A DNA stretch of 64,000 nt from Saccharothrix luteola (GTDB lineage: Bacteria > Actinomycetota > Actinomycetes > Mycobacteriales > Pseudonocardiaceae). Location of the stretch: the NCBI RefSeq assembly GCF_020859565.1, contig NZ_JAJHUO010000005.1, positions 39,621-103,620 on the forward strand, read 5' to 3'. The notes beneath the pieces are model-generated. The model was given only the letters and a program-made list of their open reading frames with translations. It was not told the DNA's origin and did no database searches. This document shows, piece after piece, positions 1 to 64,000 of the stretch (the stretch's first letter is position 1; the number at the start of each line of letters is the position of its first letter). Both the position numbers and the translations under genes were made by a program.

Positions 1-14
1 TGCCGCCCCCGGCG

Positions 15-29
15 CCCCCCCCCCCCCCC
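15..29. repeat. Run of 15 cytosines
   Basis: An uninterrupted run of fifteen C bases near the left edge, followed within 80 bases by several G runs. No coding region covers it. Such a run is prone to slippage and to sequencing error, so its exact length should not be trusted. The rest of positions 1-138 holds two near-copies of a short GGGGATTTCCGG-type stretch and no gene that I can support. Confidence 0.9.
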
Positions 30-138
30 AGCTCTTCGGGCCCCCCTCCGCGCGTTTCCGGGTCCAGGGGATTTTCCGGGGTCCGGGGGGAGGGGGATTT
101 CCGGTGAGGGGCCCGACCGGCGGCGGCCAGGTCGGTCC

Positions 139-429
139 TCAGGCGGCGGAGCGGCGGCGGCCGGCGATGATCCGGCGGCGTTCGTCCTCGCCCATGCCGC
201 CCCACACGCCGTACGGCTCCTGGACCGCGAGCGCGTGCTCGCGGCACGGGTCCACGACGGGGCAGCGGGCGCAGAGCTGCTTGGCCTTGTCCTCGCGGGC
301 GGCCCGGGCGGAGCCGCGCTCGTTGTCCGGGTGGAAGAAGACCGCGCTGTCACGGCCTCGGCACAACCCTTCCTTCTGCCAGTCCCAGACGTCGGTCACG
401 GGCTTGGGCAGGCGCGCGGTGCTGGTCAT
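139..429 (-). CDS. WhiB-family iron-sulfur transcription regulator
   Basis: A 96-residue WhiB-like protein. It has the four cysteines that bind the 4Fe-4S cluster (C23, C53, C56, C62), the second and third as CARC and the fourth at CREH, then the GVWGGM turn at about residues 74-79 and a basic tail ending RRRSAA that contacts DNA. Family members act with the principal sigma factor in redox or developmental control. The stretch after the first cysteine (FFHP, ERG) resembles the WhiB2/WhmD branch more than WhiB1 or WblA, but I do not assign a subgroup. A SigF/SigB-type promoter lies 43 bases upstream. The gene stands alone; the next gene on this strand ends at 538. Confidence 0.93.
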   Translation of the reverse strand: MTSTARLPKPVTDVWDWQKEGLCRGRDSAVFFHPDNERGSARAAREDKAKQLCARCPVVDPCREHALAVQEPYGVWGGMGEDERRRIIAGRRRSAA

Positions 430-471
430 CGGACGAACCCCCTTGCGGTGTCACAGGTGCTTGATCACGGC

Positions 472-498
472 TTACCCGCTGGTCCCCCGTGGGCAAAC
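472..498 (-). promoter_or_regulatory. SigF/SigB-type promoter of the whiB gene
   Basis: Read on the minus strand, GTTT (498-495) is followed by 17 bases and GGGTAA (477-472). This matches the Streptomyces sigma-B and mycobacterial SigF consensus (G-T-rich -35, 14-17 base spacer, GGGTA -10). The predicted start of transcription is about 35 bases before the whiB start codon. Confidence 0.6.
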
Positions 499-537
499 GT
501 GGTGCGCCTCATCGGATGGATTACCGGGGGAGGTGGA

Positions 538-732
538 TTACTCCGGTTCCTCCTGCGCCAGCCGCTGGTCGAGGGTCTCGCCCTCGCGCAGCTCGCGCGG
601 CGTGGTGCCGTGGCGGTCGGCGGCGCTCCAGTGCTCGGGCGGCTCGACGCCGCGCTCCAGCGGGTCGACGTCGAGCTCGTCCTCGTCCAACTGCTCGGTC
701 TCGTCCAGCGGGCGTTCGTTCGGATCGGTCAT
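538..732 (-). CDS. DUF5709-family small acidic protein
   Basis: A 64-residue acidic protein. The N-terminal half is mostly D/E/L and the C-terminal half carries HGTTPRE, EGETLDQRL and AQEEPE, which match the end of the actinobacterial DUF5709 family as I recall it. The function is unknown. Its ATG overlaps the stop of the upstream oxidoreductase by four bases (ATGA), so it is translationally coupled as the last gene of a three-gene operon with a TPP enzyme and an F420-dependent enzyme. It is shorter than many members of the family, which have a longer N-terminus. Confidence 0.75.
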   Translation of the reverse strand: MTDPNERPLDETEQLDEDELDVDPLERGVEPPEHWSAADRHGTTPRELREGETLDQRLAQEEPE

Positions 733-1712
733 CGCACTCCTCCCGGCGTGGCGAAGGCGCCCTCCAGCTCGGGCGCGACGGACTCGGCCCAGAACGCGAA
801 GAACCGCTCCTGGTCCGGGCCGATCTGGTTCACGTACACCTCGTCGTAGCCCGCGTCGGCGAACTCGCGGACGCGGTCCACGTACGGCTGCGGGTCGGGG
901 CCGACGGGCAGCGCCTCGGCCACCATGTCCTCGGTGACCAGCGTCGACGCCTGCTCGAAGTGCCGCGGCGTCGGCAGCACCTGGGCCAGTTCGCCGGGCA
1001 GCTGCTCGTTCGCCCAGAGCCGGTGCGCCGTTCTCACGCCCTCCTCGGCGGAGGGCGCGTGGCACACCTTGAACCCGGCCTGGGTCGGCTTGCCCTCGCC
1101 CCCGGCGGCGCGGAACTTCGCCACCAGCGACGGGTCCGGCATGGTCGAGCACAGGCCGTCGCCGATCCGCCCGGCCACCTTCGCCGCCTTCGGCCCGAAC
1201 GCCGACACGTACACCGGAACGGGTGACGGCGGCACCGTGTAGAGGCGCGCGTTCTCGACCGTGTAGTGCTCGCCGCGGTGGCTGACCTGCTCGCCGGTCC
1301 ACAGCGCCCGCATCACCTCGACGGCCTCTTCGAGCATCTCCAGCCGTTCCGGGGCGGACGGCCACGGGTCGCCGAAGATGTGCTCGTTCAGCGCCTCGCC
1401 GGTGCCGACGCCGAGAGTGAACCCGCCCCGGCACTGGACGGCCGCCGTCGCCGCGGCCTGCGCCACGACGGCCGGGTGAATCCGCAGCGTCGGACAGGTG
1501 ACGGCGGTCGTGACGGGCAGTGACGTGACCTCGGACAGCGCGCCGATGACGGACCACACGAACGGGCTGTTCCCCTGCTCGCCGTTCCACGGGTGGTAGT
1601 GATCGGAGATCCACAGGCGCTCGAACCCCGCCTGCTCCGCCCACCGCGCCTGCTGCACCAGCTCGCGCGGTCCGTGCTCCTCGCTGGAGAGGAAGTAACC
1701 GATGCCGACCAT
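729..1712 (-). CDS. LLM-class F420-dependent oxidoreductase (TIGR03557-like)
   Basis: A 327-residue luciferase-like TIM-barrel protein related to F420-dependent glucose-6-phosphate dehydrogenase. Recognisable features are the N-terminal GIGYFLSSEEHGP, the WISDHYHPW segment that lies near the deazaflavin in this family, and VSAFGPKAAKVAGRIGDG in the middle. Such enzymes transfer hydride to or from coenzyme F420; the substrate here is unknown. I chose the ATG at 1712; a GTG at 1718 would add two residues. It follows the TPP-dependent enzyme by about nine bases and overlaps the DUF5709 gene, so the three are co-transcribed. Confidence 0.88.
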   Translation of the reverse strand: MVGIGYFLSSEEHGPRELVQQARWAEQAGFERLWISDHYHPWNGEQGNSPFVWSVIGALSEVTSLPVTTAVTCPTLRIHPAVVAQAAATAAVQCRGGFTLGVGTGEALNEHIFGDPWPSAPERLEMLEEAVEVMRALWTGEQVSHRGEHYTVENARLYTVPPSPVPVYVSAFGPKAAKVAGRIGDGLCSTMPDPSLVAKFRAAGGEGKPTQAGFKVCHAPSAEEGVRTAHRLWANEQLPGELAQVLPTPRHFEQASTLVTEDMVAEALPVGPDPQPYVDRVREFADAGYDEVYVNQIGPDQERFFAFWAESVAPELEGAFATPGGVR

Positions 1713-1721
1713 GGCCACCGG

Positions 1722-3506
1722 TTACCCGCGCAGGAATTCCTGAACCTTGGTCGCCACCCCGCGCTTGACCACGTCCCACGCGTCCGGGTCGCCCCTGAGC
1801 ATCGCCTCGGCGGTGGCCTTGGCCTGGTCGAACGTCGTGTGGGGCGGGATCGGCGGCACGTTCGGATCGCACCGCACGTCCAGGACCACCGGCCGTGAGG
1901 CGGACAACGCCTCGTCCCACGCGCCGCCCAGGTCGGCCGGATCGGCCACGTCGATCCCGCCCAGCCCGACGGACCGCGCGAACGCCGCGTAGCCGATGTC
2001 GGGCAGCACCTGCGACTCCTCGAACTTCGGCGCGCCGCCCATCGCCCTCAGCTCCCACGTCACCTGGTTGAGGTCGTTGTTGTGCAGCACGCACACCACG
2101 CACCTCGGATCCGCCCACTCCTCGTGGTAGCGGGCGATGGTGATCAACTCGGCCAGCCCGTTCATCTGCATCGCGCCGTCGCCGACCAGCGCCACCACCG
2201 GGCGTTCCGGGTGCGCGAACTTCGCCCCGATCGCGTACGGCACCCCGGCGCCCATCGTCGCCAACGTGCCCGACAACGACCCGCGCATCCGCCCGCGCAA
2301 CTTCACCAGCCGGGCGTACCAGTTCGCCGCGGACCCCGAGTCGGCGGTCACGATCGCGTCGTCGGGCAACCGCGACGACAACTCCCACATGATCCGCATG
2401 GGGTTCACCGGGTCCGCGTCCACAAAGGACTGCCGACGCAGGGTGTCCCACCACTCGGCCACGTTGCGCTCGACGGTCTCCCGCCAACGCCGGTTCTCCT
2501 TGCGCCGCAACAGCGGGAGCATCGCCCGCAACGTCGCCCCCGCGTCACCGACCAGGTTCACCTCGGTCGGGTAGCGCATCCCGATGAACCGCCCGTCGAC
2601 GTCCACCTGCACCGCCCGCGCGGCGCCGAACTCGGGCAGGAACTGCGAATAGGGAAAGCTCGACCCGACGATCAACAACGTGTCGCAGTCCCGCATCAGC
2701 TCGTAGCTCGGCCTCGTGCCCAGCAACCCGATCGACCCGGTCACCCACGGTTCGTCGTCCGGCAGCACGTCCTTGCCCAACAACGCCTTCGCCACACCGG
2801 CGCCCAACACCTCCGCCACCTGGCGAACCTCACCACCGGCCCCGCGCGCCCCCTGGCCCACGAGCATCGCCACGCGCTCCCCGGCGTTCAACACCTCCAC
2901 TGCGCGCTCGACGTCATCCGTCGCCGGGACGGCGGTCGCCCGACCCCGGCTGGGTGCGCTGGACGGCACGTGCTTGAACGCGTGCTCGGGCGGCGTGTAG
3001 TCCAGTTCCTGCACGTCGGCCGGGATGATCAGCGCCGTGGGCGCCCGCTGCGCCTCCGCGGTGCGAATGGCCCGGTCCAGGGCGTTGGGCAACTGCTCCG
3101 GCACGGTCACGTCGACCAGGTACTCGGACGCGACGTCCTTGAACAACGAGTGCAGGTCCACCTCCTGCTGGTAACTGCCACCCATCGCCGTGCGCGCCGT
3201 CTGCCCGACGATCGCCACCACCGGCACGTGATCCAACTTGGCGTCGTACAACCCGTTCAGCAGGTGGATCGCCCCAGGCCCGGAGGTGGCCATGCACACC
3301 CCGACCCGGCCGCTGAACTTCGCGTACCCGACGGCCTGCATCGCGGACATTTCCTCGTGCCGCGACTGCACAAACCGGGGCCTGTCCCCACTACGCCCAA
3401 AAGCCGAAACCAGCCCGTTGATGCCGTCACCCGGATAGGCGAACACGTGCTCGACCCCCCAGTCGCGCAGGCGGCGCAGCACGAAGTCGGCAACGGTGTC
3501 GGTCAT
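1722..3506 (-). CDS. Thiamine-pyrophosphate-dependent enzyme, pyruvate oxidase/acetolactate synthase type
   Basis: A 594-residue enzyme with the three-domain layout of the POX/ALS family. The N-terminal domain has FAYPGDGINGL and RHEEMSAMQAVGYA, which contains the conserved glutamate that activates TPP. The C-terminal TPP/Mg site is the GDG...NN motif (VGDGAMQMNG, then VLHNNDLNQV). These enzymes decarboxylate a 2-oxo acid such as pyruvate. Gene context (an F420 enzyme and DUF5709, no regulatory subunit) argues against the biosynthetic acetolactate synthase; a pyruvate-oxidase-like role is more likely, with the electron acceptor unknown. An AGGGAGG ribosome site precedes the ATG. First gene of the operon running to 538. 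Confidence 0.9.
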   Translation of the reverse strand: MTDTVADFVLRRLRDWGVEHVFAYPGDGINGLVSAFGRSGDRPRFVQSRHEEMSAMQAVGYAKFSGRVGVCMATSGPGAIHLLNGLYDAKLDHVPVVAIVGQTARTAMGGSYQQEVDLHSLFKDVASEYLVDVTVPEQLPNALDRAIRTAEAQRAPTALIIPADVQELDYTPPEHAFKHVPSSAPSRGRATAVPATDDVERAVEVLNAGERVAMLVGQGARGAGGEVRQVAEVLGAGVAKALLGKDVLPDDEPWVTGSIGLLGTRPSYELMRDCDTLLIVGSSFPYSQFLPEFGAARAVQVDVDGRFIGMRYPTEVNLVGDAGATLRAMLPLLRRKENRRWRETVERNVAEWWDTLRRQSFVDADPVNPMRIMWELSSRLPDDAIVTADSGSAANWYARLVKLRGRMRGSLSGTLATMGAGVPYAIGAKFAHPERPVVALVGDGAMQMNGLAELITIARYHEEWADPRCVVCVLHNNDLNQVTWELRAMGGAPKFEESQVLPDIGYAAFARSVGLGGIDVADPADLGGAWDEALSASRPVVLDVRCDPNVPPIPPHTTFDQAKATAEAMLRGDPDAWDVVKRGVATKVQEFLRG

Positions 3507-3599
3507 GGCGGCCTCCCTGGAAAAGAAAGGGTTACCCGCCCCACCAGCCCTTACTCAGCCCACCCACCGCCGGCGCCCTACCCCGGGCCGGCCGGTGAC

Positions 3600-4145
3600 G
3601 CAGGCAGGGCCGGGACGCAGCAGGGCCAGACGCAGCAGGGCCGGTTGGGGCCAGCAAGGTGGGCACGGCGCTGGCAGACCGGCGGCTGACCGGGGATGGC
3701 GGCCGGGCGGTGACCGCGGCTGGGCAACGATCGCGGCTGAGCGGGGATCGAGCGGGCCAAGGTTCGGGCGGGCCAAGGGATCGCCGCCAGGCAGGGCTTG
3801 CGGCTGAGCGGGGATGGGGGCTGAGCGGGGATGGGGGCAGGGCGGGGATGGCGCGGGGATCGAGGCTGGGTGGAGATCGCGGCGGCACCGATCGCGGCGG
3901 CAGGGATCCGGCGCGGGAATCGGGGCAGGGTCGAAGGGCAGGGCCGCGGCTGGGCGGAGATCGCAAGCTGCTCTGTTGACAGGGCGGGGATCGCGGGCTC
4001 CGTTGGCGGGGCGGGGGGCGGGGCGGGATCGCAAGCTGCGTTGGCGGGGCGGGATCGCGGCGGGGTGGAGATCGCGGCGGGGCGGGGATCGGGGGGTGCG
4101 TCGGCGGGGCATGGCTGGGCTGGGCGGGGCGGGCGTTGGAACCGC
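3600..4145 (+). repeat. G-rich degenerate tandem repeat tract
   Basis: About 550 bases built from a loosely repeated unit near GGCGGGGATCGCGG, repeated at least a dozen times with insertions; the segment GATCGCAAGCTGC occurs twice inside it. The plus strand is strikingly G-rich and C-poor, unlike neighbouring genes. The minus-strand frames read as low-complexity proline/arginine/serine text without domain features, so I treat it as non-coding. Positions 4146-4395 hold no gene either, apart from the short repeat element listed separately. Confidence 0.75.
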
Positions 4146-4319
4146 ACTTGCCCATCCACGCCCCCTGGGCCGTAGTCGCCATGCCTGTCCGCCGCCGGGC
4201 CGGCCGTTTTATCCGGCTAACGTGAGACATGCGGTTTGGGTTGTCCTAGGTTGCACTCTTCGCCCGGTCGAGTGATCAACCAACCCGAGCAACCTCACAG
4301 GCACCCACAACGGCCCCCG

Positions 4320-4363
4320 CAACGGACCCGGAACCAACCCACCGAGGCCCGATTTGACATGGG
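4320..4363 (+). repeat. Dispersed intergenic repeat, copy 1
   Basis: Shares two blocks, CAACGGACCCG and CCCACCGAGGCCC, in the same order and spacing with the copy at 21664-21706. The ten bases that follow (GATTTGACAT) occur there in inverted orientation. It lies just past the 3' end of the M50 protease gene. Confidence 0.6.
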
Positions 4364-4395
4364 TTCGGGCACCCCAGGCAGGTCGAGCCGGACCC

Positions 4396-5052
4396 TCACA
4401 ACGGCAGCAACAACCGCCCGCCCACCACCAGAGTCCCCACCGCCACCCCGGCGAACAGCAGCACCCACACCAACCCCGGCACCCGCGTGATCCGCGCCAG
4501 CTGATCGGCATCGGACTGCCGCGCCAACCCCCGCATCCGCCGCCGCTGCAACTCCCCCACCGGCCTGACCCCGCCCAACAACAAGAACCACGTCACGAAC
4601 AACGCGAACGCCGCCTGCCACTCCACCGTCGCGTACCACGACACGGCGAACATCACCGCCCCGGTCACCACGACCGACAGCACGCCGAACGCGTTGCGGA
4701 TCATCACCAGCATCCCGGCCAGCAACCCGACCGTCGCCCACAGCAACGGCCGGACCTGGTCGGACGTCACCAGGACCGCCGCGCCCAGCCCGAGCAACGA
4801 CGGCGTCACGTACCCCGCGAAGTACATCAGCACGACCGCGAAACCGGTCGGCCTGCCGCGCGACACCGTGACCCCGGACGTGTCCGAGTTCAGCTTGATG
4901 CCCTCCAGCCTCCGGCCGGTGAGCAGCGCGACGAGGGCGTGCCCGGCCTCGTGCGCGATGGTGATGACGTGCCTGCTGTACCGCCACACGCCCGGACTGG
5001 CCACCAGGACCAGCGCCAGCACGGCGGGAGCCCATTTCGTCAGAGTCGACAT
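4396..5052 (-). CDS. M50-family membrane metallopeptidase
   Basis: A 218-residue integral membrane protein with the zinc-protease motif HEAGH at residues 34-38 (ligands H34 and H38, catalytic E35) in a hydrophobic setting, then several membrane segments. It fits the small B-type M50 peptidases of actinobacteria, which have the active site close to the N-terminus and no PDZ domain. Family relatives cut proteins inside the membrane, for example anti-sigma factors; the substrate here is unknown. I chose the ATG at 5052, which gives a normal N-terminus; an upstream in-frame extension has no membrane or domain character. It is transcribed divergently from the aldo/keto reductase gene. Confidence 0.82.
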   Translation of the reverse strand: MSTLTKWAPAVLALVLVASPGVWRYSRHVITIAHEAGHALVALLTGRRLEGIKLNSDTSGVTVSRGRPTGFAVVLMYFAGYVTPSLLGLGAAVLVTSDQVRPLLWATVGLLAGMLVMIRNAFGVLSVVVTGAVMFAVSWYATVEWQAAFALFVTWFLLLGGVRPVGELQRRRMRGLARQSDADQLARITRVPGLVWVLLFAGVAVGTLVVGGRLLLPL

Positions 5053-5085
5053 CGCCACCCAGCATGCCAGGGCCGCACCAGGGGC

Positions 5086-5116
5086 TTGACCTGGACCGCG
5101 CTCCAGCACCCAGGCT
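5086..5116 (+). promoter_or_regulatory. MerR-type promoter of the aldo/keto reductase gene
   Basis: TTGACC (5086-5091), a 19-base spacer carrying the dyad CTGGA/TCCAG, then CAGGCT (5111-5116). The long spacer with a dyad inside it is the hallmark of promoters controlled by MerR-family activators. Transcription would begin at or next to the ATG at 5124, giving a leaderless message. No MerR gene lies in the window. Confidence 0.6.
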
Positions 5117-5123
5117 GACCGCC

Positions 5124-6068
5124 ATGAGACGACAGCGCATCGGTTCACTGGAGGTCAGCGCCCTGGCGCTGGGCACGCTGCCGTTCGGCACGTCAGTCGA
5201 CCAACGGACCTCGTTCGCGATCATGGACCGCTTCGCCGAGGCGGGCGGCACGTTCCTGGACACGGCCAACAACTACGTGTTCTGGGACGGTGGCACGGGC
5301 GACGAGAGCGAGCAGACCGTCGGTCGCTGGCTGGCCGCCCGGGGCAACCGCGACGACGTGGTCGTGGCCACCAAGACGGGCGCGCGGCCGTTGACGCCGG
5401 GCACCGGGCTGGAGAACGCCGAGGGCCTGGCCGGCGACACGGTCCGCAGTGCCGCCGCCGCGAGCCTGGAGCGGCTGGGCATCGACCACATCGACCTCTA
5501 CTACAGCCACATCGAGGACCGCCGGGTCACGCTGGAGGACACCCTCGGCGGGTTCGCGTCCCTCGTCGAAGCCGGCACGGTGCGGGAGATCGGCGCCAGC
5601 AACCACGCCACGTGGCGCTTCGACCGGGCACGGGCGGTGTCACGGGCGAACGGCTGGCCGCTCTACACCGCCGTGCAGCAGCGGTACAGCTACCTCCGAC
5701 CGCGGCCGGGGGTGAAGCTGCCCGAGGGCGGTCACGTGCACATGACCGACGAGCTGCTCGACTACGCGCAGACCGAGCGGGACGTCACGCTCGTGGCGTA
5801 CTCGGCGCTGCTCGCGGGCAGGTACCGGGACAAGCCGCTGGGCGAGGAGTACGACCACCCCGGCACCACGCGGCGGCTGAGGGTGCTGCACGAGGTCGCG
5901 GCGGAACTCGGCGCCACGGTCAACCAGGTCGTGCTCGCGTGGCTGATACGCCAGGACATCATCCCGCTCGTGGGCGCCACCTCCGTCGCACAGGTGGAGG
6001 AAACGCTGGGCGCGCTCGAGATCGAACTGGACGACGACCAGGTGGACCGCATGGACTCGGCGACCTGA
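5124..6068 (+). CDS. Aldo/keto reductase
   Basis: A 314-residue NADPH-dependent aldo/keto reductase. The barrel signatures are visible: GTLPFGT at the start, FLDTANNYVFWDGG (catalytic Asp and Tyr), VVVATKTG with the catalytic Lys, LYYSHIEDR with the expected His, and a C-terminal NADPH-binding stretch VGATSVAQVEETL. Such enzymes reduce aldehydes or ketones; the substrate is unknown. The ATG at 5124 sits right at the predicted transcription start, so a leaderless message is likely; an upstream in-frame extension lacks family similarity. Confidence 0.9.
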   Translation: MRRQRIGSLEVSALALGTLPFGTSVDQRTSFAIMDRFAEAGGTFLDTANNYVFWDGGTGDESEQTVGRWLAARGNRDDVVVATKTGARPLTPGTGLENAEGLAGDTVRSAAAASLERLGIDHIDLYYSHIEDRRVTLEDTLGGFASLVEAGTVREIGASNHATWRFDRARAVSRANGWPLYTAVQQRYSYLRPRPGVKLPEGGHVHMTDELLDYAQTERDVTLVAYSALLAGRYRDKPLGEEYDHPGTTRRLRVLHEVAAELGATVNQVVLAWLIRQDIIPLVGATSVAQVEETLGALEIELDDDQVDRMDSAT

Positions 6069-6085
6069 ACAGCGAACAGCGAACA

Positions 6086-6112
6086 GCGCACGGTCCGTTC
6101 GGGACCGTGCGC
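6086..6112. terminator. Intrinsic terminator between convergent genes
   Basis: An 11-base-pair perfect stem (GCGCACGGTCC with its complement) and a five-base loop, 18 bases after the reductase stop codon and facing the end of the DUF4383 gene. Three direct copies of GAACAGC precede it. Confidence 0.75.
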
Positions 6113-6155
6113 CGTTCGCGCGTCTTGCCGTCAGCGCGTCAGACCAGCCGGCCCA

Positions 6156-6938
6156 TCACCGGCTGAACCGCGACTTGTGCTGCTCCGCGATGGCCGGGTC
6201 GATCGGCTGGACCGGCCGCGGGTTCACGGTCGGGTCCATCGACTCGACCCGCTCGTCGCGGTACGCACCGTGCGGCGCGTCGTCGGTGCGCTGCGCGGGC
6301 ATCTCCTGCGTCACCGGATCGGCCTTCGGGTCGCGGATGCTCGCGTCCCGCTCGTACCGGGCCTGCTCCCGACGCCGCTCCGCCTCCCGCCGGTCCGCGA
6401 TCGTCTCGCCAGGACCCGCGACCGTCTCGCCGGGGCCCGCGACGGGCGCGATCGGCTCCCCGGTCCGCGTGTCGACCGGCGGTTCCGTCACGATCTTCCG
6501 CCGCGCCGGCAGCACCGCGATCAGCAGGCCGACGGCGGCGAGGCCGAGGTGCAGCCAGTTGTCGTTGACGTTGAGCGCCAGCGGGTTGCCGAGGCCGGCC
6601 ACCGGGTTGGTGGAGAACACCCCGGCCAGGGCCAGGCCCCACAGCAGCACGGCGCCGTAGCCGATGAACAGGATCCAGCCGTACAGGCGCGCCAGGCCGG
6701 ACGTGCTCGCCATCAGCAGGCCGAGCACACCGAACGCCAGGTGGACCACGTTGTGCAGCGGGTTCAGCGTGAACCCGAGCAGCATCGCGTGCTGGTCGCC
6801 CGCGAAGTCGCCGAACCCGGTGCGCACGAAGCCCAGCACACCCAACGCGAGGAAGACCGAACCGACCAGGCCTGCGAGCACCTGGGCGGGTTGCAGGCCC
6901 GCGACCTTGACGCGACCGACCGTCGAGTGGTGGGTCAT
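6156..6938 (-). CDS. DUF4383-family membrane protein with charged C-terminal tail
   Basis: A 260-residue protein with four predicted membrane helices in the first 145 residues, in the DUF4383 pattern (NVVHLAFGVLGLLMA, ARLYGWILFIGYG, NDNWLHLGLAAVGLL). A long hydrophilic tail follows, rich in R, E and P, with the short repeat AGPGETVAGPGETI. The family is common in actinobacteria and has no known function. The ATG at 6938 starts MTHHSTVGR; the upstream extension is arginine-rich and not membrane-like. A SigF/SigB-type promoter lies 58 bases upstream, and a second DUF4383-like gene follows the sigF-like gene at 38668, so the family appears tied to the stress regulon. Confidence 0.85.
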   Translation of the reverse strand: MTHHSTVGRVKVAGLQPAQVLAGLVGSVFLALGVLGFVRTGFGDFAGDQHAMLLGFTLNPLHNVVHLAFGVLGLLMASTSGLARLYGWILFIGYGAVLLWGLALAGVFSTNPVAGLGNPLALNVNDNWLHLGLAAVGLLIAVLPARRKIVTEPPVDTRTGEPIAPVAGPGETVAGPGETIADRREAERRREQARYERDASIRDPKADPVTQEMPAQRTDDAPHGAYRDERVESMDPTVNPRPVQPIDPAIAEQHKSRFSR

Positions 6939-6995
6939 CTCGCCCTCCAACTGAGGACCACGAGCCCGTCTGACCGGGCTCCGGACGACCACCGA

Positions 6996-7021
6996 CTACC
7001 CGTCCGGTCCGAGCCGCAAAC
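6996..7021 (-). promoter_or_regulatory. SigF/SigB-type promoter of the DUF4383 gene
   Basis: On the minus strand, GTTT (7021-7018), 16 bases, GGGTAG (7001-6996). This is an essentially perfect SigF/SigB-type promoter ending 58 bases before the start codon. Confidence 0.7.
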
Positions 7022-7077
7022 AGGAGCCGCGAACGGCGCGTCGCCGCCCCGACCCGGTACCGGGGCCGAATGGCGGC

Positions 7078-7106
7078 GGGGGACGGGCGCACGAACCCGT
7101 CCCCCC
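7078..7106 (+). terminator. Strong GC hairpin followed by TTT, without an upstream gene
   Basis: GGGGGACGGG and its perfect complement around an eight-base loop, followed on the plus strand by CTTT. It looks like an intrinsic terminator reading rightward, yet no plus-strand gene ends nearby (the reductase has its own terminator at 6086). A second small C/G hairpin follows at about 7124-7139. Confidence 0.55.
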
Positions 7107-7497
7107 TTTCCCGACAGGAGTCACACACCCCGCCGTGCCGGGGTTTATCCGCCCCGACCCACCCCATGAAGGCCGGGCGGCCAGCGCCACGCCGAATGCG
7201 TGCCGATCATTACAGCCAATAGGCCGATAAGATTTCCCAATAATCACGCACCGTGTCGTCGGATTCGACGCATGCGAAGTATGGGCAGGTCAGGAGCGCT
7301 GGACCCGGTCACCGGACGTGCGCGTCGCGGAGCCGTTCCACTCGGTCTCCTTGCTGTTCACGAAGGTCCCCTTTGTGGTTCGTCGAACACCACTGCGGTG
7401 TCACCACGACTATCTCCGAACCGGCCGCTCGCGTCAAAGTAATTACGGCGTTCGCGAATTCATCGGACCAACCTCCGGTCCCATCGGGCAGGATCGC
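7107..7497. other. Long intergenic region of lower GC content
   Basis: About 390 bases with visible AT-richer patches (7190-7255 and 7430-7475) and no reading frame with protein-like features. It contains a small hairpin ACACC-ACTGC-GGTGT at about 7388-7402. It may hold regulatory sites or a small RNA; nothing in the sequence proves either. Confidence 0.4.
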
Positions 7498-7528
7498 TTG
7501 ACCTCGACTTAACTCGAACTCCTAGCGT
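7498..7528 (+). promoter_or_regulatory. MerR-type promoter of the quinone oxidoreductase gene
   Basis: TTGACC (7498-7503), a 19-base spacer holding an imperfect dyad (CCTCGACTT against AACTCGAAC), then TAGCGT (7523-7528). It has the same architecture as the promoter at 5086, typical of MerR-family control of redox enzymes. Confidence 0.6.
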
Positions 7529-7558
7529 GGCCGGCAGGACTTCAGAGGGGATCAGGAC

Positions 7559-8515
7559 ATGCACGCCATCGTTCAGCACGAGTTCGGCCCGGCCGAGAAC
7601 CTGCGCTACGAGCAGGCGCCGGACCCGGAGCCGGGGGCAGGCCAGGTGCGGATCGCGGTGTCCGCGGCCGGGGTGCACCTGCTCGACACGTCGATCCGCC
7701 GCGGTGAGCACGGTGGGCCGTTCCCGCTGCCCGAACTGCCCATGACGCCGGGTCGGGAGGTCGCGGGGGTCGTCACCGCGCTGGGCGACGGGGTCGAGCC
7801 GCACTGGCTGGGCAAGCGCGTCGTCGCGCACCTCGGCCAGGCCAGCGGCGGGTACGCGGAGCAGGCCGTGGCGAACGCCGCCTCGCTGCACGAGCTGCCC
7901 GACCACGTGTCCGACGACGCGGCCGTGGCCATGATCGGCACCGGCCGCACCGCCGTCGGCGTGCTGCGCATCGCCGAGCTCACCTCCGACGACGTGGTCC
8001 TCGTGACCGCGGCGGCCGGCGGGCTCGGCGCGCTGTTCGTGCAGGAGGCGAAGGCGGTCGGGGCCAAGGTGGTCGGCGTGGCGAGCACCGCCAAGCTGGA
8101 CCTGGTCCGCCAGTTGGGCGCGGACGTGGTGGCCGACTACACCCGGCCGGGCTGGGACGAGGGCATCGGGCAGGTCACCGTCGTGCTCGACGGCGTGGGC
8201 GGCGAGGCCGGCCGCAAGTCCCTGGAGCTGCTCGGCGTCGGCGGCCGGATCCTGCTGTTCGGCTGGTCCGCGGGCGAGCCCACCGCCATCGACACCGCCG
8301 ACCTCTACCGGCTCGGCATCACCGCCTCGGTCGTCGTCGGGCCGCGGATGATGAAGGGCACGAACCTGCGCGGGCTGGAGGAGCTGTCGATGCGCGCGTT
8401 GGCCGAGGGCAGGCTGACCCCGCTGACCACGACGTTCCCGCTCAGCGAGGCCGCCAAGGCGCACGCCGCGCTGGAGGGCCGCGCCACCGTGGGCAAGGTC
8501 GTGCTCAAGCCCTGA
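7559..8515 (+). CDS. NADPH:quinone oxidoreductase-like zinc-less alcohol dehydrogenase family protein
   Basis: A 318-residue member of the medium-chain dehydrogenase superfamily, quinone-oxidoreductase branch. It has the N-terminal GroES-like fold (VAVSAAGVHLLDTSIRRG, TPGREVAGVV) and a Rossmann domain with VTAAAGGLGALFVQEAKAVGAKVVG. The cysteine zinc ligands of true alcohol dehydrogenases are absent. Relatives use NADPH to reduce quinones or activated alkenes. A GAGGGG ribosome site precedes the ATG, and the promoter at 7498 suggests MerR-type redox or xenobiotic control. It ends at a strong bidirectional terminator. Confidence 0.88.
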   Translation: MHAIVQHEFGPAENLRYEQAPDPEPGAGQVRIAVSAAGVHLLDTSIRRGEHGGPFPLPELPMTPGREVAGVVTALGDGVEPHWLGKRVVAHLGQASGGYAEQAVANAASLHELPDHVSDDAAVAMIGTGRTAVGVLRIAELTSDDVVLVTAAAGGLGALFVQEAKAVGAKVVGVASTAKLDLVRQLGADVVADYTRPGWDEGIGQVTVVLDGVGGEAGRKSLELLGVGGRILLFGWSAGEPTAIDTADLYRLGITASVVVGPRMMKGTNLRGLEELSMRALAEGRLTPLTTTFPLSEAAKAHAALEGRATVGKVVLKP

Positions 8516-8516
8516 C

Positions 8517-8565
8517 ACCGGTGAGGCCCCCGTGCGCGACGACCACGCACGGGGGCCTCACCGGT
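8517..8565. terminator. Bidirectional terminator, 20-bp perfect stem
   Basis: Twenty bases (8517-8536) pair perfectly with 8546-8565 across a nine-base loop. It separates the convergent oxidoreductase and anti-sigma genes, ending both transcripts. Confidence 0.9.
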
Positions 8566-8574
8566 CTACGCCCG

Positions 8575-9276
8575 CTACACCGGCACCGTGACGATCCGCT
8601 CGTCGTCGAAGGTGCGCACCTCGATCGCCGCGACGTCCTCGGGCGCGATGAGCGCCGAGCCGTCGAGGTTGGTGCCGTCCTCCTCACCGGCCGGCGAGAC
8701 GAGCCAGCTGCCCGCCTCCGCGCGCCGGCCGTCCTTGGCCACGACGATCAGCCTGCACTTCTCGCCCTGCTCGACACCCGCGACGGACGCGTTCACCCGC
8801 ACCCACCCGGCGGCGGGCCTGACCTGCACGGTCATCCGCGCGCCGGTGACCGGGTCGGTGGCCGACCCGAGCTTCGTCCCGGCGGGCGGCACGGGCGCGG
8901 CCGTCGTCCCCTGGACGGCGCCCACGTCGGGCGCGGTGCCCCGGCCGACCGCGAAACCACCGCCGAGCACGACCGCGGCCACGGCCGCCGCGACCAGCCC
9001 CAGGCCGACCTGGCGACGGCGCAGCCGGGCGCCGCGCTCGGCCCGCACCTGCCGCAGCGTGCGCCGCAGCAGCAGGTCGCCGCCCTCGGGCGGGCCGTCG
9101 AGCAACGCCTCGGGCGGCACGTCGCCCATGGCCTCCTCCATCGCTCGCAGCTCGGCCAGCTCGCCGCCGCACCGCGGGCAGGACGCCAAGTGGTCCTCCA
9201 CCGCACGTGCCTCCCGCTCGTCGAGCACGCCCAGCACGTATGCGCCGAGCAGCTGTGGATCGTGGTTCGTGGTCAT
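8575..9276 (-). CDS. Zinc-binding membrane anti-sigma factor (RskA/RslA-like)
   Basis: A 233-residue anti-sigma factor. The N-terminal zinc-binding anti-sigma domain has the HX3CX2C motif (H29, C33, C36). One membrane helix lies at about residues 92-113, followed by an extracellular domain with GWVRVNASVAGVEQGEKC. Family members hold their ECF sigma factor inactive at the membrane until a signal triggers release, often by proteolysis. Its ATG overlaps the sigma gene stop by four bases, so the pair is co-translated. A paralogue without the zinc domain is encoded nearby at 10894. Confidence 0.9.
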   Translation of the reverse strand: MTTNHDPQLLGAYVLGVLDEREARAVEDHLASCPRCGGELAELRAMEEAMGDVPPEALLDGPPEGGDLLLRRTLRQVRAERGARLRRRQVGLGLVAAAVAAVVLGGGFAVGRGTAPDVGAVQGTTAAPVPPAGTKLGSATDPVTGARMTVQVRPAAGWVRVNASVAGVEQGEKCRLIVVAKDGRRAEAGSWLVSPAGEEDGTNLDGSALIAPEDVAAIEVRTFDDERIVTVPV

Positions 9277-9824
9277 CCGGCCACCCCCTTCAGCGCGACC
9301 TGTTGCCCGACGAACGTCTCTCTCAACGCCCGCAGCGCGTAGTGGGATCTCGACTTCACCGTGCCCGGCGGCACCCCTAACGCCTCGGCCGCCTCGGTCA
9401 CGCTCCGGCCGCGGAAGTAGATCTCCATCAGCACGTCGCGGTGGTCGGACGACAGCCGGTCCAGCGCTTCGAGCACCACCACCGAGTCCACCACCGAGTC
9501 CGCGTGGTCGCGCTGCACCGGCGTGGCCGTCGGCGCCTCGGCCACCTCCCGGGGTCGGGCCGCCTTCGCCCTGAACCGGTCCGTGACGATGTTGCGCGCC
9601 ACCGTGAGCAGCCACCCGCGGACCGAGCCCTTGCCGTTCACCAGGGCGTCCGGGTGCCGCCACGCGCGCACGAGGGTTTCCTGGACGACGTCCTCGGCCG
9701 ACGCCCGATCACCGGTCAACCGCGTCGCGTACGCGAGCAGCGCCCGCCCGTGCTCCTCGTAGAGGGATCGGATCAGTGCCTCGTCGGCCGCGGCCTCCCG
9801 TTTCCGGGACCACAGAGCCGCCAT
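9273..9824 (-). CDS. ECF RNA polymerase sigma factor (SigL/SigK-like)
   Basis: A 183-residue ECF sigma factor. Region 2 is seen as EEHGRALLAYATRLTGDRASAEDVVQETLVRAWRHPD and GWLLTVARNIVTDRFR, region 4 as LSSDHRDVLMEIYFRGRSVTEAAEALGVPPGTVKSR. The start at 9824 is chosen because a GAGAGGAG ribosome site lies just upstream; an ATG 20 codons earlier lacks one. It is coupled to the anti-sigma gene. The zinc anti-sigma partner places it with the SigK/SigL-like groups; the stimulus is unknown. Confidence 0.92.
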   Translation of the reverse strand: MAALWSRKREAAADEALIRSLYEEHGRALLAYATRLTGDRASAEDVVQETLVRAWRHPDALVNGKGSVRGWLLTVARNIVTDRFRAKAARPREVAEAPTATPVQRDHADSVVDSVVVLEALDRLSSDHRDVLMEIYFRGRSVTEAAEALGVPPGTVKSRSHYALRALRETFVGQQVALKGVAG

Positions 9825-9905
9825 CCACCCACTCCTCTCGTCAACTCCCGCCCTGGACACGGACGCCGCAGGCGTTCGGTTCACCGCGGGCGGCGGGGAG
9901 TCCGG

Positions 9906-10814
9906 TCAGGAGCAGGTCTCGCCGGCGTTCAGGCAGGTCGTGACGCGGTCCATCAGCGCGACCGGCATGACGTTGACGAACATCGCGTGGTCCGTGCGCG
10001 GGTCGCGCAGCTGCTCGGGGAAGCTGTCCAGGGCGTAGGGCCGCCCGGCGGGCACGGCGTACGCGACCCGCACGCGCAGCTTCGGCACCGGGAACGTGCC
10101 CGGCCGGCACACCCCGTTCGACCCGGGGAACTCGGCGTGCGCCCGGTGGCTCGGGCTGTCGGTGTTGCGGCCGTCCCAGCAGCTCGGGAAGTCGAACGTG
10201 CGCAGCACCGCGCCGCCCGGCGCGCACTCCGGGTAGCGGTCGGTGTGCCGGTCCTCGAACCCCGTGCAGCTCCACCGCGCCCGGCCGCGCCCGCTGGTCA
10301 GCGCCGCCGGGTCGCCGGTGATCATGCGCAGGAACCTCGGCATGGGCACGACCTGGCTGACCGGGCTGCCGGTGAACGTGATCTCCACCCTCGACGGCGG
10401 CAGCACCTCGCCGGTGTTGCCGTGCGCGCCGCCGCCGGGCGCGTGCTCGTCGTGCCCGGTCCGGTCGGTCAGCCGCAGCACCGGCCAGTAGTAGGTGGAC
10501 CGGTCCTCCGCCGGGCAGGTGGTCCCGGCGGCGGCCAGCGAGTCGTCGGTGGAGCCCGCGTGCGTGCTCAGGTTGCCGACGTACTCGTGGGTGTGGTGCG
10601 CGCCGGACGGCTGCCCCGGCGCGATGACCATGTTGTCGGCGTTGAGGTGACGTGGTTCGTTGCGCCCGCAGTCGACGCGGAACGTGCCGGTCGACGCGTC
10701 CTGGGTGGTGGTGACCGACTCGACGGCCACCGGCACCTCGTCGATGGCCACGGTGCGGCTGTCCGCGCAGCCCGTCGCCAGCACGAGCACCAGCAGCAGG
10801 GGCGACCACCTCAC
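9906..10814 (-). CDS. DUF1996-domain lipoprotein
   Basis: A 302-residue predicted lipoprotein with lipobox LATGC (C16) after a short hydrophobic signal. The rest matches DUF1996, including a histidine-rich SGAHHTHEYVGN stretch, TYYWPVL, FPSCWDGRNTDS and CRPGTFPVPKLRVRVAY. DUF1996 proteins are secreted or surface-bound proteins of actinobacteria and fungi with no established activity. Start codon is GTG. It lies between the ECF sigma operon and the truncated anti-sigma paralogue, all on one strand, so it may belong to the same stress module; that link is inference. Confidence 0.85.
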   Translation of the reverse strand: MRWSPLLLVLVLATGCADSRTVAIDEVPVAVESVTTTQDASTGTFRVDCGRNEPRHLNADNMVIAPGQPSGAHHTHEYVGNLSTHAGSTDDSLAAAGTTCPAEDRSTYYWPVLRLTDRTGHDEHAPGGGAHGNTGEVLPPSRVEITFTGSPVSQVVPMPRFLRMITGDPAALTSGRGRARWSCTGFEDRHTDRYPECAPGGAVLRTFDFPSCWDGRNTDSPSHRAHAEFPGSNGVCRPGTFPVPKLRVRVAYAVPAGRPYALDSFPEQLRDPRTDHAMFVNVMPVALMDRVTTCLNAGETCS

Positions 10815-10893
10815 GGCCGACAGCTTATTCGGACCCCGGCCGCCGGCCGCGCGGCCGGGACGGTGCCCGCACGACCCTGCCCGAGTGGGCAGA

Positions 10894-11352
10894 TCACGGC
10901 GCCCGGGTCGTCGAGGTGACCAGGACCCGGCCGTCCTCCGTGACGACGCTGACGGCGGCGAGCTCGTCCGGGCCGACCACGGCGGCGCCCGCCAGCGCGG
11001 TGTCGCCGAGCCGCGGGGCGACCCAGCCGCCCGCCACGTGACGCCGGCCGTGAACGTCGGTGACCACGAGCAGGCACCGCTCCCCCGCGTCGACGCCGGC
11101 CACCACCGCGCTGAGCCGCACCCACCCGTCGGCGGGCGCCACCGTCGTGGTCAGCCGCACGCCGTCGGCCGCGGTGGCGACCAGCAGCCGTGCCCCGGGC
11201 GCGCGGTGCCGGCCGAGGTGGACGCCGCCGGCCAGCACCGCGGCGGCGAGCGCGACGCCCACCACCGTGACGACGCCGCCGCGACGCCTGCGGTCACACG
11301 CCCGCTCCGCGCGGACCTGGCGCAGCGTGCGTTCGAGGATCGGGTCGTGCAT
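10894..11352 (-). CDS. Anti-sigma-factor-like membrane protein lacking the zinc-binding domain
   Basis: A 152-residue protein that aligns with the C-terminal two thirds of the anti-sigma factor at 8575. Both have RRTLRQVRAER or RTLRQVRAER before a membrane helix, and both have the GWVRLSAVVAGVDAGERC-type segment after it. The N-terminal HX3CX2C sigma-binding domain is missing, and none of the upstream frames encodes it. It should still insert in the membrane (helix about residues 27-47) with the same extracellular domain, so it might compete for the signal. A decayed gene is the alternative; the intact frame with normal codon use argues for a functional product. Confidence 0.7.
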   Translation of the reverse strand: MHDPILERTLRQVRAERACDRRRRGGVVTVVGVALAAAVLAGGVHLGRHRAPGARLLVATAADGVRLTTTVAPADGWVRLSAVVAGVDAGERCLLVVTDVHGRRHVAGGWVAPRLGDTALAGAAVVGPDELAAVSVVTEDGRVLVTSTTRAP

Positions 11353-11438
11353 CTCTTCTCGTTCGGCTCGTGCTCGGACGTGTCCCGAGCGGCACTCACC
11401 ACACGCACCCGTGGGACGTCCGGTTCAACCGCACGCGT

Positions 11439-11474
11439 CGAGGCGGCCCCGGACCGAGCACCGGGACCGCCTCG
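11439..11474. terminator. Terminator after the sugar dehydrogenase gene
   Basis: A 14-base stem with one mismatch (11439-11452 with 11461-11474) and an eight-base loop, 20 bases beyond the stop codon of the gene at 11494. Confidence 0.8.
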
Positions 11475-11493
11475 CGAGCACTTCAAGACCCGC

Positions 11494-13563
11494 TCAGTTC
11501 AGCTGCACCCTGAGGATGCGGCTGTTGGAGTTGTTCGGCGTGCTGTCCCGGTCGTCGCTGGTGGTCAGCCACAGGCTGCCGTCCGGCGCGGGCTCGACGG
11601 TGCGCAGCCGGCCGTACGTGCCCTGGAAGTGGGTCGTCTCCGAGCCGACCGTCGTGCCGCTGATGACCATCCGGTAGAGCCTGCTGCCGCGCAGCGTGGC
11701 CATGTACAGGGCGTTGTTGACGACGGCGATGCCGCTGGGCGAGGCGTTGGCGGTGCTCCACGTCCGCTTCGGCGCGACGTAGCCGGAGCAGTTGCCCGAC
11801 GTGCCCTCGCACGACGGCCAGCCGTAGTTGCCGCCGCGCTCGGACAGGTTCAGCTCGTCCATGATCGTGTTGCCCAGCTCGGCCTGCCACAGCCTGCCCT
11901 GGCCGTCGAACGCCAGGCCCTGCACGTTGCGGTGCCCGTAGGTCCACACGTACCGGGCGTTGCCGCCGTTGCCGTAGAACGGGTTGTCGGTCGGCGCGGA
12001 GCCGTCGGCGTTGAGCCGCAACACCTTGCCGCCCAGGTTGGACAGGTCCTGCGCCCAGTTCGGGTTCTGGCCGTCACCGGTGCCCGCGTACAGCTTGCCG
12101 TCCGGGCCGAACCGCAGCCGGCCGCCGTTGTGGTAGCGGTTGCGCGGGATGCCGGTGAGCAGCACCTGCAACGACGACTGCACCAGGGCGTTGTTCTGCA
12201 CCTTCATCCGCACGATCCGGTTGTCGTTCGCGGCCGTGTGGTAGATGTACAGGTAGTTGTCGGAGGCGAAGTTCGGCGACACCTCGATGCCCAGCAGGCC
12301 GCCTTCACCGCTCGTCGTGACGACGTTCGGCACCGTGCCCAGGGTGGTCTTCACCCCGGACGGCGACAGCTTGACGATGTCGAACGCGTCGCGCCGCGAG
12401 TAGACGCCCGACCCGTCGGGCAGGAAGTCCAGGCCCCACGGCACGTCGTTGTCCGTGGCCAGCTGCGTCACCGCACCGACCTGGTCGCCGCCCGACGACG
12501 TGGTGGCGGTGATCGCCATGCTCCAGTCGGAGACGTTGCCCACCGCGTCGTACGCCCGCACGTTCATCAGGTACGAGGTGTTCGGGCGGCGTCCGCCGAT
12601 GGTGGCCGAGGTGCCCGTGGTCTCGCCCACCGGTGAGCCGCCCGCGAGGACCTCGTAGCGGGTCACGCCGACGTTGTCGGTGGACGGGTTCCACGCCAGC
12701 GACACGGAGTTCGCCGTGACGCCCGTGACGCGCAGTCCCGTCGGCGTGGTCGGCCGCTCGGTGTCGGCCTGCGCGGGCGGTGTGGTCACCTCGAGGTTGT
12801 TGCCCGCCTGGGAGATGTTGCCGGCGGCGTCCTTGGCGTTGACGTAGTAGACGTACGAGCCGTTGGGGTTCAGGCCGGTGATCGTGGTGGACGTGCCGGT
12901 GACGGACTTGACGAACTGGCCGCGCTGGTAGACCTCGTAGGACGTGACGCCGACGTTGTCGGTGGCCGGGTCCCAGGCCAGGTCGACCGAGGTGGGCGTG
13001 ACGTTGGCCGAGCGCAGGTTCGCCGGCGGTGACGGCGGCGTGGTGTCCGCCTGCCCGATCTCGCCGAACACCTGGAACTCCTGCAACGAGTAGCCGTGGT
13101 AGGTGGCCGTGCGGCAGCGCGTGGTGCCGTACATCCGGACGTAGCGACCACTTCCGCTCACCACGAGGTCTTCCACGCCGCCCGCGCCGTTCGCGGTGGT
13201 GTGGACGCTGGTCCACGTGCTCGCGTCGGACGACGTCTCGATCCGGTAGCCGCGGGCGCACGACAGGTCCCACTGGAGCCGGACCCTCGTGATCGCGGCC
13301 ACCGCGCCGAGGTCGACCCGGATCCACGACGGGTCGATGCCGCCCTGGCTGGCCCAGCGGGTGGACGAGTTGCCGTCCACCGCCGCCGAGGGCGCGAAAC
13401 CCGAGCTGCCCGACGACGACGCGGTGGCCGGTTTTCCTTGGGAGAGCAGGACGGGAGCCGCGCTCGCGGGCGCGGCGGACACCAGGGCGGACGCCACCAC
13501 GGCGAGCGCGGTGGCGAGCGAGCCGAGCGAGGTCGACCAGGCGCTCCTAGTACGGGGTGCCAC
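11494..13563 (-). CDS. Secreted PQQ-dependent sugar dehydrogenase with discoidin and two FN3 domains
   Basis: A 689-residue secreted multidomain protein. After a signal peptide (hydrophobic core about residues 13-36, ending ASA) come an F5/8 type C (discoidin/CBM32-like) domain to about residue 170, two similar fibronectin type III domains (both with SLAW or DLAW and TDNVGVT), and a C-terminal glucose/sorbosone dehydrogenase beta-propeller with GEGGLLGIEVSPNF, NGGRLRFGPDGKLY and ERGGNYGWPSCEG. The propeller family oxidises sugars using PQQ; the front domains should bind carbohydrate. I chose the GTG at 13563 with GGAGG upstream; a GTG at 13575 lacks a good site. The cofactor supply is not encoded nearby. 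Confidence 0.88.
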   Translation of the reverse strand: MAPRTRSAWSTSLGSLATALAVVASALVSAAPASAAPVLLSQGKPATASSSGSSGFAPSAAVDGNSSTRWASQGGIDPSWIRVDLGAVAAITRVRLQWDLSCARGYRIETSSDASTWTSVHTTANGAGGVEDLVVSGSGRYVRMYGTTRCRTATYHGYSLQEFQVFGEIGQADTTPPSPPANLRSANVTPTSVDLAWDPATDNVGVTSYEVYQRGQFVKSVTGTSTTITGLNPNGSYVYYVNAKDAAGNISQAGNNLEVTTPPAQADTERPTTPTGLRVTGVTANSVSLAWNPSTDNVGVTRYEVLAGGSPVGETTGTSATIGGRRPNTSYLMNVRAYDAVGNVSDWSMAITATTSSGGDQVGAVTQLATDNDVPWGLDFLPDGSGVYSRRDAFDIVKLSPSGVKTTLGTVPNVVTTSGEGGLLGIEVSPNFASDNYLYIYHTAANDNRIVRMKVQNNALVQSSLQVLLTGIPRNRYHNGGRLRFGPDGKLYAGTGDGQNPNWAQDLSNLGGKVLRLNADGSAPTDNPFYGNGGNARYVWTYGHRNVQGLAFDGQGRLWQAELGNTIMDELNLSERGGNYGWPSCEGTSGNCSGYVAPKRTWSTANASPSGIAVVNNALYMATLRGSRLYRMVISGTTVGSETTHFQGTYGRLRTVEPAPDGSLWLTTSDDRDSTPNNSNSRILRVQLN

Positions 13564-13575
13564 AGATGCCTCCAC

Positions 13576-13845
13576 AGTCTTTGACGACTCCCCCTTGGCG
13601 CTGGGGGATTGGCGCGGCGGCGAAGCGGCGGCGGAGGAGGACGGAGACGGGCGAGCGCGGGTTCAGGGTCTGAGTCTGCGGAACTTGCGCAACAGTTGAC
13701 CCCCGACCCGGTCGCGTGCAGTCATTCGTCCTGTGGACTGAAACGGTAAGGGCTTTCTCCCACAGCGTCCAGTGGCGTTCCGGGCGATGTGCCCGAACCG
13801 CCGCTGGTGCCGACGGCCGAGCTGCTGTCCACTGTGGACGTGCCG
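13576..13845. other. Intergenic region upstream of the sugar dehydrogenase
   Basis: About 270 bases between the dehydrogenase and DoxX genes. I see no gene and no convincing promoter match; it must hold the dehydrogenase promoter and the end of the doxX transcript. Confidence 0.4.
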
Positions 13846-14232
13846 CTAGCCGGTGAAGGGCACGGCGACGAGCCGGCCCCACAGCACGAAGGCCAGCAGC
13901 GCCAGGTACACGAAGTCCACCACCACCAGCTTGAACTCCCGACGCCGGAAGCGGACGACCGCGGCGCCGACCATGACGATCATCAGGCCGACGGCGGCCG
14001 AAGGCACCAGGACCGGCGCGACGTCGAGCACGGCGGGCAGGACCAGGCCCAGCGCCCCCAGCACCTCGAACGCGCCGATGGCCTTGATGGCGCCCGCGCT
14101 CCAGTCCTCGGTCCACGCGGCGCTGTGGCCGGTGGCGGCTATCTTCTGCTTGGACAGGACGAGCTTGCCGCCGCCGCCGAAGAAGTAGGCGGCGGCCAGC
14201 ACGCCGGTGATGATCCACAGGGCGAGGTTCAC
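13846..14232 (-). CDS. DoxX-family membrane protein
   Basis: A 128-residue protein with four hydrophobic helices and the DoxX N-terminal pattern (WIITGVLAAAYFFGGGGKL). DoxX proteins are small quinone- or redox-associated membrane proteins. The GTG start has a clear AGGAGG site. It is transcribed divergently from the ECF41 sigma gene and has an exact match to the ECF41 promoter consensus upstream, so it is the likely direct target of that sigma factor. ECF41 genes usually neighbour small redox proteins, and DoxX fits that role. Confidence 0.88.
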   Translation of the reverse strand: MNLALWIITGVLAAAYFFGGGGKLVLSKQKIAATGHSAAWTEDWSAGAIKAIGAFEVLGALGLVLPAVLDVAPVLVPSAAVGLMIVMVGAAVVRFRRREFKLVVVDFVYLALLAFVLWGRLVAVPFTG

Positions 14233-14278
14233 GGGTTCCTCCTGGTCGAACGGCTGTCGAACGGCTTGTCGACCACGA

Positions 14279-14305
14279 GACGCCGGTGTTCCGGGCCCTG
14301 TGACA
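14279..14305 (-). promoter_or_regulatory. ECF41-type promoter driving doxX
   Basis: On the minus strand, TGTCACA (14305-14299), exactly 16 bases, then CGTC (14282-14279). This equals the published ECF41 consensus as I recall it. It lies about 46 bases before the doxX start and inside the region shared with the divergent ECF41 sigma gene. Confidence 0.8.
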
Positions 14306-14367
14306 GGCCGGGCGCGTGACGCGCGTTACACGGCGTCGGACCGGCGGCGAACAGGCAGGAGCGACCG

Positions 14368-15264
14368 ATGGGCGGCACGGCGCAGACGCGTCCCGCGACC
14401 GAGGCGTTCGTCGCCCACCGCAACCTGCTCTTCACCGTCGCCTACCAGATGCTCGGGTCGGCCGCCGACGCCGAGGACGCCGTCCAGGAGACCTGGCTGC
14501 GGTGGGCGGGTGTCGACCTCGACACCGTGCGCGACCAGCGGGCGTACCTGGTCCGGATCGTCACCCGCCAGGCGCTCACCCGGCTGCGCGCGCTCGGCAG
14601 GCGCAAGGAGTCCTACGTCGGCCCCTGGCTGCCCGAGCCGCTGCTGACCACGCCCGACGTGGCCGAGGACGTCGAGTTGGCCGACAGCGTCTCGATGGCG
14701 GTGCTGCTGGTGCTGGAGACGCTCACGCCGACCGAGCGGGCGGTGTTCGTGCTGCGCGAGGTGTTCGACGTCGGCTACGACGAGATCGCCGAAGCCGTCG
14801 ACAAGACCCCGGCCGCGGTGCGCCAGATCGCGCACCGGGCCAGGGCCCACGTCGCCGAGCGCCGGCCGCGCGGCGCCACCGACCCGGCCGAGACCAGGGC
14901 CGCGCTCTCGGCGTTCCAGCGGGCGGTCGAGACCGGCGACCTGCAGGGCCTGCTCGACGTGCTCGCGCCGGACGTCGTCATCCTCAGCGACGCCGGCGGG
15001 TTCAAGCAGGCCGCGCGCAAGCCCGTCGTCGGCGCCGACAAGGTGGCCCGCTTCCTGGCCGCCCGCTGGGACGTCGTCGGCACGCGGACGACGACCGAAC
15101 CGGCGCAGGTCAACGGCGGCCCGGCGGTGATCCTGCGGCTCGACGGCGAACTGGACGGCGTCGTGGCGGCGCGGGTCGAGGGCGGTCTCGTCACCGGCCT
15201 CTACTTCATGCGCAACCCGGAGAAGCTGACGCACGTGGCGCGGGAGACGACCCTGAGCCGGTGA
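14368..15264 (+). CDS. ECF41-family RNA polymerase sigma factor with SnoaL-like C-terminal domain (SigJ-like)
   Basis: A 298-residue ECF sigma factor. Region 2 is FVAHRNLLFTVAYQMLGSAADAEDAVQETWLRW, region 4 is LTPTERAVFVLREVFDVGYDEIAEAVDKTPAAVRQ. Between them lies YVGPWLPEPL, a signature of ECF41. The C-terminal hundred residues form a SnoaL/NTF2-like domain that acts as a built-in regulator, replacing a separate anti-sigma factor. An ATG with GGAG upstream is used. It is divergent from doxX, whose promoter matches the ECF41 consensus, and its last codon lies three bases from the convergent hydrolase gene. Confidence 0.93.
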   Translation: MGGTAQTRPATEAFVAHRNLLFTVAYQMLGSAADAEDAVQETWLRWAGVDLDTVRDQRAYLVRIVTRQALTRLRALGRRKESYVGPWLPEPLLTTPDVAEDVELADSVSMAVLLVLETLTPTERAVFVLREVFDVGYDEIAEAVDKTPAAVRQIAHRARAHVAERRPRGATDPAETRAALSAFQRAVETGDLQGLLDVLAPDVVILSDAGGFKQAARKPVVGADKVARFLAARWDVVGTRTTTEPAQVNGGPAVILRLDGELDGVVAARVEGGLVTGLYFMRNPEKLTHVARETTLSR

Positions 15265-15267
15265 CGG

Positions 15268-16650
15268 CTACGGCACCAGCAGGCCCCAGTGGACGGCCCA
15301 GGGCACGAACACCGCGCCACCGGCCACCAGCAGGCCCAGCCGCACCCGGTGCCCCGCCGTGAGGTCGGCCCTGGCCTGCCACACCCTCACCCCGGTGACC
15401 GCGGTGGCCACCACCACCGCCACCGCCAGGACCTGCAGCCCGAGCCACGGCAGCGGCCGGCCGAGCACCACCGGGCCGAGGCTCCTCGCGCCGCTCGACG
15501 CCAGGTGGCCGAGGTAGCCGACCAGGCCGAGGACGCTCAGCAGTCCGGTCGTGGCGAGCAGACCCGCCGGTCGACGCAGGGGTGGCGTGCTGCGCAACCG
15601 GCGGACCGCCGCGCTCAGCCCGTACCCCGCGAACGCGACCAGCAGCACTAGGACCGCGACGACCTGCGCCGCCGGTGATCCCGGCTCGACCGGGGTGCTC
15701 AGCCGCTCCTGCTCCGGCGGTGTCCCGACCTCCGCGGTGCGCGGTCCGGTCACCCAGGAGGCGACCCGCGCCAGATAGGCCGGCGCGATCTCGTCACCGC
15801 GCTGGAAGCCGTCCGGGGACAACCGCATCGTGTGATCGGCACCGGGCACCGAGAGCAGCGTGTAGTCGCCGTTGCCGCCCCGGTCGAGCGACTCCTGGAA
15901 CACGCGCAGGCTCTCGGCTCCGGGAATCACCCGGTCGAGATCACCCCACAGGGCCAACACCGGTTGGGTGACCCGGGCCAGCACCGGCGCCGGGTCGTAG
16001 CCCGACTCGGGGAACAGGCCGGCGCCGACGAGCAGGCCGAGCGTCGTGCGCGAGACGGTGTCCACCAGGGAGCCGGACACACCGGCGGCGGCGAGCCGGT
16101 TGACGAGGTTCCACGACTGCTGCCGTTCGGGCGCCGTGCCGGGTGCTCCGACCGTGACCACGAAGGCCACGTCAGCCGACTCGGCCGCGGCGATCGGGGC
16201 CACCCAACCACCTTCGCTGACGCCCCACAGGCCGGTCCGGGCCGGGTCGACGCCCGGCTGGGTCCTCAGCGCGCGCAGGGCGGCCAGCGCGTCGTCGGCC
16301 AGGAGTTCGAAGTCGACGTCGGACTTGGACCGCTTCGGCCGCTTGTCGTAGATCAGCGTGACGATGCCGGACCGCGCGAACGCCTCCGCCTCCTGGCGGT
16401 AGCCGTCCCGCGAGACCCGACCCGAGCCGTGCACCATGACCATGGCCGGGTGCGGGGAGTCCGTGTCGGGCGCGATCACGGTGCCGTGGAGCGTCAGGTC
16501 TCCACTCGAAAAGGTGATGTCCTGCTCGACCAGGCCGGATGGCGCGGCTTGGGCGGGTGGTGACAGCGCGGCCGACGCCGTGCCGACGACCAGCGCCGCC
16601 AGCAACCGGACGAGGGCACGACGAAGTCGCGAGTTGCGTTCGGGGAGCAC
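15268..16650 (-). CDS. Secreted/membrane-anchored alpha/beta hydrolase
   Basis: A 460-residue protein. A signal peptide (about residues 8-37) is followed by an alpha/beta-hydrolase domain of the dienelactone-hydrolase/S33 type with MVHGSG (oxyanion region), nucleophile elbow GVSEGG, catalytic Asp in LWGDLDRVIP, and catalytic His in VPGADHTM. After residue 310 there are four or so membrane helices, so the catalytic domain should face outward and be tethered by the C-terminus. Substrate unknown. I chose the GTG at 16650 preceded by GGAAGGAG; a GTG ten codons earlier has no site. Fusing a hydrolase to a C-terminal membrane bundle is uncommon. Confidence 0.82.
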   Translation of the reverse strand: MLPERNSRLRRALVRLLAALVVGTASAALSPPAQAAPSGLVEQDITFSSGDLTLHGTVIAPDTDSPHPAMVMVHGSGRVSRDGYRQEAEAFARSGIVTLIYDKRPKRSKSDVDFELLADDALAALRALRTQPGVDPARTGLWGVSEGGWVAPIAAAESADVAFVVTVGAPGTAPERQQSWNLVNRLAAAGVSGSLVDTVSRTTLGLLVGAGLFPESGYDPAPVLARVTQPVLALWGDLDRVIPGAESLRVFQESLDRGGNGDYTLLSVPGADHTMRLSPDGFQRGDEIAPAYLARVASWVTGPRTAEVGTPPEQERLSTPVEPGSPAAQVVAVLVLLVAFAGYGLSAAVRRLRSTPPLRRPAGLLATTGLLSVLGLVGYLGHLASSGARSLGPVVLGRPLPWLGLQVLAVAVVVATAVTGVRVWQARADLTAGHRVRLGLLVAGGAVFVPWAVHWGLLVP

Positions 16651-16768
16651 GGGTGCTCTCCTTCCCGAGGAGGTTCGCACGTACGAGGAACACGCCGGTT
16701 CCGGCGTGGTGCCGCGGCTTCCGCCCGCCCGGGTCGTCGAGTGCCAGCTCGACGGCCCGGGCTTCGTG

Positions 16769-17338
16769 TCAGGGGCGGTCCGCGGGGCCGGGGACGGGGA
16801 ACGCGAAGAAGCGCACGGCGACGTGCCGCGCGTCCGCGGGCGTCTCGTCCACCGGTCGTTGGTAGCGCTTGAGCAGCGCCATGTACTCGTCGAAGAACTC
16901 GTGCAGCTCGGGCAGCGTCAACCGCACCGAGCCGCGGGAGTGGGGCAGCGCGTCCGCCCACTCGCCCAGCTCCGACCGCCGGGCCAGGAACTCGTCGAAC
17001 AGCTCCTGGTCGGCGGCCAGCTTGAGCTGCCTGAGCTGGTCCACGAGGGTCCGCACTTCCGGGTCCGCCGGCGCCCGGGGCCCGCGCAAGTCCTGCACGG
17101 GCGCGCGCCACCACCGTTCACGGCCGTGCGCGCGCTCGGGCACTTCCTCCACGAACGCGTGCTTCGCGAGCATCCGGAGGTGGTAGCTGGTCGCGCCGCT
17201 GCTCTCGCCGAGCGCCTTGCCGAGCGTGCTGGCCGTCGCCGGACCGTGCTGCCCGAGGTGGCGCAGGATCCGTTGGCGCAACGGGTGCGCGAGCGTGCGG
17301 AGTTCGTCGACGTCGGAGATCTCGCGCGGTGCGACCAT
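16769..17338 (-). CDS. ArsR-type winged-helix transcription regulator
   Basis: A 189-residue regulator with an N-terminal winged helix: LRTLAHPLRQRILRHLGQHGPATASTLGKALGESSGATSYHLRMLAKHAFVEE, typical of ArsR/helix_turn_helix_5 proteins in actinobacteria. The rest is a helical ligand or dimer domain without metal-binding cysteines. A dyad with three TGCAAAG half-sites lies directly before its ATG, which suggests autoregulation of a leaderless or near-leaderless message. The downstream secreted hydrolase, on the same strand 118 bases away, may be a target. Confidence 0.88.
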   Translation of the reverse strand: MVAPREISDVDELRTLAHPLRQRILRHLGQHGPATASTLGKALGESSGATSYHLRMLAKHAFVEEVPERAHGRERWWRAPVQDLRGPRAPADPEVRTLVDQLRQLKLAADQELFDEFLARRSELGEWADALPHSRGSVRLTLPELHEFFDEYMALLKRYQRPVDETPADARHVAVRFFAFPVPGPADRP

Positions 17339-17340
17339 GG

Positions 17341-17374
17341 TGCAAAGCTAGCGTTGCAAAGCCTGCTTTGCAAC
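17341..17374. promoter_or_regulatory. Candidate ArsR-type operator with three half-sites
   Basis: A perfect 10-base dyad GTTGCAAAGC-CT-GCTTTGCAAC (17353-17374), with a further direct half-site TGCAAAGC at 17341-17348. It ends three bases before the regulator's start codon and overlaps the 3' end of the small gene upstream. Confidence 0.7.
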
Positions 17375-17596
17375 CTCGTCGTGCAACCGCACCCAGTCCT
17401 CCCGCCGGTCACGCCACGCGTCGCTCGCGAAGAGCGCGGCCTTCGCTTCCGCCGTCGAGAGCCCCAGGACGCGTGACGCGACGTAGGTGGTCTCGACCGG
17501 CGACTTCCCCCGTTCCCGCAGCTCGCGGAACACCTGCTCGCCATCCCGACCCGCCATGCTCGTCACGAGCACGTCCAACGCCGTCCGATCCACCAC
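17348..17596 (-). CDS. Small hypothetical protein
   Basis: A predicted 82-residue helical, charged protein starting at a GTG with GGGAGG upstream. It contains LGLSTAEAKAALFASDAWRD, which resembles the helical end of L7/L12-like folds only loosely. It precedes the ArsR-type regulator by nine bases on the same strand. Its last eight codons are made of the operator dyad, so the 3' end does double duty. I do not recognise a family; the frame could be wrong, but codon usage is normal. Confidence 0.55.
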   Translation of the reverse strand: MVDRTALDVLVTSMAGRDGEQVFRELRERGKSPVETTYVASRVLGLSTAEAKAALFASDAWRDRREDWVRLHDEVAKQALQR

Positions 17597-17733
17597 CCGA
17601 CCTCCCTCACCGCAGCGGGAACGGCGGCTCGCCGCACGACCGGGCGTCGACCTGGAACCCGCCACAGGACCCCGGCCGCGCGACTTACCAGACGTCGTCG
17701 TCGGGCCGCCGCCGATCCACGCCCGACAGTGGA

Positions 17734-19479
17734 TCAGCTGTAGAGCCCGTCGTACAGCGCGGCGTGCGTGGAGTGCACGACCTTCCGCTTCACCTTCAAC
17801 GTCGGGGTCAGCTCGCCCTCGTCCTGGCTCAGGTCGCGGTCCAGCACGGTGAAGCGCTTGATCTGCGAGACGTGCGCGAAGTGGGAGTTCGCCTCGTCCA
17901 CCACGCCCTGGATCAGGTCCCGCACCTCGGACGTGCGGGCCAGCGCGGGCAGGTCGGTCGGCAGACCCCGGGCCTTCGCCCACGGCACGATCTCGTCCAC
18001 GTCCAAGGTGATCAGCGCGACCAGGTACGGCTTGAGGTCCCCGTAGACCACCGCGTGCGAGATCCAGCGCGACTGGCGGAGCTGGTTCTCGACGTTCGCG
18101 GGCGCGATGTTCTTGCCGCCGGCGGTGATGATGATGTCCTTCTTGCGGCCCGTGATGGTGACGAAGCCGTCGTCGTCGACCTCGCCGAGGTCGCCGGTGT
18201 GCAGCCAGCCGTCGGTCAGCACTTCAGCGGTGGCGGCGGGGTTGTTCCAGTAGCCCGCGAACACGTGCGGTCCCTGCATCAGCAGCTCGCCGTCCTCGGC
18301 CACCTTGAGCTGCAGGCCCGCCATCCCGAACGTGCCGACCGAGCCGAGCTTGTGCCGCGCCAGCGTGTTCACCGTGCCGACACCCGTGGACTCGCTCATG
18401 CCGTACCCCTCCAGCACGGGCACGCCGGCGGCCGTGAAGAACTCCAGCACCTCCACCGAGATCGGCGCCGCGCCCGACAACGCCTGCCGCAGCCTGCCCC
18501 CGAAGATCGCCCGGACCTTGGCGAACACCGGGTCCACCTGCTCGAACGCGGCCGCCAGGTCGGGCGGCAACGGCCGGCCGGCGGCCTGCGCCCGGCGCAC
18601 CGCCAGCCCGACCTCCACCGCCTGCCGCAACCGCTCCGCCGGCACGCCGGCCGTGGCGGCGGTGTAGATCTTCTCGAAGATCCGGGGCACGGACGGCAGG
18701 AACGTCGGCCGCACCTGCGCCAGCTCCGCCACGACCTTCGACGTGTCGCCGCCGTAGAACGCGACCGCGTGGCCCGTGTAGAGCGCGCCCAGGTGCACGA
18801 TCTGCGCGAACACGTGCGCCAGCGGCAGGAACAGGTACGCCACGTCGTCGGGCAGGACGTACGACAGCTCCTCGCTGAGCCGGCACATCGTCAGCCAGTT
18901 CCGGTTGGTGAGCACGCAGCCCTTGGGCGGACCCGTGGTGCCCGAGGTGTAGATGATCACGGTCGGGTCGTCCGGGTCGATCGCCGCACGGCGGTCGTCC
19001 AGCTCGTCCGGCAACGGCGACGTGCGCCCCTGCGACCGCAGCTCGTCCAACCCGCCACCCTCGATCACGATCACGTCCCGCAACGAGGGCACCTGCTCGC
19101 GGATCGACTCGACCTTGTCCCGCTGCGCGTCGTCCTCCGCGATCACGAGCACCGCACCCGAGTCGCCGATGATCCACGCGCACTCCTCCGCCGCGCTCGA
19201 CGGGTAGATCGGCACCACGACACCACCCGCCGCGAGCACCGCCAGCTCCGCCGCCGACCACTCGACCCTGGTGTCCGCCAGCACGCACACCCGGTCCCCC
19301 GGCTCGACACCCAGGTGCACCAGCCCGGACGCCAGTTCCATGACCCACTCGGCGACCTCGGTGAACGTCAGGTCGTGCCACTGCCCGTCACGCGAGTGGC
19401 GCCACGCCACCCGGTCGTCGTGCGCCTGGGCGGCGGTGAAAGGCAGGTCGGCGATGACGCGTGCCGTGGTCGCGGGCAT
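17734..19479 (-). CDS. Long-chain fatty-acid--CoA ligase (AMP-forming)
   Basis: A 581-residue acyl-CoA synthetase of the ANL superfamily. The AMP-binding P-loop is IIYTSGTTGPPKG, followed by the A-motifs YGMSESTG and DGWLHTGDLGEVDDDGF, the hinge GRKKDIIITAGGKNIAP, and a C-terminal KVKRKVV with the catalytic lysine. It activates a carboxylic acid with ATP and CoA; length and layout suit long-chain fatty acids (FadD15-like). GAGGAG precedes the ATG. It starts eleven bases after the stop of the molybdopterin oxidoreductase, so the two form an operon. A second enzyme of this type is at 33849. Confidence 0.92.
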   Translation of the reverse strand: MPATTARVIADLPFTAAQAHDDRVAWRHSRDGQWHDLTFTEVAEWVMELASGLVHLGVEPGDRVCVLADTRVEWSAAELAVLAAGGVVVPIYPSSAAEECAWIIGDSGAVLVIAEDDAQRDKVESIREQVPSLRDVIVIEGGGLDELRSQGRTSPLPDELDDRRAAIDPDDPTVIIYTSGTTGPPKGCVLTNRNWLTMCRLSEELSYVLPDDVAYLFLPLAHVFAQIVHLGALYTGHAVAFYGGDTSKVVAELAQVRPTFLPSVPRIFEKIYTAATAGVPAERLRQAVEVGLAVRRAQAAGRPLPPDLAAAFEQVDPVFAKVRAIFGGRLRQALSGAAPISVEVLEFFTAAGVPVLEGYGMSESTGVGTVNTLARHKLGSVGTFGMAGLQLKVAEDGELLMQGPHVFAGYWNNPAATAEVLTDGWLHTGDLGEVDDDGFVTITGRKKDIIITAGGKNIAPANVENQLRQSRWISHAVVYGDLKPYLVALITLDVDEIVPWAKARGLPTDLPALARTSEVRDLIQGVVDEANSHFAHVSQIKRFTVLDRDLSQDEGELTPTLKVKRKVVHSTHAALYDGLYS

Positions 19480-19490
19480 GGCGGTGCTCC

Positions 19491-21611
19491 TCACTGGACT
19501 GCGGAAGGGGTGACGCGCACGTGGACGCCGTTGAGCACGGCGGTGCCCGACAGCGGGTCCACGGCCAGGTCGTCGGTGAGCAGGTTGACGTTGACGCCGG
19601 GGTGGGCGCGCGCGGTGGCGAGTCGCGTGCCCGGCCGGTCGTGGCCCCACCCGTGCGGCAGGCTGACCACCCCGGCGGCCATGTCGGCGCTGACCTCCAC
19701 GGTCACCTCGACCTCGCCGACCCGCGACGCCACCCGCGCCGGCCCGCCGTCCTCGAGACCCAGCCGCGCGGCATCGGCCGGGTTGACCAGCAACGTGCAC
19801 AACTGCTTGCCCTTCACCAACGCGGGCACGTTGTGCAGCCACGAGTTGTTCGACCGCAGGTGTCGCCGCCCCACCAGCACCAACCCGTCAACGGGCCTTC
19901 GCAACGCCGCCAGCACCCGCGGCACGTCGGCCGCGATCGGCTCCGGGCACAGCTCGATCCGCCCGGACGGCGTGCGCAGGACTTCCGGCACCCGACTCGT
20001 CAACGCCCCCAAGTCGACCCCGTGCGGCCGTTCCAGCAAGTCGTCCACCGACAACCCGTACGCCCCGGCCCGCAACCGGGCGTCCAACAGCCGTTCCTCA
20101 CGGCTGTACCCGGACTCCCCCGACAGCCCGACCAACGCGTCGAGATCCGCGTCCGCCCCGAGCCCGGCCAGGATCCCGGTCAACCGCAACAGGATCTCAC
20201 CCTCGTCCACCTCGTCCGCTCCGAGCGGCACGGGGGGCCGCGAGTACTTCGCCACGTTCCGCACCGTGAACGACAGGAACGCCAAGTCGTAATGGGCACG
20301 CCTGCTCGGCGGCGGAGGCGGCAGGATCACGTCCGCGTGCCGCGTCGTCTCGTTGAGGTACGGGTCGACCGACACCATGAAGTCCAAAGTGGACAAAGCG
20401 GCGTCCAACCGACCCGAGTTGGGCACCGACAACGCCGGGTTCCCCGCCACCGTCACCAACGCCCGGACCTGCCCCTCACCGGGCGTCTCGATCTCATCGG
20501 CCAACGTGACGACCGGGAACTCCCCCGCCACCTCGGGCAGCCCCCGCACGCGACTGCGCCACCGCCCGGTGGCGAACCCCTTGCCCGACCCCGTCCCCCG
20601 CCGCATGTGCGCGGGCATCGGGAACATCGCCCCACCAACCCGATCCAGGTTCCCGGTCAGGACGTTCAGCACGTCCACCAACCAACTGGCCACTGTGCCG
20701 AACTCGACCGTCGTCGTGCCGATCCGCCCGTACACCGCCGCCCGCGACGCCGCCGCGAGCCGATGCGTCAACGCCCGGATCTCCTCCGCCCCGATGCCAC
20801 ACCGCGCCGCCACCGCCTCCGGCGTGAACGGCCGGGACAGCTCCCGCACCCCTTCCACCCCGTTCACGTGCGGCGCGAGGTCCTTCAGGTCGACCAACGA
20901 CGCCGCGAACAACTCGTTCACCATCGCCAGCAGCAGGAACACGTCCGTGCCCGGCACGATCGCCAAGTGCTGATCGGCAGCCGCCGCCGTCCGACTGCGC
21001 CGCGGATCGACCACCACGAACGCCCCACCACGCCGACGCAACGCCTTCAACCGCCCCGGCACATCCGGAACCGTCCACAGACTGCCGTTCGACGAAAACG
21101 GATCCGCCCCCAACAACAACAAAAAGTCCGTCCGGTCGACATCCGGCACCGGAATCGAATACATCCCCCCGTAGAGCAGCCCGGACGACACGTGCTTGGG
21201 CATCTGGTCGACCGTCGCCGCGGTGAAGAAATTGCGCGACCCCAACGCCTTCCTCAACCCACCCGCGTACAGCCCACCGGCCAACGAGTGCACCGTCGGA
21301 TTCCCCAAGTACAGGGCAACCGAATCCCGACCATGCTCACCGATAATCTCACTCAAACCTCGATCGACCAGCGCGAACGCCTCACCCCACGACACCGCCT
21401 CGAACGACCCACCACGCCGCGCCAACGGCCCGCGCAACCGATCCGGATCAGCGTCCAACGCCCCCAACGACGCACCCTTGGGACAGAGGAAACCACCGCT
21501 GAACGTGTCCTGCCGATCACCACGAACACCAGTGATCCGATCCCCCTCGATCGTCAACTCCAACCCACAGGTCGCCTCACACAACGGACACGTCGTAAAC
21601 GCGGTACGCAT
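19491..21611 (-). CDS. Molybdopterin-dependent oxidoreductase (FdhA/NarG superfamily)
   Basis: A 705-residue DMSO-reductase-family enzyme. The N-terminus binds a 4Fe-4S cluster (CPLCEATCGL, then GGFLCPKG). Molybdopterin regions follow, with the C-terminal dinucleotide-binding domain (MoeA-like barrel) holding LPHGWGHDRPGTRLATARAHPGVNVN. In the usual position of the Mo ligand (TVDQMPKHVSSGLLYG) I see no Cys, Ser or Sec, so the ligand may be Asp or absent. Members include assimilatory nitrate reductases and formate dehydrogenases; no electron-transfer subunit is next door. A GAGGAGGGGT site precedes the ATG. Operon with the downstream acyl-CoA ligase, which hints at a substrate or product that is a CoA ester. 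Confidence 0.88.
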   Translation of the reverse strand: MRTAFTTCPLCEATCGLELTIEGDRITGVRGDRQDTFSGGFLCPKGASLGALDADPDRLRGPLARRGGSFEAVSWGEAFALVDRGLSEIIGEHGRDSVALYLGNPTVHSLAGGLYAGGLRKALGSRNFFTAATVDQMPKHVSSGLLYGGMYSIPVPDVDRTDFLLLLGADPFSSNGSLWTVPDVPGRLKALRRRGGAFVVVDPRRSRTAAAADQHLAIVPGTDVFLLLAMVNELFAASLVDLKDLAPHVNGVEGVRELSRPFTPEAVAARCGIGAEEIRALTHRLAAASRAAVYGRIGTTTVEFGTVASWLVDVLNVLTGNLDRVGGAMFPMPAHMRRGTGSGKGFATGRWRSRVRGLPEVAGEFPVVTLADEIETPGEGQVRALVTVAGNPALSVPNSGRLDAALSTLDFMVSVDPYLNETTRHADVILPPPPPSRRAHYDLAFLSFTVRNVAKYSRPPVPLGADEVDEGEILLRLTGILAGLGADADLDALVGLSGESGYSREERLLDARLRAGAYGLSVDDLLERPHGVDLGALTSRVPEVLRTPSGRIELCPEPIAADVPRVLAALRRPVDGLVLVGRRHLRSNNSWLHNVPALVKGKQLCTLLVNPADAARLGLEDGGPARVASRVGEVEVTVEVSADMAAGVVSLPHGWGHDRPGTRLATARAHPGVNVNLLTDDLAVDPLSGTAVLNGVHVRVTPSAVQ

Positions 21612-21663
21612 ACCCCTCCTCACCCCAACAACCACCAGCAGGCTGGTGTTATCAACGAGCCCA

Positions 21664-21706
21664 CAACGGACCCGCCACACCCCACCGAGGCCCATGTCAA
21701 ATCGAG
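21664..21706 (+). repeat. Dispersed intergenic repeat, copy 2
   Basis: Carries CAACGGACCCG and CCCACCGAGGCCC as in copy 1 (4320-4363), then the ten-base core in the opposite orientation (ATGTCAAATC). It lies upstream of the molybdopterin oxidoreductase start codon. Confidence 0.6.
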
Positions 21707-21855
21707 CCGGCCTTGCCCACCGGGGCCGAACCACCGGGACTGAACCACCGAGGGTTGAACCATTGAGGGCTGCACCACCGACCCACCCGCCACACCACCG
21801 ACCCAACACGCCCGGCCTACCACCGAGTCAGTGCGGCTTCCACAACAACTAAGCC
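21707..21855. repeat. C/A-rich intergenic stretch with short tandem repeats
   Basis: Between the LAL regulator end and copy 2 of the dispersed repeat. It contains TGAACCACCGAGGGT followed by TGAACCATTGAGGGC and several ACCACCGACCC-like copies. No reading frame looks like a protein. Confidence 0.5.
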
Positions 21856-24678
21856 CTACCCCCGCCCGTCCGCCCCCTCCAACCCACCCACCCCGTCCAA
21901 CACCCGCGCCAACTCCAACCGCGACGACACCCGCAACTTCGCGTAGATCCGCGACAGGTACACCTCGATCGTCCGCGGGCTGTAGTGCAACGCCGCCGCG
22001 ATGTCCCGGTTGCGCATCCCCTGCTGCACCAACCGCGCGACGTTCTCCTCCGCCGCCGTCAACACCCCGGACGCCCGCCCCCGCCCGCGCGCCCGCGGCA
22101 CCTTCGCACCCAACTCCTTCAACCTCGCCCCAGCCTGCCGACGCAACCCGTGCGCACCAACCCGCTGGAACACCGCATACGCCTCGAGCAGCTCGTCCAC
22201 GGCCGCCCCGTCCACCAGCCCCAACGCCAACTGCCCCCGTGCCCGCTCGAACACCAGCCCACCGACCTCCGCCTCGCGCACCGCCTCACGCAGCACCGCA
22301 CCGTCCCGCTCGACCAGCCCGACCACCCGCCGGACCGTCGTCCGGGTCCACGGCGACACCCGATCGGCCGCCACGGCCCGCAGCCTCCCCAGCACCCGCC
22401 GCGCGTCGTCCACCCGACCACCGGCCAGGTCCAGCTCGACCAACCGGCCCAGCAACTCGCAGCCGTACGCCGACGTCCCGTCGTCGTCGACCGCCTCCAC
22501 CAGCACCCGCCGCGCGCCCTCCACGTCACCCCGCGCCGCCAGGTACCCGGACATCGCCAACGCGTGCAGGCGGGACATGTTGGGGCTGTTCGGCACCCCG
22601 AACGCGGCCAACCGCGCGGCGACGTCCAGCTCACCCCGCCAGGTGCGCACCTCCAGCTCGATCGCGCGCAGCCCGTCCAGCATCATCAGCTCCTGCCGCG
22701 ACTCCAACTCCGCCGCCGCCCGCCCCACCCGCTCCAGGCACGCGTCCCACTCACCGCCGAACCAGTCCAGCGCCACCCGCGCCATCTCCAGCTCACCGCG
22801 GAACGCGTGCCCGCCCGCCCGTTCCCGCAGCTCCTCCGCCCGCCGCAACCGCCACGACGCGTCGTGCACCAGACCGGCCAACGCGCCCGTCGACGCGCTC
22901 ACCGCCAACGCCTGCAGCTCCAACGCGGGCTGTCCGTCCGCCGCGGCCAGCGACCGGTTCGCGTAGTCGACCGTCTTGTCGTGCCGGAACAGCATCGACG
23001 TGACGACCGCCAGCCGGTCGAACACCACCACGCCCTCGGCGGCCGACGTCAGCGGCATCGCCTCGGTCCGCTCCGCGGCGACCAACGCCTCGGCGTGACG
23101 CCCGGTGAACACCAACAACAACGCCCGCTGCGCGTGCAACGCCGCCGGCGCCCCCGCCACCCCCGCAGCCGCCAGCTCCGCGTCCACCAGCCGCAACGCC
23201 TCCGCGAACCTCCCGACCAGGAACATGCTGGTCAGCACCACCATCGCGCACCGCGACCGCTCCGCACCGGCAGGCAGCGCCGCCAACGCCGCCAGACCGG
23301 GCTCGATCGCCGCACCGGGCCGGGACGCGTGCGCCAGCGCCCGGCACTGCGAGGCCAGCAGCCCGGCCCGTTCCGGCGCGGCCACCGGCAGCAGCTCCAA
23401 CGCCCGCGCGCACAACGCCGCCGCCGTCTCGGGCGCCGTCGCGCGGTTCGCCGCGGCGGCCTGCGCCATCACCCGCACCGCGCGCAGGTCGCCCGGCGGC
23501 GCGGACTCGGCCAGGTGCCAGGCCAGCTCCATCTCGTCGACCGCCAGCCCGCGCGCCCGGTCGTCCAGCAGCCGCGCGCTGATCAGGCTGTGCAGGTGCC
23601 GACGCTGGGCGGGCCCGATCTCCTGGTACAACGCCTCACCGACCAGCGCGTGCGAGAAGCGGTAGCCCCGATCTTCGTCCCGCACCACGATGTGCGCCCG
23701 CAGCAGCCCGTCGAACGCGTCCACCACCGTCTCCTCGGGCAGCGACGACACCCGCGCGAGCAGCCCGATCTGGTCGAGCCGCACCCGCCGGAAGATCGAC
23801 ACCGCGCGGGCGACCGCCCTGGTGTCCCGGTCCAGCGGCGCGACCCGCCGCAGCACCGCTTCCCGCCTGGTCAGCCGGATCGCCGACGGCGACACGGTGA
23901 GCCGGGCCCGGTTGCCGTCCACCGCGACCAGGTCCAGTTCGCGCAGCGACCGGGCGATCTCGACCGCGAAGAACGGGTTGCCGTCCGCCCGCTGGTGGAC
24001 CTCGTGCGCCAGGCCGTCGTCCACCGGCGTGCCCAGCACGGTCTCCACGATCCGCGCCACGTCACCGCCGCTCAACGGGGCCAGCCGCACGCGCACCACG
24101 TCGGCGTGCCGTTCGAGCCGGTCGAGCAGCTCCTCCACGCCGGGGTTCCGGTGGTGCTCGCGCACCGCCGTGATCAGCACCAACGGCGCGGCCGTGACCC
24201 TGCGCAGCACCACGGCGAGCATGGCCAGCGAGTCGTCGTCCACCTGGTCGACGTCGTCCAGCACGAGCGCGGCGGGCCGTTCGGCGGTGAGCGCGGCCAG
24301 CGCCCGTGCCACCACCTCGCACGACCGGCCGAACCAGGTCGCGTCGGGCGCCGCCGTCAGCTCCAACGCCTCCACCGCGGCGCGCACCTCACGCGACCCC
24401 GCCCCACCCGGCGCGACCGCCACCGACCGCAACGCCGTGGCCACCGCCGCGTACGGGATGCGCCTGCTCACGTCGTCCGACTCGGCGGCGGCCACCGCGC
24501 ACCCCCGGTCGCGCAGCCGGCGGCACGCCTCGGCCACCAGGCTGGACTTGCCGATCCCGGGCTCGCCCGACACGACGACAGCCACCAACCCGGCCGCGGG
24601 CACGCGCTCGACCGCGTCGAACACGGCCGCCAACTCGGCCTCCCGGCCGAAGAAGGACCGGCCGACGAAAGACGACAA
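21856..24678 (-). CDS. Large ATP-binding LuxR-family regulator (LAL)
   Basis: A roughly 940-residue regulator. The N-terminus has an AAA/STAND ATPase with FVGRSFFGREAEL, Walker A SGEPGIGKSS and Walker B ALVLDDVDQVDDDS; the middle is a helical, TPR-like sensor region; the last 65 residues are a LuxR-type HTH (LTAAEENVARLVQQGMRNRDIAAALHYSPRTIEVYLSRIY). LAL proteins activate catabolic or secondary-metabolite genes in response to small molecules. Start: I prefer TTG at 24678 because GGGAGG lies seven bases upstream; a GTG at 24738 would add 20 residues without a ribosome site. It is divergent from the serine hydrolase gene, a possible target. Confidence 0.88.
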   Translation of the reverse strand: MSSFVGRSFFGREAELAAVFDAVERVPAAGLVAVVVSGEPGIGKSSLVAEACRRLRDRGCAVAAAESDDVSRRIPYAAVATALRSVAVAPGGAGSREVRAAVEALELTAAPDATWFGRSCEVVARALAALTAERPAALVLDDVDQVDDDSLAMLAVVLRRVTAAPLVLITAVREHHRNPGVEELLDRLERHADVVRVRLAPLSGGDVARIVETVLGTPVDDGLAHEVHQRADGNPFFAVEIARSLRELDLVAVDGNRARLTVSPSAIRLTRREAVLRRVAPLDRDTRAVARAVSIFRRVRLDQIGLLARVSSLPEETVVDAFDGLLRAHIVVRDEDRGYRFSHALVGEALYQEIGPAQRRHLHSLISARLLDDRARGLAVDEMELAWHLAESAPPGDLRAVRVMAQAAAANRATAPETAAALCARALELLPVAAPERAGLLASQCRALAHASRPGAAIEPGLAALAALPAGAERSRCAMVVLTSMFLVGRFAEALRLVDAELAAAGVAGAPAALHAQRALLLVFTGRHAEALVAAERTEAMPLTSAAEGVVVFDRLAVVTSMLFRHDKTVDYANRSLAAADGQPALELQALAVSASTGALAGLVHDASWRLRRAEELRERAGGHAFRGELEMARVALDWFGGEWDACLERVGRAAAELESRQELMMLDGLRAIELEVRTWRGELDVAARLAAFGVPNSPNMSRLHALAMSGYLAARGDVEGARRVLVEAVDDDGTSAYGCELLGRLVELDLAGGRVDDARRVLGRLRAVAADRVSPWTRTTVRRVVGLVERDGAVLREAVREAEVGGLVFERARGQLALGLVDGAAVDELLEAYAVFQRVGAHGLRRQAGARLKELGAKVPRARGRGRASGVLTAAEENVARLVQQGMRNRDIAAALHYSPRTIEVYLSRIYAKLRVSSRLELARVLDGVGGLEGADGRG

Positions 24679-24792
24679 CAGGCGACCTCCCGCCGTCGGA
24701 GCGGCCACCACCCTACCCACTGAGGAATCCCTACTCACGTGGCGTGGCTCACGGTGGTGGCATGGCGGCAGACAACCGCACCTGGAGGGTCC

Positions 24793-25986
24793 ATGACGGT
24801 CGAGGGCACCTGCGCCGACGAGTTCGCCGAGGTCCGCGCCGAGTTCGAACGCAACTTCGCCGAACGCGGCGAGCTCGGCGGTGGCGTGCACGTGACGCTC
24901 GACGGCGAGACCGTGGTCGACCTGTGGGGCGGCGACGCGGGCGGGCGGCCGTGGACCGAGGACACGATCACGCACGTGTGGTCGTGCACCAAGGGCGCGA
25001 CCGCGTTGTGCGCGCACGTGCTGGCGTCCCGGGGCGAGCTGGACCTCGACGCGCCGGTCACCGCGTACTGGCCGGAGTTCGGGCAGAACGGCAAGGCGGA
25101 CACGCTGGTGCGGCACCTGCTGTCGCACCAGGCCGGGTTGACCGCGGTGCGGGAGCCGGTGCCGCCGGGCGGGATGCTCGACTGGGAGCTGATGACGGGC
25201 CTGCTGGCGCGGCAGGAGCCGTTCTGGGCGCCCGGCACGCGGCACGGCTACCACGCGTTGACGTTCGGGCACCTGATCGGCGAGGTGATCCGGCGGGTGT
25301 CCGGGCTGGCGCTGGCCGAGTTCTTCGAGAAGGAGGTCTCCGGTCCGCTGGGGCTGGACTTCTGGCTGACGCTGCCCGACGACCTGGAACCGCTGGTCGC
25401 GCCCACCGTCCCCGTCGAGCGCGGCGAGGCGCTGCCGGGCATGTACGTGACCGGGCTGTCCGAGCCCGGGTCGATGCAGGGGCTGCTGCTGGGCAACACC
25501 GGCGGTTACGTCGCGGCGTCGAACACCCGGGAGGCCCACGCGGCGCAGTACGGCTCGGTCGGCGGGATGAGCAACGCGCGCGGCCTGGCGCAGATGTACC
25601 GGCCACTCGCGTCGGGCGGCGAGTACAACGGCGTGCGGCTGGTGGACGAGGCGCAGCTCCCGGTCATGTCGGGGGTGGAGTCGGCCGGGTTCGACGAGAT
25701 GCTGCTCGCGCCGACCCGGTTCTCGGCCGGGTTCATGAAGGCGGCGGCCAACCGGCGCCTGCCCGCCGTGGAACGCGGGGTGGCGATGTCGGAGGACGCG
25801 TTCGGGCACTCCGGGATGGGCGGTTCGCTGGGCTTCGCAGACCCCGGCGCGCGGATGTCGTTCGGCTACGCGATGACGAAGATGGGGCCGGGCCTGGGCG
25901 TCAATGCCCGCGGCCAGTCCCTTGTGGACGCCGTCTACCGCGCGTTGGGCTACCGCCAGGCCCTCACCGGCACCTGGTTCCGCTGA
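24793..25986 (+). CDS. Serine hydrolase of the beta-lactamase/esterase (EstB-like) family
   Basis: A 397-residue class C-type serine hydrolase. The SxxK motif is S64-C-T-K67 (WSCTKG), the tyrosine motif is Y153 (YHA), and the third motif region is HSGMGGSLGF near the C-terminus. No signal peptide is seen, so it is probably a cytoplasmic esterase or peptidase instead of a secreted beta-lactamase. ATG with a GGAGGG site. It is divergent from the LAL regulator and convergent with the hypothetical gene at 25991, with four bases between the stops. Confidence 0.88.
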   Translation: MTVEGTCADEFAEVRAEFERNFAERGELGGGVHVTLDGETVVDLWGGDAGGRPWTEDTITHVWSCTKGATALCAHVLASRGELDLDAPVTAYWPEFGQNGKADTLVRHLLSHQAGLTAVREPVPPGGMLDWELMTGLLARQEPFWAPGTRHGYHALTFGHLIGEVIRRVSGLALAEFFEKEVSGPLGLDFWLTLPDDLEPLVAPTVPVERGEALPGMYVTGLSEPGSMQGLLLGNTGGYVAASNTREAHAAQYGSVGGMSNARGLAQMYRPLASGGEYNGVRLVDEAQLPVMSGVESAGFDEMLLAPTRFSAGFMKAAANRRLPAVERGVAMSEDAFGHSGMGGSLGFADPGARMSFGYAMTKMGPGLGVNARGQSLVDAVYRALGYRQALTGTWFR

Positions 25987-25990
25987 CGGT

Positions 25991-26575
25991 TCAGCGCGCG
26001 CGGAGGAAGCGGGCGGCGGCCACGAACTCCTCTTCCTCCGGTCCGTCCTCCCACTCGTGCAGGCACAGCTGGTCCGCGACCTCCGCCAGCCCGCGCCAGC
26101 CGTCGTCGGGCAGGCCGTGCTCGCGCGCCACCGCCACCAGGTCCGCGAACGCGTCGGCGTGCAGGCCGTCGGCCAGGTGTCCGTCGTACGGGGCCAACGC
26201 CTCCCGGGGCAGCAACGCGGCCACCTCCACGAGGTGCGCGCGAGCACGGGCCTGACGGAGCAGCACCTCGTCGTCACCGGGATCGTCCAACGCCGAGGGC
26301 TCAACCGACGCGATCAGCAGCATCAGGAACCAGAGGCGTTCCACGTCCTCCTGGAACGCCTCTCGATCCTCCTGCACGCGCGGGTCCCACAACGGGCTGC
26401 CCTCGACCAACCGGCGGGCTTCGTCGTCGGGCACGCCGGCGCCCTTGGCGTAGTAGACGATCGCCGCCGACTTCGGCACCCCACGTCCACCGAGCGCGGT
26501 GAACACCTCTTCGTGCCCGAGCCCCCGGACGTGGGCGTCGTGGACCATGGCGATCAGCTCGGGGTCGTCGTGCAC
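25991..26575 (-). CDS. Hypothetical acidic protein
   Basis: A 194-residue acidic soluble protein that I do not recognise. It is largely helical, with LIAMVHDAHVRGLGHEEVFTAL at the start and a C-terminal run of four glutamates. No membrane helix, signal or metal motif is visible. The start is GTG with AGGA upstream; an internal ATG at 26548 is the alternative. The TetR gene on the same strand ends ten bases before this start, so the two may be one operon and the protein may be under that repressor. Confidence 0.7.
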   Translation of the reverse strand: MHDDPELIAMVHDAHVRGLGHEEVFTALGGRGVPKSAAIVYYAKGAGVPDDEARRLVEGSPLWDPRVQEDREAFQEDVERLWFLMLLIASVEPSALDDPGDDEVLLRQARARAHLVEVAALLPREALAPYDGHLADGLHADAFADLVAVAREHGLPDDGWRGLAEVADQLCLHEWEDGPEEEEFVAAARFLRAR

Positions 26576-26585
26576 ACCGGCGATC

Positions 26586-27218
26586 CTACGAGCCGGTGCC
26601 GTAGACCGAACGCAACCAGACGCACGTCAGGGTGTCGACCAGCTCGCGGTCCCGCGCCGCCGACCGGCGGGACCGCGAACGGCTCAGGAAGGCCTGCTCG
26701 TTCATCGCCACCAACACCGCCGCCAACGACTTGGCGTCCGGGCCCGCCGGAGCGACGCCCGCCTCCCGCTCGAGCTCGATCCGCGACGCGGTCGCCTCCA
26801 CGAACCGGTGGGCGACGCCGGCCCAGAACTCCCGCATCAACGGGTCGGTGTCACGGGCCCGTACGGCGGCGCGCAGCACCGGCCCGTGCTCGCGCCACAC
26901 CGCGAGGCTCGCGCCCAACGCGCGCCGGATCGAGGCCTCGGGCGGTTCGCTCCCGCGCCGCAGCCACGACGACGCCGACTCGTAGAGGGCGTCGAGGACT
27001 CCACCGGACAACGCGTGCAGCACCGCTTCCCGCGACGCGAAGTGGAAGTAGAACGTCGACCGCGAGATGCCCGCTCCCGAGGCCAGTTCGTCGACCGCGA
27101 TGTCGTCCAGGGAACGGGTCTGCAGCAGCCGCTCGGCCGTGTCGAGGATCGCCTGCGAGGTGAGGTCGCCCTTGCTGGGCCTGCGTCGCGACCCGACCGT
27201 GCCGGCACGTGGGGACAT
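26586..27218 (-). CDS. TetR-family transcription regulator
   Basis: A 210-residue TetR-type repressor. The N-terminal HTH reads ILDTAERLLQTRSLDDIAVDELASGAGISRSTFYFHFASREAVLHAL, with the family's SxxxFYxHFxSKE pattern. The C-terminal ligand domain resembles EthR (extra helix, GVLDALYESASSW). EthR-like proteins respond to hydrophobic ligands. Start: ATG at 27218 fits the GAGG eight bases upstream better than the ATG three codons earlier. It is divergent from the PHP gene. Confidence 0.88.
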   Translation of the reverse strand: MSPRAGTVGSRRRPSKGDLTSQAILDTAERLLQTRSLDDIAVDELASGAGISRSTFYFHFASREAVLHALSGGVLDALYESASSWLRRGSEPPEASIRRALGASLAVWREHGPVLRAAVRARDTDPLMREFWAGVAHRFVEATASRIELEREAGVAPAGPDAKSLAAVLVAMNEQAFLSRSRSRRSAARDRELVDTLTCVWLRSVYGTGS

Positions 27219-27330
27219 GGCGGACATCCTCGGTTCCGCACGCGTTCGGCCGCAAGGTTTTCGCGCGCACCGCTGCCAAGTCGAGAACGTCGACGCGCAC
27301 CACCGCGCCGGTCCGGGTAGACAATGGGGT

Positions 27331-28314
27331 GTGGATCCGCTCTGGGCACTGCGACAGGTGGCGTTCCAGCTGGAGCGCGCCGGTGAACCCACCTACCGCG
27401 TCCGGGCGTTCCGCAAGGCCGCCGAGGTGCTGGCGGCGTTGCCGGACGGGGAGGTGGCGCGGCGGGTCGCGGCGGGCACCCTGACCGACCTGCCCGGCAT
27501 CGGCAAGGCCACCGCCGGCGTGATCGCGGACGCCGTCGCCGGGCGCGAGCCGGCCTACCTGAGCCGGTTCCGCGAGCCGGTGGTGGGCGGGCAGGCGCTG
27601 CGGGCGTTGCTGAAGGGCGACTGCCACACGCACTCCGACTGGTCGGACGGCGGCAGCCCGATCCGGGAGATGGCCGAGACCGCGCGCGACCTCGGGCACT
27701 CGTGGATCGTGCTGACCGACCACTCGCCCCGGCTCACGGTGGCCAACGGGCTGTCCGCGGACCGGCTGCTCGAGCAGCTGGACGTGGTGGCGGAGCTGAA
27801 CGCCGAGCTGGCGCCGTTCCGGATCCTGACCGGCATCGAGGTGGACATCCTCGACGACGGCGCGCTCGACCAGCGGCCCGAGCTGCTCCAGCGGCTCGAC
27901 CTCGTGGTCGCCAGCGCGCACTCGAAGCTGCGGATGGCGGCGCCGGAGATGACGCGGCGGATGGTGGCCGCGGTGTCCAACCCGCACGTCGACGTGCTCG
28001 GGCACTGCACGGGACGGCTGGTGGTCGGCAAGGGGCGGCCGGAGTCGACGTTCGACGCGGAGGCGGTGTTCTCGGCGTGCGTCGAGCACGGCACGGCGGT
28101 GGAGATCAACTCGCGGCCGGAGCGCCGCGACCCGCCGGGCAGGCTGCTGCGGCTGGCGGTCGAGCTGGGGTGCACGTTCGCGATCGACAGCGACGCGCAC
28201 GCACCGGGGCAGCTGGACTGGCTGTCGTTCGGCTGCGAGCGTGCCGAGGAGTGCGGCGTCACCCCCGACCGGGTGATCAACACCCTGGAGGCCGCGGACC
28301 TCCTGTCCCGCTGA
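27331..28314 (+). CDS. PHP-domain phosphoesterase with N-terminal helix-hairpin-helix (PolX C-terminal-like)
   Basis: A 327-residue protein that looks like the C-terminal part of a family X DNA polymerase. Residues 1-70 hold a helix-hairpin-helix fold (LTDLPGIGKATAGVIADAV), and from residue 97 a PHP domain shows all metal ligands: DCHTHSDWSDG, LTDHSPRL, GIEVDIL, ASAHSKL, GHCTGR and DSDAHAPGQL. The nucleotidyltransferase palm is absent. A nuclease or phosphatase role in DNA repair is likely. A -10-like TAGACA lies just before the GTG at 27331, so the message is probably leaderless. Confidence 0.87.
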   Translation: MDPLWALRQVAFQLERAGEPTYRVRAFRKAAEVLAALPDGEVARRVAAGTLTDLPGIGKATAGVIADAVAGREPAYLSRFREPVVGGQALRALLKGDCHTHSDWSDGGSPIREMAETARDLGHSWIVLTDHSPRLTVANGLSADRLLEQLDVVAELNAELAPFRILTGIEVDILDDGALDQRPELLQRLDLVVASAHSKLRMAAPEMTRRMVAAVSNPHVDVLGHCTGRLVVGKGRPESTFDAEAVFSACVEHGTAVEINSRPERRDPPGRLLRLAVELGCTFAIDSDAHAPGQLDWLSFGCERAEECGVTPDRVINTLEAADLLSR

Positions 28315-28356
28315 CCACCGACCGCGCAACCGCCAACCGCGCCGACCGTCCGGCCC

Positions 28357-29361
28357 TCAACGACCAGCCGTCGCCGGGCGCTGCGCCCTCGACGCGCGGA
28401 CCAGGTGGCCGTACCACGGGATCAAGGGCCCGGTCCGGCCTTCGACCAGGCGCAGCCACGTGGCGCGGCACAGGGCGAGGAACGGCGCCGCGTCCCAGTA
28501 GCGCGCCAGCTCCGCCAGCGAGCGGGTCTGGACGTTGCCCAACCCGTACCGGCGGTCGAAGCCGTACGACACCGGCACCGCCGCGCCGTTCGCCTCGATC
28601 ACCAGCGGGGTGAGCCAGCGGCCGAGGGGTTGCCCGTCGTCGACCGGCGCGGCCATGAACGCCTCCGGCTTGCGGGCCAGCATGGTGCGCGGCACGGCGT
28701 CCAGCTGGACGGCCAGGCCGTGTTCCTCGGCGATGCGGCCCAGCTCCACCGCCGCGTACGCCAGCTCGACGGCGTCCGGGCGCTCACCGGCCATCAACCT
28801 GTTCGCGGCGCCTTCCGGCTCCAACGGGTGAACCTGGAGAAGCAGAGCGCCCGATTGGACCGCGGCCAGTGCGACTTCACCCAGTTGGGTGGCATTCCCC
28901 TGGGTCAACGTGGTGATCACGCCGACCGGGAGCCCGACCTCGGTGAGCCGGCGGATGCCCGCCAACGCCTTCTCGAAGCACCCTTCCCGATCACGGATCC
29001 GGTCGTGCGTGGCGCGATCACCGTCCAGCGACACGGCCACCAGGTCGACCAGCCCGCGCACGAGGCCGATGCGGCGCTGCGTCAACGCCACCGCGTTCGT
29101 CGTGACGGTCGTCCGCAGCCCGGCCTCGCGGGCGGCGCGCAGCAGCGCGGGCAGTTCCGGGTACAGGAACGGCTCACCACCGGAAACGTTCAGCACGTCG
29201 TAGCCGAGCGCGGCCGCGTCACGCACCACGGCCGACAGCACGGAGATCGGGATGGCCTCGGCGACGTCCGGGCCCGAGCTGGAGTAGCAGTGCAGGCAGC
29301 GCAGGTTGCACAGCCTGGTCGGGTGGACCTGCAGAACCGCCCGGCCACTCGTCTGGCCCAT
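28357..29361 (-). CDS. Radical SAM protein with degenerate SPASM-like C-terminus
   Basis: A 334-residue radical SAM enzyme. The cluster motif is CNLRCLHC (C18, C22, C25), followed by NVSGGEPFLYPEL and TTNAV, which bind SAM. The last 90 residues follow the SPASM/twitch order (YGLGNVQTRSLAEL) but have a single cysteine, so no auxiliary cluster is expected. SPASM relatives modify peptides or enzymes; I found no convincing small precursor-peptide gene within 350 bases on either side. The substrate is unknown. GGGAGG precedes the ATG. Convergent with the PHP gene. Confidence 0.85.
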   Translation of the reverse strand: MGQTSGRAVLQVHPTRLCNLRCLHCYSSSGPDVAEAIPISVLSAVVRDAAALGYDVLNVSGGEPFLYPELPALLRAAREAGLRTTVTTNAVALTQRRIGLVRGLVDLVAVSLDGDRATHDRIRDREGCFEKALAGIRRLTEVGLPVGVITTLTQGNATQLGEVALAAVQSGALLLQVHPLEPEGAANRLMAGERPDAVELAYAAVELGRIAEEHGLAVQLDAVPRTMLARKPEAFMAAPVDDGQPLGRWLTPLVIEANGAAVPVSYGFDRRYGLGNVQTRSLAELARYWDAAPFLALCRATWLRLVEGRTGPLIPWYGHLVRASRAQRPATAGR

Positions 29362-29709
29362 TCCACCCTCCCGCGATGCTCGACATCCCTATGGAGCACG
29401 CACGAGGCCCGGTGATACGTCGAACCGTCAACCCGCTTCGCGGCCGCACGCGACCGGGGCCCGCCCGACGCCCGCTCATCACCACCGCCCGCCCCCCGGC
29501 CGAGCGTCCCGCCGACGCCGTCCCGCGACGCGCGAGGGTGCGCATTCCGATCCACCGCCGCAATTGTGCGGACAACTCACGAAACCACTCGAATTGACGT
29601 TTTCGGCGCGTGCCGACCGATCCGGTGTTAACGTGCTGCGCCGGTCGAGGCATTACCCGGCATTATCCCGAGTTCGGCTCACGTCTTTGGACCTGAAGGG
29701 GTCGCCGAC
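29362..29709. other. Intergenic region between divergent genes
   Basis: About 350 bases holding the promoters of the radical SAM gene (left) and the NPCBM-type gene (right). The right half is AT-richer and contains a direct repeat GGCATTACCC/GGCATTATCCC at about 29649-29669, a possible regulator site. No small peptide gene stands out. Confidence 0.45.
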
Positions 29710-30363
29710 ATGGATGACCAGGACTTGAACACCGCTCACGTGCGCCGCAAACCGGGACCGGCGCTCTGGCTGTCGGCGGCCGGCGTGGCCGTGCTGGCGC
29801 TGGGGATCGCCATCGGCAGCACGTTCGACGCCGAGCCCGCCACCACCGCGGCCCCCGCCCTTCCGACCACATCACCGCAGGCCACGACCTCGACCACGGA
29901 GAGCGTCGCCGCCGCGAGACCGGGCACGATCTGGCTCTCCGACCTGCCACCGGTCGACAGCAGCTCGATCGACGACATGTACGTCGAGAGCCCGTGGACG
30001 GCCGCCCCCGCGAAGGTGCGGAAGGTGACCTACCCCAAATCCGTTTCCGCCACCGGAGCCTGGTGCTCGTCCGCCCAGCTGACATTCGCACTGGACGGCA
30101 AATACGACCGGTTCACCGCCCAGGTCGCGATCGCGGACGATTCATTGGCGACGAAAGAACTCGACTTCTACGTCCTCGTCGACGACCACCGGGCGGCCGA
30201 GATCGCGAACACCGGCCCCACCCCGCAACCGGTGGACCTCCCCGTCACGGGCGCGCGCCTGCTGACCATCGGCGTCGAGCCGTTGGCGGAGGACCCGAGC
30301 GACTGCCCGGGGCCGGAACGCGTGGGCGTCTGGGCGGACCCGACCCTGACCCCGGCCGGCTGA
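29710..30363 (+). CDS. Membrane-anchored NPCBM/NEW2-like protein
   Basis: A 217-residue protein with a single N-terminal membrane helix (about residues 18-37), a Thr/Ala/Pro-rich linker, and an extracellular domain resembling the NPCBM/NEW2 carbohydrate-binding fold (AQLTFALDGKYDRFTAQVAIADDS, ELDFYVLVDDH). Proteins of this type stick to cell-wall or extracellular glycans. No catalytic domain is attached. ATG with GAAGGGG upstream. It is alone between a divergent radical SAM gene and the convergent ABC operon. Confidence 0.78.
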   Translation: MDDQDLNTAHVRRKPGPALWLSAAGVAVLALGIAIGSTFDAEPATTAAPALPTTSPQATTSTTESVAAARPGTIWLSDLPPVDSSSIDDMYVESPWTAAPAKVRKVTYPKSVSATGAWCSSAQLTFALDGKYDRFTAQVAIADDSLATKELDFYVLVDDHRAAEIANTGPTPQPVDLPVTGARLLTIGVEPLAEDPSDCPGPERVGVWADPTLTPAG

Positions 30364-30398
30364 CGGACAACGCCCCACGACCGGCTGAGGGACGACGT

Positions 30399-30430
30399 GG
30401 CCCCGCCCCGCGGCGCCGCGGGCCGGGGCC
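30399..30430. terminator. Large GC palindrome, probable bidirectional terminator
   Basis: A 32-base palindrome with one C:C mismatch pair; the inner 16 bases (CCCGCGGCGCCGCGGG) are perfect. It lies between the convergent NPCBM-type gene and the ABC operon. The following 130 bases are also full of G/C hairpins and contain no gene. Confidence 0.65.
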
Positions 30431-30561
30431 GGCGCTCCACAACCGGGAGCCCGGGGGCCAAACGACGGAAACCGCCCCCCGCCGGGCTGCGGGACGCGGG
30501 GCCCCGGCGGGGCGGAGCCGCGGCCGGGGCACGTCGATCCATCAGGTGCAGCCGGGCGACA

Positions 30562-31854
30562 TCAGGCGTAGCAGGGCTTCTCGAACTTGAAGTCCTTCGC
30601 CGTCGGCCCCGTGAAGAAGTCCTCCACCAGCCCGACACCGGTCGCCGCCTGCTCGTCCGGCTTGTAGATCAACGTCTGCCGGAACGTGGCGTCGTTCGAG
30701 TTGCCGGCGAAGTTGCCCGCGCCCTGGGGCAGCATGCCCTCGTAGTCCACCGAGTTCAGCTGCCGCACGGCCGCGAGCACACCGGCCCTGGTCAGGTCCT
30801 TGTTCGAGGCCGCCTTCTCCAGCGCCGCCTTCAACGGGTACGACCACACCCACCCGGCCGTGTAGCCGTCGTTCGGCGTCACGCTCGGCAGGGCCTCGCG
30901 CAGCGCCTTGTGCCCCGGCGAGTCCGTCGCCCACGACTTCCACGGCGCGGACTGCAGGTACAGCGCCTTGATCGCGGGCGCCGCGGGGCTCTGCATCAGG
31001 CCCTGGTTCCACGTCGGCGACGTGCCGATGAACTTGCCCTTGAACCCGCGCGCCGCCGTCTGGCCGATGATCACCGCCGCGTCGGTCGGACCGGTGGTCA
31101 GGATGACCACGTCCGGCTTGTTCGCCAGCACCGCGTCGATCGCGCCGCCCTGGTTGTCCTGGCCGGTCTGGGTGACCGCGTTGGAGTACGCCACGCCGCG
31201 CTTCTCCGCCGCGATCTTCGCGCCCGCCGCCGCGTCGTCGCCGTAGTCACCGGGCAGGTGCACGGCCATCACGCTCTTCGCGCCGAGCTCGTCCACCGCG
31301 TAGTCGACCGAGTTCATCGACTCGACGCAGTAGTTCGCGCCCGATTCCAGGACGACCTCCTCCACGCCCCACAGCGACGTCCACGACGCGGGCACGCTGA
31401 CCATCTGCGTGCTCTCCAGGTCGGGCAGGATCGCCGCGGTCGTCGGCGAGCCCAGGGTCTGCGCCAGGGCCAGGACCTTGCCCTTCATCTCCTGGTAGAC
31501 CTGGTTGTGGATCTGCGGGTTGTACTTGTTGTCCTTGACGTACGTGGTCACGTCGACGTCGTAGCCGCCGATGCCGCCCTTGTCGTTGACGCGCTTCCAG
31601 AACGCCTTCTGCGACTCCGTGATCGGCACCGCGAGCGTCTTGAACGGCCCTTCGGTCAGGTCGGAGATCGACCCGAGGTAGATGCAGCCCCGGTCACTGT
31701 GGCCGGTGTCCGGGCACGGCTCGCTGGTCACGCCGAAGTCGACCTTGATACCGCCCTTGCCCTCCTGCGGCGCCGCGCCGTCGCCACCGCGACACGCGAC
31801 GGCGGCCAGCGCCACCACGGAGAGCACCGCGAGCACCGCTCTGTGACTTGCCAT
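30562..31854 (-). CDS. ABC transporter substrate-binding lipoprotein, branched-chain amino acid (LivK) type
   Basis: A 430-residue periplasmic-binding-protein-type-1 lipoprotein. The signal ends at a lipobox-like LAAVAC (C21). The domain shows the Leu/Ile/Val-binding fold with YLGSISDLTEG near the start and VAVPITESQKAFW, and later VVILTTGPTDAAVIIGQ. It captures a small ligand for the LivH/LivM/LivG/LivF importer. It is the last gene of the operon, 13 bases after livM. Because an acyl-CoA ligase sits in the operon, a carboxylic acid is a more likely ligand than an amino acid; this is inference. Confidence 0.9.
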   Translation of the reverse strand: MASHRAVLAVLSVVALAAVACRGGDGAAPQEGKGGIKVDFGVTSEPCPDTGHSDRGCIYLGSISDLTEGPFKTLAVPITESQKAFWKRVNDKGGIGGYDVDVTTYVKDNKYNPQIHNQVYQEMKGKVLALAQTLGSPTTAAILPDLESTQMVSVPASWTSLWGVEEVVLESGANYCVESMNSVDYAVDELGAKSVMAVHLPGDYGDDAAAGAKIAAEKRGVAYSNAVTQTGQDNQGGAIDAVLANKPDVVILTTGPTDAAVIIGQTAARGFKGKFIGTSPTWNQGLMQSPAAPAIKALYLQSAPWKSWATDSPGHKALREALPSVTPNDGYTAGWVWSYPLKAALEKAASNKDLTRAGVLAAVRQLNSVDYEGMLPQGAGNFAGNSNDATFRQTLIYKPDEQAATGVGLVEDFFTGPTAKDFKFEKPCYA

Positions 31855-31867
31855 CCCATCCACCCTT

Positions 31868-32968
31868 TCAGTACGAGAAAGGCCAAGTGCGCCAGTAGTT
31901 GCGGACGCGCACCCAGATACCGAACAGGCCACGTGGCTCCACGATCAGGAACACCACGATCAGCAGCCCGTAGAGGACCGCCTCGACCTGGAACACCGTG
32001 ACCGCACCGGTCGCGTCTGCGCTGATGAACGGCAGCACCGTCGGGAGTTCCCGGGTGATGCGCGGCAGCAGCGTGATGAACAGCGCGCCCATGATCGCGC
32101 CGGAGATGGTGCCCGCGCCGCCGATGAGCACCATGGCGATGTACTGCACCGACAGCAGCAGGCCGAACGAGCCGGGGTCGAAGAACCCGTTGACCACGAA
32201 CAACAACGAGCCCGCGACACCGGCGTAGAACGACGACACGGCGAACGCCAGCGCCTTGTACCGGGTCAGGTCGACGCCGATCACGGCCGCCGCCAGGTCG
32301 CGGTCGCGCACCGCCGCGAACGCCCGCCCGATCCGCGACCGCACCAGGTTGCGCGCCAGCACCGCGAAGATCACCAGCAGGACGAACATCAGCAGGTAGA
32401 GCTGCTGCGGCCCGCTGAAGAACTCCGACGGCCGGTCCAGCCGCACGCCGAACAGCTCCGGCACCGCCGCCGGCCGGCCCACGCCCGGACCGCCGGTCAA
32501 CGACGTCCACTCGCGGAACACGTGCTCGCCGAGGAACACCAGCCCCAGCGTCACGATCGCCAGGTACAGCCCGCGCAACCGGACCGCGATCGGCGCCACG
32601 ACCAGCCCCGCGAGCCCCGCCACCAGCCCGGACGCCAGCAGCCACACGGGCAGCGACGTCACCCCGAACCCGAGCACCCGCCCGTCCGGGTCCCCGGAGA
32701 GCGCCGCGCCGGTGTACGCGCCGATGGCCAGGAAGAACGCGTGCCCCAACGACACCTGCCCGGCGTACCCGGTCACGATGTTCAACCCGATCGCGCCGAT
32801 CGCCGCCACGAACCCGGTGGCCAGCAACATCAGCAGGTCGTCGGTGATGGCGAACGGCACCAGCAGCGCCACCACCACCAACGCCCCCGTCCACGTCCGC
32901 TTGGGGCGCGTGTTGAGGAACGCCATGTCCTGCGCGTAGGAGGTGTAAAGCTCCGGACGACCCTTCAC
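31868..32968 (-). CDS. ABC transporter permease, LivM type
   Basis: A 366-residue membrane protein with eight to ten helices and LivM signatures (GLNIVTGYAGQVSLGHAFFLAIGAYTGA, RLRGLYLAIVTLGLVFL, FVSSFYAGVAGSL-like helix). Start: GTG at 32968 overlaps the livH stop by four bases (GTGA) and has GGAGG upstream, so translation is coupled. It forms the channel with LivH. Confidence 0.92.
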   Translation of the reverse strand: MKGRPELYTSYAQDMAFLNTRPKRTWTGALVVVALLVPFAITDDLLMLLATGFVAAIGAIGLNIVTGYAGQVSLGHAFFLAIGAYTGAALSGDPDGRVLGFGVTSLPVWLLASGLVAGLAGLVVAPIAVRLRGLYLAIVTLGLVFLGEHVFREWTSLTGGPGVGRPAAVPELFGVRLDRPSEFFSGPQQLYLLMFVLLVIFAVLARNLVRSRIGRAFAAVRDRDLAAAVIGVDLTRYKALAFAVSSFYAGVAGSLLFVVNGFFDPGSFGLLLSVQYIAMVLIGGAGTISGAIMGALFITLLPRITRELPTVLPFISADATGAVTVFQVEAVLYGLLIVVFLIVEPRGLFGIWVRVRNYWRTWPFSY

Positions 32969-33852
32969 AGCCGCTCCACCTCCTTGCTGCCGAACAGCCC
33001 GTAGGGCCGCACGAGCAGCACGACCAACATCAGCACGTACGGCGCGACCAGCGCGAAGTTCGGCCCGAGCCACGGCGCCACGTCACCCTGGTAGGTGCCG
33101 ACCAGCGACTCCACGACCCCGACGGCCAGCCCGCCGACGACCGCGCCGCCCAGCGAGTCCAGCCCGCCGAGGATGATCGCCGGCAACGCCTTCAGCGCGA
33201 TCACCCACAGCTGCTGGTCCACGCCCGCGCCGGTGGCCACGAACACCCCGGCCAACGCCGCCAGACCACCCGCGATCGCCCACGACAGCGCGAACACCGA
33301 ACCGACCGAGATGCCCTGCGCCAGCGCGACCTCCTGGTCGTAGGCCACCGCGCGCATCGCCAGCCCCACCCGGGAGAACCGGAAGAACGCGAACAGCACC
33401 GCGACCACGACCACCGTCGTGCCGAACATGACCAGGTACCGCTGCTGCACCTCGACGCCGAGCAGCGTCACCGTCGACAGGCCCCACGGGTCGCCGACCT
33501 GCCGCACGTCCAGCCCGATGAACGCGTTCGTCACCACGCGCACCACCACGTCCACGCCGATGGTGATGATCGCGACCACGAACACCGGCTTGCCGATCAT
33601 CGGCCGCAGCACGGTCCGCTCCACGCCCAGCGCCAGCACGGCGATCAGCACCGCCGCGATCGGCACGGCCGCGAAGAACCCGACCTCCGCGGCCAGGTAG
33701 CTGACCAGCACCGCGCCCGCCAGCATGAACGCCGGCTGGGCGAAGCTGATCACCCTGGTGGACTTGTAGATGATGACGAAGCCCAGCGCCAGCAGCGCGT
33801 AGATCGACCCCGAGCCCAGGCCCCGGATCAGCGATTGCAGGAACTCGGTCAT
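32965..33852 (-). CDS. ABC transporter permease, LivH type
   Basis: A 295-residue membrane protein with the LivH pattern: ALLALGFVIIYKSTRVISFAQP near the start, AMRAVAYDQEVALAQGISV in the middle (coupling loop), and LGGLDSLGGAVVGGLAVGVVE toward the end. It overlaps the acyl-CoA ligase gene by four bases (ATGA) and livM by four bases, so all are translated together. Confidence 0.93.
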   Translation of the reverse strand: MTEFLQSLIRGLGSGSIYALLALGFVIIYKSTRVISFAQPAFMLAGAVLVSYLAAEVGFFAAVPIAAVLIAVLALGVERTVLRPMIGKPVFVVAIITIGVDVVVRVVTNAFIGLDVRQVGDPWGLSTVTLLGVEVQQRYLVMFGTTVVVVAVLFAFFRFSRVGLAMRAVAYDQEVALAQGISVGSVFALSWAIAGGLAALAGVFVATGAGVDQQLWVIALKALPAIILGGLDSLGGAVVGGLAVGVVESLVGTYQGDVAPWLGPNFALVAPYVLMLVVLLVRPYGLFGSKEVERL

Positions 33853-35702
33853 CCGCGCCCCCCGGCGTACATGTCGTCGACGAGCTCGCCGAACACCTTG
33901 GCCAGTGCCGACCGCTTGACCTTCTGCGTCGCGGTCAGCTCACCGTCCTCGTGGTCGAGCTCCTTCGGCAGCATGCGGAACTTCTTGACCTGCTCCACGG
34001 TGGCGAACCGCCCGTTGACCTCGGTCACGATGCCCTGCACCAACTCGCGCACCTCGTCCTTCTCCGCGAGGTCGCGGTAGGTGGTGTAGGTGATCCGGCG
34101 TTGCCTGGCCCAGTGGCCGACGGTGTCGTACTCGATGCCGATCAGCGCCACCAGGTACGGGCGCCGGTCGCCGAGCACGATCGCCTCCTTGATGTACGGC
34201 GAGGACTTCAGCGCGTTCTCGACCTCCGACGGCGCCACGTTCTTGCCGCCCGCGGTGATGATGATGTCCTTCATCCGGTCGGTGATCCGCACGTGCTTGC
34301 CGTCGACCCACTCGCCGACGTCGCCGGTGCGCAGCCAGCCGTCCGGGGTCATCGCCCGCCGGGTGGCCTCCTCGTCGCGCCAGTAGCCGGCGAACACGCC
34401 CGCGTGCCTGGTCTGGATCTCGCCGTCGTCGGCGATCCGCAGCTCCACGCCGGGGTGCGGTTCGCCGACCGTGCCGAGCTTCACCCGGCCGGGCCGGTTG
34501 CCGGTGGCGACGGCGCTGTTCTCGGTCATCCCGTACACCTCGTGCATCGGCACGCCGATGCCCATGAAGAACCGCAGCACCTGCGGCGAGATGGGCGCGG
34601 CGCCCGACGCGGCGTACCGGACGTGCCGCAGCCCGATCCGCGCCTTCAACGCGCGGAAGCAGAACAGCCAGCCGATGCCGTACTTCAGCCGCGTGCCGAC
34701 GGTGTGCCTGCCGCCGTTGCGCACCAGGTGATCGCCGAGGCCGTCGGCCACGCGCAGCCAGAACCGGGTGGTCGCCCGCTTGAGCCAGGTGGCGCTGGAC
34801 GCGCTGATCGTGATGGCCGCCAACACCTTCTCCCAGATGCGGGGCACGCCGAACAGGATCGTCGGCTGCACCTCGCGCAGGTTCGCCTGCACCGTCTCGA
34901 TGGACTCGGCGAAGTGCACCTGCACCCCGGCCGACGCGCTGAACCACGTGGTGAAGATGCGTTCGGCGACGTGGCACAGCGGCAGGTAGGACAGCGTGAT
35001 GTCCTTCGGTGACGGCGGCGGTTCGGTGAACCCGCCGCCCTCGACCAGCGACTGGACGGCGAACTCGACGTTCGCCACGGTCAGCATCGCGCCCTTGGGC
35101 GGCCCGGTCGTGCCCGAGGTGTAGATCAACGTCATCACGTCGTCCGCCTCGACCTCGCGCATCCGGCGCGCGACCGCGTCCGGGTTCCGCTCCCGGTGCT
35201 CCGCGCCCATCGCCAGGAAGTCGTCCCACGACAGCAGCTTCGGGTTGTCGTAGCGGTGCCGGATGCCGCGCGGCTCGATGTACACGATGCGCTCCAGGTC
35301 GGGCAGGGCGTCCAGCACGGCCAGCGCCTTGTCCACCTGCTCCTGGTCCTCGGCGATGAGCACGCGGGTCGCGGAGTGCGACAGCAGGTACGCGACCTCG
35401 GCGGCCGGGTTCGTCGGGTACAGGCCCACGGTGACCGCCCGCACGGCCGCCGCGCCGATGTCGGTGTAGAGCCACTCGCGGCGGTTCTCCGAGTGGATCG
35501 CGACCCGGTCGCCCGCGTCGACGCCGAGCGCCAGCAGGGCGTGGCCGACCAGCTCGGCCTGCGCCCAGTACCGCGCCCAGCTCACCTCGCGCCAGATGCC
35601 GAAGTCCTTGGCCCGCAACGCCACCGCGTCCGGCGTGCGGGCGGCCCGGTCGCGGACGCGGGTCACGATGGTGGTGAGCCCGGTGGTGGTGGCCGTCGTC
35701 AT
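33849..35702 (-). CDS. AMP-forming acyl-CoA synthetase inside the ABC operon
   Basis: A 617-residue FadD15-like ANL enzyme. Motifs: LIYTSGTTGPPKG, VYGMTENSAV, DGWLRTGDVGEWVDGK, hinge DRMKDIIITAGGKNVAP, and C-terminal TQKVKRSALAKV with the catalytic lysine. It overlaps livG and livH by four bases each side. It probably traps the imported acid as a CoA ester inside the cell. A paralogue without transporter genes is at 17734. Confidence 0.93.
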   Translation of the reverse strand: MTTATTTGLTTIVTRVRDRAARTPDAVALRAKDFGIWREVSWARYWAQAELVGHALLALGVDAGDRVAIHSENRREWLYTDIGAAAVRAVTVGLYPTNPAAEVAYLLSHSATRVLIAEDQEQVDKALAVLDALPDLERIVYIEPRGIRHRYDNPKLLSWDDFLAMGAEHRERNPDAVARRMREVEADDVMTLIYTSGTTGPPKGAMLTVANVEFAVQSLVEGGGFTEPPPSPKDITLSYLPLCHVAERIFTTWFSASAGVQVHFAESIETVQANLREVQPTILFGVPRIWEKVLAAITISASSATWLKRATTRFWLRVADGLGDHLVRNGGRHTVGTRLKYGIGWLFCFRALKARIGLRHVRYAASGAAPISPQVLRFFMGIGVPMHEVYGMTENSAVATGNRPGRVKLGTVGEPHPGVELRIADDGEIQTRHAGVFAGYWRDEEATRRAMTPDGWLRTGDVGEWVDGKHVRITDRMKDIIITAGGKNVAPSEVENALKSSPYIKEAIVLGDRRPYLVALIGIEYDTVGHWARQRRITYTTYRDLAEKDEVRELVQGIVTEVNGRFATVEQVKKFRMLPKELDHEDGELTATQKVKRSALAKVFGELVDDMYAGGRG

Positions 35703-36526
35703 GCCGCGCCTCCCGCGCTCTGGTGCGCCTCGCCGAGGTAGGCGCGCACGACGTCGGGGTCCTGCTGCACCTCGGCGGGCGTGCCGGTGCGGATCGGCTT
35801 GCCGAAGTCCAGCACCATCACCCGGTCGGCGAGGTCCATCACCAGGCCCATGTCGTGCTCGACCATGACCATCGCGATGCCGAGCTCGTCGCGGACGTCG
35901 AGCACGAACCGCGCCATGTCCTCGGTCTCCTCGACGTTCATGCCCGCGACCGGCTCGTCCAGCAGCAGCACCTTCGGCTCCATCGCCAGCGCGCGCCCGA
36001 GTTCCACGCGCTTCTGCACGCCGTACGGCAGCAGGCCCACCGGCAGGCGCCGCCACTGCTCCAGCTCGAGGAAGTCGATGACCTCCTCGACCGCCTCCCG
36101 GTTGGCCAGCTCCTCGCGCCGGGCCCGGCCGACCCACGCGAACGCGGCCAGCGCCCCGTACCGCATGTGGTTGTGCCGGCCCAGCATCAGGTTCTCCACC
36201 ACGGTGAGGTGGGCGAACAGCTCGATGTTCTGGAACGTCCTGGCGATGCCCATGGCGGCGACCTTGTGCGGGCGCCTGCCCAGCACCTCCTCGCCCTGGA
36301 ACCGCACCGACCCCTGCTGTGGCCGGTAGACGCCGGACAGCACGTTGAAGATCGACGTCTTGCCCGCGCCGTTGGGCCCGATGATGGCGAACAGCTCGCC
36401 CGCGGCGACGTGGAACGACACGCCGTCCACGGCGGTGACGCCGTCGAACGCCAGCCGCACGTCCCGCACTTCGAGCACGTTCGCCCCGGCTTCCCGGCTC
36501 TGCGCTGCTCGGCTCACGACAACCAC
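35699..36526 (-). CDS. ABC transporter ATP-binding protein, LivG type
   Basis: A 275-residue ATPase. Walker A is GPNGAGKTS, the Q-loop is ARTFQNIELF, Walker B is VLLLDEPVAGMNVEE, the H-loop is MVMVEHDMGL, and the C-terminal extension RTGTPAEVQQDPDVVRAYLGE is typical of LivG. The signature motif is degenerate (LLPYGVQKRVELGRAL), as is usual for this subfamily. GTG start, overlapping livF by 13 bases. Confidence 0.92.
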   Translation of the reverse strand: MVVVSRAAQSREAGANVLEVRDVRLAFDGVTAVDGVSFHVAAGELFAIIGPNGAGKTSIFNVLSGVYRPQQGSVRFQGEEVLGRRPHKVAAMGIARTFQNIELFAHLTVVENLMLGRHNHMRYGALAAFAWVGRARREELANREAVEEVIDFLELEQWRRLPVGLLPYGVQKRVELGRALAMEPKVLLLDEPVAGMNVEETEDMARFVLDVRDELGIAMVMVEHDMGLVMDLADRVMVLDFGKPIRTGTPAEVQQDPDVVRAYLGEAHQSAGGAA

Positions 36527-37299
36527 CGCTTCCGCCGCTTGTAGTGCTTCACGTCGCGGAACGACTGCGCGGCGCCCTCACCGCGCAGGCCCAGGTAGAA
36601 CTCGCGCACGTCCTCGTCGGCCAGCAGCGCGGCGGCCGGCTTGTCCATCACGACCTTGCCCGTCTCCAGCACGTAGCCGTGGTCGGCGATGGACAGCGCC
36701 ATGGTCGCGTTCTGCTCGACCAGCAGCACGGTCGTGCCGGCCGCGTTGATCTTCACGATGAGGTCGCGGATCTGCTGGACCATGAGCGGGGCCAGGCCCA
36801 GGCTCGGCTCGTCCAGCAGCAGGTAGCGAGGCTCGGACATCAGCGCCCGGCCGATGGACAGCATCTGCTGCTCGCCGCCGGACAGGTAGCCCGCGCTCTG
36901 CCGCCGCCGTTCGCGCAGCCTGGGGAACAACTCGTACATCCGGTCCAGGTTCTGCTTGATGCCGCGCGGCCTGCTGTGCCCGCCGATGCGCAGGTTCTCC
37001 TCGACCGACAGCTCGGCCAGGATGCGCCTGCCCTCCAGCGCCTGCTTCACGCCGAGCGACGCGATGCGCGTCGGCGAGGCGCGGTGGATCGGATCGCCGT
37101 CCAGGGTGATCCCGCCGCGCGTGACCTTGCCGTCGTGCACGTCGAGCAGGCCGGACAGCGCGCGCAGCAGCGTCGTCTTGCCCGCTCCGTTCGCGCCGAG
37201 CAGGGCGACGATCCGCCCCTCCGGGACCCTCAGGCTCACGCCGCGCAGCACCAACATCACGTCGTCGTAGACCACCTCAAGGTTGTTCGCCTCGAGCAC
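36514..37299 (-). CDS. ABC transporter ATP-binding protein, LivF type
   Basis: A 261-residue ATPase and first gene of the six-gene operon. Walker A is GANGAGKTT, signature LSGGEQQMLSIGRAL, Walker B YLLLDEPSLGLAPL, H-loop LVEQNA. GGAGG precedes the GTG. The C-terminal tail after LGLRGEGAAQSFRDVKHYKRRKRW is longer and more basic than usual. The divergent rsbW-sigF operon begins about 200 bases away. Confidence 0.92.
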   Translation of the reverse strand: MLEANNLEVVYDDVMLVLRGVSLRVPEGRIVALLGANGAGKTTLLRALSGLLDVHDGKVTRGGITLDGDPIHRASPTRIASLGVKQALEGRRILAELSVEENLRIGGHSRPRGIKQNLDRMYELFPRLRERRRQSAGYLSGGEQQMLSIGRALMSEPRYLLLDEPSLGLAPLMVQQIRDLIVKINAAGTTVLLVEQNATMALSIADHGYVLETGKVVMDKPAAALLADEDVREFYLGLRGEGAAQSFRDVKHYKRRKRWLS

Positions 37300-37438
37300 C
37301 AGGCGCCTCCGGGGATGTCGGGGAGGCGATCAGTATGACTCCGATCACAGGGTTACCTACCGCTGTTCGCAAACCGTGATGAACCAGCCCACGGCATGTT
37401 CGGCTTTCACGATTCTGTTGCTCAGTCCTGTGTGGACT

Positions 37439-37465
37439 GGTGTAGCGGGAGGGGTCCGTGGGTAT
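37439..37465 (+). promoter_or_regulatory. SigF/SigB-type promoter of the rsbW-sigma operon
   Basis: GGTGT (37439-37443), 16 bases, GGGTAT (37460-37465), 45 bases before the rsbW-like start. It suggests that the sigma factor drives its own operon, as for sigB and sigF in other bacteria. Confidence 0.65.
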
Positions 37466-37510
37466 GCCCCCGGCTACTGCGACGAGGGTTGTGAGGAGCG
37501 TTCGCCACAC

Positions 37511-37873
37511 ATGGACGGCTCGGAGGTGGAGCTCAGGGTGGCGGCCAGACCGGCCCACCTCTCGGTCATCCGCGCGGTCGCCGGCGCGGTCGCGCGGCGC
37601 ACCCCCGACCTGGCCGTCGACCTGATCATCGCCGTCGACGAGGCGTGCAGCGCACTGATCTCCCGGACCCTGGACCCGTCGGCCGTCCTGCGGTGCCGGT
37701 TCGCCCGGGAAGGTGATTCCGTCCGCTTCCGGGCGGAGGTCCGGTCATCGGCCGTCACCGTGCCCGATCATGACTCGTTGTACTGGCGGGTCGTCAGCTC
37801 CGTGACCGACGCGGTGGCCACCTGGGTTGACGGGGAGGGTCGGTTGCGGGTCGAGCTGAGGTGTCGGGCATGA
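37511..37873 (+). CDS. RsbW-like anti-sigma factor (HATPase)
   Basis: A 120-residue GHKL-fold ATPase related to RsbW/UsfX. Visible features are VIRAVAGAVARRTPDLAVDLIIAVDEACSALI, where DEACS corresponds to the N-box (normally DEAxxN; the Asn is replaced here), and a beta-rich second half. The G-boxes are hard to see, so nucleotide binding may be weak. It should bind and block the adjacent sigma factor. ATG at 37511; the gene overlaps the sigma gene by four bases (ATGA). Partner-switching antagonist could be the STAS protein at 42844, but that is inference. Confidence 0.8.
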   Translation: MDGSEVELRVAARPAHLSVIRAVAGAVARRTPDLAVDLIIAVDEACSALISRTLDPSAVLRCRFAREGDSVRFRAEVRSSAVTVPDHDSLYWRVVSSVTDAVATWVDGEGRLRVELRCRA

Positions 37874-38616
37874 ACGCGGTGGACTACCAGCCGCTGTTCC
37901 ACGAGCTGGCGGAAGCCGAGCGGGACGGCGAGCGCTACCAGCGGCTGCGTGACCGGTTGGTCACCGAGCACCTGCCGATGGCCAGGCACATCGCCGACCG
38001 GTTCGCCGAGCGCGGCGAGTCCGTGGAGGACCTGCGGCAGGTGGCGGCGGTCGGGCTGATCAACGCCGTGGACCGGTTCGACGTCACGCGCGGTATCGAC
38101 TTCCTGGCGTTCGCCGTGCCGACGATCACCGGTGAGGTGCGGCGGTACCTGCGTGACCAGGGGTGGGCGCTGCGCGTGCCGCGGCGGTTGAAGGAGCTGT
38201 GCGTCGCCATCGACACGGCGCGGGTGGAGCTGTCCCGCGTGTCCGGGCGCACGCCGACGCCCAGCGAGGTCGCCAGGCACCTCGGCATCGGGGTGGACCA
38301 GGTCTACGAGGGGCTGCACGCGACGTCGGCGTACCACCTGCTGTCGTTGGACGAGCAGTCGATCAGCGAGGAGTTGAACTACGCCGAACGGCTGATCAGC
38401 GACGACCCGGCTCTGGAGGTCGTCGAGCTGCACCACGCGTTGGACCCGATGCTGCGCGGGCTGCCCAAGAGGGAGAGGCGGATCGTGGTGCTGCGCTTCT
38501 TCCGCGGCATGACGCAGAGCCAGATCGCGGACTCGGTCGGCGTGTCGCAGATGCACGTCTCGCGGCTGTTGAGCCGGTCCTTGGCCCGGTTGCGCTCGTT
38601 GCTCGATGATGAGTAG
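37870..38616 (+). CDS. SigB/SigF/SigG-family stress sigma factor
   Basis: A 248-residue group 3 sigma factor. Region 2: LPMARHIADRFAERGESVEDLRQVAAVGLINAVDRFD; region 3: RRLKELCVAIDTARVELSRVSGRTPTPSEVARHLGI; region 4: LPKRERRIVVLRFFRGMTQSQIADSVGVSQMHVSRLLSR. These are the hallmarks of the SigB/SigF family. ATG at 37870 overlaps the RsbW stop. Its operon has a matching promoter, and four other genes in the window carry the same promoter type, so it may control them. Confidence 0.93.
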   Translation: MNAVDYQPLFHELAEAERDGERYQRLRDRLVTEHLPMARHIADRFAERGESVEDLRQVAAVGLINAVDRFDVTRGIDFLAFAVPTITGEVRRYLRDQGWALRVPRRLKELCVAIDTARVELSRVSGRTPTPSEVARHLGIGVDQVYEGLHATSAYHLLSLDEQSISEELNYAERLISDDPALEVVELHHALDPMLRGLPKRERRIVVLRFFRGMTQSQIADSVGVSQMHVSRLLSRSLARLRSLLDDE

Positions 38617-38667
38617 CGCTCGTGCGCCGTCGAGCCTGGGTCGCGCGGGACGGAAGGGGTGGTCGCC

Positions 38668-39036
38668 GTGGTGGCGGGCCCGGTGAGCCTGGCGTGGCCG
38701 CAGCGGGCGGCCGTGGTCCTGGGCGTGCTGCTGGTCGCGTGGGGCGTGGCGGACCTCGTGCGGTCCGAGCCGGGATGGGCGGTGCTGCACCTGGTGAGCG
38801 GTGTGGTGATCGGGGCGGCGGCGGTGCGGACCCGGGTGGCGCGGCTGGTCGGCTCGATGACGGGTGTCGTGTACCTGGTCGTGTTCGCGTTCGGGGTGAG
38901 CGAGTCGGGTGGGTCGATGGACGCCGGCCTCATCGGCAACGCGGTGCACCTGCTGATCGGCTTCGCCTCCGTGGGCGTCGCGGAGGGCTGCGCGTGGTGC
39001 GAACAACGAGCCCGCCGCGCCGCCGACTCCCACTGA
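38668..39036 (+). CDS. Small DUF4383-like membrane protein
   Basis: A roughly 122-residue protein with four membrane helices in the DUF4383 order (AVLHLVSGVVIGAAAVRTRVARLVGSMTGVVYLVVFAFG, GNAVHLLIGFASVGVA). It follows the sigma gene by 51 bases on the same strand and may be its third operon member. Start: GTG at 38668 with GGAAGGGG upstream; an in-frame GTG at 38659 overlaps that site. Function unknown. Confidence 0.78.
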   Translation: MVAGPVSLAWPQRAAVVLGVLLVAWGVADLVRSEPGWAVLHLVSGVVIGAAAVRTRVARLVGSMTGVVYLVVFAFGVSESGGSMDAGLIGNAVHLLIGFASVGVAEGCAWCEQRARRAADSH

Positions 39037-39281
39037 CCTCCCCTTCCTTGTTCCACCTGTTCCTCCCACCTCGCCCCCACCCGCCTTCGCCACACCACTC
39101 GCCGAGCCGTCCGGCCGCCGTTCCCTCAGCCCTTCCCGCCGCCGTTCCCGCCGCCATTCCCATCGCCGTTCCCGCCGCTCTCTTCCCTCAGCCGTTGCTG
39201 CGCCGTTTCGAGGGCCGCTCCCACACCGATCTCAGGCCCGTTCCCACAGCCATCGGCGCGTTTTCCCGTGCCGGTGAGCGC
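39037..39281. repeat. Pyrimidine-rich intergenic tract with GCCGTTCCC repeats
   Basis: About 245 bases, C/T-rich on the plus strand. Between 39115 and 39182 a unit close to CCGCCGTTCCC is repeated about six times. No gene is visible. The tract ends just before the SigF-type promoter of the next gene. Confidence 0.6.
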
Positions 39282-39306
39282 GGTTGCACCAACCCCCTTT
39301 CGGGTA
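39282..39306 (+). promoter_or_regulatory. SigF/SigB-type promoter of the Vms1/eRF1-like gene
   Basis: GGTT (39282-39285), 16 bases, GGGTAC (39302-39307), about 35 bases before the start codon at 39342. It fits the sigma-B/SigF consensus well. Confidence 0.65.
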
Positions 39307-39341
39307 CCACCCGTGTAACCCGAACGGGGAGGACCGAACCG

Positions 39342-40265
39342 ATGCACACGGCGAGTCTGCAAAACCTGGTCGACGTCGAGGGACCGTTCGTCTCCGTGTA
39401 CCTCGACGTCGGCGATCACGTGGACCTGCGATGGCGGGCGATGCGCGATCAACTCCAAGCCATGGCCGCCGACCCGTACCTCGTGGCATTGGCGCACAAC
39501 GCGATCATGTCCGGCACGACCCCGCGCGGCCTCGCCGGGCGTGGTCTGGTCGTGGGCGGCGGACGGGTGCTGGTCGACCAGTACGTCCCGGTCCCACCGA
39601 CCGGCTACACCGCCCGAACCGGCCCGCTCCCCTACATCCTGCCGCTGGTCGACCTGTCCGAACCCCTCCTGCCGCACGTGGTCGTCCAGGTCGGCGAGCA
39701 CGGCGCGGACCTGCGCGGCGTCGACCCGACCGGCCGCCCGGTGGCGGTGGCGACCGTGGGCGCGCGGCGTCCCGGACGGCGACTCGACGCCCAGGAACTG
39801 GCCGACGTCGCCGAGGAAGCCGCCACCCTGGTCGACCTGCTGGGCGCGCCGCTGCTGGTGCTGGCCGGGCCGTTGGCCGGGCGGCGCTCACTGCGGGTGG
39901 CCTTGCCGACCCGCTACCACCACTTGGTGGTCGAGGTCGAGGGACCACCCGATCGGGCCGTGCTCCACCTGGCCGGACGGGCGAACCAGGACGCCCGGCG
40001 CGCGGTGGTCGAGCGATTCCGGGACGAGTCCACGCGGCTCACCGGACGCGCCGTGCACGGACTGGTCGCGGTCCGGCAGGCGTTGGCCGAGGGCCGGGTC
40101 GACACGCTGCTGCTGACCGACACGCTCGTCGGCTCGCAGCAGGTCGACGACGGCCGGGCCGACGAGGTGCTGCCGTTGCGGGCGGTCGAGTGCGGGGCCG
40201 AGATCGTGCTCGTCGGCGGGGCGGTTCGGCTGCACGAGGACGTCGGCGCCCTGCTCCGCCAGTGA
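39342..40265 (+). CDS. Vms1/eRF1-like (Rv2629/baeRF2-type) protein
   Basis: A 307-residue protein of the bacterial eRF1-like/Vms1 superfamily, most like mycobacterial Rv2629. Features are the opening FVSVYLDVGDHVD, LAGRGLVVGGGRVLVDQYVPVPP, LVDLSEPLLPHVVVQVGEHGADL in the middle domain, and AVHGLVAVRQALAEGRVDTLLLTD in the last domain. Such proteins are proposed to act on stalled or resting ribosomes; the bacterial members are poorly studied and Rv2629 is a dormancy gene. GGGGAGG precedes the ATG. The SigF-type promoter upstream fits a stress role. Confidence 0.85.
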   Translation: MHTASLQNLVDVEGPFVSVYLDVGDHVDLRWRAMRDQLQAMAADPYLVALAHNAIMSGTTPRGLAGRGLVVGGGRVLVDQYVPVPPTGYTARTGPLPYILPLVDLSEPLLPHVVVQVGEHGADLRGVDPTGRPVAVATVGARRPGRRLDAQELADVAEEAATLVDLLGAPLLVLAGPLAGRRSLRVALPTRYHHLVVEVEGPPDRAVLHLAGRANQDARRAVVERFRDESTRLTGRAVHGLVAVRQALAEGRVDTLLLTDTLVGSQQVDDGRADEVLPLRAVECGAEIVLVGGAVRLHEDVGALLRQ

Positions 40266-40634
40266 TCTCCGGTGATCTCCGGTGATGGCCACTGAGGCCG
40301 GGTGATGCCCGGTGACGTCCACTGCTACCCCAGCCGGGGCCCGGTCCCGGCCGACGATTGCGGTCGTGACGGAATTGCGGTGGTGGGCGATCGCGGTGGC
40401 GGCTGGTGATTGCGGTGGTACGTGATTGCGGTGACGGCGGCTGAGGTCGGGACGGTCGGCGGATGGTCGGCTGGGTGAGGCGGATGGGGTGGCACGGGGG
40501 GGTGGTTGGCGAGGGCTCCTCATGGTTTTAACCGAGGTGCGGTAACGGTGTTTCCGTACACTTTTGGCCGTTGATCACTCGAAAGTGTGACCGGACGACC
40601 GACCGACCTGCGGAAACGGTGGACATGACGTGAT
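40266..40634. repeat. Intergenic region with GATTGCGGTGG-type repeats
   Basis: About 370 bases. The first part has CTCCGGTGAT twice. At 40355-40445 a unit near GATTGCGGTGG(T/C) recurs four or five times, resembling the G-rich tract at 3600-4145. The end is AT-richer and holds the dyad ACACTTT...AAAGTGT (40558-40588). No gene is visible. Confidence 0.55.
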
Positions 40635-41597
40635 TCACCTCCGCAGCATCCGCAGCACGGCCCGTTCCACTGTCTCACGATCAGCCGACCTCGGTCTGAT
40701 CATCACCCCGTCGTGGTACCGCCGCACCACCCGCGGGTCGACGTAGGACCTCCTCGCCACCGCCGGCGTGTTCCCCAAGTGCTCCGCCACCTCCCGCATC
40801 ACCCCCGCCTCCACCCGCTTCCGCCCCCGCGCGGACTCCGGCCGGCCTTCCCTCGCGAACGCCGCCGCCGCCAGCACGGTCGCGTGCCACGTCCGCAAGT
40901 CCTTCACCGAGAACTCCGCCCCGACCATCTCCTTGAACCTCTCGTTCACGTCATCCGACCCGACCGCGTACCCCCGCGCGTCCACCAGCAGCCGCTCGTC
41001 CCCGCCCCGCCCCCGCAGCAACCCCCGCACCGCCCGCGCCAACGCCTCGTCCTCCACCACCGTGGTGAACTCGATCCCGCCCTTCGCCGGGTAGCAGAAC
41101 TCCACAGTGGACCGCCGAACGGCCACGTGCGAGCACAGCAACGTCGCCACGCCGTGCGTCCCGTTGTCCGCCGCGTACGTCTCACCCCCGACCCGGAACA
41201 CACCGCGCTCCAACACCGCCAGCGCCACCGCCAGCACCCGCCGCCGCGACCGCCCCCGCCCGCTCAGCTCCCGCGCCACCTCCGCCCGGAACCCGGGCAG
41301 CACGGGCGCCAGCGAGAGCACCCGGTCGTGCTTCTCCTCGTCCCGGTCCTGCCGCCACCGCTCGTGGTACAGGTACTGCCGCCGCCCGGCCGCGTCCGTG
41401 CCCACCGCCTGGATGTGGCCGTTCGGGTGCGGGCACACCCACACGTCGCGCCACGCGGGCGGGATGACCAGGGACTTGATCCGCGCCACCGACGCGGCGT
41501 CGAGCGGCTCGCCGTCGGCGTCGACGTAGCTGAACCCCCGGCCCCGGGCACGGCGACGCCAGCCCGCCTGGGCCGGATCACTGCGGCGCAATCTCAC
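40635..41597 (-). CDS. DNA topoisomerase IB
   Basis: A 320-residue poxvirus-like type IB topoisomerase. The N-terminal domain has SLVIPPAWRDVWVCPHPNGHIQAVGTDAAGRRQYLYH, typical of bacterial TopIB. Catalytic elements include RVGGETYAADNGTHGVATL with the first Arg region, VKDLRTWHAT, and the nucleophile Y285 in RSYVDPRVV. It relaxes supercoils through a 3'-phosphotyrosine bond. Start codon GTG. It is divergent from the glutamate-cysteine-ligase-like gene. Confidence 0.93.
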   Translation of the reverse strand: MRLRRSDPAQAGWRRRARGRGFSYVDADGEPLDAASVARIKSLVIPPAWRDVWVCPHPNGHIQAVGTDAAGRRQYLYHERWRQDRDEEKHDRVLSLAPVLPGFRAEVARELSGRGRSRRRVLAVALAVLERGVFRVGGETYAADNGTHGVATLLCSHVAVRRSTVEFCYPAKGGIEFTTVVEDEALARAVRGLLRGRGGDERLLVDARGYAVGSDDVNERFKEMVGAEFSVKDLRTWHATVLAAAAFAREGRPESARGRKRVEAGVMREVAEHLGNTPAVARRSYVDPRVVRRYHDGVMIRPRSADRETVERAVLRMLRR

Positions 41598-41661
41598 AGC
41601 GGCCAGGTTCCCGACCGCGACCGAGTGAAACGCCCGTCCCCCGAACGATTCGCAAGACCGT

Positions 41662-41687
41662 GGTTGAAACCGCGGCCGAGTGGGTAT
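41662..41687 (+). promoter_or_regulatory. SigF/SigB-type promoter of the YbdK-like gene
   Basis: GGTT (41662-41665), 16 bases, GGGTAT (41682-41687). Transcription would begin only a few bases before the ATG at 41697, so the message is nearly leaderless. Confidence 0.7.
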
Positions 41688-41696
41688 GGGACCGGC

Positions 41697-42785
41697 ATGA
41701 CGGAGCCGTGGACCGTGGGCGTCGAGCAGGAGTTCCTCCTAGTCGACCCCGAGTCGCGCCGACCCGTGCCGCTGGCCGATTCGGTCGAGCAGCACGCCGG
41801 CGCGGGCCACGACGTGCAACGGGAGCTGACCCCCTTCCAGATCGAGGTCGCCACGCCGGTGTGCCGGACCGCCGAGGAGCTGGCGGAGCAGGTCATCGGT
41901 GGTCGCATCCACCTGGCGAAGGCCGCGCACGCGGCGGGCTGCCGGCTGCTGGCCTCGGCGATCCCGCCGATCGGCACGCTGGGCCCGCCTCCGGGCACGG
42001 ACGACCGCCGCTACCGCATGATGGAGCGCACGCACCGCGCGATCATCGGTGGTCAGGGCGTGTGCGGGATGCACGTCCACGTGGGCGTGCCGGACCGGGA
42101 CGTCGCGGTCCGCGTGGCGAACGCCCTGCGCCCGTGGCTGCCGACGTTGCTGGCGTTGAGCGCGAACTCCCCGATCGAGCAGGCCGAGGACACGGGTTAC
42201 GCGAGTTGGCGCACGATCGTGTGGTCGCGGTGGCCGATCAGCGGCCCGCCGCCGCACCTGGGTTCCGCCGCCGAGTACGACCGGCTGGTCGGCGCGCTGG
42301 AGTCGACGGAGGTGCTGCTCGACAGCGGGATGGTCTACTGGGACGTGCGGCCGTCCGCGCAGCACCCCACGGTCGAGGTGCGGGTAGCGGACATCCCGAT
42401 GACGGCGCGCGAGGCGGTCGTCATCGCCGAGGTCATCCGGGCGTTCGCCCGCACCGCCGCCGAGTCGGGGGAACCCGAACGGGTGGATGACATGATGTTG
42501 CGCGCCGCGTACTGGCGGGCCGCGCGCGACGGCGTGGACGGCTTGGCGGTCGACCCGCGCACGGGCAACCTGGTGCCGGCCCGGGATCGCCTGGCCGAAC
42601 TGGTGTCGTGGTGCGCCGACGCGCTCGAGGACGCCTCCGCGCTGTCCACTGTGGAGGATCACGTGGCCTGGCTCGGCGCGCACGGCAGCGGCGCCGCGCG
42701 CCAGCGCCGGGCGTTGGGCGGCTCGCCCGACGCGCGCGGGCTGGTCGATCTGATCTTGGCCGAAACGGTCGACGACGGCCGTTGA
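41697..42785 (+). CDS. Glutamate--cysteine ligase family protein, YbdK-like carboxylate-amine ligase
   Basis: A 362-residue GCS2-family ligase. Motifs include TVGVEQEFLLVDPESRR at the start, FQIEVATPVC, CGMHVHVGVPDRD in the core, and YWDVRPSAQHPTVEVRVAD. YbdK joins glutamate and cysteine weakly; actinobacterial members may make other amides. In these bacteria mycothiol replaces glutathione, so the true product is uncertain. A SigF-type promoter is close upstream, which suggests a stress-related thiol or amide product. Confidence 0.9.
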   Translation: MTEPWTVGVEQEFLLVDPESRRPVPLADSVEQHAGAGHDVQRELTPFQIEVATPVCRTAEELAEQVIGGRIHLAKAAHAAGCRLLASAIPPIGTLGPPPGTDDRRYRMMERTHRAIIGGQGVCGMHVHVGVPDRDVAVRVANALRPWLPTLLALSANSPIEQAEDTGYASWRTIVWSRWPISGPPPHLGSAAEYDRLVGALESTEVLLDSGMVYWDVRPSAQHPTVEVRVADIPMTAREAVVIAEVIRAFARTAAESGEPERVDDMMLRAAYWRAARDGVDGLAVDPRTGNLVPARDRLAELVSWCADALEDASALSTVEDHVAWLGAHGSGAARQRRALGGSPDARGLVDLILAETVDDGR

Positions 42786-42803
42786 GGTCTACCGTGAAGG
42801 ATT

Positions 42804-42822
42804 CGACGCCGCGCCGGCGTCG
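42804..42822. terminator. Hairpin between the YbdK-like and STAS genes
   Basis: An eight-base-pair stem CGACGCCG/CGGCGTCG with a three-base loop, 19 bases after the ligase stop and 22 bases before the STAS start. It may end or attenuate transcription. Confidence 0.5.
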
Positions 42823-42843
42823 CTGAGTGAGAGGAGTACCGGC

Positions 42844-43203
42844 GTGCCAGAACCCGCGGCGACGCTTGCTTCCGTTCGGGTCGACAGACCCGCGGACGGC
42901 GTAGTTGTGCTGCACGTGTCGGGCGAGTTGGACACGAGCAGCGCGGAGGAGTTGACCAGGCCGCTCACGGAGCACCTGGTCGAGAACGTGCGGGGTGTGG
43001 TGGTGGACCTCGGTGGGGTGCGCTTCCTCGGTTCGGCCGGTTTGGAGTCGCTGGTCGTCGGCAGTCAGCGGGCGAGCGCTCTCGGCGTCCCGCTGGTGCT
43101 GGTGGCGACCAGCCGGGCGACGCAGCGGCCGATCGAGGCGACCGGGCTCAGCTCGGTGTTCACCGTGGTCGGTTCCGTGGAAGAGGCGTTGACCCGGTTC
43201 TAG
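42844..43203 (+). CDS. STAS-domain anti-anti-sigma factor
   Basis: A 119-residue STAS protein with the SpoIIAA fold: VVLHVSGELDTSSAEELTRPL, VVVDLGGVRFLGSAGLESLVV with the phosphorylatable serine in FLGSAGL, and RPIEATGLSSVF. Such antagonists free a sigma factor by binding its RsbW-type kinase. GTG start with GAGAGGAG upstream. It may partner the RsbW-like protein at 37511 or one encoded elsewhere. No phosphatase gene is nearby. Confidence 0.9.
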   Translation: MPEPAATLASVRVDRPADGVVVLHVSGELDTSSAEELTRPLTEHLVENVRGVVVDLGGVRFLGSAGLESLVVGSQRASALGVPLVLVATSRATQRPIEATGLSSVFTVVGSVEEALTRF

Positions 43204-43239
43204 GGGTTCGACTTCCAGGGGATCGACGCCCTACCAGCC

Positions 43240-43590
43240 CTACCAGAACCGGCGGACCGTCCTGATGGCGCAGCGCACCGCCCCCACCGGGGGCAGTGCG
43301 CCCGCCGGGGGGACCACCCACCGGGATCGCGCCGCCGGGATGCGCCGCGGACCGTGCCAGTAGCGGACGTCGGGCGGCGGCACGTGCCCCGCCACGGGTT
43401 CCGGGTCGGGTCTGGCGAGGAACAGCCAGCGCAGCCGGCGGCCGGGCACGGCGAGGATCGGCCCGAGCGGTCCGGCGGAGCGGAGGTGGGTGCTGACCTC
43501 GGCGCCCCAACTGGCCGGCACCTCCACCGCCACCGCGCCCTCGGCCAGCACCAGGGATGCCAGTGATTCGTCCACGTGCCACGGTTCCAT
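43240..43590 (-). CDS. Hypothetical protein, possibly primase/polymerase-like fragment
   Basis: A 116-residue basic protein with VEVPASWGAEVSTHL, GPILAVPGRRLRWLFLARPD and WVVPPAGALPPVG. This order (small-molecule-like strand, LxF core, PPxG loop) recalls short actinobacterial proteins related to bifunctional primase/polymerase domains, but I am not certain. No catalytic acidic triad is evident. It is last in a same-strand run after the deaminase, 58 bases away. Confidence 0.55.
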   Translation of the reverse strand: MEPWHVDESLASLVLAEGAVAVEVPASWGAEVSTHLRSAGPLGPILAVPGRRLRWLFLARPDPEPVAGHVPPPDVRYWHGPRRIPAARSRWVVPPAGALPPVGAVRCAIRTVRRFW

Positions 43591-43648
43591 GCCCGCCGAT
43601 GGTGGCGTCGGCTCGTGTCGGGATTGTGTCGCCGTGCAGCGCGGCGCG

Positions 43649-44104
43649 TTACACCTGGCCGATGTCCTCGAACCACAGTTCGGGCTTGGCGGCGATGAAG
43701 TCGGTCATCATCCGGACGCACGCCTGGTCGTCCAGCAGCGTGATCCGGACACCGTGCTCGGCGAGCCAGTCGTGACCGCCGTGGAACGTCCGGGCCTCGC
43801 CGATCACCACGTGGGGTATCCCGAACTGGCGAACGAGCCCGCTGCAGTACCAGCACGGTGACAGCGTGGTGACCATGACGGTGTCGCGGTAGCTCGCCCG
43901 GCGGCCCGCGGCGCGGAACGCGGCGGTCTCGGCGTGGGTGGACGCGTCGCCGTCCTGGACCCGCCGGTTGTGGCCGCGGCCCAGGAGGGTGCCGTCGGCG
44001 GCGAACAGGGCCGCGCCGATCGGGATGCCGCCCTCGACGAGCCCGGCGCGCGCTTCGGCCACCGCCACCGCGAGCATGTCCTGTGCGTCCGCGCTGTTGT
44101 CCAC
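43649..44104 (-). CDS. Cytosine deaminase-like enzyme (fungal FCY1 type)
   Basis: A 151-residue zinc deaminase. Zinc-site residues are H57-A-E59 (THAET) and P83-C84-W-Y-C87. The protein resembles yeast cytosine deaminase along its length: GGIPIGAALFAADGTLLGRGHNRR, TTLSPCWYCSGL, and the C-terminal PELWFEDIGQV that caps the active site in the yeast enzyme. It should convert cytosine to uracil in pyrimidine salvage, though guanine or other bases are possible. GTG start. It follows the TfoX-like gene by nine bases and is in the run headed by the CHAT gene. Confidence 0.88.
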   Translation of the reverse strand: MDNSADAQDMLAVAVAEARAGLVEGGIPIGAALFAADGTLLGRGHNRRVQDGDASTHAETAAFRAAGRRASYRDTVMVTTLSPCWYCSGLVRQFGIPHVVIGEARTFHGGHDWLAEHGVRITLLDDQACVRMMTDFIAAKPELWFEDIGQV

Positions 44105-44113
44105 GGCGCCAAC

Positions 44114-44443
44114 CTACTTGGGCGGCAGGGTCTCGACGAACTCCCGCGCCCGGCCGATCCAGTCGGTGAGGCCGGAGTCCTCGTCGAGCGCCGAGCCGTC
44201 CACCACGACCCAGCCGCGCATCACCTTGCCGGTCATGTCGAAGACCCGCGTCCCGGGCAGGGCGAGGCACGCCTCCGCCGCGTCGGGGCCGACGCGGGCG
44301 ATCATGTCGTCACCGGTCACGCCGACGAGCATGTTGCCGTGCAGCAGGAACGCGATGCCGCCGAACATCCGCTTGGCGCTCAGGCCGGGCAGGTCGCCGA
44401 CCTCGTCGCGGATCCGTTCGGCCAGGTGCTCGTCGTATGCCAT
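44114..44443 (-). CDS. TfoX N-terminal-domain protein
   Basis: A 109-residue TfoX/Sxy N-terminal-domain protein: LAERIRDEVGDLPGLSAKRMFGGIAFLLHGNMLVGV is the family signature, with ARVGPDAAEACLALPG after it. The C-terminal TfoX domain is absent, as is common in actinobacteria, where the role is unknown. ATG start. It lies 24 bases after the CHAT gene and nine bases before the deaminase, so the three look co-transcribed. Confidence 0.9.
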   Translation of the reverse strand: MAYDEHLAERIRDEVGDLPGLSAKRMFGGIAFLLHGNMLVGVTGDDMIARVGPDAAEACLALPGTRVFDMTGKVMRGWVVVDGSALDEDSGLTDWIGRAREFVETLPPK

Positions 44444-44467
44444 CTCCCGGTCCTCCCCACTCGACGT

Positions 44468-47083
44468 TCACGCACCGAAGCACAGGAACCCGGCGCTCGC
44501 GGCGAACGCGGCGTCGCCGTCGTCGCGGTGCGCCTGCTGCGCGCCCGCCAGCGCGACCGCGGGCGGGTGGCCCGCGCCGAGCCTGCGGTGCAGGTCGACC
44601 ATCAGCGGTGTGGTCACCTCGGCCGGCACGGGGATGACCGGCGCGACCAGCGTGCGCGTGCCGAGCCCGAGCAGCGCCGCGGTGAACCCCATGAGCTCGT
44701 CGCCGGGCCGCACCGCCGACAGGCCCGAGTCGCACGCCGACAGCACGACCCGCGCGGGCGGTGTGCGCAGCCGTTCGAGGTCGTAGACGGTCAGCGGGCC
44801 GTCGGCCAGTTCCAGCGCCGAGAACAGCGGGTTGTCGGCGCGGAACGAGCCGTGCGCGGCCACGTGCGCCAACGGCGCGCCGTCCATCGCCGACGCCACC
44901 GCGTCCACCGTCGCCTCGCCGCCCACCAGCACCGAAGCCCCGACCGGGCCGAGCGCCGCGATGGCCGTGATCTCCGTCGGCGCGGCCGGCAACCGCGGAC
45001 CCGCCGCCAAGACCACCCGATCGTGCGACACCAGCACGGATGTGGCGGCACGCAGCCACACCGTCGCCGACGGCACCACGGTCACCGCACGGCCGCGGCA
45101 CGCGGGCAGCGCCGACCACGGCAGGCCGCCGAGCCGACCGGTCGGCGCGAGCACCAGGGGCCGGTCGTCGAGCCGTCGCCGCAACGGTTCCAGCAGCCGG
45201 TTCTGCAGCAGCCGGGCCGCGTGCTCCGCACCCGCTCGCACCGGCGTGCGGTCGACGTGGTCGGGCAGCGTCACCAGCCGGTGCAGGGCGAACCGCAGCA
45301 GCCGCAGCTCGCGCACCGCGCCGGCCGCCGGGCCGAGCCGGTGCAGCGACGCCCGGCCACCCGCCACCACCACGGCCAGCAGCTCGCCGTCGTGGTCGAC
45401 GTACTCCACCAACGCCGACGTGCCCAACGCCCGCTCCAGCTCGCCGACCGCGGGAGGCTTGAACACCGCGCCACCACCGCCGGTCCGCCGGGTCAGCTCG
45501 CGCACCCGCTGCTCGCCGCGCACCTGCCGCTGCCGCAGCGCCGCCGTCGGCCGCCCCGCCGTGGACGCCGCTTCCAGGTCCGCCGTCACGGCCCGCAGCT
45601 CCGCCAGCGCGTCGGCCAGCCCCGAGTCCTCCGGCGGCCGGGCGGGCGTCATCCGCAGCGCGCCCGCGCGCCACGCCTCCGCCCAGCTCAGCACCCGGCC
45701 GGCCCGGCCGCCCGCGACCGCCGCGCGCAGGCCTTCCGACGCCAGCGCCGCGCCCTGCGCGCCGCTCAACGCCCGCAACTCCGTCGCGCCCAGCGACACC
45801 CGGTACTCGTCCAGCAGCGCCAACCCGCGCCGCAACGCGATCTGCGCGCCGCGCGCGTTGCCGAGCAGGTCGCGCCGCAACGCCTCGGCGTACCAGCCCT
45901 GCACCCGGTGCGCGGCCGGTCCGCCGCGCCTGGCCGCGCCCGCCGCGGTCAGCTCCGCCACGGCGCGCGAGCGGTCGCCGAGGTCGCGGGCGACCAGCGC
46001 GCCGTCGACCCGCGCCTCCAGGCCCGCCATCCGCCAGCCCAGCGCGTCCAACCGGGTCGCCACCCTCGTCAACGCCGTCACCAGGGCCCTGGTCCGCTGC
46101 CCGCTCAGGTACGCGGCGCGCAGCTCCACGTGCCGCGCGCCTTCCGCCCACACCTCGCGCTTCTCGCGGCGGAAACCCTTGCGCGCGGCCACCGCCATCT
46201 CCACGGCCCGGTCCAGGTCGCCCTCCAGCAACGCGATCCTGGCCCGGTAGAACAGCGCCTCCGACCGGGCCAGCACCAGGTCGCCGCCCAGTTCCCCCAA
46301 CGCCCGGTCGGCCGCCGCCCGCGCCTCCTCCAGCAGCGGCACGGACACCAGCAGCTCCAGCCGGTTGATCAGCAGCGCGGGCCGCGGCACCGCCAGCCGC
46401 CGGTACTCCCGCTCGGCCTCGGCGAACATCGTCAACGCCCGCGGCACGTCGCCCGCGCGTGACGCGGAGATGCCCGCGTTCCACCGCACGTCGGCCACGG
46501 CGAGCGCCTGGTCGAGCTCCCGGTAGAGCGAGGCGGCGCGGTCGAAGTCCTCGTCCGCCGCACGCAGGCCGCCGGTGTAGGCGCGCAGCAGCCCGCGGTT
46601 GTTCAGCGCCCGCGCCTCCACCAGCCGCTCGCCGAACCGGCGCACCACCTCGATCGCGCCGTTGTACTCGCGCAACGCCTCGTCGTAGCGGCACAGGTAG
46701 TGCAGCACCAGGCCCCGTTGCATCCGGCCGCTGCCCGCGTCCACGCCGCGCAGGTTCGGCAGCGCCGCGTTGATCGCGCGCAACGCCTGCGCGTGCCGCC
46801 CGGTGTTCGACAGCACGAACGCGAGGCTCATCCGGGCCAGGGCCGCCGAACGCGCCGAACCCGCCCGTTCGGCGATGCGCACGGAACGGCGCAAGTGGCG
46901 CAGCGCCGCGTCGAAGTCGTGCAACTCGCGCAACGCCAGACCGATCGCGCGTTCCGCGGCGGAGGCCTCTTCGTCGTCGCCGGAAGTCCGCGCCGCCCGC
47001 AGCGCGGACCGGCCGATCTCGATGGCCGCCCGCGGATCCCGCTGCCGGGCTTCCAGCGCTGCGGCGGCGGAAACCCCTGCCAC
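44468..47083 (-). CDS. TPR-CHAT caspase-like protease
   Basis: An 871-residue protein. Residues 1 to about 450 form TPR-like helical pairs (for example SARSAALARMSLAFVLSNTGRHAQAL and EARALNNRGLLRAYTGGLRAADEDF). The C-terminal 280 residues are a CHAT domain, the caspase/separase-like cysteine protease fold, with His744 in AAHGSF and Cys784 in SACDSG, both intact. No signal or membrane helix, so it is cytoplasmic. TPR-CHAT proteins serve as triggered proteases in conflict and signalling systems, including the type III-E CRISPR effector. GTG start with AAGG upstream. Divergent from the subtilase, 76 bases away. Confidence 0.92.
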   Translation of the reverse strand: MAGVSAAAALEARQRDPRAAIEIGRSALRAARTSGDDEEASAAERAIGLALRELHDFDAALRHLRRSVRIAERAGSARSAALARMSLAFVLSNTGRHAQALRAINAALPNLRGVDAGSGRMQRGLVLHYLCRYDEALREYNGAIEVVRRFGERLVEARALNNRGLLRAYTGGLRAADEDFDRAASLYRELDQALAVADVRWNAGISASRAGDVPRALTMFAEAEREYRRLAVPRPALLINRLELLVSVPLLEEARAAADRALGELGGDLVLARSEALFYRARIALLEGDLDRAVEMAVAARKGFRREKREVWAEGARHVELRAAYLSGQRTRALVTALTRVATRLDALGWRMAGLEARVDGALVARDLGDRSRAVAELTAAGAARRGGPAAHRVQGWYAEALRRDLLGNARGAQIALRRGLALLDEYRVSLGATELRALSGAQGAALASEGLRAAVAGGRAGRVLSWAEAWRAGALRMTPARPPEDSGLADALAELRAVTADLEAASTAGRPTAALRQRQVRGEQRVRELTRRTGGGGAVFKPPAVGELERALGTSALVEYVDHDGELLAVVVAGGRASLHRLGPAAGAVRELRLLRFALHRLVTLPDHVDRTPVRAGAEHAARLLQNRLLEPLRRRLDDRPLVLAPTGRLGGLPWSALPACRGRAVTVVPSATVWLRAATSVLVSHDRVVLAAGPRLPAAPTEITAIAALGPVGASVLVGGEATVDAVASAMDGAPLAHVAAHGSFRADNPLFSALELADGPLTVYDLERLRTPPARVVLSACDSGLSAVRPGDELMGFTAALLGLGTRTLVAPVIPVPAEVTTPLMVDLHRRLGAGHPPAVALAGAQQAHRDDGDAAFAASAGFLCFGA

Positions 47084-47159
47084 GAACCCACCTTATTACC
47101 AAGTGGGCTGTGGTAGCTTGCTCACACCCGGCACCCGTCGACGTCGCTGTGAGGCCTCG

Positions 47160-48359
47160 GTGTCCGAACCATCGAATCGCTCCGGGCTCTACCAGGAGGC
47201 CTTCCGACAGGCCATCCGCGACCACAAGAGCTACCGCCTCCACCCCGAGCGGGGCCGGGAATTCCTCTTCGTCGCCGGTGAGCTGCTGACCATTCCCGAG
47301 GACGTCGACCGGGTCGCCCGCAAGCTCGCGCAGAACAACATCGGCAACAGCCGCGGCCGGGATTTCGCCGGCATGGCGCGGTTGGTGCTGTCCCGGAATC
47401 CCGACGACATCCCGGAGATCGTCCGCCTGCTGCGGGACCCGGCGCAGTGGCCCGGCGAGCGCACGCCGTACGTGCAGCCGCACCACGTGCTCGTCGGGCA
47501 CGGCGGCAACATGCACGGCAACCCGGGCGAGCCGCCGCGCGTCGGCACGCCGCTGGCGGACCCGGACCCGGCGCGCACCCACCTCGGCCGCGGCGTCGTC
47601 GTCGGCATCGTGGACACGGGCATCTCGGCGACCGCCGCGATCGACCACCCGCGGTGGCTCGGCGACGCGTTCGTCCCCAAGGCGGACGAGGTCGACGCCG
47701 CCTACCGGTACTCCGACGTGTTCGCCCTCGAAGGCGGCCACGGCACCTTCGTCGCGGGCGTGGTCCGGCAGGCCGCGCCGGGCGTGCGGTTCGACCCGGA
47801 GAAGGCGTTGGACCCCAACGGCCTCGGCACCGAGGAGCAGTTCGCCCGGGCGCTGTCGTCGTTCGACGAGAAGGTCCAGGTCCTCAACATCTCGATGGGC
47901 TGCTTCACCCAGGACGACACCGCCTCCGAACCGATCCGCCGGGCGCTCGCGGGCCTGCCGCGCGACGTCGTCGTGGTGGCCTCCGCGGGCAACCAGGGCA
48001 CCACCCGGCCGAGTTGGCCGGCGGCGCTGCCCGGTGTCCTCGCCGTGTCGGCGGTCGCCGAGGAGCGTGACGGCAGCCGTGCGCCCGCCTGCTACGCCAA
48101 CCACGGGCACTGGGTCGACGCGTGCGCGGTCGGCAACCGGACGAGCACGTTCCTCAAGGGCCGGTGGGAGCTGCCGGACCTGCCGGTGGACGTCTACGAC
48201 CGGTTCGCCTACTGGCTGGGCACCTCGTTCGCCGCGCCGCACGTGGCCGGGCGGATCGCCGCGACGATGACCGAGAACGGCCTGACCGCCGTCGCGGCCC
48301 GCGACCACCTGCTGGTGGGGCAACCGGAGTTCTTCCCCGGCTACGGCGTGTTCGTGTGA
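47160..48359 (+). CDS. Intracellular S8-family (subtilisin-like) serine protease
   Basis: A 399-residue subtilase with a complete triad: D152 (GIVDTG), H194 (GGHGTFVAG), S356 (GTSFAAPHVAG), and oxyanion N278 (ASAGNQG). A 140-residue N-terminal region has no signal peptide, so it probably acts in the cytoplasm. The front region may be a pro- or sensor domain that I do not recognise. The start at the GTG 47160 follows the shared divergent region with the CHAT gene. Two proteases of different classes side by side, next to a sigma factor, suggest a proteolytic signalling cascade. Confidence 0.9.
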   Translation: MSEPSNRSGLYQEAFRQAIRDHKSYRLHPERGREFLFVAGELLTIPEDVDRVARKLAQNNIGNSRGRDFAGMARLVLSRNPDDIPEIVRLLRDPAQWPGERTPYVQPHHVLVGHGGNMHGNPGEPPRVGTPLADPDPARTHLGRGVVVGIVDTGISATAAIDHPRWLGDAFVPKADEVDAAYRYSDVFALEGGHGTFVAGVVRQAAPGVRFDPEKALDPNGLGTEEQFARALSSFDEKVQVLNISMGCFTQDDTASEPIRRALAGLPRDVVVVASAGNQGTTRPSWPAALPGVLAVSAVAEERDGSRAPACYANHGHWVDACAVGNRTSTFLKGRWELPDLPVDVYDRFAYWLGTSFAAPHVAGRIAATMTENGLTAVAARDHLLVGQPEFFPGYGVFV

Positions 48360-48389
48360 TCGGCGCTGCTCGGCCGACGGCGGCGACCT

Positions 48390-48403
48390 GACAGGCGCCT
48401 GTC
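48390..48403. promoter_or_regulatory. 14-bp perfect palindrome upstream of the ECF sigma gene
   Basis: GACAGGCGCCTGTC, 139 bases before the sigma start and 31 bases after the subtilase stop. It is a candidate operator in the 182-base region that should carry the sigma promoter. No regulator is assigned. Confidence 0.45.
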
Positions 48404-48541
48404 CGAAGCTTGTATCTCGCAGCGCGGTCGCGGCTCCGTAGTGTGTGGCAGCGAAGAATCCGAAGTCCGTGACCCGGCTGGGGTCCGCGCCGGCGCAGGC
48501 CGGGGCGGAGGCGCGGCACCCGCCGGACCAGAGGAGGGGAC

Positions 48542-49174
48542 GTGACCCCTGCTTCCCCGATCGCCGCGCTCGTGAGCGCGGCGGCGGAGGGCGACCAGCG
48601 CGCGTGGAACGAGATCGTCGCGCGCTTCACGCCCTTGGTGCTGGCGGTGGTGCACCGGCACCGGTTGCGGCACGCGGACGTCGCGGACGTGCACCAGACC
48701 GTGTGGTTGCGGCTGGTGGAGCAGCTGCGCAGCCTGCGGGAGGCGGACGCGCTGCCCGGGTGGATCGCCACGACCACCCGCAACGAGTGCCTGCGCGTCC
48801 TGCGGGTCCAGCAGCGCACCCTGCCGTACGACCCGCGGTCCGAGGACGAGCCGGCGAGCCCGGACGACGCGGTCGCGGACCTGGACGAGGAGCTGGAGGC
48901 CGCCCAGCGGCGGCAGGCGCTGCGGGAGGGCTTCCGCTCGCTGCCGGAGCCGTGCCGGGTGCTGCTGGCCAGGCTCATGGCCGACCCGCCGCCGAGCTAC
49001 GCGGCGGTCGCCGAGCAGCTCGCGATGCCGGTGGGCAGCATCGGGCCCACCCGGATCAGGTGCCTGGAGAAGTTGCGCAAGACTCCCGCGGTGATGGAGC
49101 TGGTCGAGCCGCGGCCGGTGGGCGGAGGAGGTGTGGTCGGTGTTGAGGGACGATCCGGGGTGGGACAGCGATGA
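48542..49174 (+). CDS. ECF-like RNA polymerase sigma factor of the protease locus
   Basis: A 210-residue sigma factor. Region 2: EGDQRAWNEIVARFTPLVLAVVHRHRLRHADVADVHQTVWLRLVEQL and LPGWIATTTRNECLRVLR; region 4: FRSLPEPCRVLLARLMADPPPSYAAVAEQLAMPVGSIGPTRIRCLEKLRK. GTG start with GAGGAGGGG. There is no zinc anti-sigma partner. Instead the last 35 bases overlap a gene for a small soluble protein, a probable cognate regulator. Convergence of context with CHAT and subtilase genes suggests a special ECF group. Confidence 0.9.
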   Translation: MTPASPIAALVSAAAEGDQRAWNEIVARFTPLVLAVVHRHRLRHADVADVHQTVWLRLVEQLRSLREADALPGWIATTTRNECLRVLRVQQRTLPYDPRSEDEPASPDDAVADLDEELEAAQRRQALREGFRSLPEPCRVLLARLMADPPPSYAAVAEQLAMPVGSIGPTRIRCLEKLRKTPAVMELVEPRPVGGGGVVGVEGRSGVGQR

Positions 49175-49604
49175 GGTGCTGCTGCGGGAGCTCGGCGAGG
49201 CGCTCGCCGAGGAGCGCGACGTGCCGGAGCACCTGCTCGAAGCCGCGCGGGCGGCGTTCGCGTGGCGCACGGTCGACGCCGAGCTGATCGCCCTGACCAG
49301 CTACGACTCCGCGCTGGACGACGAGCTGGCGGCACGGGCGCGGGCGACGCAGACCGCGCGGCAGCTCGTGTTCGACGCCGAGGGCGTGTCCGTGCAGGTC
49401 GAGGTGACCGAGGCGGGTGTCGCGGGCCAGGTGCTGCCGGCGGGGCCGGGCCGGGTCGCGCTCGTCACCGCGACCGGGCCGGTGGAGGAGGCGGAGCTGG
49501 ACGAGCTGGGCCTGTTCCTGCTCGGCCCGCCGCCGTCGGGCCCCGTCCGGTTCCGCTGCGAGGTCGGCGGCACGACGGTCATGACCGACTGGGTGTGTGT
49601 TTAA
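49140..49604 (+). CDS. Small soluble partner protein of the ECF sigma factor
   Basis: A 154-residue acidic protein without membrane helix or zinc motif. The first 60 residues are helical (LLRELGEALAEERDVPEHLLEAARAAFAWRTVDAELIALTSYDS); the rest is beta-rich (VSVQVEVTEAGVAGQVLPAGPGRVALV, VRFRCEVGGTTVMTDWV). I recall similar unnamed proteins next to actinomycete ECF genes, but no named domain. Start: GTG at 49140, eight bases after GGAGGAGG; GTG at 49131 lies on that site. Overlap with the sigma gene shows coupling. It is the best candidate for an anti-sigma factor or co-regulator, and a possible protease substrate. Confidence 0.7.
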   Translation: MLRDDPGWDSDEVLLRELGEALAEERDVPEHLLEAARAAFAWRTVDAELIALTSYDSALDDELAARARATQTARQLVFDAEGVSVQVEVTEAGVAGQVLPAGPGRVALVTATGPVEEAELDELGLFLLGPPPSGPVRFRCEVGGTTVMTDWVCV

Positions 49605-49689
49605 CCCGATCCGGTGAAACCTTGACGCCGGTGGCCGGTGGTCCGAAGATGCGGTGACCTGATCTTCACCCATCGCCGCACACCCACTC

Positions 49690-51237
49690 ATGACCGAGCC
49701 AGTCCGCGTCACCACCGCCGGGGGAAGCGTTCCCACGGCGGTCGAGGCGTCGGCGCTGCCGGAGCTGTTCCGGCAGGTCTTCGTCGGTTCCACGGCGGGC
49801 ATCGCGATCTTCGACGCCCACGGTGCGCTGGTGGGCGCCAACCCGGCGCTGGAGGCGATGCTGCCGCCCGCGGAGCTGGCGACCCTGTTCACCGCCACGC
49901 CGTCCGCCGGGGGCGTGACCAGGGCGCAGCGGCAGTTCACCGACGCGGCCGGCGAGCCGCTGTGGACCGAGGTGGCGCTGTCGGTGGTGCGCGACGCCGA
50001 CGGCCGGCCGCGCTGGCACGTCGCCGTGGTCGAGGACACCACGGAACAGCGGGTGCTGCGCGACTACCTGCGCCACCAAGCCCTGCACGACGTGCTGACC
50101 GGCCTGCCGAACCGGCAGAGCTTCCTGCCCGGGCTGGAGCGGGCGCTGAGCCGGCCGGGCTCCATCACGTTGTGCTACCTGGACGTGGACGGCGTCGCCA
50201 TCGTCAACGACGGCCTCGGCTACGAGGCGGGCGACGAGCTGCTCCGGGTCGTGGCACGGCGGCTGACCGCGGTGGTGGCGGACGAGAACGCCACGGTCGC
50301 GCGCATCGGCGGCGACGAGTTCGTCGTGCTGATCGAGGACTCGCCCACCACGCCGGGCATCCCCGCGCTGGCCGAGGCGATCGAGGCCGCGCTCGTCGAG
50401 CCGGTGCGGCTGGCCGGGCACGGCGTCGGCGTGTCCGCGGGCATGGGCTTCGTCCGCACGTCGGCGCGCGGGTCGGACGCGATGGCGTTGCTGCGCCAGG
50501 CGCACAGCACGCTGCGCCGCGCGGAGAGCGGCGGCAAGGGCCAGTGGGGCATCTACGACGCCGGGCGCGACGCCCGCGACCGCGCCAGGTTGTCGTTGAT
50601 CGCGACCATGCCCGGCGCGTTGCAGAACGGCGAGATCGCGCTGGACTACCTGCCGGTCGACCGGCACGGCGCACCGGTCGCGGCGGCGGCCCGGCTGCGG
50701 TGGCACGAGGCGGAGTACGGCCCGGTGTCGCACGCGGAGTGCCTGCGGTTCGCCGACGAGCTCGGGCTCAGCGGCCAACTCGCCGAGTGGGTGCTGGAGG
50801 AGGCGTGCGCCTACGCCGCGGCCGAACGGCTGCCGGTGCTCGTGCGGCTGTCACCGGACCAGTCGCGCGACCCGGACCTGACCGCGCCGGTCGCCGAGGC
50901 GTTGCGCTCCTCGGGCCTGCCGCCGGAGCTGCTGTGGCTGAGCCTGTCCGCGCGGTGCCTGTCCGCGCCCGCCGAGGACCTCGACGCGGTGGAGGACAAC
51001 CTGGTCGCGTTGGGCGGCATGGGAGTCCGCCTGCTGCTGCACGACGCCACGCTCGGCCTGCCGGAACTGTCCGCTGTGGAGCGTCACGGCCTGCACGCCG
51101 TGGAACCGGCCGTGCCGCCGGGGGAAGCGTTGGCGCACAAGGCCTTGGCCGCCGTGCTGCCGCTGGTGCGGGCGGCCGGCGCGCTGGTCGTCAGCGACGG
51201 TGGCCTGCCGGACGCGGACCTGGTCGTGCGATCGTGA
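49690..51237 (+). CDS. PAS-GGDEF protein with degenerate EAL domain
   Basis: A 515-residue cytoplasmic signalling protein. A PAS domain (residues about 20-115) precedes a diguanylate cyclase domain with intact GGDEF (207-211), so cyclic-di-GMP synthesis is plausible. The C-terminal 230 residues follow the EAL fold but lack the catalytic glutamate: AAARLRWHEAEYG stands where EALLRW is expected, and later metal-binding positions are altered. It should therefore not cleave cyclic-di-GMP, but may bind it. No membrane helix. ATG start, 86 bases after the previous gene. Confidence 0.88.
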   Translation: MTEPVRVTTAGGSVPTAVEASALPELFRQVFVGSTAGIAIFDAHGALVGANPALEAMLPPAELATLFTATPSAGGVTRAQRQFTDAAGEPLWTEVALSVVRDADGRPRWHVAVVEDTTEQRVLRDYLRHQALHDVLTGLPNRQSFLPGLERALSRPGSITLCYLDVDGVAIVNDGLGYEAGDELLRVVARRLTAVVADENATVARIGGDEFVVLIEDSPTTPGIPALAEAIEAALVEPVRLAGHGVGVSAGMGFVRTSARGSDAMALLRQAHSTLRRAESGGKGQWGIYDAGRDARDRARLSLIATMPGALQNGEIALDYLPVDRHGAPVAAAARLRWHEAEYGPVSHAECLRFADELGLSGQLAEWVLEEACAYAAAERLPVLVRLSPDQSRDPDLTAPVAEALRSSGLPPELLWLSLSARCLSAPAEDLDAVEDNLVALGGMGVRLLLHDATLGLPELSAVERHGLHAVEPAVPPGEALAHKALAAVLPLVRAAGALVVSDGGLPDADLVVRS

Positions 51238-51943
51238 TGATCTCGCGGCTGGTGTCGGTGAGCGGCGTGCGGTCCCAGAAGCCGTAGCGCTCGGCCACGT
51301 CGAACCCGGTCTCCCGCAGCAGCGCGTCGAGGTGGTCGGCGTCGGTGAACCGCAGCGCGCCGCGGTCGACGCGGGGCTGCGGCCAGTCCGGGCTGCTGAA
51401 CGTCTCGGTCATCGTGACCAGCCCGTTCTCCACGCTCTCCACGAAGTGCTCGACCCGCACCCGCTCGCCGTCGGGGCCGACGATGTCGGTGCCGTTCTCG
51501 GGCGTCCACCGCTCCCAGGCCCGCGCGCCGGGGTTGCGGGTCTCGAACGCGAACCGCCCGCCCGGCTTGAGCGCCCGGCGGATCGCGGTGAACTGGGCGC
51601 GCGCCTCGTCGTCGGTGAGGAAGACCTGGAACGCGTGACCGGTCATCACGACCAGGTCGAACTCCCCGTCGAACGCGACCGTGCCGAGGTCGCCGCGCAC
51701 CCACTCCACGCCGGGGTCGCGCCGGGCCTGCAGGAGCATGCCCTCGGCCGGGTCGAGCCCGACGAGCCGACCGGCGTGCCCACTGGCGCGGGCGGCCTTG
51801 AGCAGCGTGCCCGTGCCGCAGCCGACGTCGAGCACCGCGTCCGCGGCCAGCACCAGCTCGAGGTAGAAGCGGTCGTCCTCGCCGAACTGGTTGATCAGGT
51901 CGTAGTAGGCGGCCAGGTCCGGGTCCTCGAAGGAATCTGCCAC
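51191..51943 (-). CDS. Class I SAM-dependent methyltransferase
   Basis: A 250-residue methyltransferase with motif I VLDVGCGTGTLLKAA, the acidic motif II VGLDPAEGML, motif III-like FDLVVMTGHAFQVF, and RRALKPGGRFAFETRNP. Substrate unknown. Start: GTG at 51943 (VADSFEDPDLAAYYD), the usual family length; an in-frame start at 51994 would read through the terminator hairpin. Its 3' end overlaps the end of the GGDEF gene on the other strand by 47 bases. Confidence 0.86.
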   Translation of the reverse strand: MADSFEDPDLAAYYDLINQFGEDDRFYLELVLAADAVLDVGCGTGTLLKAARASGHAGRLVGLDPAEGMLLQARRDPGVEWVRGDLGTVAFDGEFDLVVMTGHAFQVFLTDDEARAQFTAIRRALKPGGRFAFETRNPGARAWERWTPENGTDIVGPDGERVRVEHFVESVENGLVTMTETFSSPDWPQPRVDRGALRFTDADHLDALLRETGFDVAERYGFWDRTPLTDTSREIITIARPGPRPAGHRR

Positions 51944-51965
51944 CCAGGCGATTGTGGCCCGCACG

Positions 51966-52004
51966 GCGACGGGCCGCGACCGATTTTCGGCCACGGCCCG
52001 TCGC
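51966..52004. terminator. Terminator of the conservon operon
   Basis: An 11-base perfect stem (51966-51976 with 51994-52004), with a further CCGA/TCGG pair inside the loop. It lies ten bases after the stop codon of the GTPase gene. Confidence 0.8.
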
Positions 52005-52013
52005 GCGGGTGGG

Positions 52014-52610
52014 TCAGGCGAACGTCGGCTGCCGCATCGCGTGCTGCACCAGCGTGATCAACGTCTGCTTGGTCGACTGCCGGTTGCGCGCGTCGCAGGG
52101 CACGATCGGCACCGACTCGTCGATCGTCAGCGCCTCCCGGATGTCCTCGATGCGGTGGTGCAGCAGGCCGTCGAAGCAGTTCACGCCGATCACGTACGGC
52201 AGCTCGCGGTCCTCGAAGAAGTCGATGGAGGCGAACGCGTCCGCCAAGCGGCGGGTGTCGACCAGCACGACCGCGCCGATCGCGCCCTTCACCAGGTCGT
52301 CCCACATGAACCAGAACCGGTGCTGACCCGGTGTGCCGAACAGGTAGAGGATGAGGTCGCTGTCCAGCGACACCCGGCCGAAGTCCATGGCCACCGTGGT
52401 GGTCATCTTGTTGGGCGTGGCCGAGAGGTCGTCCACGCCGACGCTGGCCTCGGTCATCACCGCCTCGGTGGTCAGCGGCACGATTTCCGACACCGACCCG
52501 ACGAAGGTCGTCTTGCCGACACCGAACCCGCCGGCCACCACGATCTTCGTCGACGTGACGGTCAGGCTCGCCGCGGGTGACCCCGGCCGGTCGGGAGCGC
52601 CACCGCTCAT
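52014..52610 (-). CDS. Conservon small GTPase (CvnD-like)
   Basis: A 198-residue Ras-like GTPase of the actinobacterial conservon type. The P-loop is GGFGVGKTT (residues 27-35); switch regions include the Thr-rich MTTTVAMDFGRV and FGTPGQHRFWFMWDDL, with GVNCFDG in place of the NKxD motif. It acts with the roadblock protein and sensor kinase encoded upstream at the membrane face. A 47-base gap, not an overlap, separates it from the roadblock gene. The usual DUF742 gene between them is missing. Confidence 0.92.
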   Translation of the reverse strand: MSGGAPDRPGSPAASLTVTSTKIVVAGGFGVGKTTFVGSVSEIVPLTTEAVMTEASVGVDDLSATPNKMTTTVAMDFGRVSLDSDLILYLFGTPGQHRFWFMWDDLVKGAIGAVVLVDTRRLADAFASIDFFEDRELPYVIGVNCFDGLLHHRIEDIREALTIDESVPIVPCDARNRQSTKQTLITLVQHAMRQPTFA

Positions 52611-52657
52611 GTTGCTCTGCTTTCCCTAGTAGTAGGACCTCGCCGGGTGGTGGGACC

Positions 52658-53080
52658 TCAGCCGCGCATGGCGACGTGCAGCTGCGAGCGGATCTCCGGG
52701 GTGAGCTGGACGCCGACCCGCTCGACCAGCCGCGTCATCGCGTAGCCGATCAGGCCGATGTCGCAGTTCGGCGCCGCGAGCACGGCCAGGCACGAGCCGT
52801 CGCTGATGGACATCAGGAACAGGTAGCCCCGTTCCATCTCCACCACGGTCTGCTTGACGTCGCCCGCCTCGAAGCAGCGCGCCGCGCCGAGGTTCAGGCT
52901 GACCAGGCCCGACGCGACGGCCGCGAGCTGCTCGGCGCGGTCGATCGGCAACCGCTCCGAGGACGCGAGCAGCAGTCCGTCCGCGGAGACCACGATCGCG
53001 TGCGCGACGCCCGCGACCCGGGCGACGAAGTCATCGACCAGCCAACTGAAGTTTTCGAGTTCCTCGGTTGCGGTGGTCAC
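52658..53080 (-). CDS. Roadblock/LC7-domain protein (CvnB-like)
   Basis: A 140-residue roadblock/LC7 protein: [31 protein letters not shown], then [74 protein letters not shown] reads as the typical fold. GTG start overlaps the kinase stop by four bases, with AAGGAG upstream. It is thought to work as a regulator of the GTPase in conservons. Confidence 0.92.
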
Positions 53081-56000
53081 TTCTGCTCCTTGGTCTGATT
53101 CCCGCCGTTGGCGGGGGTGTTGTCGTCGAACGACACGCCGTCCCACGGCATGCCGGCGTCATCGCCCGCCTGACGGCCGAGTTGCACGCCTCGCTGGTAG
53201 GTGGCGAAGCGCTGGCGCAACCGGTCGGCGGACCTGCGCGGCGGCACGGCGGTCGCCACACCGGCCGACGAGGCGCCGTTCGCCGACGGCTGCGCCGCCG
53301 ACGGTGCCGGCGCCGAACCGCGCGAGGGCGCGGAGAGCGAACCCGGCATCAGGCGCGCCTTGGGCACGCGCTTGGGCAGGCCCGCGGTGGTCGTGTCGTC
53401 GACCGGCGCCTTGAGCGCGCTGGTCGCCAGCGTCCAGCTGTCGTCCGCCGCCGCGCCCCAGCCGGGTCCCGACGACGCGCCGGAGGACGGGATCGCCGAC
53501 GGCGCGGGCTCGCGCTTGGGCAGGCCCGCCGGGGTCGAGCCGCGCGGCTCGGGCGGCTTCGGCCTGCTCGTCGGCGCGGGCGGCGGGGTGATCAGGTCGG
53601 AGCGGTCGGTGTACGCGGTCTGCTCCGACGCCGTGCCGACGTGGCCGCCGTCCGTGCCCATCAGCTCGGCGCGGTCGGCGAACATCGTCCGCTCGGACGC
53701 GGTCTCCGGCGGCACGCCGGCCGCCGGGTGGTCGGCGACCTCGCCGCGCACCACGCCGCCCTCGGCCTCGCCGCCCTGGAACCAGCGCGACAGCACGTCC
53801 TCGTAGATCGGCAGCCGCTGGGTGGAGGCGTCGTCCTCCTCCCGCTCGACCTCCGCGACCGGCTCGGGCGCCAGGCGCCGGGGGGCCGACGGCGGGTACG
53901 AGTAGTCCGGCACCTCCTCGCCGGGCGGCGGCACGGTCTCCGTCACGGTGGCGGTGAACAGGTCGTCCACCGGGGTCTGCTCGACCTGGAAGTACTCGTT
54001 GGGCTCGGCCTCGTGCGTGTGCACGACCTGCGGTCCGGTCGAGGCGGGCAGTTCCAGCGGCGCGTAACCGCCGGGCGCGATCTCCGGCGTCCACTTGGGC
54101 ACGCCGGCCAGCACGCCGACGCCGCTCTCCTCCAGCTGCGGCGCGGCCTGGCGCTGCGGCAGCGCGGCGGGCGCCGGCCTGGGCGCGAGCGGCTCGGGAC
54201 CGCGGTGCAGCAGGTCCATCGGGAGCACGACCTGCGCCGTGACGCCACCCTCTATGTCGTCGTTGTTGCTCAACGTGACCCGGATGTTGTGCCGCTTGGC
54301 GAGCTGGCCGACCACGTACAGGCCCATCTCGCGGGCCACCGACACGTCGACCTCGGGCGGGTCGGCGAGCTTGGTGTTGGCCTCGACGACGTCCTGCTCC
54401 TGCATGCCGACGCCGCGGTCGTGGATGCGGATGGACACCTCGCCGCGCCGGGTCTCGATCGCCCGCACGGTGACCTTGGTGGTGGGCTTGGAGAACGCGG
54501 TCGCGTTGTCCAGCAGCTCGGCGATGAGGTGCGCGAGGTCGTTGACCACGCGGCCCTGCACCTTCAGCTCCGGCGCGGGCGCGATCTGGATCCGGGCGTA
54601 CTTCTCGACCTCGGACACCGCGGCGCCGAGCACCTCGGAGATCGGCACCGGCCGGGTGACGCGGCGGTTGACCGTGGTGCCGGAGAGCACCAGCAGGTTC
54701 TCGCTGTTGCGGCGCATCTGGGTGGCCAGGTGGTCCAGCTCGAACAGGCTGGCCAGCTGGTCGGGGTCCTGCTCGTCCTGCTCCAGCCGGTCGATGACGG
54801 TGATCTGCCGCTCGACCAGCGCCTGCGAGCGCCGGGACAGGTTGATGAACATGTCGTTGACGTTCGCGCGCAGCGCCACCTGCTCGACCGCGAGGCGGAC
54901 GGCTTCGCGCTGCACGGCGTCGAACGCCCGGGCCACCTGGCCGACCTCTTCGGTCGTGTTGATCGGCACGGGCACCAGCGCCTCTTCCGCGGCACGTGCC
55001 GGGTCGCGGTGCGTCCGGATCCGCTTGATCGCGTCCGGCAGGCGGTTGCGGGCCACGTCCAGCGCGGTGCGGCGCAGCACGCGCAGCGGCGTCAGCATCG
55101 AGCGGGCGACGAAGGCCATGAGGGCGAACGCGATCACCAGCGCGACGGCGACCAGCGCCGCGTCACGCCACGCGGACGCGCGGGCCGCCTCGGTCAGGTC
55201 GATCGAGGCCTGGTCGGCCTGCCGCTCCAGGTCCTGCGACACCTGCCGCAGCAGCGCCGCGGTCTCCTCGCCGACCGCCATGACGTCGCCGTCCGAAATG
55301 GACACCTCGCCGGCGTCGGCCTGCTGCACCAGCGCCAGCTGCACCAGGCTGTTGCGCGCGTCGACCGGCGTGCCGGTCACGGTGTCCGACAGCAGCTGGC
55401 GGTTCTCCTGGCTCGCGGTGACCGCGAAGTCGGTGAGCGCCGCGTCCAACCGGGACTGCGCGGCGCGCAGCGCGTTGGCCTGGCCGGGGGCGAACTCGCC
55501 GCGCTTGGCCGTCGACAGCAGGATCGAGTTCTGCTGCGTCAGCTGCTCCTTCGCGGAGTAGAGCGCGAGGTTGGCGCCGGCCAGCGGCGTGATCGTCTCG
55601 TTGCTCAGGCTGCTCGCGGTCGCGCGGTGCACCTGCGCCAGCGCGGCCAGCACCTGGCCGTAGGCGCTGTGCACCGAGATGTCGGGGTACTTGGTGGTGG
55701 TCACGGTGTTGCGCAGCGCGTTGAGGCCGTCCAGCGACTGCAACGACTTCTGGAACGCCTCGCGCACCGCGTCGTCGACACCGGTCGTGGAGGCCGCGAC
55801 GTCGCGCAGCCTGCGGACCTCGGTGTCGACCTTGCTCGAGCGCGTCTGGAACTCGGGGCCGTTCTCCTGGCGACCGCCCGCGACGAACCAGACCGCGGCG
55901 TCGCGCTCCAGCTGCAGGGCGTCGGACACCGCCGCCACCTGGGCGGACAGCTGGAGTTCCCGCTGGACCTGGCCGAACAGCTCCACGTCGTCCAGCTGGG

Positions 56001-56232
56001 TGTTCAGCCTCAGCCCGGCGAGGGTCAGCGTGCTCAGCGCGGGCACCAGGAGCACCACGGCCAGCTTGCTGCGCAAGCGCCAGTTCCGCAGCCGCCACCG
56101 GGACACTCCCCGGTCGCCGGGCACGGCGCCTGTGCTGGGCCCCGAGTCGGGTGGACCGCTTCCAGCGGCACCCGTGTCGAGTTGAATCCGCTCCGGATCT
56201 CTCCCGGAGGCGTGGTCGTCGTGACCGCGCAC
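53077..56232 (-). CDS. Conservon sensor histidine kinase (CvnA-like) with nitrate/nitrite-sensing-type domain
   Basis: A roughly 1050-residue membrane kinase. A first helix ([19 protein letters not shown]), a large extracellular helical sensor of the nitrate-sensing type, a second helix ([20 protein letters not shown]), HAMP, an atypical H-box ([20 protein letters not shown]), and an HATPase_c domain with LLDNATAFS and GVGM. The last 350 residues are low-complexity, with two TASExT-x2-DR motifs and two GLPKR motifs. No response regulator is encoded; conservons signal through the GTPase. Start: GTG at 56232 with GGGGAG upstream; alternatives lie 3-27 codons earlier. Confidence 0.9.
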
Positions 56233-56448
56233 CGTCAGCACACTCCCCAGCCCGGTGAAACGACACTTCCCTACAAACCCGGTGGATCTTGGTGGAAAAA
56301 ACCGCCGAGTCATACCGCCGTTCGGACGAGGTAGCCGGTAGTTTGCAAATCAACCATTGTCGCGCGGACCACACGTGGACGCGCTAAACGATCGCTAACC
56401 GGCGTTCATGGTTTTTTCACGCCCTCGACCCGAACGGGAAACACCCGA

Positions 56449-56480
56449 GGGGGAGCCCGGCCCCGACGACGGGCTCCCCC
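56449..56480. terminator. Terminator after the substrate-binding protein gene
   Basis: An 11-base perfect stem (GGGGGAGCCCG with its complement) and a ten-base loop, seven bases after the stop codon. Confidence 0.88.
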
Positions 56481-56486
56481 GTCGGG

Positions 56487-57512
56487 TCAGCTACCTGACG
56501 GGGCGACCAGCATCGGCTTGACGTCGAAGTCCTTCTCCAGCAAGCCGTAGGTTCGCATCAGACCCGCCACGCGCTGCAAGCGGGTGGCGTCCAGCGTGGT
56601 CGGGAACTCGCCGAAGTGCACGAGGCTGGCGGTTTCCTTGTCGACCTTCGCGTACTCGACCAGCAGCGGCTCGACCGTGGGGCGGTCCGCCGCGTCGCGC
56701 TGGCCCTTCGCCATCGCGCGCTGGAACGCGGCGACGGTGTTCGGGTTCTCCTTCACGAACTTGCCGGTCGTGGCGTAGCCCGCGATCGGGATGTCCGCGG
56801 TGGGGCCGGACGCCGCGTCGAGCACGGTGATCTGGCCGCTCGCGCGCTGGGCGCGGCTGATGAACGGCTCCACCATGAAGGCCGCGTCGACCGTGCCGTT
56901 CTGCACCGCCGCTTCCATGTCCGGGAACGGGAACTCCTTGAACGTCACCTTGGAGGGGTCGACGTCGTTGGCTTCCAGGGTCGCCTTCGCGGTCAGCTCG
57001 GCGATGTTCCGGAACGTGTTGATCGCGATGGTCTTGCCCTCGAGGTCCTTGGGCGACTTGATCGGCGAGTCGGCCTTCGCGAGGATCAGGAACATCTCCG
57101 GCTTGGCCTGGTAGCCGTCGCTGACCAGCTTGAGGCCGTCGACGGCCTTGGCCGCCTCCTTCGCCTCGGCACCGAAGAACGACACCCAGTTGCCGAAGGA
57201 GATGTCGAGCTCGCCGTTGATCAGGCCCGGGATGGCCGCGGCGCCACCCTGGATGATCTCGATCTTGACCTCGAGACCCTCCTCCTGGAAGTACTTCTTC
57301 TGGATCGCGACGTGGACCGACGCGACGTCGAGGATCGGGAGCAGGCCAAGGGTGATCTTGGCCTTTTCGACCTTGCCCGGTGCGGCGGCGGCGTCGGTGG
57401 GCTTCTCCTCGGAGCCACCGAGCAGACCGCAGCCGGAGACGACGGCGAGCATCGCGACCGCGGAGACAACGCCGAAGATCCTTCGTGCCGAGAGGCCGAC
57501 TCTTCGAGTCAT
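56487..57512 (-). CDS. ABC transporter substrate-binding lipoprotein, SsuA/TauA/NMT1-like
   Basis: A 341-residue lipoprotein with lipobox VSGC (C28). The mature part has the type 2 binding-protein pattern: ITLGLLPILDVASVHVAIQKKYFQEEGLEVKI, GGAAAIPGLINGELDISFGNWVSFF, and KSPKDLEGKTIAINTF. Family ligands include sulfonates, taurine, pyrimidine precursors and aromatic acids. Start: ATG at 57512 with GGAG nine bases away; an ATG three codons earlier is too close. The permease and ATPase genes lie 2 kb to the right beyond pobA, so the importer is split. A dyad shared with pobA suggests co-regulation. Confidence 0.88.
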   Translation of the reverse strand: MTRRVGLSARRIFGVVSAVAMLAVVSGCGLLGGSEEKPTDAAAAPGKVEKAKITLGLLPILDVASVHVAIQKKYFQEEGLEVKIEIIQGGAAAIPGLINGELDISFGNWVSFFGAEAKEAAKAVDGLKLVSDGYQAKPEMFLILAKADSPIKSPKDLEGKTIAINTFRNIAELTAKATLEANDVDPSKVTFKEFPFPDMEAAVQNGTVDAAFMVEPFISRAQRASGQITVLDAASGPTADIPIAGYATTGKFVKENPNTVAAFQRAMAKGQRDAADRPTVEPLLVEYAKVDKETASLVHFGEFPTTLDATRLQRVAGLMRTYGLLEKDFDVKPMLVAPSGS

Positions 57513-57578
57513 GGGGGGCATCTCCTGTTGGAGTGAAGACTTTGCGGGGGCAGGATGCACGAGCGACAGGGTGCTGCA

Positions 57579-57606
57579 GAACCACTCAAAGTGACACGAG
57601 TGGTTC
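57579..57606. promoter_or_regulatory. Candidate operator between the binding-protein gene and pobA
   Basis: A perfect nine-base dyad GAACCACTC/GAGTGGTTC with a ten-base spacer. It sits 67 bases before the binding-protein start and 91 bases before pobA, in the divergent promoter region of both. No regulator gene is next door. Confidence 0.65.
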
Positions 57607-57696
57607 GACAAGACCCCAGTCGACCGACACTCGAAGGCTGATCCACTACCTTCGGTGAGCATCTTTGCACAGGCTGTCCAGAGGTTGGGGTATGCG

Positions 57697-58902
57697 GTGA
57701 GCGATCTTGACGCGGAATGGGCCGTACAGAGCAACCGGCGCCCGGTGGGCATCGTCGGAGCGGGCCCTGCGGGATTGACCTTGGGGAACCTGCTCCGCGA
57801 GGCCGGAATCCCCTGCGTGGTGCTGGAAAAAGGCACCCGCGAGCACATCGAGACCCGGCCGCGCGCCGGGGTGTTGGAGCACCGCGCGGTGCAAATGTTG
57901 ACAGAGCACGGGCTCGCGGACCGGTTGCTCCAAGAGGCGGACAGGCATGGCGCGTGCGAATTCCGGGTGAACGGGGAAGCGCACGAGGTGGACTACGCCA
58001 CCCTGTACGACGGGCAGACCCACTACATCTACCCGCAGCAGGAGGTCGTCCAGGACCTCGTGCGGCACTACGTCGACGAGCGCGGCGGCGCGGTGCGGTG
58101 GTCGGTCACGGACGTCGAACTGCACGACATCGAGTCCGCCGAACCGGCTCTGACCTGGACGAACGCCGACGGCACCCGTGAGCGGCTCGACTGCTCGTTC
58201 ATCGCGGGCGCGGATGGGTTCCACGGCGTGACGAGGCGCAGCATCCCGGCGGGCGCGGTGCAGGAGTTCAGCCACCAGCACGGCATCGAGTGGCTGAGCA
58301 TCCTGGCCGAGGCGCCGCCGTCCACCCACAAGGTGATTTACGCACTTCACCCGGACGGATTCGCGGGTCATATGCTCCGCAGTTCGACGGTTTCGCGCTA
58401 CTACCTCCAGGTCCCGGTGGACGACACCGTGGACAACTGGCCGGACGAGCGCGTGTGGGCGGAGCTGCACAAGCGGTTGGCGCTCAGGGACTCCGACTGG
58501 AAGCTCACCGAGGGGCGCATCGTCGAGAAGCGGATCCTCGACATGCGCAGCCACGTGGTCGAACCAATGAACCACGGCAACCTGTACCTCCTCGGCGACG
58601 CCGCGCACATCATCACCCCGGTGGGGGCAAAGGGAATGAACCTCGCGTTGCACGACGCCGAGGTGCTCGCCGACGCCCTGGCGCGCTACCACCGAACGGG
58701 TGATGAGACGGGGTTGCGGAGCTACTCCGAGGTGTGCCTGCGACGCGTGTGGCGTGCGCAGGAGTTCTCGCAGTGGATGGTGTTCATGATCCACCGGTCG
58801 CCGGAGCCGTTCCTGAGCCGGTTGGGTCAAGCCAGACTCGAACACCTCATCGCCTCCGGGTCGTCGGCCGGCTATTTCGCCCAAAACTACGTGGGGCCCT
58901 AG
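57697..58902 (+). CDS. pobA: 4-hydroxybenzoate 3-monooxygenase
   Basis: A 401-residue FAD-dependent hydroxylase. The FAD site is GIVGAGPAGLTLG, followed by the family's RPRAGVLEHRAV (substrate and NADPH region), DGFHGVTRRSIP (the DG motif), and LGDAAHIITPVGAKGMNLALHDAEVLADAL. It converts 4-hydroxybenzoate to protocatechuate, feeding the beta-ketoadipate pathway. I chose the GTG at 57697; an earlier GTG at 57655 would add 14 residues, which most PobA proteins lack. No protocatechuate genes are in the window. Confidence 0.92.
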   Translation: MSDLDAEWAVQSNRRPVGIVGAGPAGLTLGNLLREAGIPCVVLEKGTREHIETRPRAGVLEHRAVQMLTEHGLADRLLQEADRHGACEFRVNGEAHEVDYATLYDGQTHYIYPQQEVVQDLVRHYVDERGGAVRWSVTDVELHDIESAEPALTWTNADGTRERLDCSFIAGADGFHGVTRRSIPAGAVQEFSHQHGIEWLSILAEAPPSTHKVIYALHPDGFAGHMLRSSTVSRYYLQVPVDDTVDNWPDERVWAELHKRLALRDSDWKLTEGRIVEKRILDMRSHVVEPMNHGNLYLLGDAAHIITPVGAKGMNLALHDAEVLADALARYHRTGDETGLRSYSEVCLRRVWRAQEFSQWMVFMIHRSPEPFLSRLGQARLEHLIASGSSAGYFAQNYVGP

Positions 58903-58970
58903 GCAGAACATCTTACGATTAGCGGGCCCCATTACCGGGGGAACACCCCGCAATGACACCGGAACACCGG

Positions 58971-59023
58971 CGCCTTGTTCTCCGCCACGGCATTCAGGCG
59001 TGCTCGACCCGGAGAACAAGGCG
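58971..59023. terminator. Hairpin downstream of pobA
   Basis: A 14-base perfect stem (58971-58984 with 59010-59023) and a 25-base loop, 68 bases after the pobA stop. Probable terminator. Confidence 0.65.
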
Positions 59024-59456
59024 ATGGCCCGATCGAATTACCGGCACATTCGAAGTGTCGTCACGCGCGGACATCCACGCGGACATCCACGACATCGGGT
59101 CGATGTATTCGCCGCCGATTCCACCCGCTGGACGCCCGGACGCACCCGACGACACCCCGTCGGTGACGCCCCAGGCGCGCGGAAATCATCGGCGGACAAT
59201 TCCGCGAGGCGGCCGGAAAAGCACTCGACGCGCACGGCGCGTGATCGCACGACGACGGCGCGGTGATCATCGCCGAAGGTCTTCCGCGGCGGGAAAGATG
59301 TCGAATCGTTGTGAACGATCGCCGTCGAAACCGCGCCCGGAAACCGCTGCCGGCGCGCCCGGACACGACAACGGGCGACCCACGGCGCCGGCGCCCCTGA
59401 GGGGGCCGACAAGCCGCGGATCGCCCGTCGGGCGTCCTGGGCCTAGGAAAGGCCGG
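59024..59456. other. Intergenic region between pobA and the ABC operon end
   Basis: No gene is supported. It has a short direct repeat (CGCGGACATCCA twice at about 59076-59099), AT-richer patches and, at 59373-59426, a 14-base stem with two mismatches that probably ends the ABC operon transcript. Confidence 0.5.
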
Positions 59457-60338
59457 TCACGTCGTGGCGCGCTCCTCGGCCTCGGCGCGCGAGACCTCCG
59501 CCCGCTCCGCCTCGGCCCACTTCGCCGCCTGCTCCTCGTTCGCCTTGCGCCGCGCCTTGACCTCCTCGGAGGTCTTGCCGACGTTCAGCAGCCGCGCCAC
59601 CTCGGCCCGCAGCGCGACGAACGCCTCGGACTCGCGGGTGGTGATCTGGTCGCGCTCGGCGGGCAGGTCGACCTTCAGGTCCGCCACCACGGACGCGGGC
59701 GACGTGGAGAGCACGAGGATCCGGTCTCCCAGGTAGACGCTCTCGTCGATGTCGTGCGTCACCACGAGGACCGTGGTGTCCTGCTCGGTGCGGACCTTCA
59801 GCAGCAGGTCCTCCAGCTCGAACCGGGTCTGCGCGTCCACCGAGGCGAACGGCTCGTCCATCAGCAGCAGCGCGGGCCGGTAGGCCAGCGCCCTGGCGAT
59901 GGCGACGCGCTGCTGCATGCCGCCGGACAGCTGCCACGGGTACTTGCGGCCGGCCGCCGACAGGCCGACCCACTCCAGCGCCTCGGCCGCGCGCGTGCGG
60001 CGCTCGGCGCGGCCCAGGGTGCGGCGCAGCGGGAACTCGACGTTCTTCTGCACCGTCAGCCAGGGGAACAGCGAGCGGCTGTAGTCCTGGAACACCACGG
60101 CGAGGTCGTCGGGCACGCCGCGGACCTCGTTGCCGTGCAGGCTGATCTCGCCGCGGGTGGGGCGGATCAGCCCGGAGATGGTGCGCAGCAGCGTGGACTT
60201 GCCGCAGCCGGACGGGCCGACGACGCAGACCAACTCGCCGGTGCCGACGGTGAACGACAGGTCGGCGATCGCGGTGTGCGCGCCGTCCTTCGCCTGGTAG
60301 GTGTGGCCGAGGTCGGCCACTTCGAGCATCGCGGTCAT
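59457..60338 (-). CDS. ABC transporter ATP-binding protein, SsuB/TauB type
   Basis: A 293-residue ATPase. Walker A GPSGCGKSTLL, Q-loop VVFQDYSRSLFPW, signature LSGGMQQRVAIARAL, Walker B ALLLMDEPFASVDA, H-loop VVTHDIDESV. The ATG overlaps the permease stop by four bases and has GGAGG upstream. A charged C-terminal tail of about 40 residues (KARRKANEEQAAKWAEAERAEV) may form a coiled coil and is unusual for the family. It powers the importer with the two permeases and the binding protein at 56487. Confidence 0.92.
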   Translation of the reverse strand: MTAMLEVADLGHTYQAKDGAHTAIADLSFTVGTGELVCVVGPSGCGKSTLLRTISGLIRPTRGEISLHGNEVRGVPDDLAVVFQDYSRSLFPWLTVQKNVEFPLRRTLGRAERRTRAAEALEWVGLSAAGRKYPWQLSGGMQQRVAIARALAYRPALLLMDEPFASVDAQTRFELEDLLLKVRTEQDTTVLVVTHDIDESVYLGDRILVLSTSPASVVADLKVDLPAERDQITTRESEAFVALRAEVARLLNVGKTSEEVKARRKANEEQAAKWAEAERAEVSRAEAEERATT

Positions 60339-61141
60339 ACTGCTTTTTCCTCCACCGTCGCGGGGGTGCGCTCCTGCTTCGGTTGCCACGCAAGGGCTTT
60401 GCGCTCGAAGCCGAGGAGCACGGTGTTGAGGGCATAGCCGAGGACACCCAGCAGGATGATCCCGGCCCACATGTCGGGGAAGTCGAACTCCCGCTGTGCG
60501 ACGAGGAGTTGCGACCCGATCCCGTTGTCGGTTCCGACGAGTTCGGACACGACCATGAGCACCAGCGACAGCGACAGGGAGACCCGCAGCCCGGCGAAGA
60601 TCTTCGGCGCCGCGGAGGGCAGGACGACACCGAGGATCCACTGTGGCTTGGGGATGCGGAACACCGCCGAGGTCTCGAACTTCGTGGCGTCGACGGAACG
60701 GGCGCCGTCGATGCTGTTGAGCAGGATGGGCCACAGCACGCCGAAGACGATCGTGGCGAGCTGCATGGTGGTGCCGACGCTGAACAAGAGCAGGAACACC
60801 GGCACCAGCAGGGGCGGCGGGATCGAGCGCATGAACGTCAGCAGGGGCCCGGCGTACTCCGCGGCCTTCTCCGAGCGGCCGAGCGCCACGCCGAGCGAGA
60901 CGCCGACGACGGCCGCGATGCCCCAGCCGGCGAGCAGCCGGCCGATGCTCGGGAACACGTGGTCGAACACCGTGTCGGTCAGGAACAGGTCATCGGCCGG
61001 GCCGGAGAACCACAGGTCGTGCGCGGCCACGGCGATCTCGGTGGGGCGGGGGAAGAACGTGTCGTCGGCGTACCAGGTGAGCAGTTCCCAGACCACGACG
61101 AGGCCCGCGAACACCGCCCACCGCTGCAGGAATCGACTCAC
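60335..61141 (-). CDS. ABC transporter permease, SsuC/TauC type (second)
   Basis: A 268-residue inner-membrane permease with six helices and the coupling EAA-like segment GARSVDATKFETSAVFRIPKPQWILGVVLPSAAPKIFAGLRVSLSLS. It overlaps both neighbours by four bases (GTGA at the start, ATGA at the end). Two permease genes instead of one suggest a heterodimeric channel. Confidence 0.92.
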   Translation of the reverse strand: MSRFLQRWAVFAGLVVVWELLTWYADDTFFPRPTEIAVAAHDLWFSGPADDLFLTDTVFDHVFPSIGRLLAGWGIAAVVGVSLGVALGRSEKAAEYAGPLLTFMRSIPPPLLVPVFLLLFSVGTTMQLATIVFGVLWPILLNSIDGARSVDATKFETSAVFRIPKPQWILGVVLPSAAPKIFAGLRVSLSLSLVLMVVSELVGTDNGIGSQLLVAQREFDFPDMWAGIILLGVLGYALNTVLLGFERKALAWQPKQERTPATVEEKAV

Positions 61142-61905
61142 GACCGACCTCCGGTGACCGCGCTCCAGCCGACCCAGCGGCGCTGCGCGCGTTCCAGCCC
61201 TTCGTTGAGCAGGTAGCCGATGACGCCCGCGACCACCGTGCCGGCCAGGACGATGTCCATCCGCCCCGCGCCGCTGCGCGCGATCGCGATGTACTGCCCG
61301 ATGCCGCCGGACCCGCCTTCCAGCAGCTCCACGCTGACGACCACGACCAGGCTCGTCGTGGCGGCGAGCCGGATTCCGGTCAGCACGAACGGCAGGGCGC
61401 TGGGCAGGGCGACCGACGCCAGCACGCGCACCCGGCCGGAGCCGAACGCCCGCGCGGTCTCGACCAGCAGGGGGTCGAGCTCGTCGAGCGCGTAGATGGT
61501 GTTGAACAGGATGGGCCAGATCGCCGCGTACACGGCGAGGGTGATCTTGGTTTCCGGTCCGATGCCGAGCAGCAGCACCGCCAGCGGGATCAGCGCCACC
61601 GACGGGATGGGGCGCAGGAACTCGACGACGGCGCGGGTCGCGTGCCGGACGGGCGCCACGCTGCCCAGGACGAGGCCGAGCGGGACGGCGATCCCGACCG
61701 ACAGCGCCACGGCGATGAGCACGGCGAGGACCGTCGCGATGACGTCCCGCAGGAAAGCCTCATCCCCCAACAACTTCACGAGTTCCACCGCTACGACGGA
61801 CGGCGGTGGCAGGTACTCCGAGGGAACCAGCCGGAACCGGCCGAACAGCTCCCAGATGACGAGGAACCCGGCCACACCGAGCAGTCCTCGGGTGAGCGCA
61901 CGCAC
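61138..61905 (-). CDS. ABC transporter permease, SsuC/TauC type (first)
   Basis: A 255-residue permease, paralogous to the next one: PLLVETARAFGSGRVRVLASVALPSALPFVLTGIRLAATTS is its coupling segment. First gene of the operon. Start: GTG at 61905 has AGAGG eight bases upstream; a TTG two codons earlier is too close to that site. A ten-base palindrome GTTGATCAAC at 61925-61934 lies in the promoter region and may be an operator. Confidence 0.9.
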   Translation of the reverse strand: MRALTRGLLGVAGFLVIWELFGRFRLVPSEYLPPPSVVAVELVKLLGDEAFLRDVIATVLAVLIAVALSVGIAVPLGLVLGSVAPVRHATRAVVEFLRPIPSVALIPLAVLLLGIGPETKITLAVYAAIWPILFNTIYALDELDPLLVETARAFGSGRVRVLASVALPSALPFVLTGIRLAATTSLVVVVSVELLEGGSGGIGQYIAIARSGAGRMDIVLAGTVVAGVIGYLLNEGLERAQRRWVGWSAVTGGRS

Positions 61906-61962
61906 GCGCAAACGCCTCTTCCCAGTTGATCAACCCCAGCCAACCCGGCTCAATCTAGAGAG

Positions 61963-62000
61963 TGAAGTCCCCCGCCACAATGAGTGGCGGGAAAACTTCA
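61963..62000. terminator. Two-part hairpin between the WD40 gene and the ABC operon
   Basis: An outer TGAAGT/ACTTCA pair encloses a perfect CCCGCCAC/GTGGCGGG stem with a five-base loop. It is 67 bases after the WD40 gene stop and should end that transcript. Confidence 0.75.
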
Positions 62001-62066
62001 TGATGTGATCTTGCAACGCCGGCCCGCAGGTGGCGGGGCGATCGGCTTGCCTTCCGCTCAGTGGAA

Positions 62067-64000
62067 TCAGGGGTTGGCACACGGCGGGTCGTAGGGCAAG
62101 TCGGGGAAGTAACCCGCCCACTGCCGCCCGGTGATCCCGGGGTGCGCGGTGGCGCAGATCCGGTCCACCACCGCGTCCAGGTCGGTCTCCCAGAACCGCA
62201 GCACCGAATCGCCCGCGCTGACCAACGTCCGCCCTTCGGGCGCGAACGCCACCGAGTTCGCGCCCGAGGAGTGCGCGGCGAACACCGCCGACTGCCGGAG
62301 GGCCCCGTCGGCAGGCACGTCGTACAGGCGCAGGGTGCCGTCGGCGTCGGCGGCCACCAGCAGGTCGTCGAACACGGCGACCGCGCGCACCGCCGAGCCG
62401 AGCGACTCGGCCGAGCCGAACCGCACCGCCACGACGTCGTCGGGATCGTGCCGCTGCTCGGGGTGGCGCCACAGCACGGCCTTGCCGTCGGACTCCACCG
62501 TCACCACGCCGCCGGGCGCCGACGGCACCGCGACGACGTACGTGGCGAAGTCCAGCGCGTCGCGGCGGAACCGCTCGGGCCGCATCGGGACGGTCGTGTC
62601 CCACTCCTCGACCGCCCCGCCGTACTTGGCGACCACCAACCGGTCGCCGGTCCGGTCGAACGCCAGCGCGCTGGCCACGAGCTCCGGGTTCGCCTCGTCG
62701 GTCAGCTCGGCGATCTTCGTCGTGGTTACGACGTCCCACAGCCGCGTCACGCCGTCGTCGAGGCCGCCGGTGGCGAAGTACCCGCCCTTCGGGCTGAACG
62801 CCACCAGGTGCGCCCGCCCCGCCTCGCCGACCAGGTCGGGCGAGACCAGGTTGGTGGTCCGCCACACCCGCACCCGGGCGTCTTCGGCCACGGTGACCAG
62901 GTGCTCGCCGTCCGGGCTCAGCGCCGCGGTGCGGACCGGGCCCGGGTGCGCGGTCAAGGCCCAGGCGGTGCGCGGACCGCGCGGCTCGGAGATGTCGACG
63001 AGCCGGAGCTCGCCCTCGACGTCCACGGTGGCGGCGAGGGGGCGTTCGGCGGCGACCGTGACCGCGCGCACCGTCGCGGGGTGCGCGACCGGCAGGTCGG
63101 TGAGGTCGGTGAGCCGGGTGGACCGGTCGCTCCCCGCGGTGACGAGGCTGCGCCCCTCGGCGGCGAAGGCGACCGCGGTGACCGCGCCGAGGTGCCCGTC
63201 GAGCGCGGCGGACTGGAGCGGCGCGTGCCGGTCGGTGACGTCCCACAGCCGCGCGGACCGGTCGTCGCCCGCCGTGGCCAGCACCCGCGCGTCACCGTTG
63301 AACGCCAGGGCGCGCACGTCACCGCCGTGCCGCAGGGCGGCGGTCTGCCGCGCGGGCCCACCCCGGTCGACGACCTCCCACAGCCGCACCACCCGGTCCT
63401 CCCCCGCCGTGGCCAGCACCCGGCCGCCGTCTCCGACCGCCAGCGCGGTGACCGCGCCGACGCCGCCGACCAGCACGGCGGACGCGCCGGTGGCCAGGTC
63501 GACCGCGTGCACCCGGTCGCCGGAACCGACCGCGACCACGTGCCCGGACAGGAAGGCCACCTCGGGCGACGACTCGCCCGTCACCGGCAGGTCCGCCCGC
63601 ATACCGCCGGCGGCCAGGTCCCACGCGCGCGCCCGACCGGCGACGAACCCGGCCACGAGGTAGCGGGAGTCGGGCGAGAACGCCAGGTCCAGCGTCGGCT
63701 CGCTCGACAGGTCGGTGAGCCGGTGCACGATCACCGGACGGCGGGGATCCGTCACCCGCCACACCACGATGCAGTCCTCGGACGCACCGGCGAGCCACTG
63801 GCCGTCGTCGGAGAACGCCACCACGCGGGTCGCGCCCAGCCCGGCCAACGCGCCGAGGTGCTCCGGGCGGTGGGGGTCGGTCATGTCCACCAGCCGCACG
63901 TCCGCGGTGGTGGTGTCGTCGACGACGGCGAGCAGCGAGGCGGCCGGGCTGACCGCCACCGCGCGGACCCCGCCGATCCGGGTCGCGTAGGGCTCGGTGA
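62067..64000 (-). CDS. WD40-repeat protein, partial (5' end outside the window)
   Basis: The last 644 residues of a larger protein; the frame stays open to the window edge. It is a run of about fourteen WD40 blades (for example VRALAFNGDARVLATAGDDRSARLWDVTD and VTAVAFAAEGRSLVTAGSDRSTRLTDLTD), enough for two propellers. It ends with DAVVDRICATAHPGITGRQWAGYFPDLPYDPPC, the usual tail of actinomycete nSTAND- or kinase-linked WD40 proteins, so an N-terminal STAND ATPase, kinase or HTH domain is likely upstream. Confidence 0.9.
   Translation of the reverse strand, partial: TEPYATRIGGVRAVAVSPAASLLAVVDDTTTADVRLVDMTDPHRPEHLGALAGLGATRVVAFSDDGQWLAGASEDCIVVWRVTDPRRPVIVHRLTDLSSEPTLDLAFSPDSRYLVAGFVAGRARAWDLAAGGMRADLPVTGESSPEVAFLSGHVVAVGSGDRVHAVDLATGASAVLVGGVGAVTALAVGDGGRVLATAGEDRVVRLWEVVDRGGPARQTAALRHGGDVRALAFNGDARVLATAGDDRSARLWDVTDRHAPLQSAALDGHLGAVTAVAFAAEGRSLVTAGSDRSTRLTDLTDLPVAHPATVRAVTVAAERPLAATVDVEGELRLVDISEPRGPRTAWALTAHPGPVRTAALSPDGEHLVTVAEDARVRVWRTTNLVSPDLVGEAGRAHLVAFSPKGGYFATGGLDDGVTRLWDVVTTTKIAELTDEANPELVASALAFDRTGDRLVVAKYGGAVEEWDTTVPMRPERFRRDALDFATYVVAVPSAPGGVVTVESDGKAVLWRHPEQRHDPDDVVAVRFGSAESLGSAVRAVAVFDDLLVAADADGTLRLYDVPADGALRQSAVFAAHSSGANSVAFAPEGRTLVSAGDSVLRFWETDLDAVVDRICATAHPGITGRQWAGYFPDLPYDPPCANP

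Follow-up and report, generated by a model that had tools for sequence, protein, structure and literature searches.

The window, a 64,000-nucleotide stretch of a Saccharothrix luteola contig, contains a gene for a PobA-like monooxygenase on the forward strand. Genes for two permeases and an ATPase lie on one side of it and a binding-protein gene lies on the other, all on the reverse strand. The features of the locus and its flank are as follows.

52014-52610, minus strand: small GTPase-like protein, CvnD type by analogy (Pfam ATP_bind_1)
52658-53146, minus strand: roadblock/LC7 protein, CvnB type
53077-56313, minus strand: conservon-type sensor kinase, CvnA type, with a NIT sensor domain (NIT 1.3e-31, HATPase_c), 173 bp after the binding-protein gene
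56450-56481, no strand assigned: GC-rich inverted repeat, possible T-less terminator, directly 3′ of the binding-protein stop
56487-57512, minus strand: substrate-binding lipoprotein, NMT1/SsuA-like (NitT/TauT class), 341 aa (Pfam NMT1 7e-28)
57579-57606, no strand assigned: dyad GAACCACTC-N10-GAGTGGTTC of the first-pass annotation, a 9+9 perfect inverted repeat
57607-57690, plus strand: conserved stretch 5′ of the probable pobA start (alignment of homologous gaps)
57632-57654, no strand assigned: second inverted repeat, CGAAGG-N11-CCTTCG, operator or leader candidate, directly 5′ of the reading frame opening at 57655
57697-58902, plus strand (frame opens at 57655): PobA-like group A FAD monooxygenase (Pfam FAD_binding_3)
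59457-60338, minus strand: ABC importer ATPase (Pfam ABC_tran)
60335-61141, minus strand: ABC importer permease 1 (Pfam BPD_transp_1)
61138-61911, minus strand: ABC importer permease 2 (Pfam BPD_transp_1)

The reading-frame coordinates and Pfam matches bear out the split importer around pobA that the first-pass annotation described, in both genes and strands. A near-identical copy of this region is present in the same assembly on contig C39. Among open PMC papers, no publications on this importer/pobA-like locus were found.

The importer set comprises an NMT1-family lipoprotein, two BPD_transp_1 permeases and an ABC ATPase, which is the composition of the NitT/TauT type, and the best reading of the four transporter genes is that they encode one such importer. 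The lipobox Cys28 of the binding protein is invariant in a 24-row alignment, and its predicted structure (pLDDT 87) matches the folds of SsuA, NrtA/CmpA, ThiY, PqqT and TauA. When scored against the curated NCBIfam models, the protein fell well below the cut-offs for both SsuA (TIGR01728, 100.7 bits, cut-off 163.5) and TauA (TIGR01729, 46.9 bits, cut-off 304.25). The sulfonate cargo suggested earlier thus has just the family resemblance in its favour.

The layout of the window is kept in 24/24 other Saccharothrix genomes (g1), in all eight Lentzea loci (from 8 of the 24 g8 genomes listed; one slice ends before permease 2) and in all four Umezawaea loci (3/3 in g22, 1/1 in g32), with genes of these relatives called by a simple GC-position script and partly read by eye. 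A pobA gene occupies the gap in 36/36 close relatives examined. Several other arrangements were observed. In three loci (L074, L147, L148) the order ATPase-permease-permease-binding protein is followed by pobA, a second binding-protein gene and the kinase, and L072 likewise has an operon binding protein plus a further one opposite pobA. An intact operon divergent from a homologous kinase, without pobA, was found at L150-L153 and L155, and at L154 with two binding proteins. Where the binding protein is more distantly related, six of 15 loci have the importer beside a homologous kinase without pobA; thus, pobA does not define the importer's cargo. Finally, three loci of another genus (g17) carry on one strand a related importer set (parts 29-57% identical), including an operon binding protein, together with a PobA homologue. 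The homologue has the canonical Ser212 in L071, where the residues were read. This association favours an aromatic acid as cargo.

All seven Lentzea (g8) rows in the alignment carry a stop two codons past GTG 57655, so the conserved start of the hydroxylase is more likely GTG 57697. The enzyme is 44% identical to PobA (PHBH) of P. fluorescens over 382 positions. The close group comprises 41 rows that share at least 62% identity with the window enzyme. While Tyr201, Arg214, Pro293, Asn300 and Tyr385 are retained in every one of them, and Tyr222 in 39 (Phe in L073 and L135, both from one genome), the carboxylate ligand Ser212 is replaced by Met in 41/41. Pro292 is changed to Thr throughout, and Thr294 to Val in 38 rows and Met in three. 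The phenol-side residues of a bona fide 4-hydroxybenzoate 3-monooxygenase (Tyr201, Pro293, Tyr385) are accordingly intact in every close row, and the carboxylate-binding trio of Ser/Thr212, Arg214 and Tyr222 is broken by Met212. An excerpt of PMC6315137 gives position 212 of bona fide enzymes as Ser in 97% and Thr in 3%, and a section of PMC10770758 reports little activity for XaPobA S212A. In the tree, Ser212 enzymes form one side of a branch with 100/100 support, and the window enzyme lies outside it. The 13 tree rows of the close Met212 group need two changes, i.e. a single clade was not recovered, and Met212 also occurs in 7/16 more distant rows. Judged by its residues, the window hydroxylase is not a textbook PobA.

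The first-pass annotation had proposed an uptake system with a linked hydroxylase, serving 4-hydroxybenzoate or a precursor. Its general part holds to the extent that there is one importer, its layout is kept in Saccharothrix, Lentzea and Umezawaea, and the g17 loci point to an aromatic acid; 4-hydroxybenzoate as the specific cargo is not supported. A system importing and hydroxylating this compound, with Met212 tolerated, is unlikely. It is favoured by the retained Arg214, Tyr222, Tyr201, Pro293 and Tyr385, by the enzyme passing the subfamily model PRK08243 (507 bits, cut-off 351), and by the g17 pairing of importer and PobA homologue. An orphan binding-protein paralogue (L069) that adjoins an IclR-family regulator and an MFS protein also fits, the best NCBIfam match of the latter being an aromatic acid/H+ symport family, below cut-off (277.7 versus 418.55); however, such neighbours occur at only one of the two orphan paralogues examined. 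Against it stand the replacement of Ser212 in every close row and a separate, canonical PobA encoded elsewhere in the S. luteola genome (contig C4, 74334-75497), near an MFS transporter gene. The window enzyme also misses the equivalog TIGR02360 (396.7 bits, cut-off 538.7), although the genome's canonical PobA (460.6) misses it too. In a search for PobR beside the canonical PobA, two candidate frames had no Pfam match, and therefore no regulator is claimed at that place.

The explanation we prefer, with a likelihood a little short of even, is that the NitT/TauT-type importer and the PobA-like enzyme serve an aromatic or heteroaromatic acid near but not identical to 4-hydroxybenzoate, and that the split arose stepwise. 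The importer would capture the compound and the enzyme encoded in the same gap would hydroxylate it inside the cell. Protocatechuate could be used in this genome, where a PcaH model scores above its cut-off. The ancestral state would have been an intact binding-protein/permease/permease/ATPase operon adjoining the conservon; between the two, a pobA-like gene and another binding-protein gene would then have been inserted, and the binding-protein gene belonging to the operon would subsequently have disappeared from Saccharothrix, Lentzea and Umezawaea. The split probably came about when one of the two binding-protein genes had been lost, an order of losses read from extant layouts rather than from a reconciled gene tree. 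Two points weigh on the other side: the canonical PobA in the equivalent place in g17 (residues read in one locus) favours 4-hydroxybenzoate, and a hydroxylase may act on something other than what the importer carries.

A narrower form of this explanation appears quite unlikely; here the importer would carry an N-heterocyclic acid or purine-like compound, with the enzyme hydroxylating a ring of the hydroxypyridine type. Leu212 relatives (L127, L130) adjoin weak biuret amidohydrolase and nicotinamidase model matches, all below cut-off, with an alpha/beta hydrolase at L130 and a NicX-like protein (identified by eye) nearby; the NicX-like proteins, however, have no Pfam or NCBIfam match. In Solihabitans fulvus (L186) the importer is flanked by a molybdenum-hydroxylase-type [2Fe-2S] protein and XdhC, and the L144 binding-protein homologue adjoins PucR, uricase, HIUase and OHCU decarboxylase genes (L146 is similar by eye). 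Proteins that bind FAMP, thiamin and PQQ are among the fold neighbours. Yet these associations are few, and none falls within Saccharothrix. Pyridine hydroxylases are treated in parts of PMC9838390 and PMC9304392, which provide leads rather than direct support for the window enzyme.

The 184-bp gap between the binding-protein start and GTG 57697 contains the perfect dyad reported previously. Only 16/2000 first-order shuffles of the gap gave perfect 9-bp arms separated by 3-12 bases, so the dyad exceeds local chance, although such inverted repeats are not rare in the whole window (24 registers, where 10 shuffles averaged 13.4). The pattern GAACCACTC-N10-GAGTGGTTC has a single match in the window with up to three mismatches allowed, and its other exact copy in the assembly lies on contig C39. 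Exact matches of both gap repeats are confined to the locus and this duplicate contig, with none at one mismatch; further hits need two or three mismatches. While the dyad is perfect in 5/35 aligned homologous gaps (mean identity to the window 92% for the left arm and 75% for the right), the repeat at 57632-57654 is perfect in 27/35; the poor conservation of the dyad's arms speaks against it as the shared operator once proposed. The stretch at 57607-57690 matches the window at 90-100% identity in 21 same-genus rows; L066 and L068 reach 79%, and seven Lentzea rows 75-83%.

Over 33 distinct gaps, two-sided changes occur in two pairs of the dyad (3 cells), which has only 77.4% of cells paired, and in one pair of the second repeat (5 cells; A-T to C-G in five distinct rows), which has 97.5% paired. 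The joint covariation score (0.103) exceeded all 500 shuffles (0.067), and the number of two-sided-change pairs was not above shuffles (167/500 as high); the pair counts thus speak in part for both repeats. As RNA, the dyad gives a good fold (z -3.55). An RNA element in the conserved stretch was considered and rejected, as folding was no better than in shuffles (z 0.40) and Rfam gave no match over 57607-57690 at E up to 5. The single listed Rfam match is a sub-threshold miRNA model at 59971-60021. We treat the stretch as a putative operator or leader. Near the gap, neither a sigma-70 promoter nor a T-run terminator was detected. Site motifs of the IclR family are given in an excerpt of PMC8222616. 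The gap probably co-regulates the binding-protein and pobA-like genes, the conserved stretch and its 57632-57654 repeat being a more likely site for this than the dyad.

The conservon-type genes beyond the binding protein were absent from the first-pass annotation. A-, B- and D-type genes are present, and between 52610 and 52658 there is no room for a CvnC gene. A kinase homologue holds the equivalent position in 24/24 (g1), 8/8 (g8), 3/3 (g22) and 1/1 (g32) loci. Searching a flank of ~1.5 kb, we found a binding protein of the subfamily near 9/25 NIT-kinase loci from six genomes (8/24 without the duplicate contig), a count neither blind, as the binding-protein loci of four of five of these genomes were known beforehand, nor, with this flank, complete. 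This recurrence, the importers beside homologous kinases without pobA (6/15), and a fold that by itself fits nitrate, sulfonate and thiamine-precursor binders would suit an importer that serves the conservon or general nutrition, with pobA as a passenger. We consider this improbable, given that pobA, with a conserved stretch upstream, is kept in the gap in all close relatives examined and that the three g17 loci also pair an importer with a PobA homologue.

The binding protein may be a two-way receptor that loads the importer and presents the same compound to the NIT-type kinase, a speculative idea that we consider unlikely. If true, the repeated association of this lipoprotein subfamily with NIT-type conservon kinases would reveal what class of ligand is sensed by a kind of bacterial G-protein signalling operon for which few ligands have been tested; the ABC operon would then have stayed split because the binding protein is as much part of the sensor as of the importer. 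Irrespective of signalling, the locus marks a PobA-like group with an altered carboxylate pocket, to which a curated subfamily model still gives the name 4-hydroxybenzoate 3-monooxygenase; annotations based on that model may therefore give the wrong substrate.

The importer resembles the SsuA, TauA, ThiY and NrtA systems in Pfam families and in fold (281 residues of SsuA 2x26_A align at rmsd 2.7, Z 29.5), whereas its binding protein is only ~13-19% identical to these structures and scores under the curated SsuA and TauA cut-offs. The hydroxylase shares family and most catalytic residues with PobA/PHBH, and differs in having Met212, Thr292 and Val294 in place of Ser, Pro and Thr. The partner signalling proteins of CuaD, from Ruminiclostridium cellulolyticum, are an ordinary two-component pair and not a conservon. 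CuaD itself is described in PMC10384115 as an additional binding protein that acts in signalling, as the binding protein of the window may, although it belongs to a cellobiose/cellulose system. Portions of Katsuki et al. 2023 (PMC10770758) divide PobA into clades A-H, including divergent, uncharacterised PobA-like clades; clade E includes Actinomycetota, and clade F keeps Ser212 with changed Tyr201 and Tyr385, the reverse of the window enzyme. As excerpts of PMC13343842 and PMC8510531 describe, Streptomyces conservons (cvn) have a NIT kinase, a roadblock protein and a GTPase in a row, as here, whereas the window operon is without a separate CvnC gene at 52610-52658 and has an ABC binding protein as its neighbour.

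The locus joins a conserved importer of ordinary fold to a signalling operon and a divergent PobA-like enzyme. Its five importer and pobA genes have the positions and strands described in the first-pass annotation. Homologues of the binding protein or of PobA were located in genomes at the family and order level, and their neighbourhoods were compared. All 24 other Saccharothrix genomes carry the genes in one order: kinase, binding protein, pobA (on the opposite strand), ATPase and two permeases. This order was identical in 8/8 Lentzea loci examined, from 24 genomes listed (one slice stops before the second permease; in one the ATPase match is broken into two segments), and in the Umezawaea sets g22 (3/3 loci) and g32 (1/1). 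The split of the importer genes and their linkage to the PobA-like gene and the signalling operon are real.

A further comparison set comprised ten other loci from nine genomes. In three loci from another genus everything lies on one strand: kinase, binding protein, PobA, ATPase, two permeases and one more binding protein. In three others an intact operon is followed by pobA, a second binding protein and the kinase; one held two importer sets; and three (two genomes) had binding protein and pobA only. Fifteen loci have more distant binding proteins and lack pobA: the intact operon was divergent from the kinase in five of them, and likewise with two binding proteins in one. The binding protein stands with the kinase only in one locus and with a weak ATPase match (39%) in another; in the other seven it is an orphan. 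Neither importer nor pobA accompanied two orphan paralogues (L069, L070). At locus L073 (5571-7961), a pyridoxal-dependent decarboxylase gene follows the binding-protein gene, with no permeases.

The genes beyond the binding protein encode a kinase with a NIT domain, a roadblock protein and a GTPase-like protein, together an incomplete conservon set. Two of the genome's four distinct NIT kinases (in the window and on contig C13) adjoin a binding protein of this subfamily, the C13 protein being 35% identical to the window's. Across six genomes (this one plus five added, four of them non-blind picks), 9/25 NIT kinases had such a neighbour, or 8/24 minus a duplicate contig. This second NMT1-type binding protein on C13 (G000:C13:76389-78755; L159, L203) is divergent from its neighbouring NIT-domain kinase.

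Two inverted repeats lie in the gap between the divergent binding-protein and pobA-like genes:

57579-57606: dyad GAACCACTC-N10-GAGTGGTTC, sole match in the window
57632-57654: repeat CGAAGG-N11-CCTTCG, perfect in 27/35 aligned gaps

The dyad is present as claimed; as the proposed shared operator it is not the best candidate, being perfect in 5/35 aligned gaps. Mean identity of its arms to the window was 92% (left) and 75% (right), with a few two-sided changes. Perfect 9-bp repeats with 3-12 base spacers arose in 16 of 2000 shuffles of the 184-bp gap (binding-protein start to GTG 57697). The 27 perfect copies of the second repeat include some Lentzea rows changed on both sides to CGCAGG/CCTGCG; low scores there for loci L066 and L068 partly reflect an alignment one base off. 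Across 57607-57690, 21 Saccharothrix rows are 90-100% identical to the window, L066 and L068 reach 79%, and seven Lentzea rows range from 75 to 83%. Folding of this conserved stretch gave no sign of structured RNA, and a search of the gap found no promoter or terminator consensus. Judging from the alignment, GTG 57697 is the more likely start of the PobA-like protein, because in all seven Lentzea rows a stop comes just past the GTG with which the long ORF of the window opens.

The assembly holds one other exact copy of the dyad, on contig C39. About 66 kb of the window's contig (C45) recurs on C39, and the parts compared are 99.8-100% identical. Assembly redundancy is the likely explanation, the alternative being a very recent duplication; the assembly's listed contamination is 8.84. 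Within the window, two ~400 bp stretches (18085-18478 and 34215-34608) are 73% alike.

The importer's binding protein is NMT1-type and scores below the SsuA and TauA cut-offs. Its structure model (pLDDT 87) best matched SsuA (Z 29.5), followed by NrtA/CmpA, ThiY, PqqT, TauA and Thi5 (Z ~24-27), and such matches to a predicted fold do not name a ligand. Clues pointing to other ligands are few. In Solihabitans fulvus (L186, 3-1774), a molybdenum-hydroxylase-type [2Fe-2S] protein and XdhC adjoin the importer; at L144 (1498-6540), a binding-protein homologue adjoins PucR, OHCU decarboxylase, HIUase, uricase and a molybdopterin dehydrogenase FAD subunit.

The first-pass annotation had proposed uptake of 4-hydroxybenzoate or a precursor. 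The 4-hydroxybenzoate assignment is doubtful. The genome's second PobA (C4:74334-75497) has Ser212, Arg214, Tyr222, Tyr201, Pro293 and Tyr385, with an MFS transporter gene ~1.1 kb away, and the genome has a PcaH match above its cut-off. Profile matches place the window hydroxylase among group A flavoproteins; it shares 44% identity with the P. fluorescens enzyme across 382 positions. In 41 close rows, which come from 40 genomes, include the window enzyme and share at least 62% identity with it, Tyr201, Arg214, Pro293, Asn300 and Tyr385 never vary, Ser212 is replaced by Met, Pro292 by Thr, and Thr294 by Val (38) or Met (3). Position 212 in 16 more distant rows is Ser (7), Met (7) or Leu (2). 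PobA-family proteins with Leu212 occur in apparent ring-degradation clusters at L127 (5720-10332) and L130 (4951-9449), beside hydrolases with weak matches to biuret amidohydrolase/nicotinamidase models, an alpha/beta hydrolase (L130) and a common neighbour with no Pfam or NCBIfam match. In a 28-row tree, the seven Ser212 rows split from all others (100/100), and the 13 close rows formed no single resolved clade. PMC6315137 gives Ser (97%) or Thr (3%) at position 212 of bona fide enzymes, and PMC10770758 reports little activity for XaPobA S212A. The window enzyme thus lacks one of the features that define 4-hydroxybenzoate hydroxylases, though it may act in the same way on a related acid.
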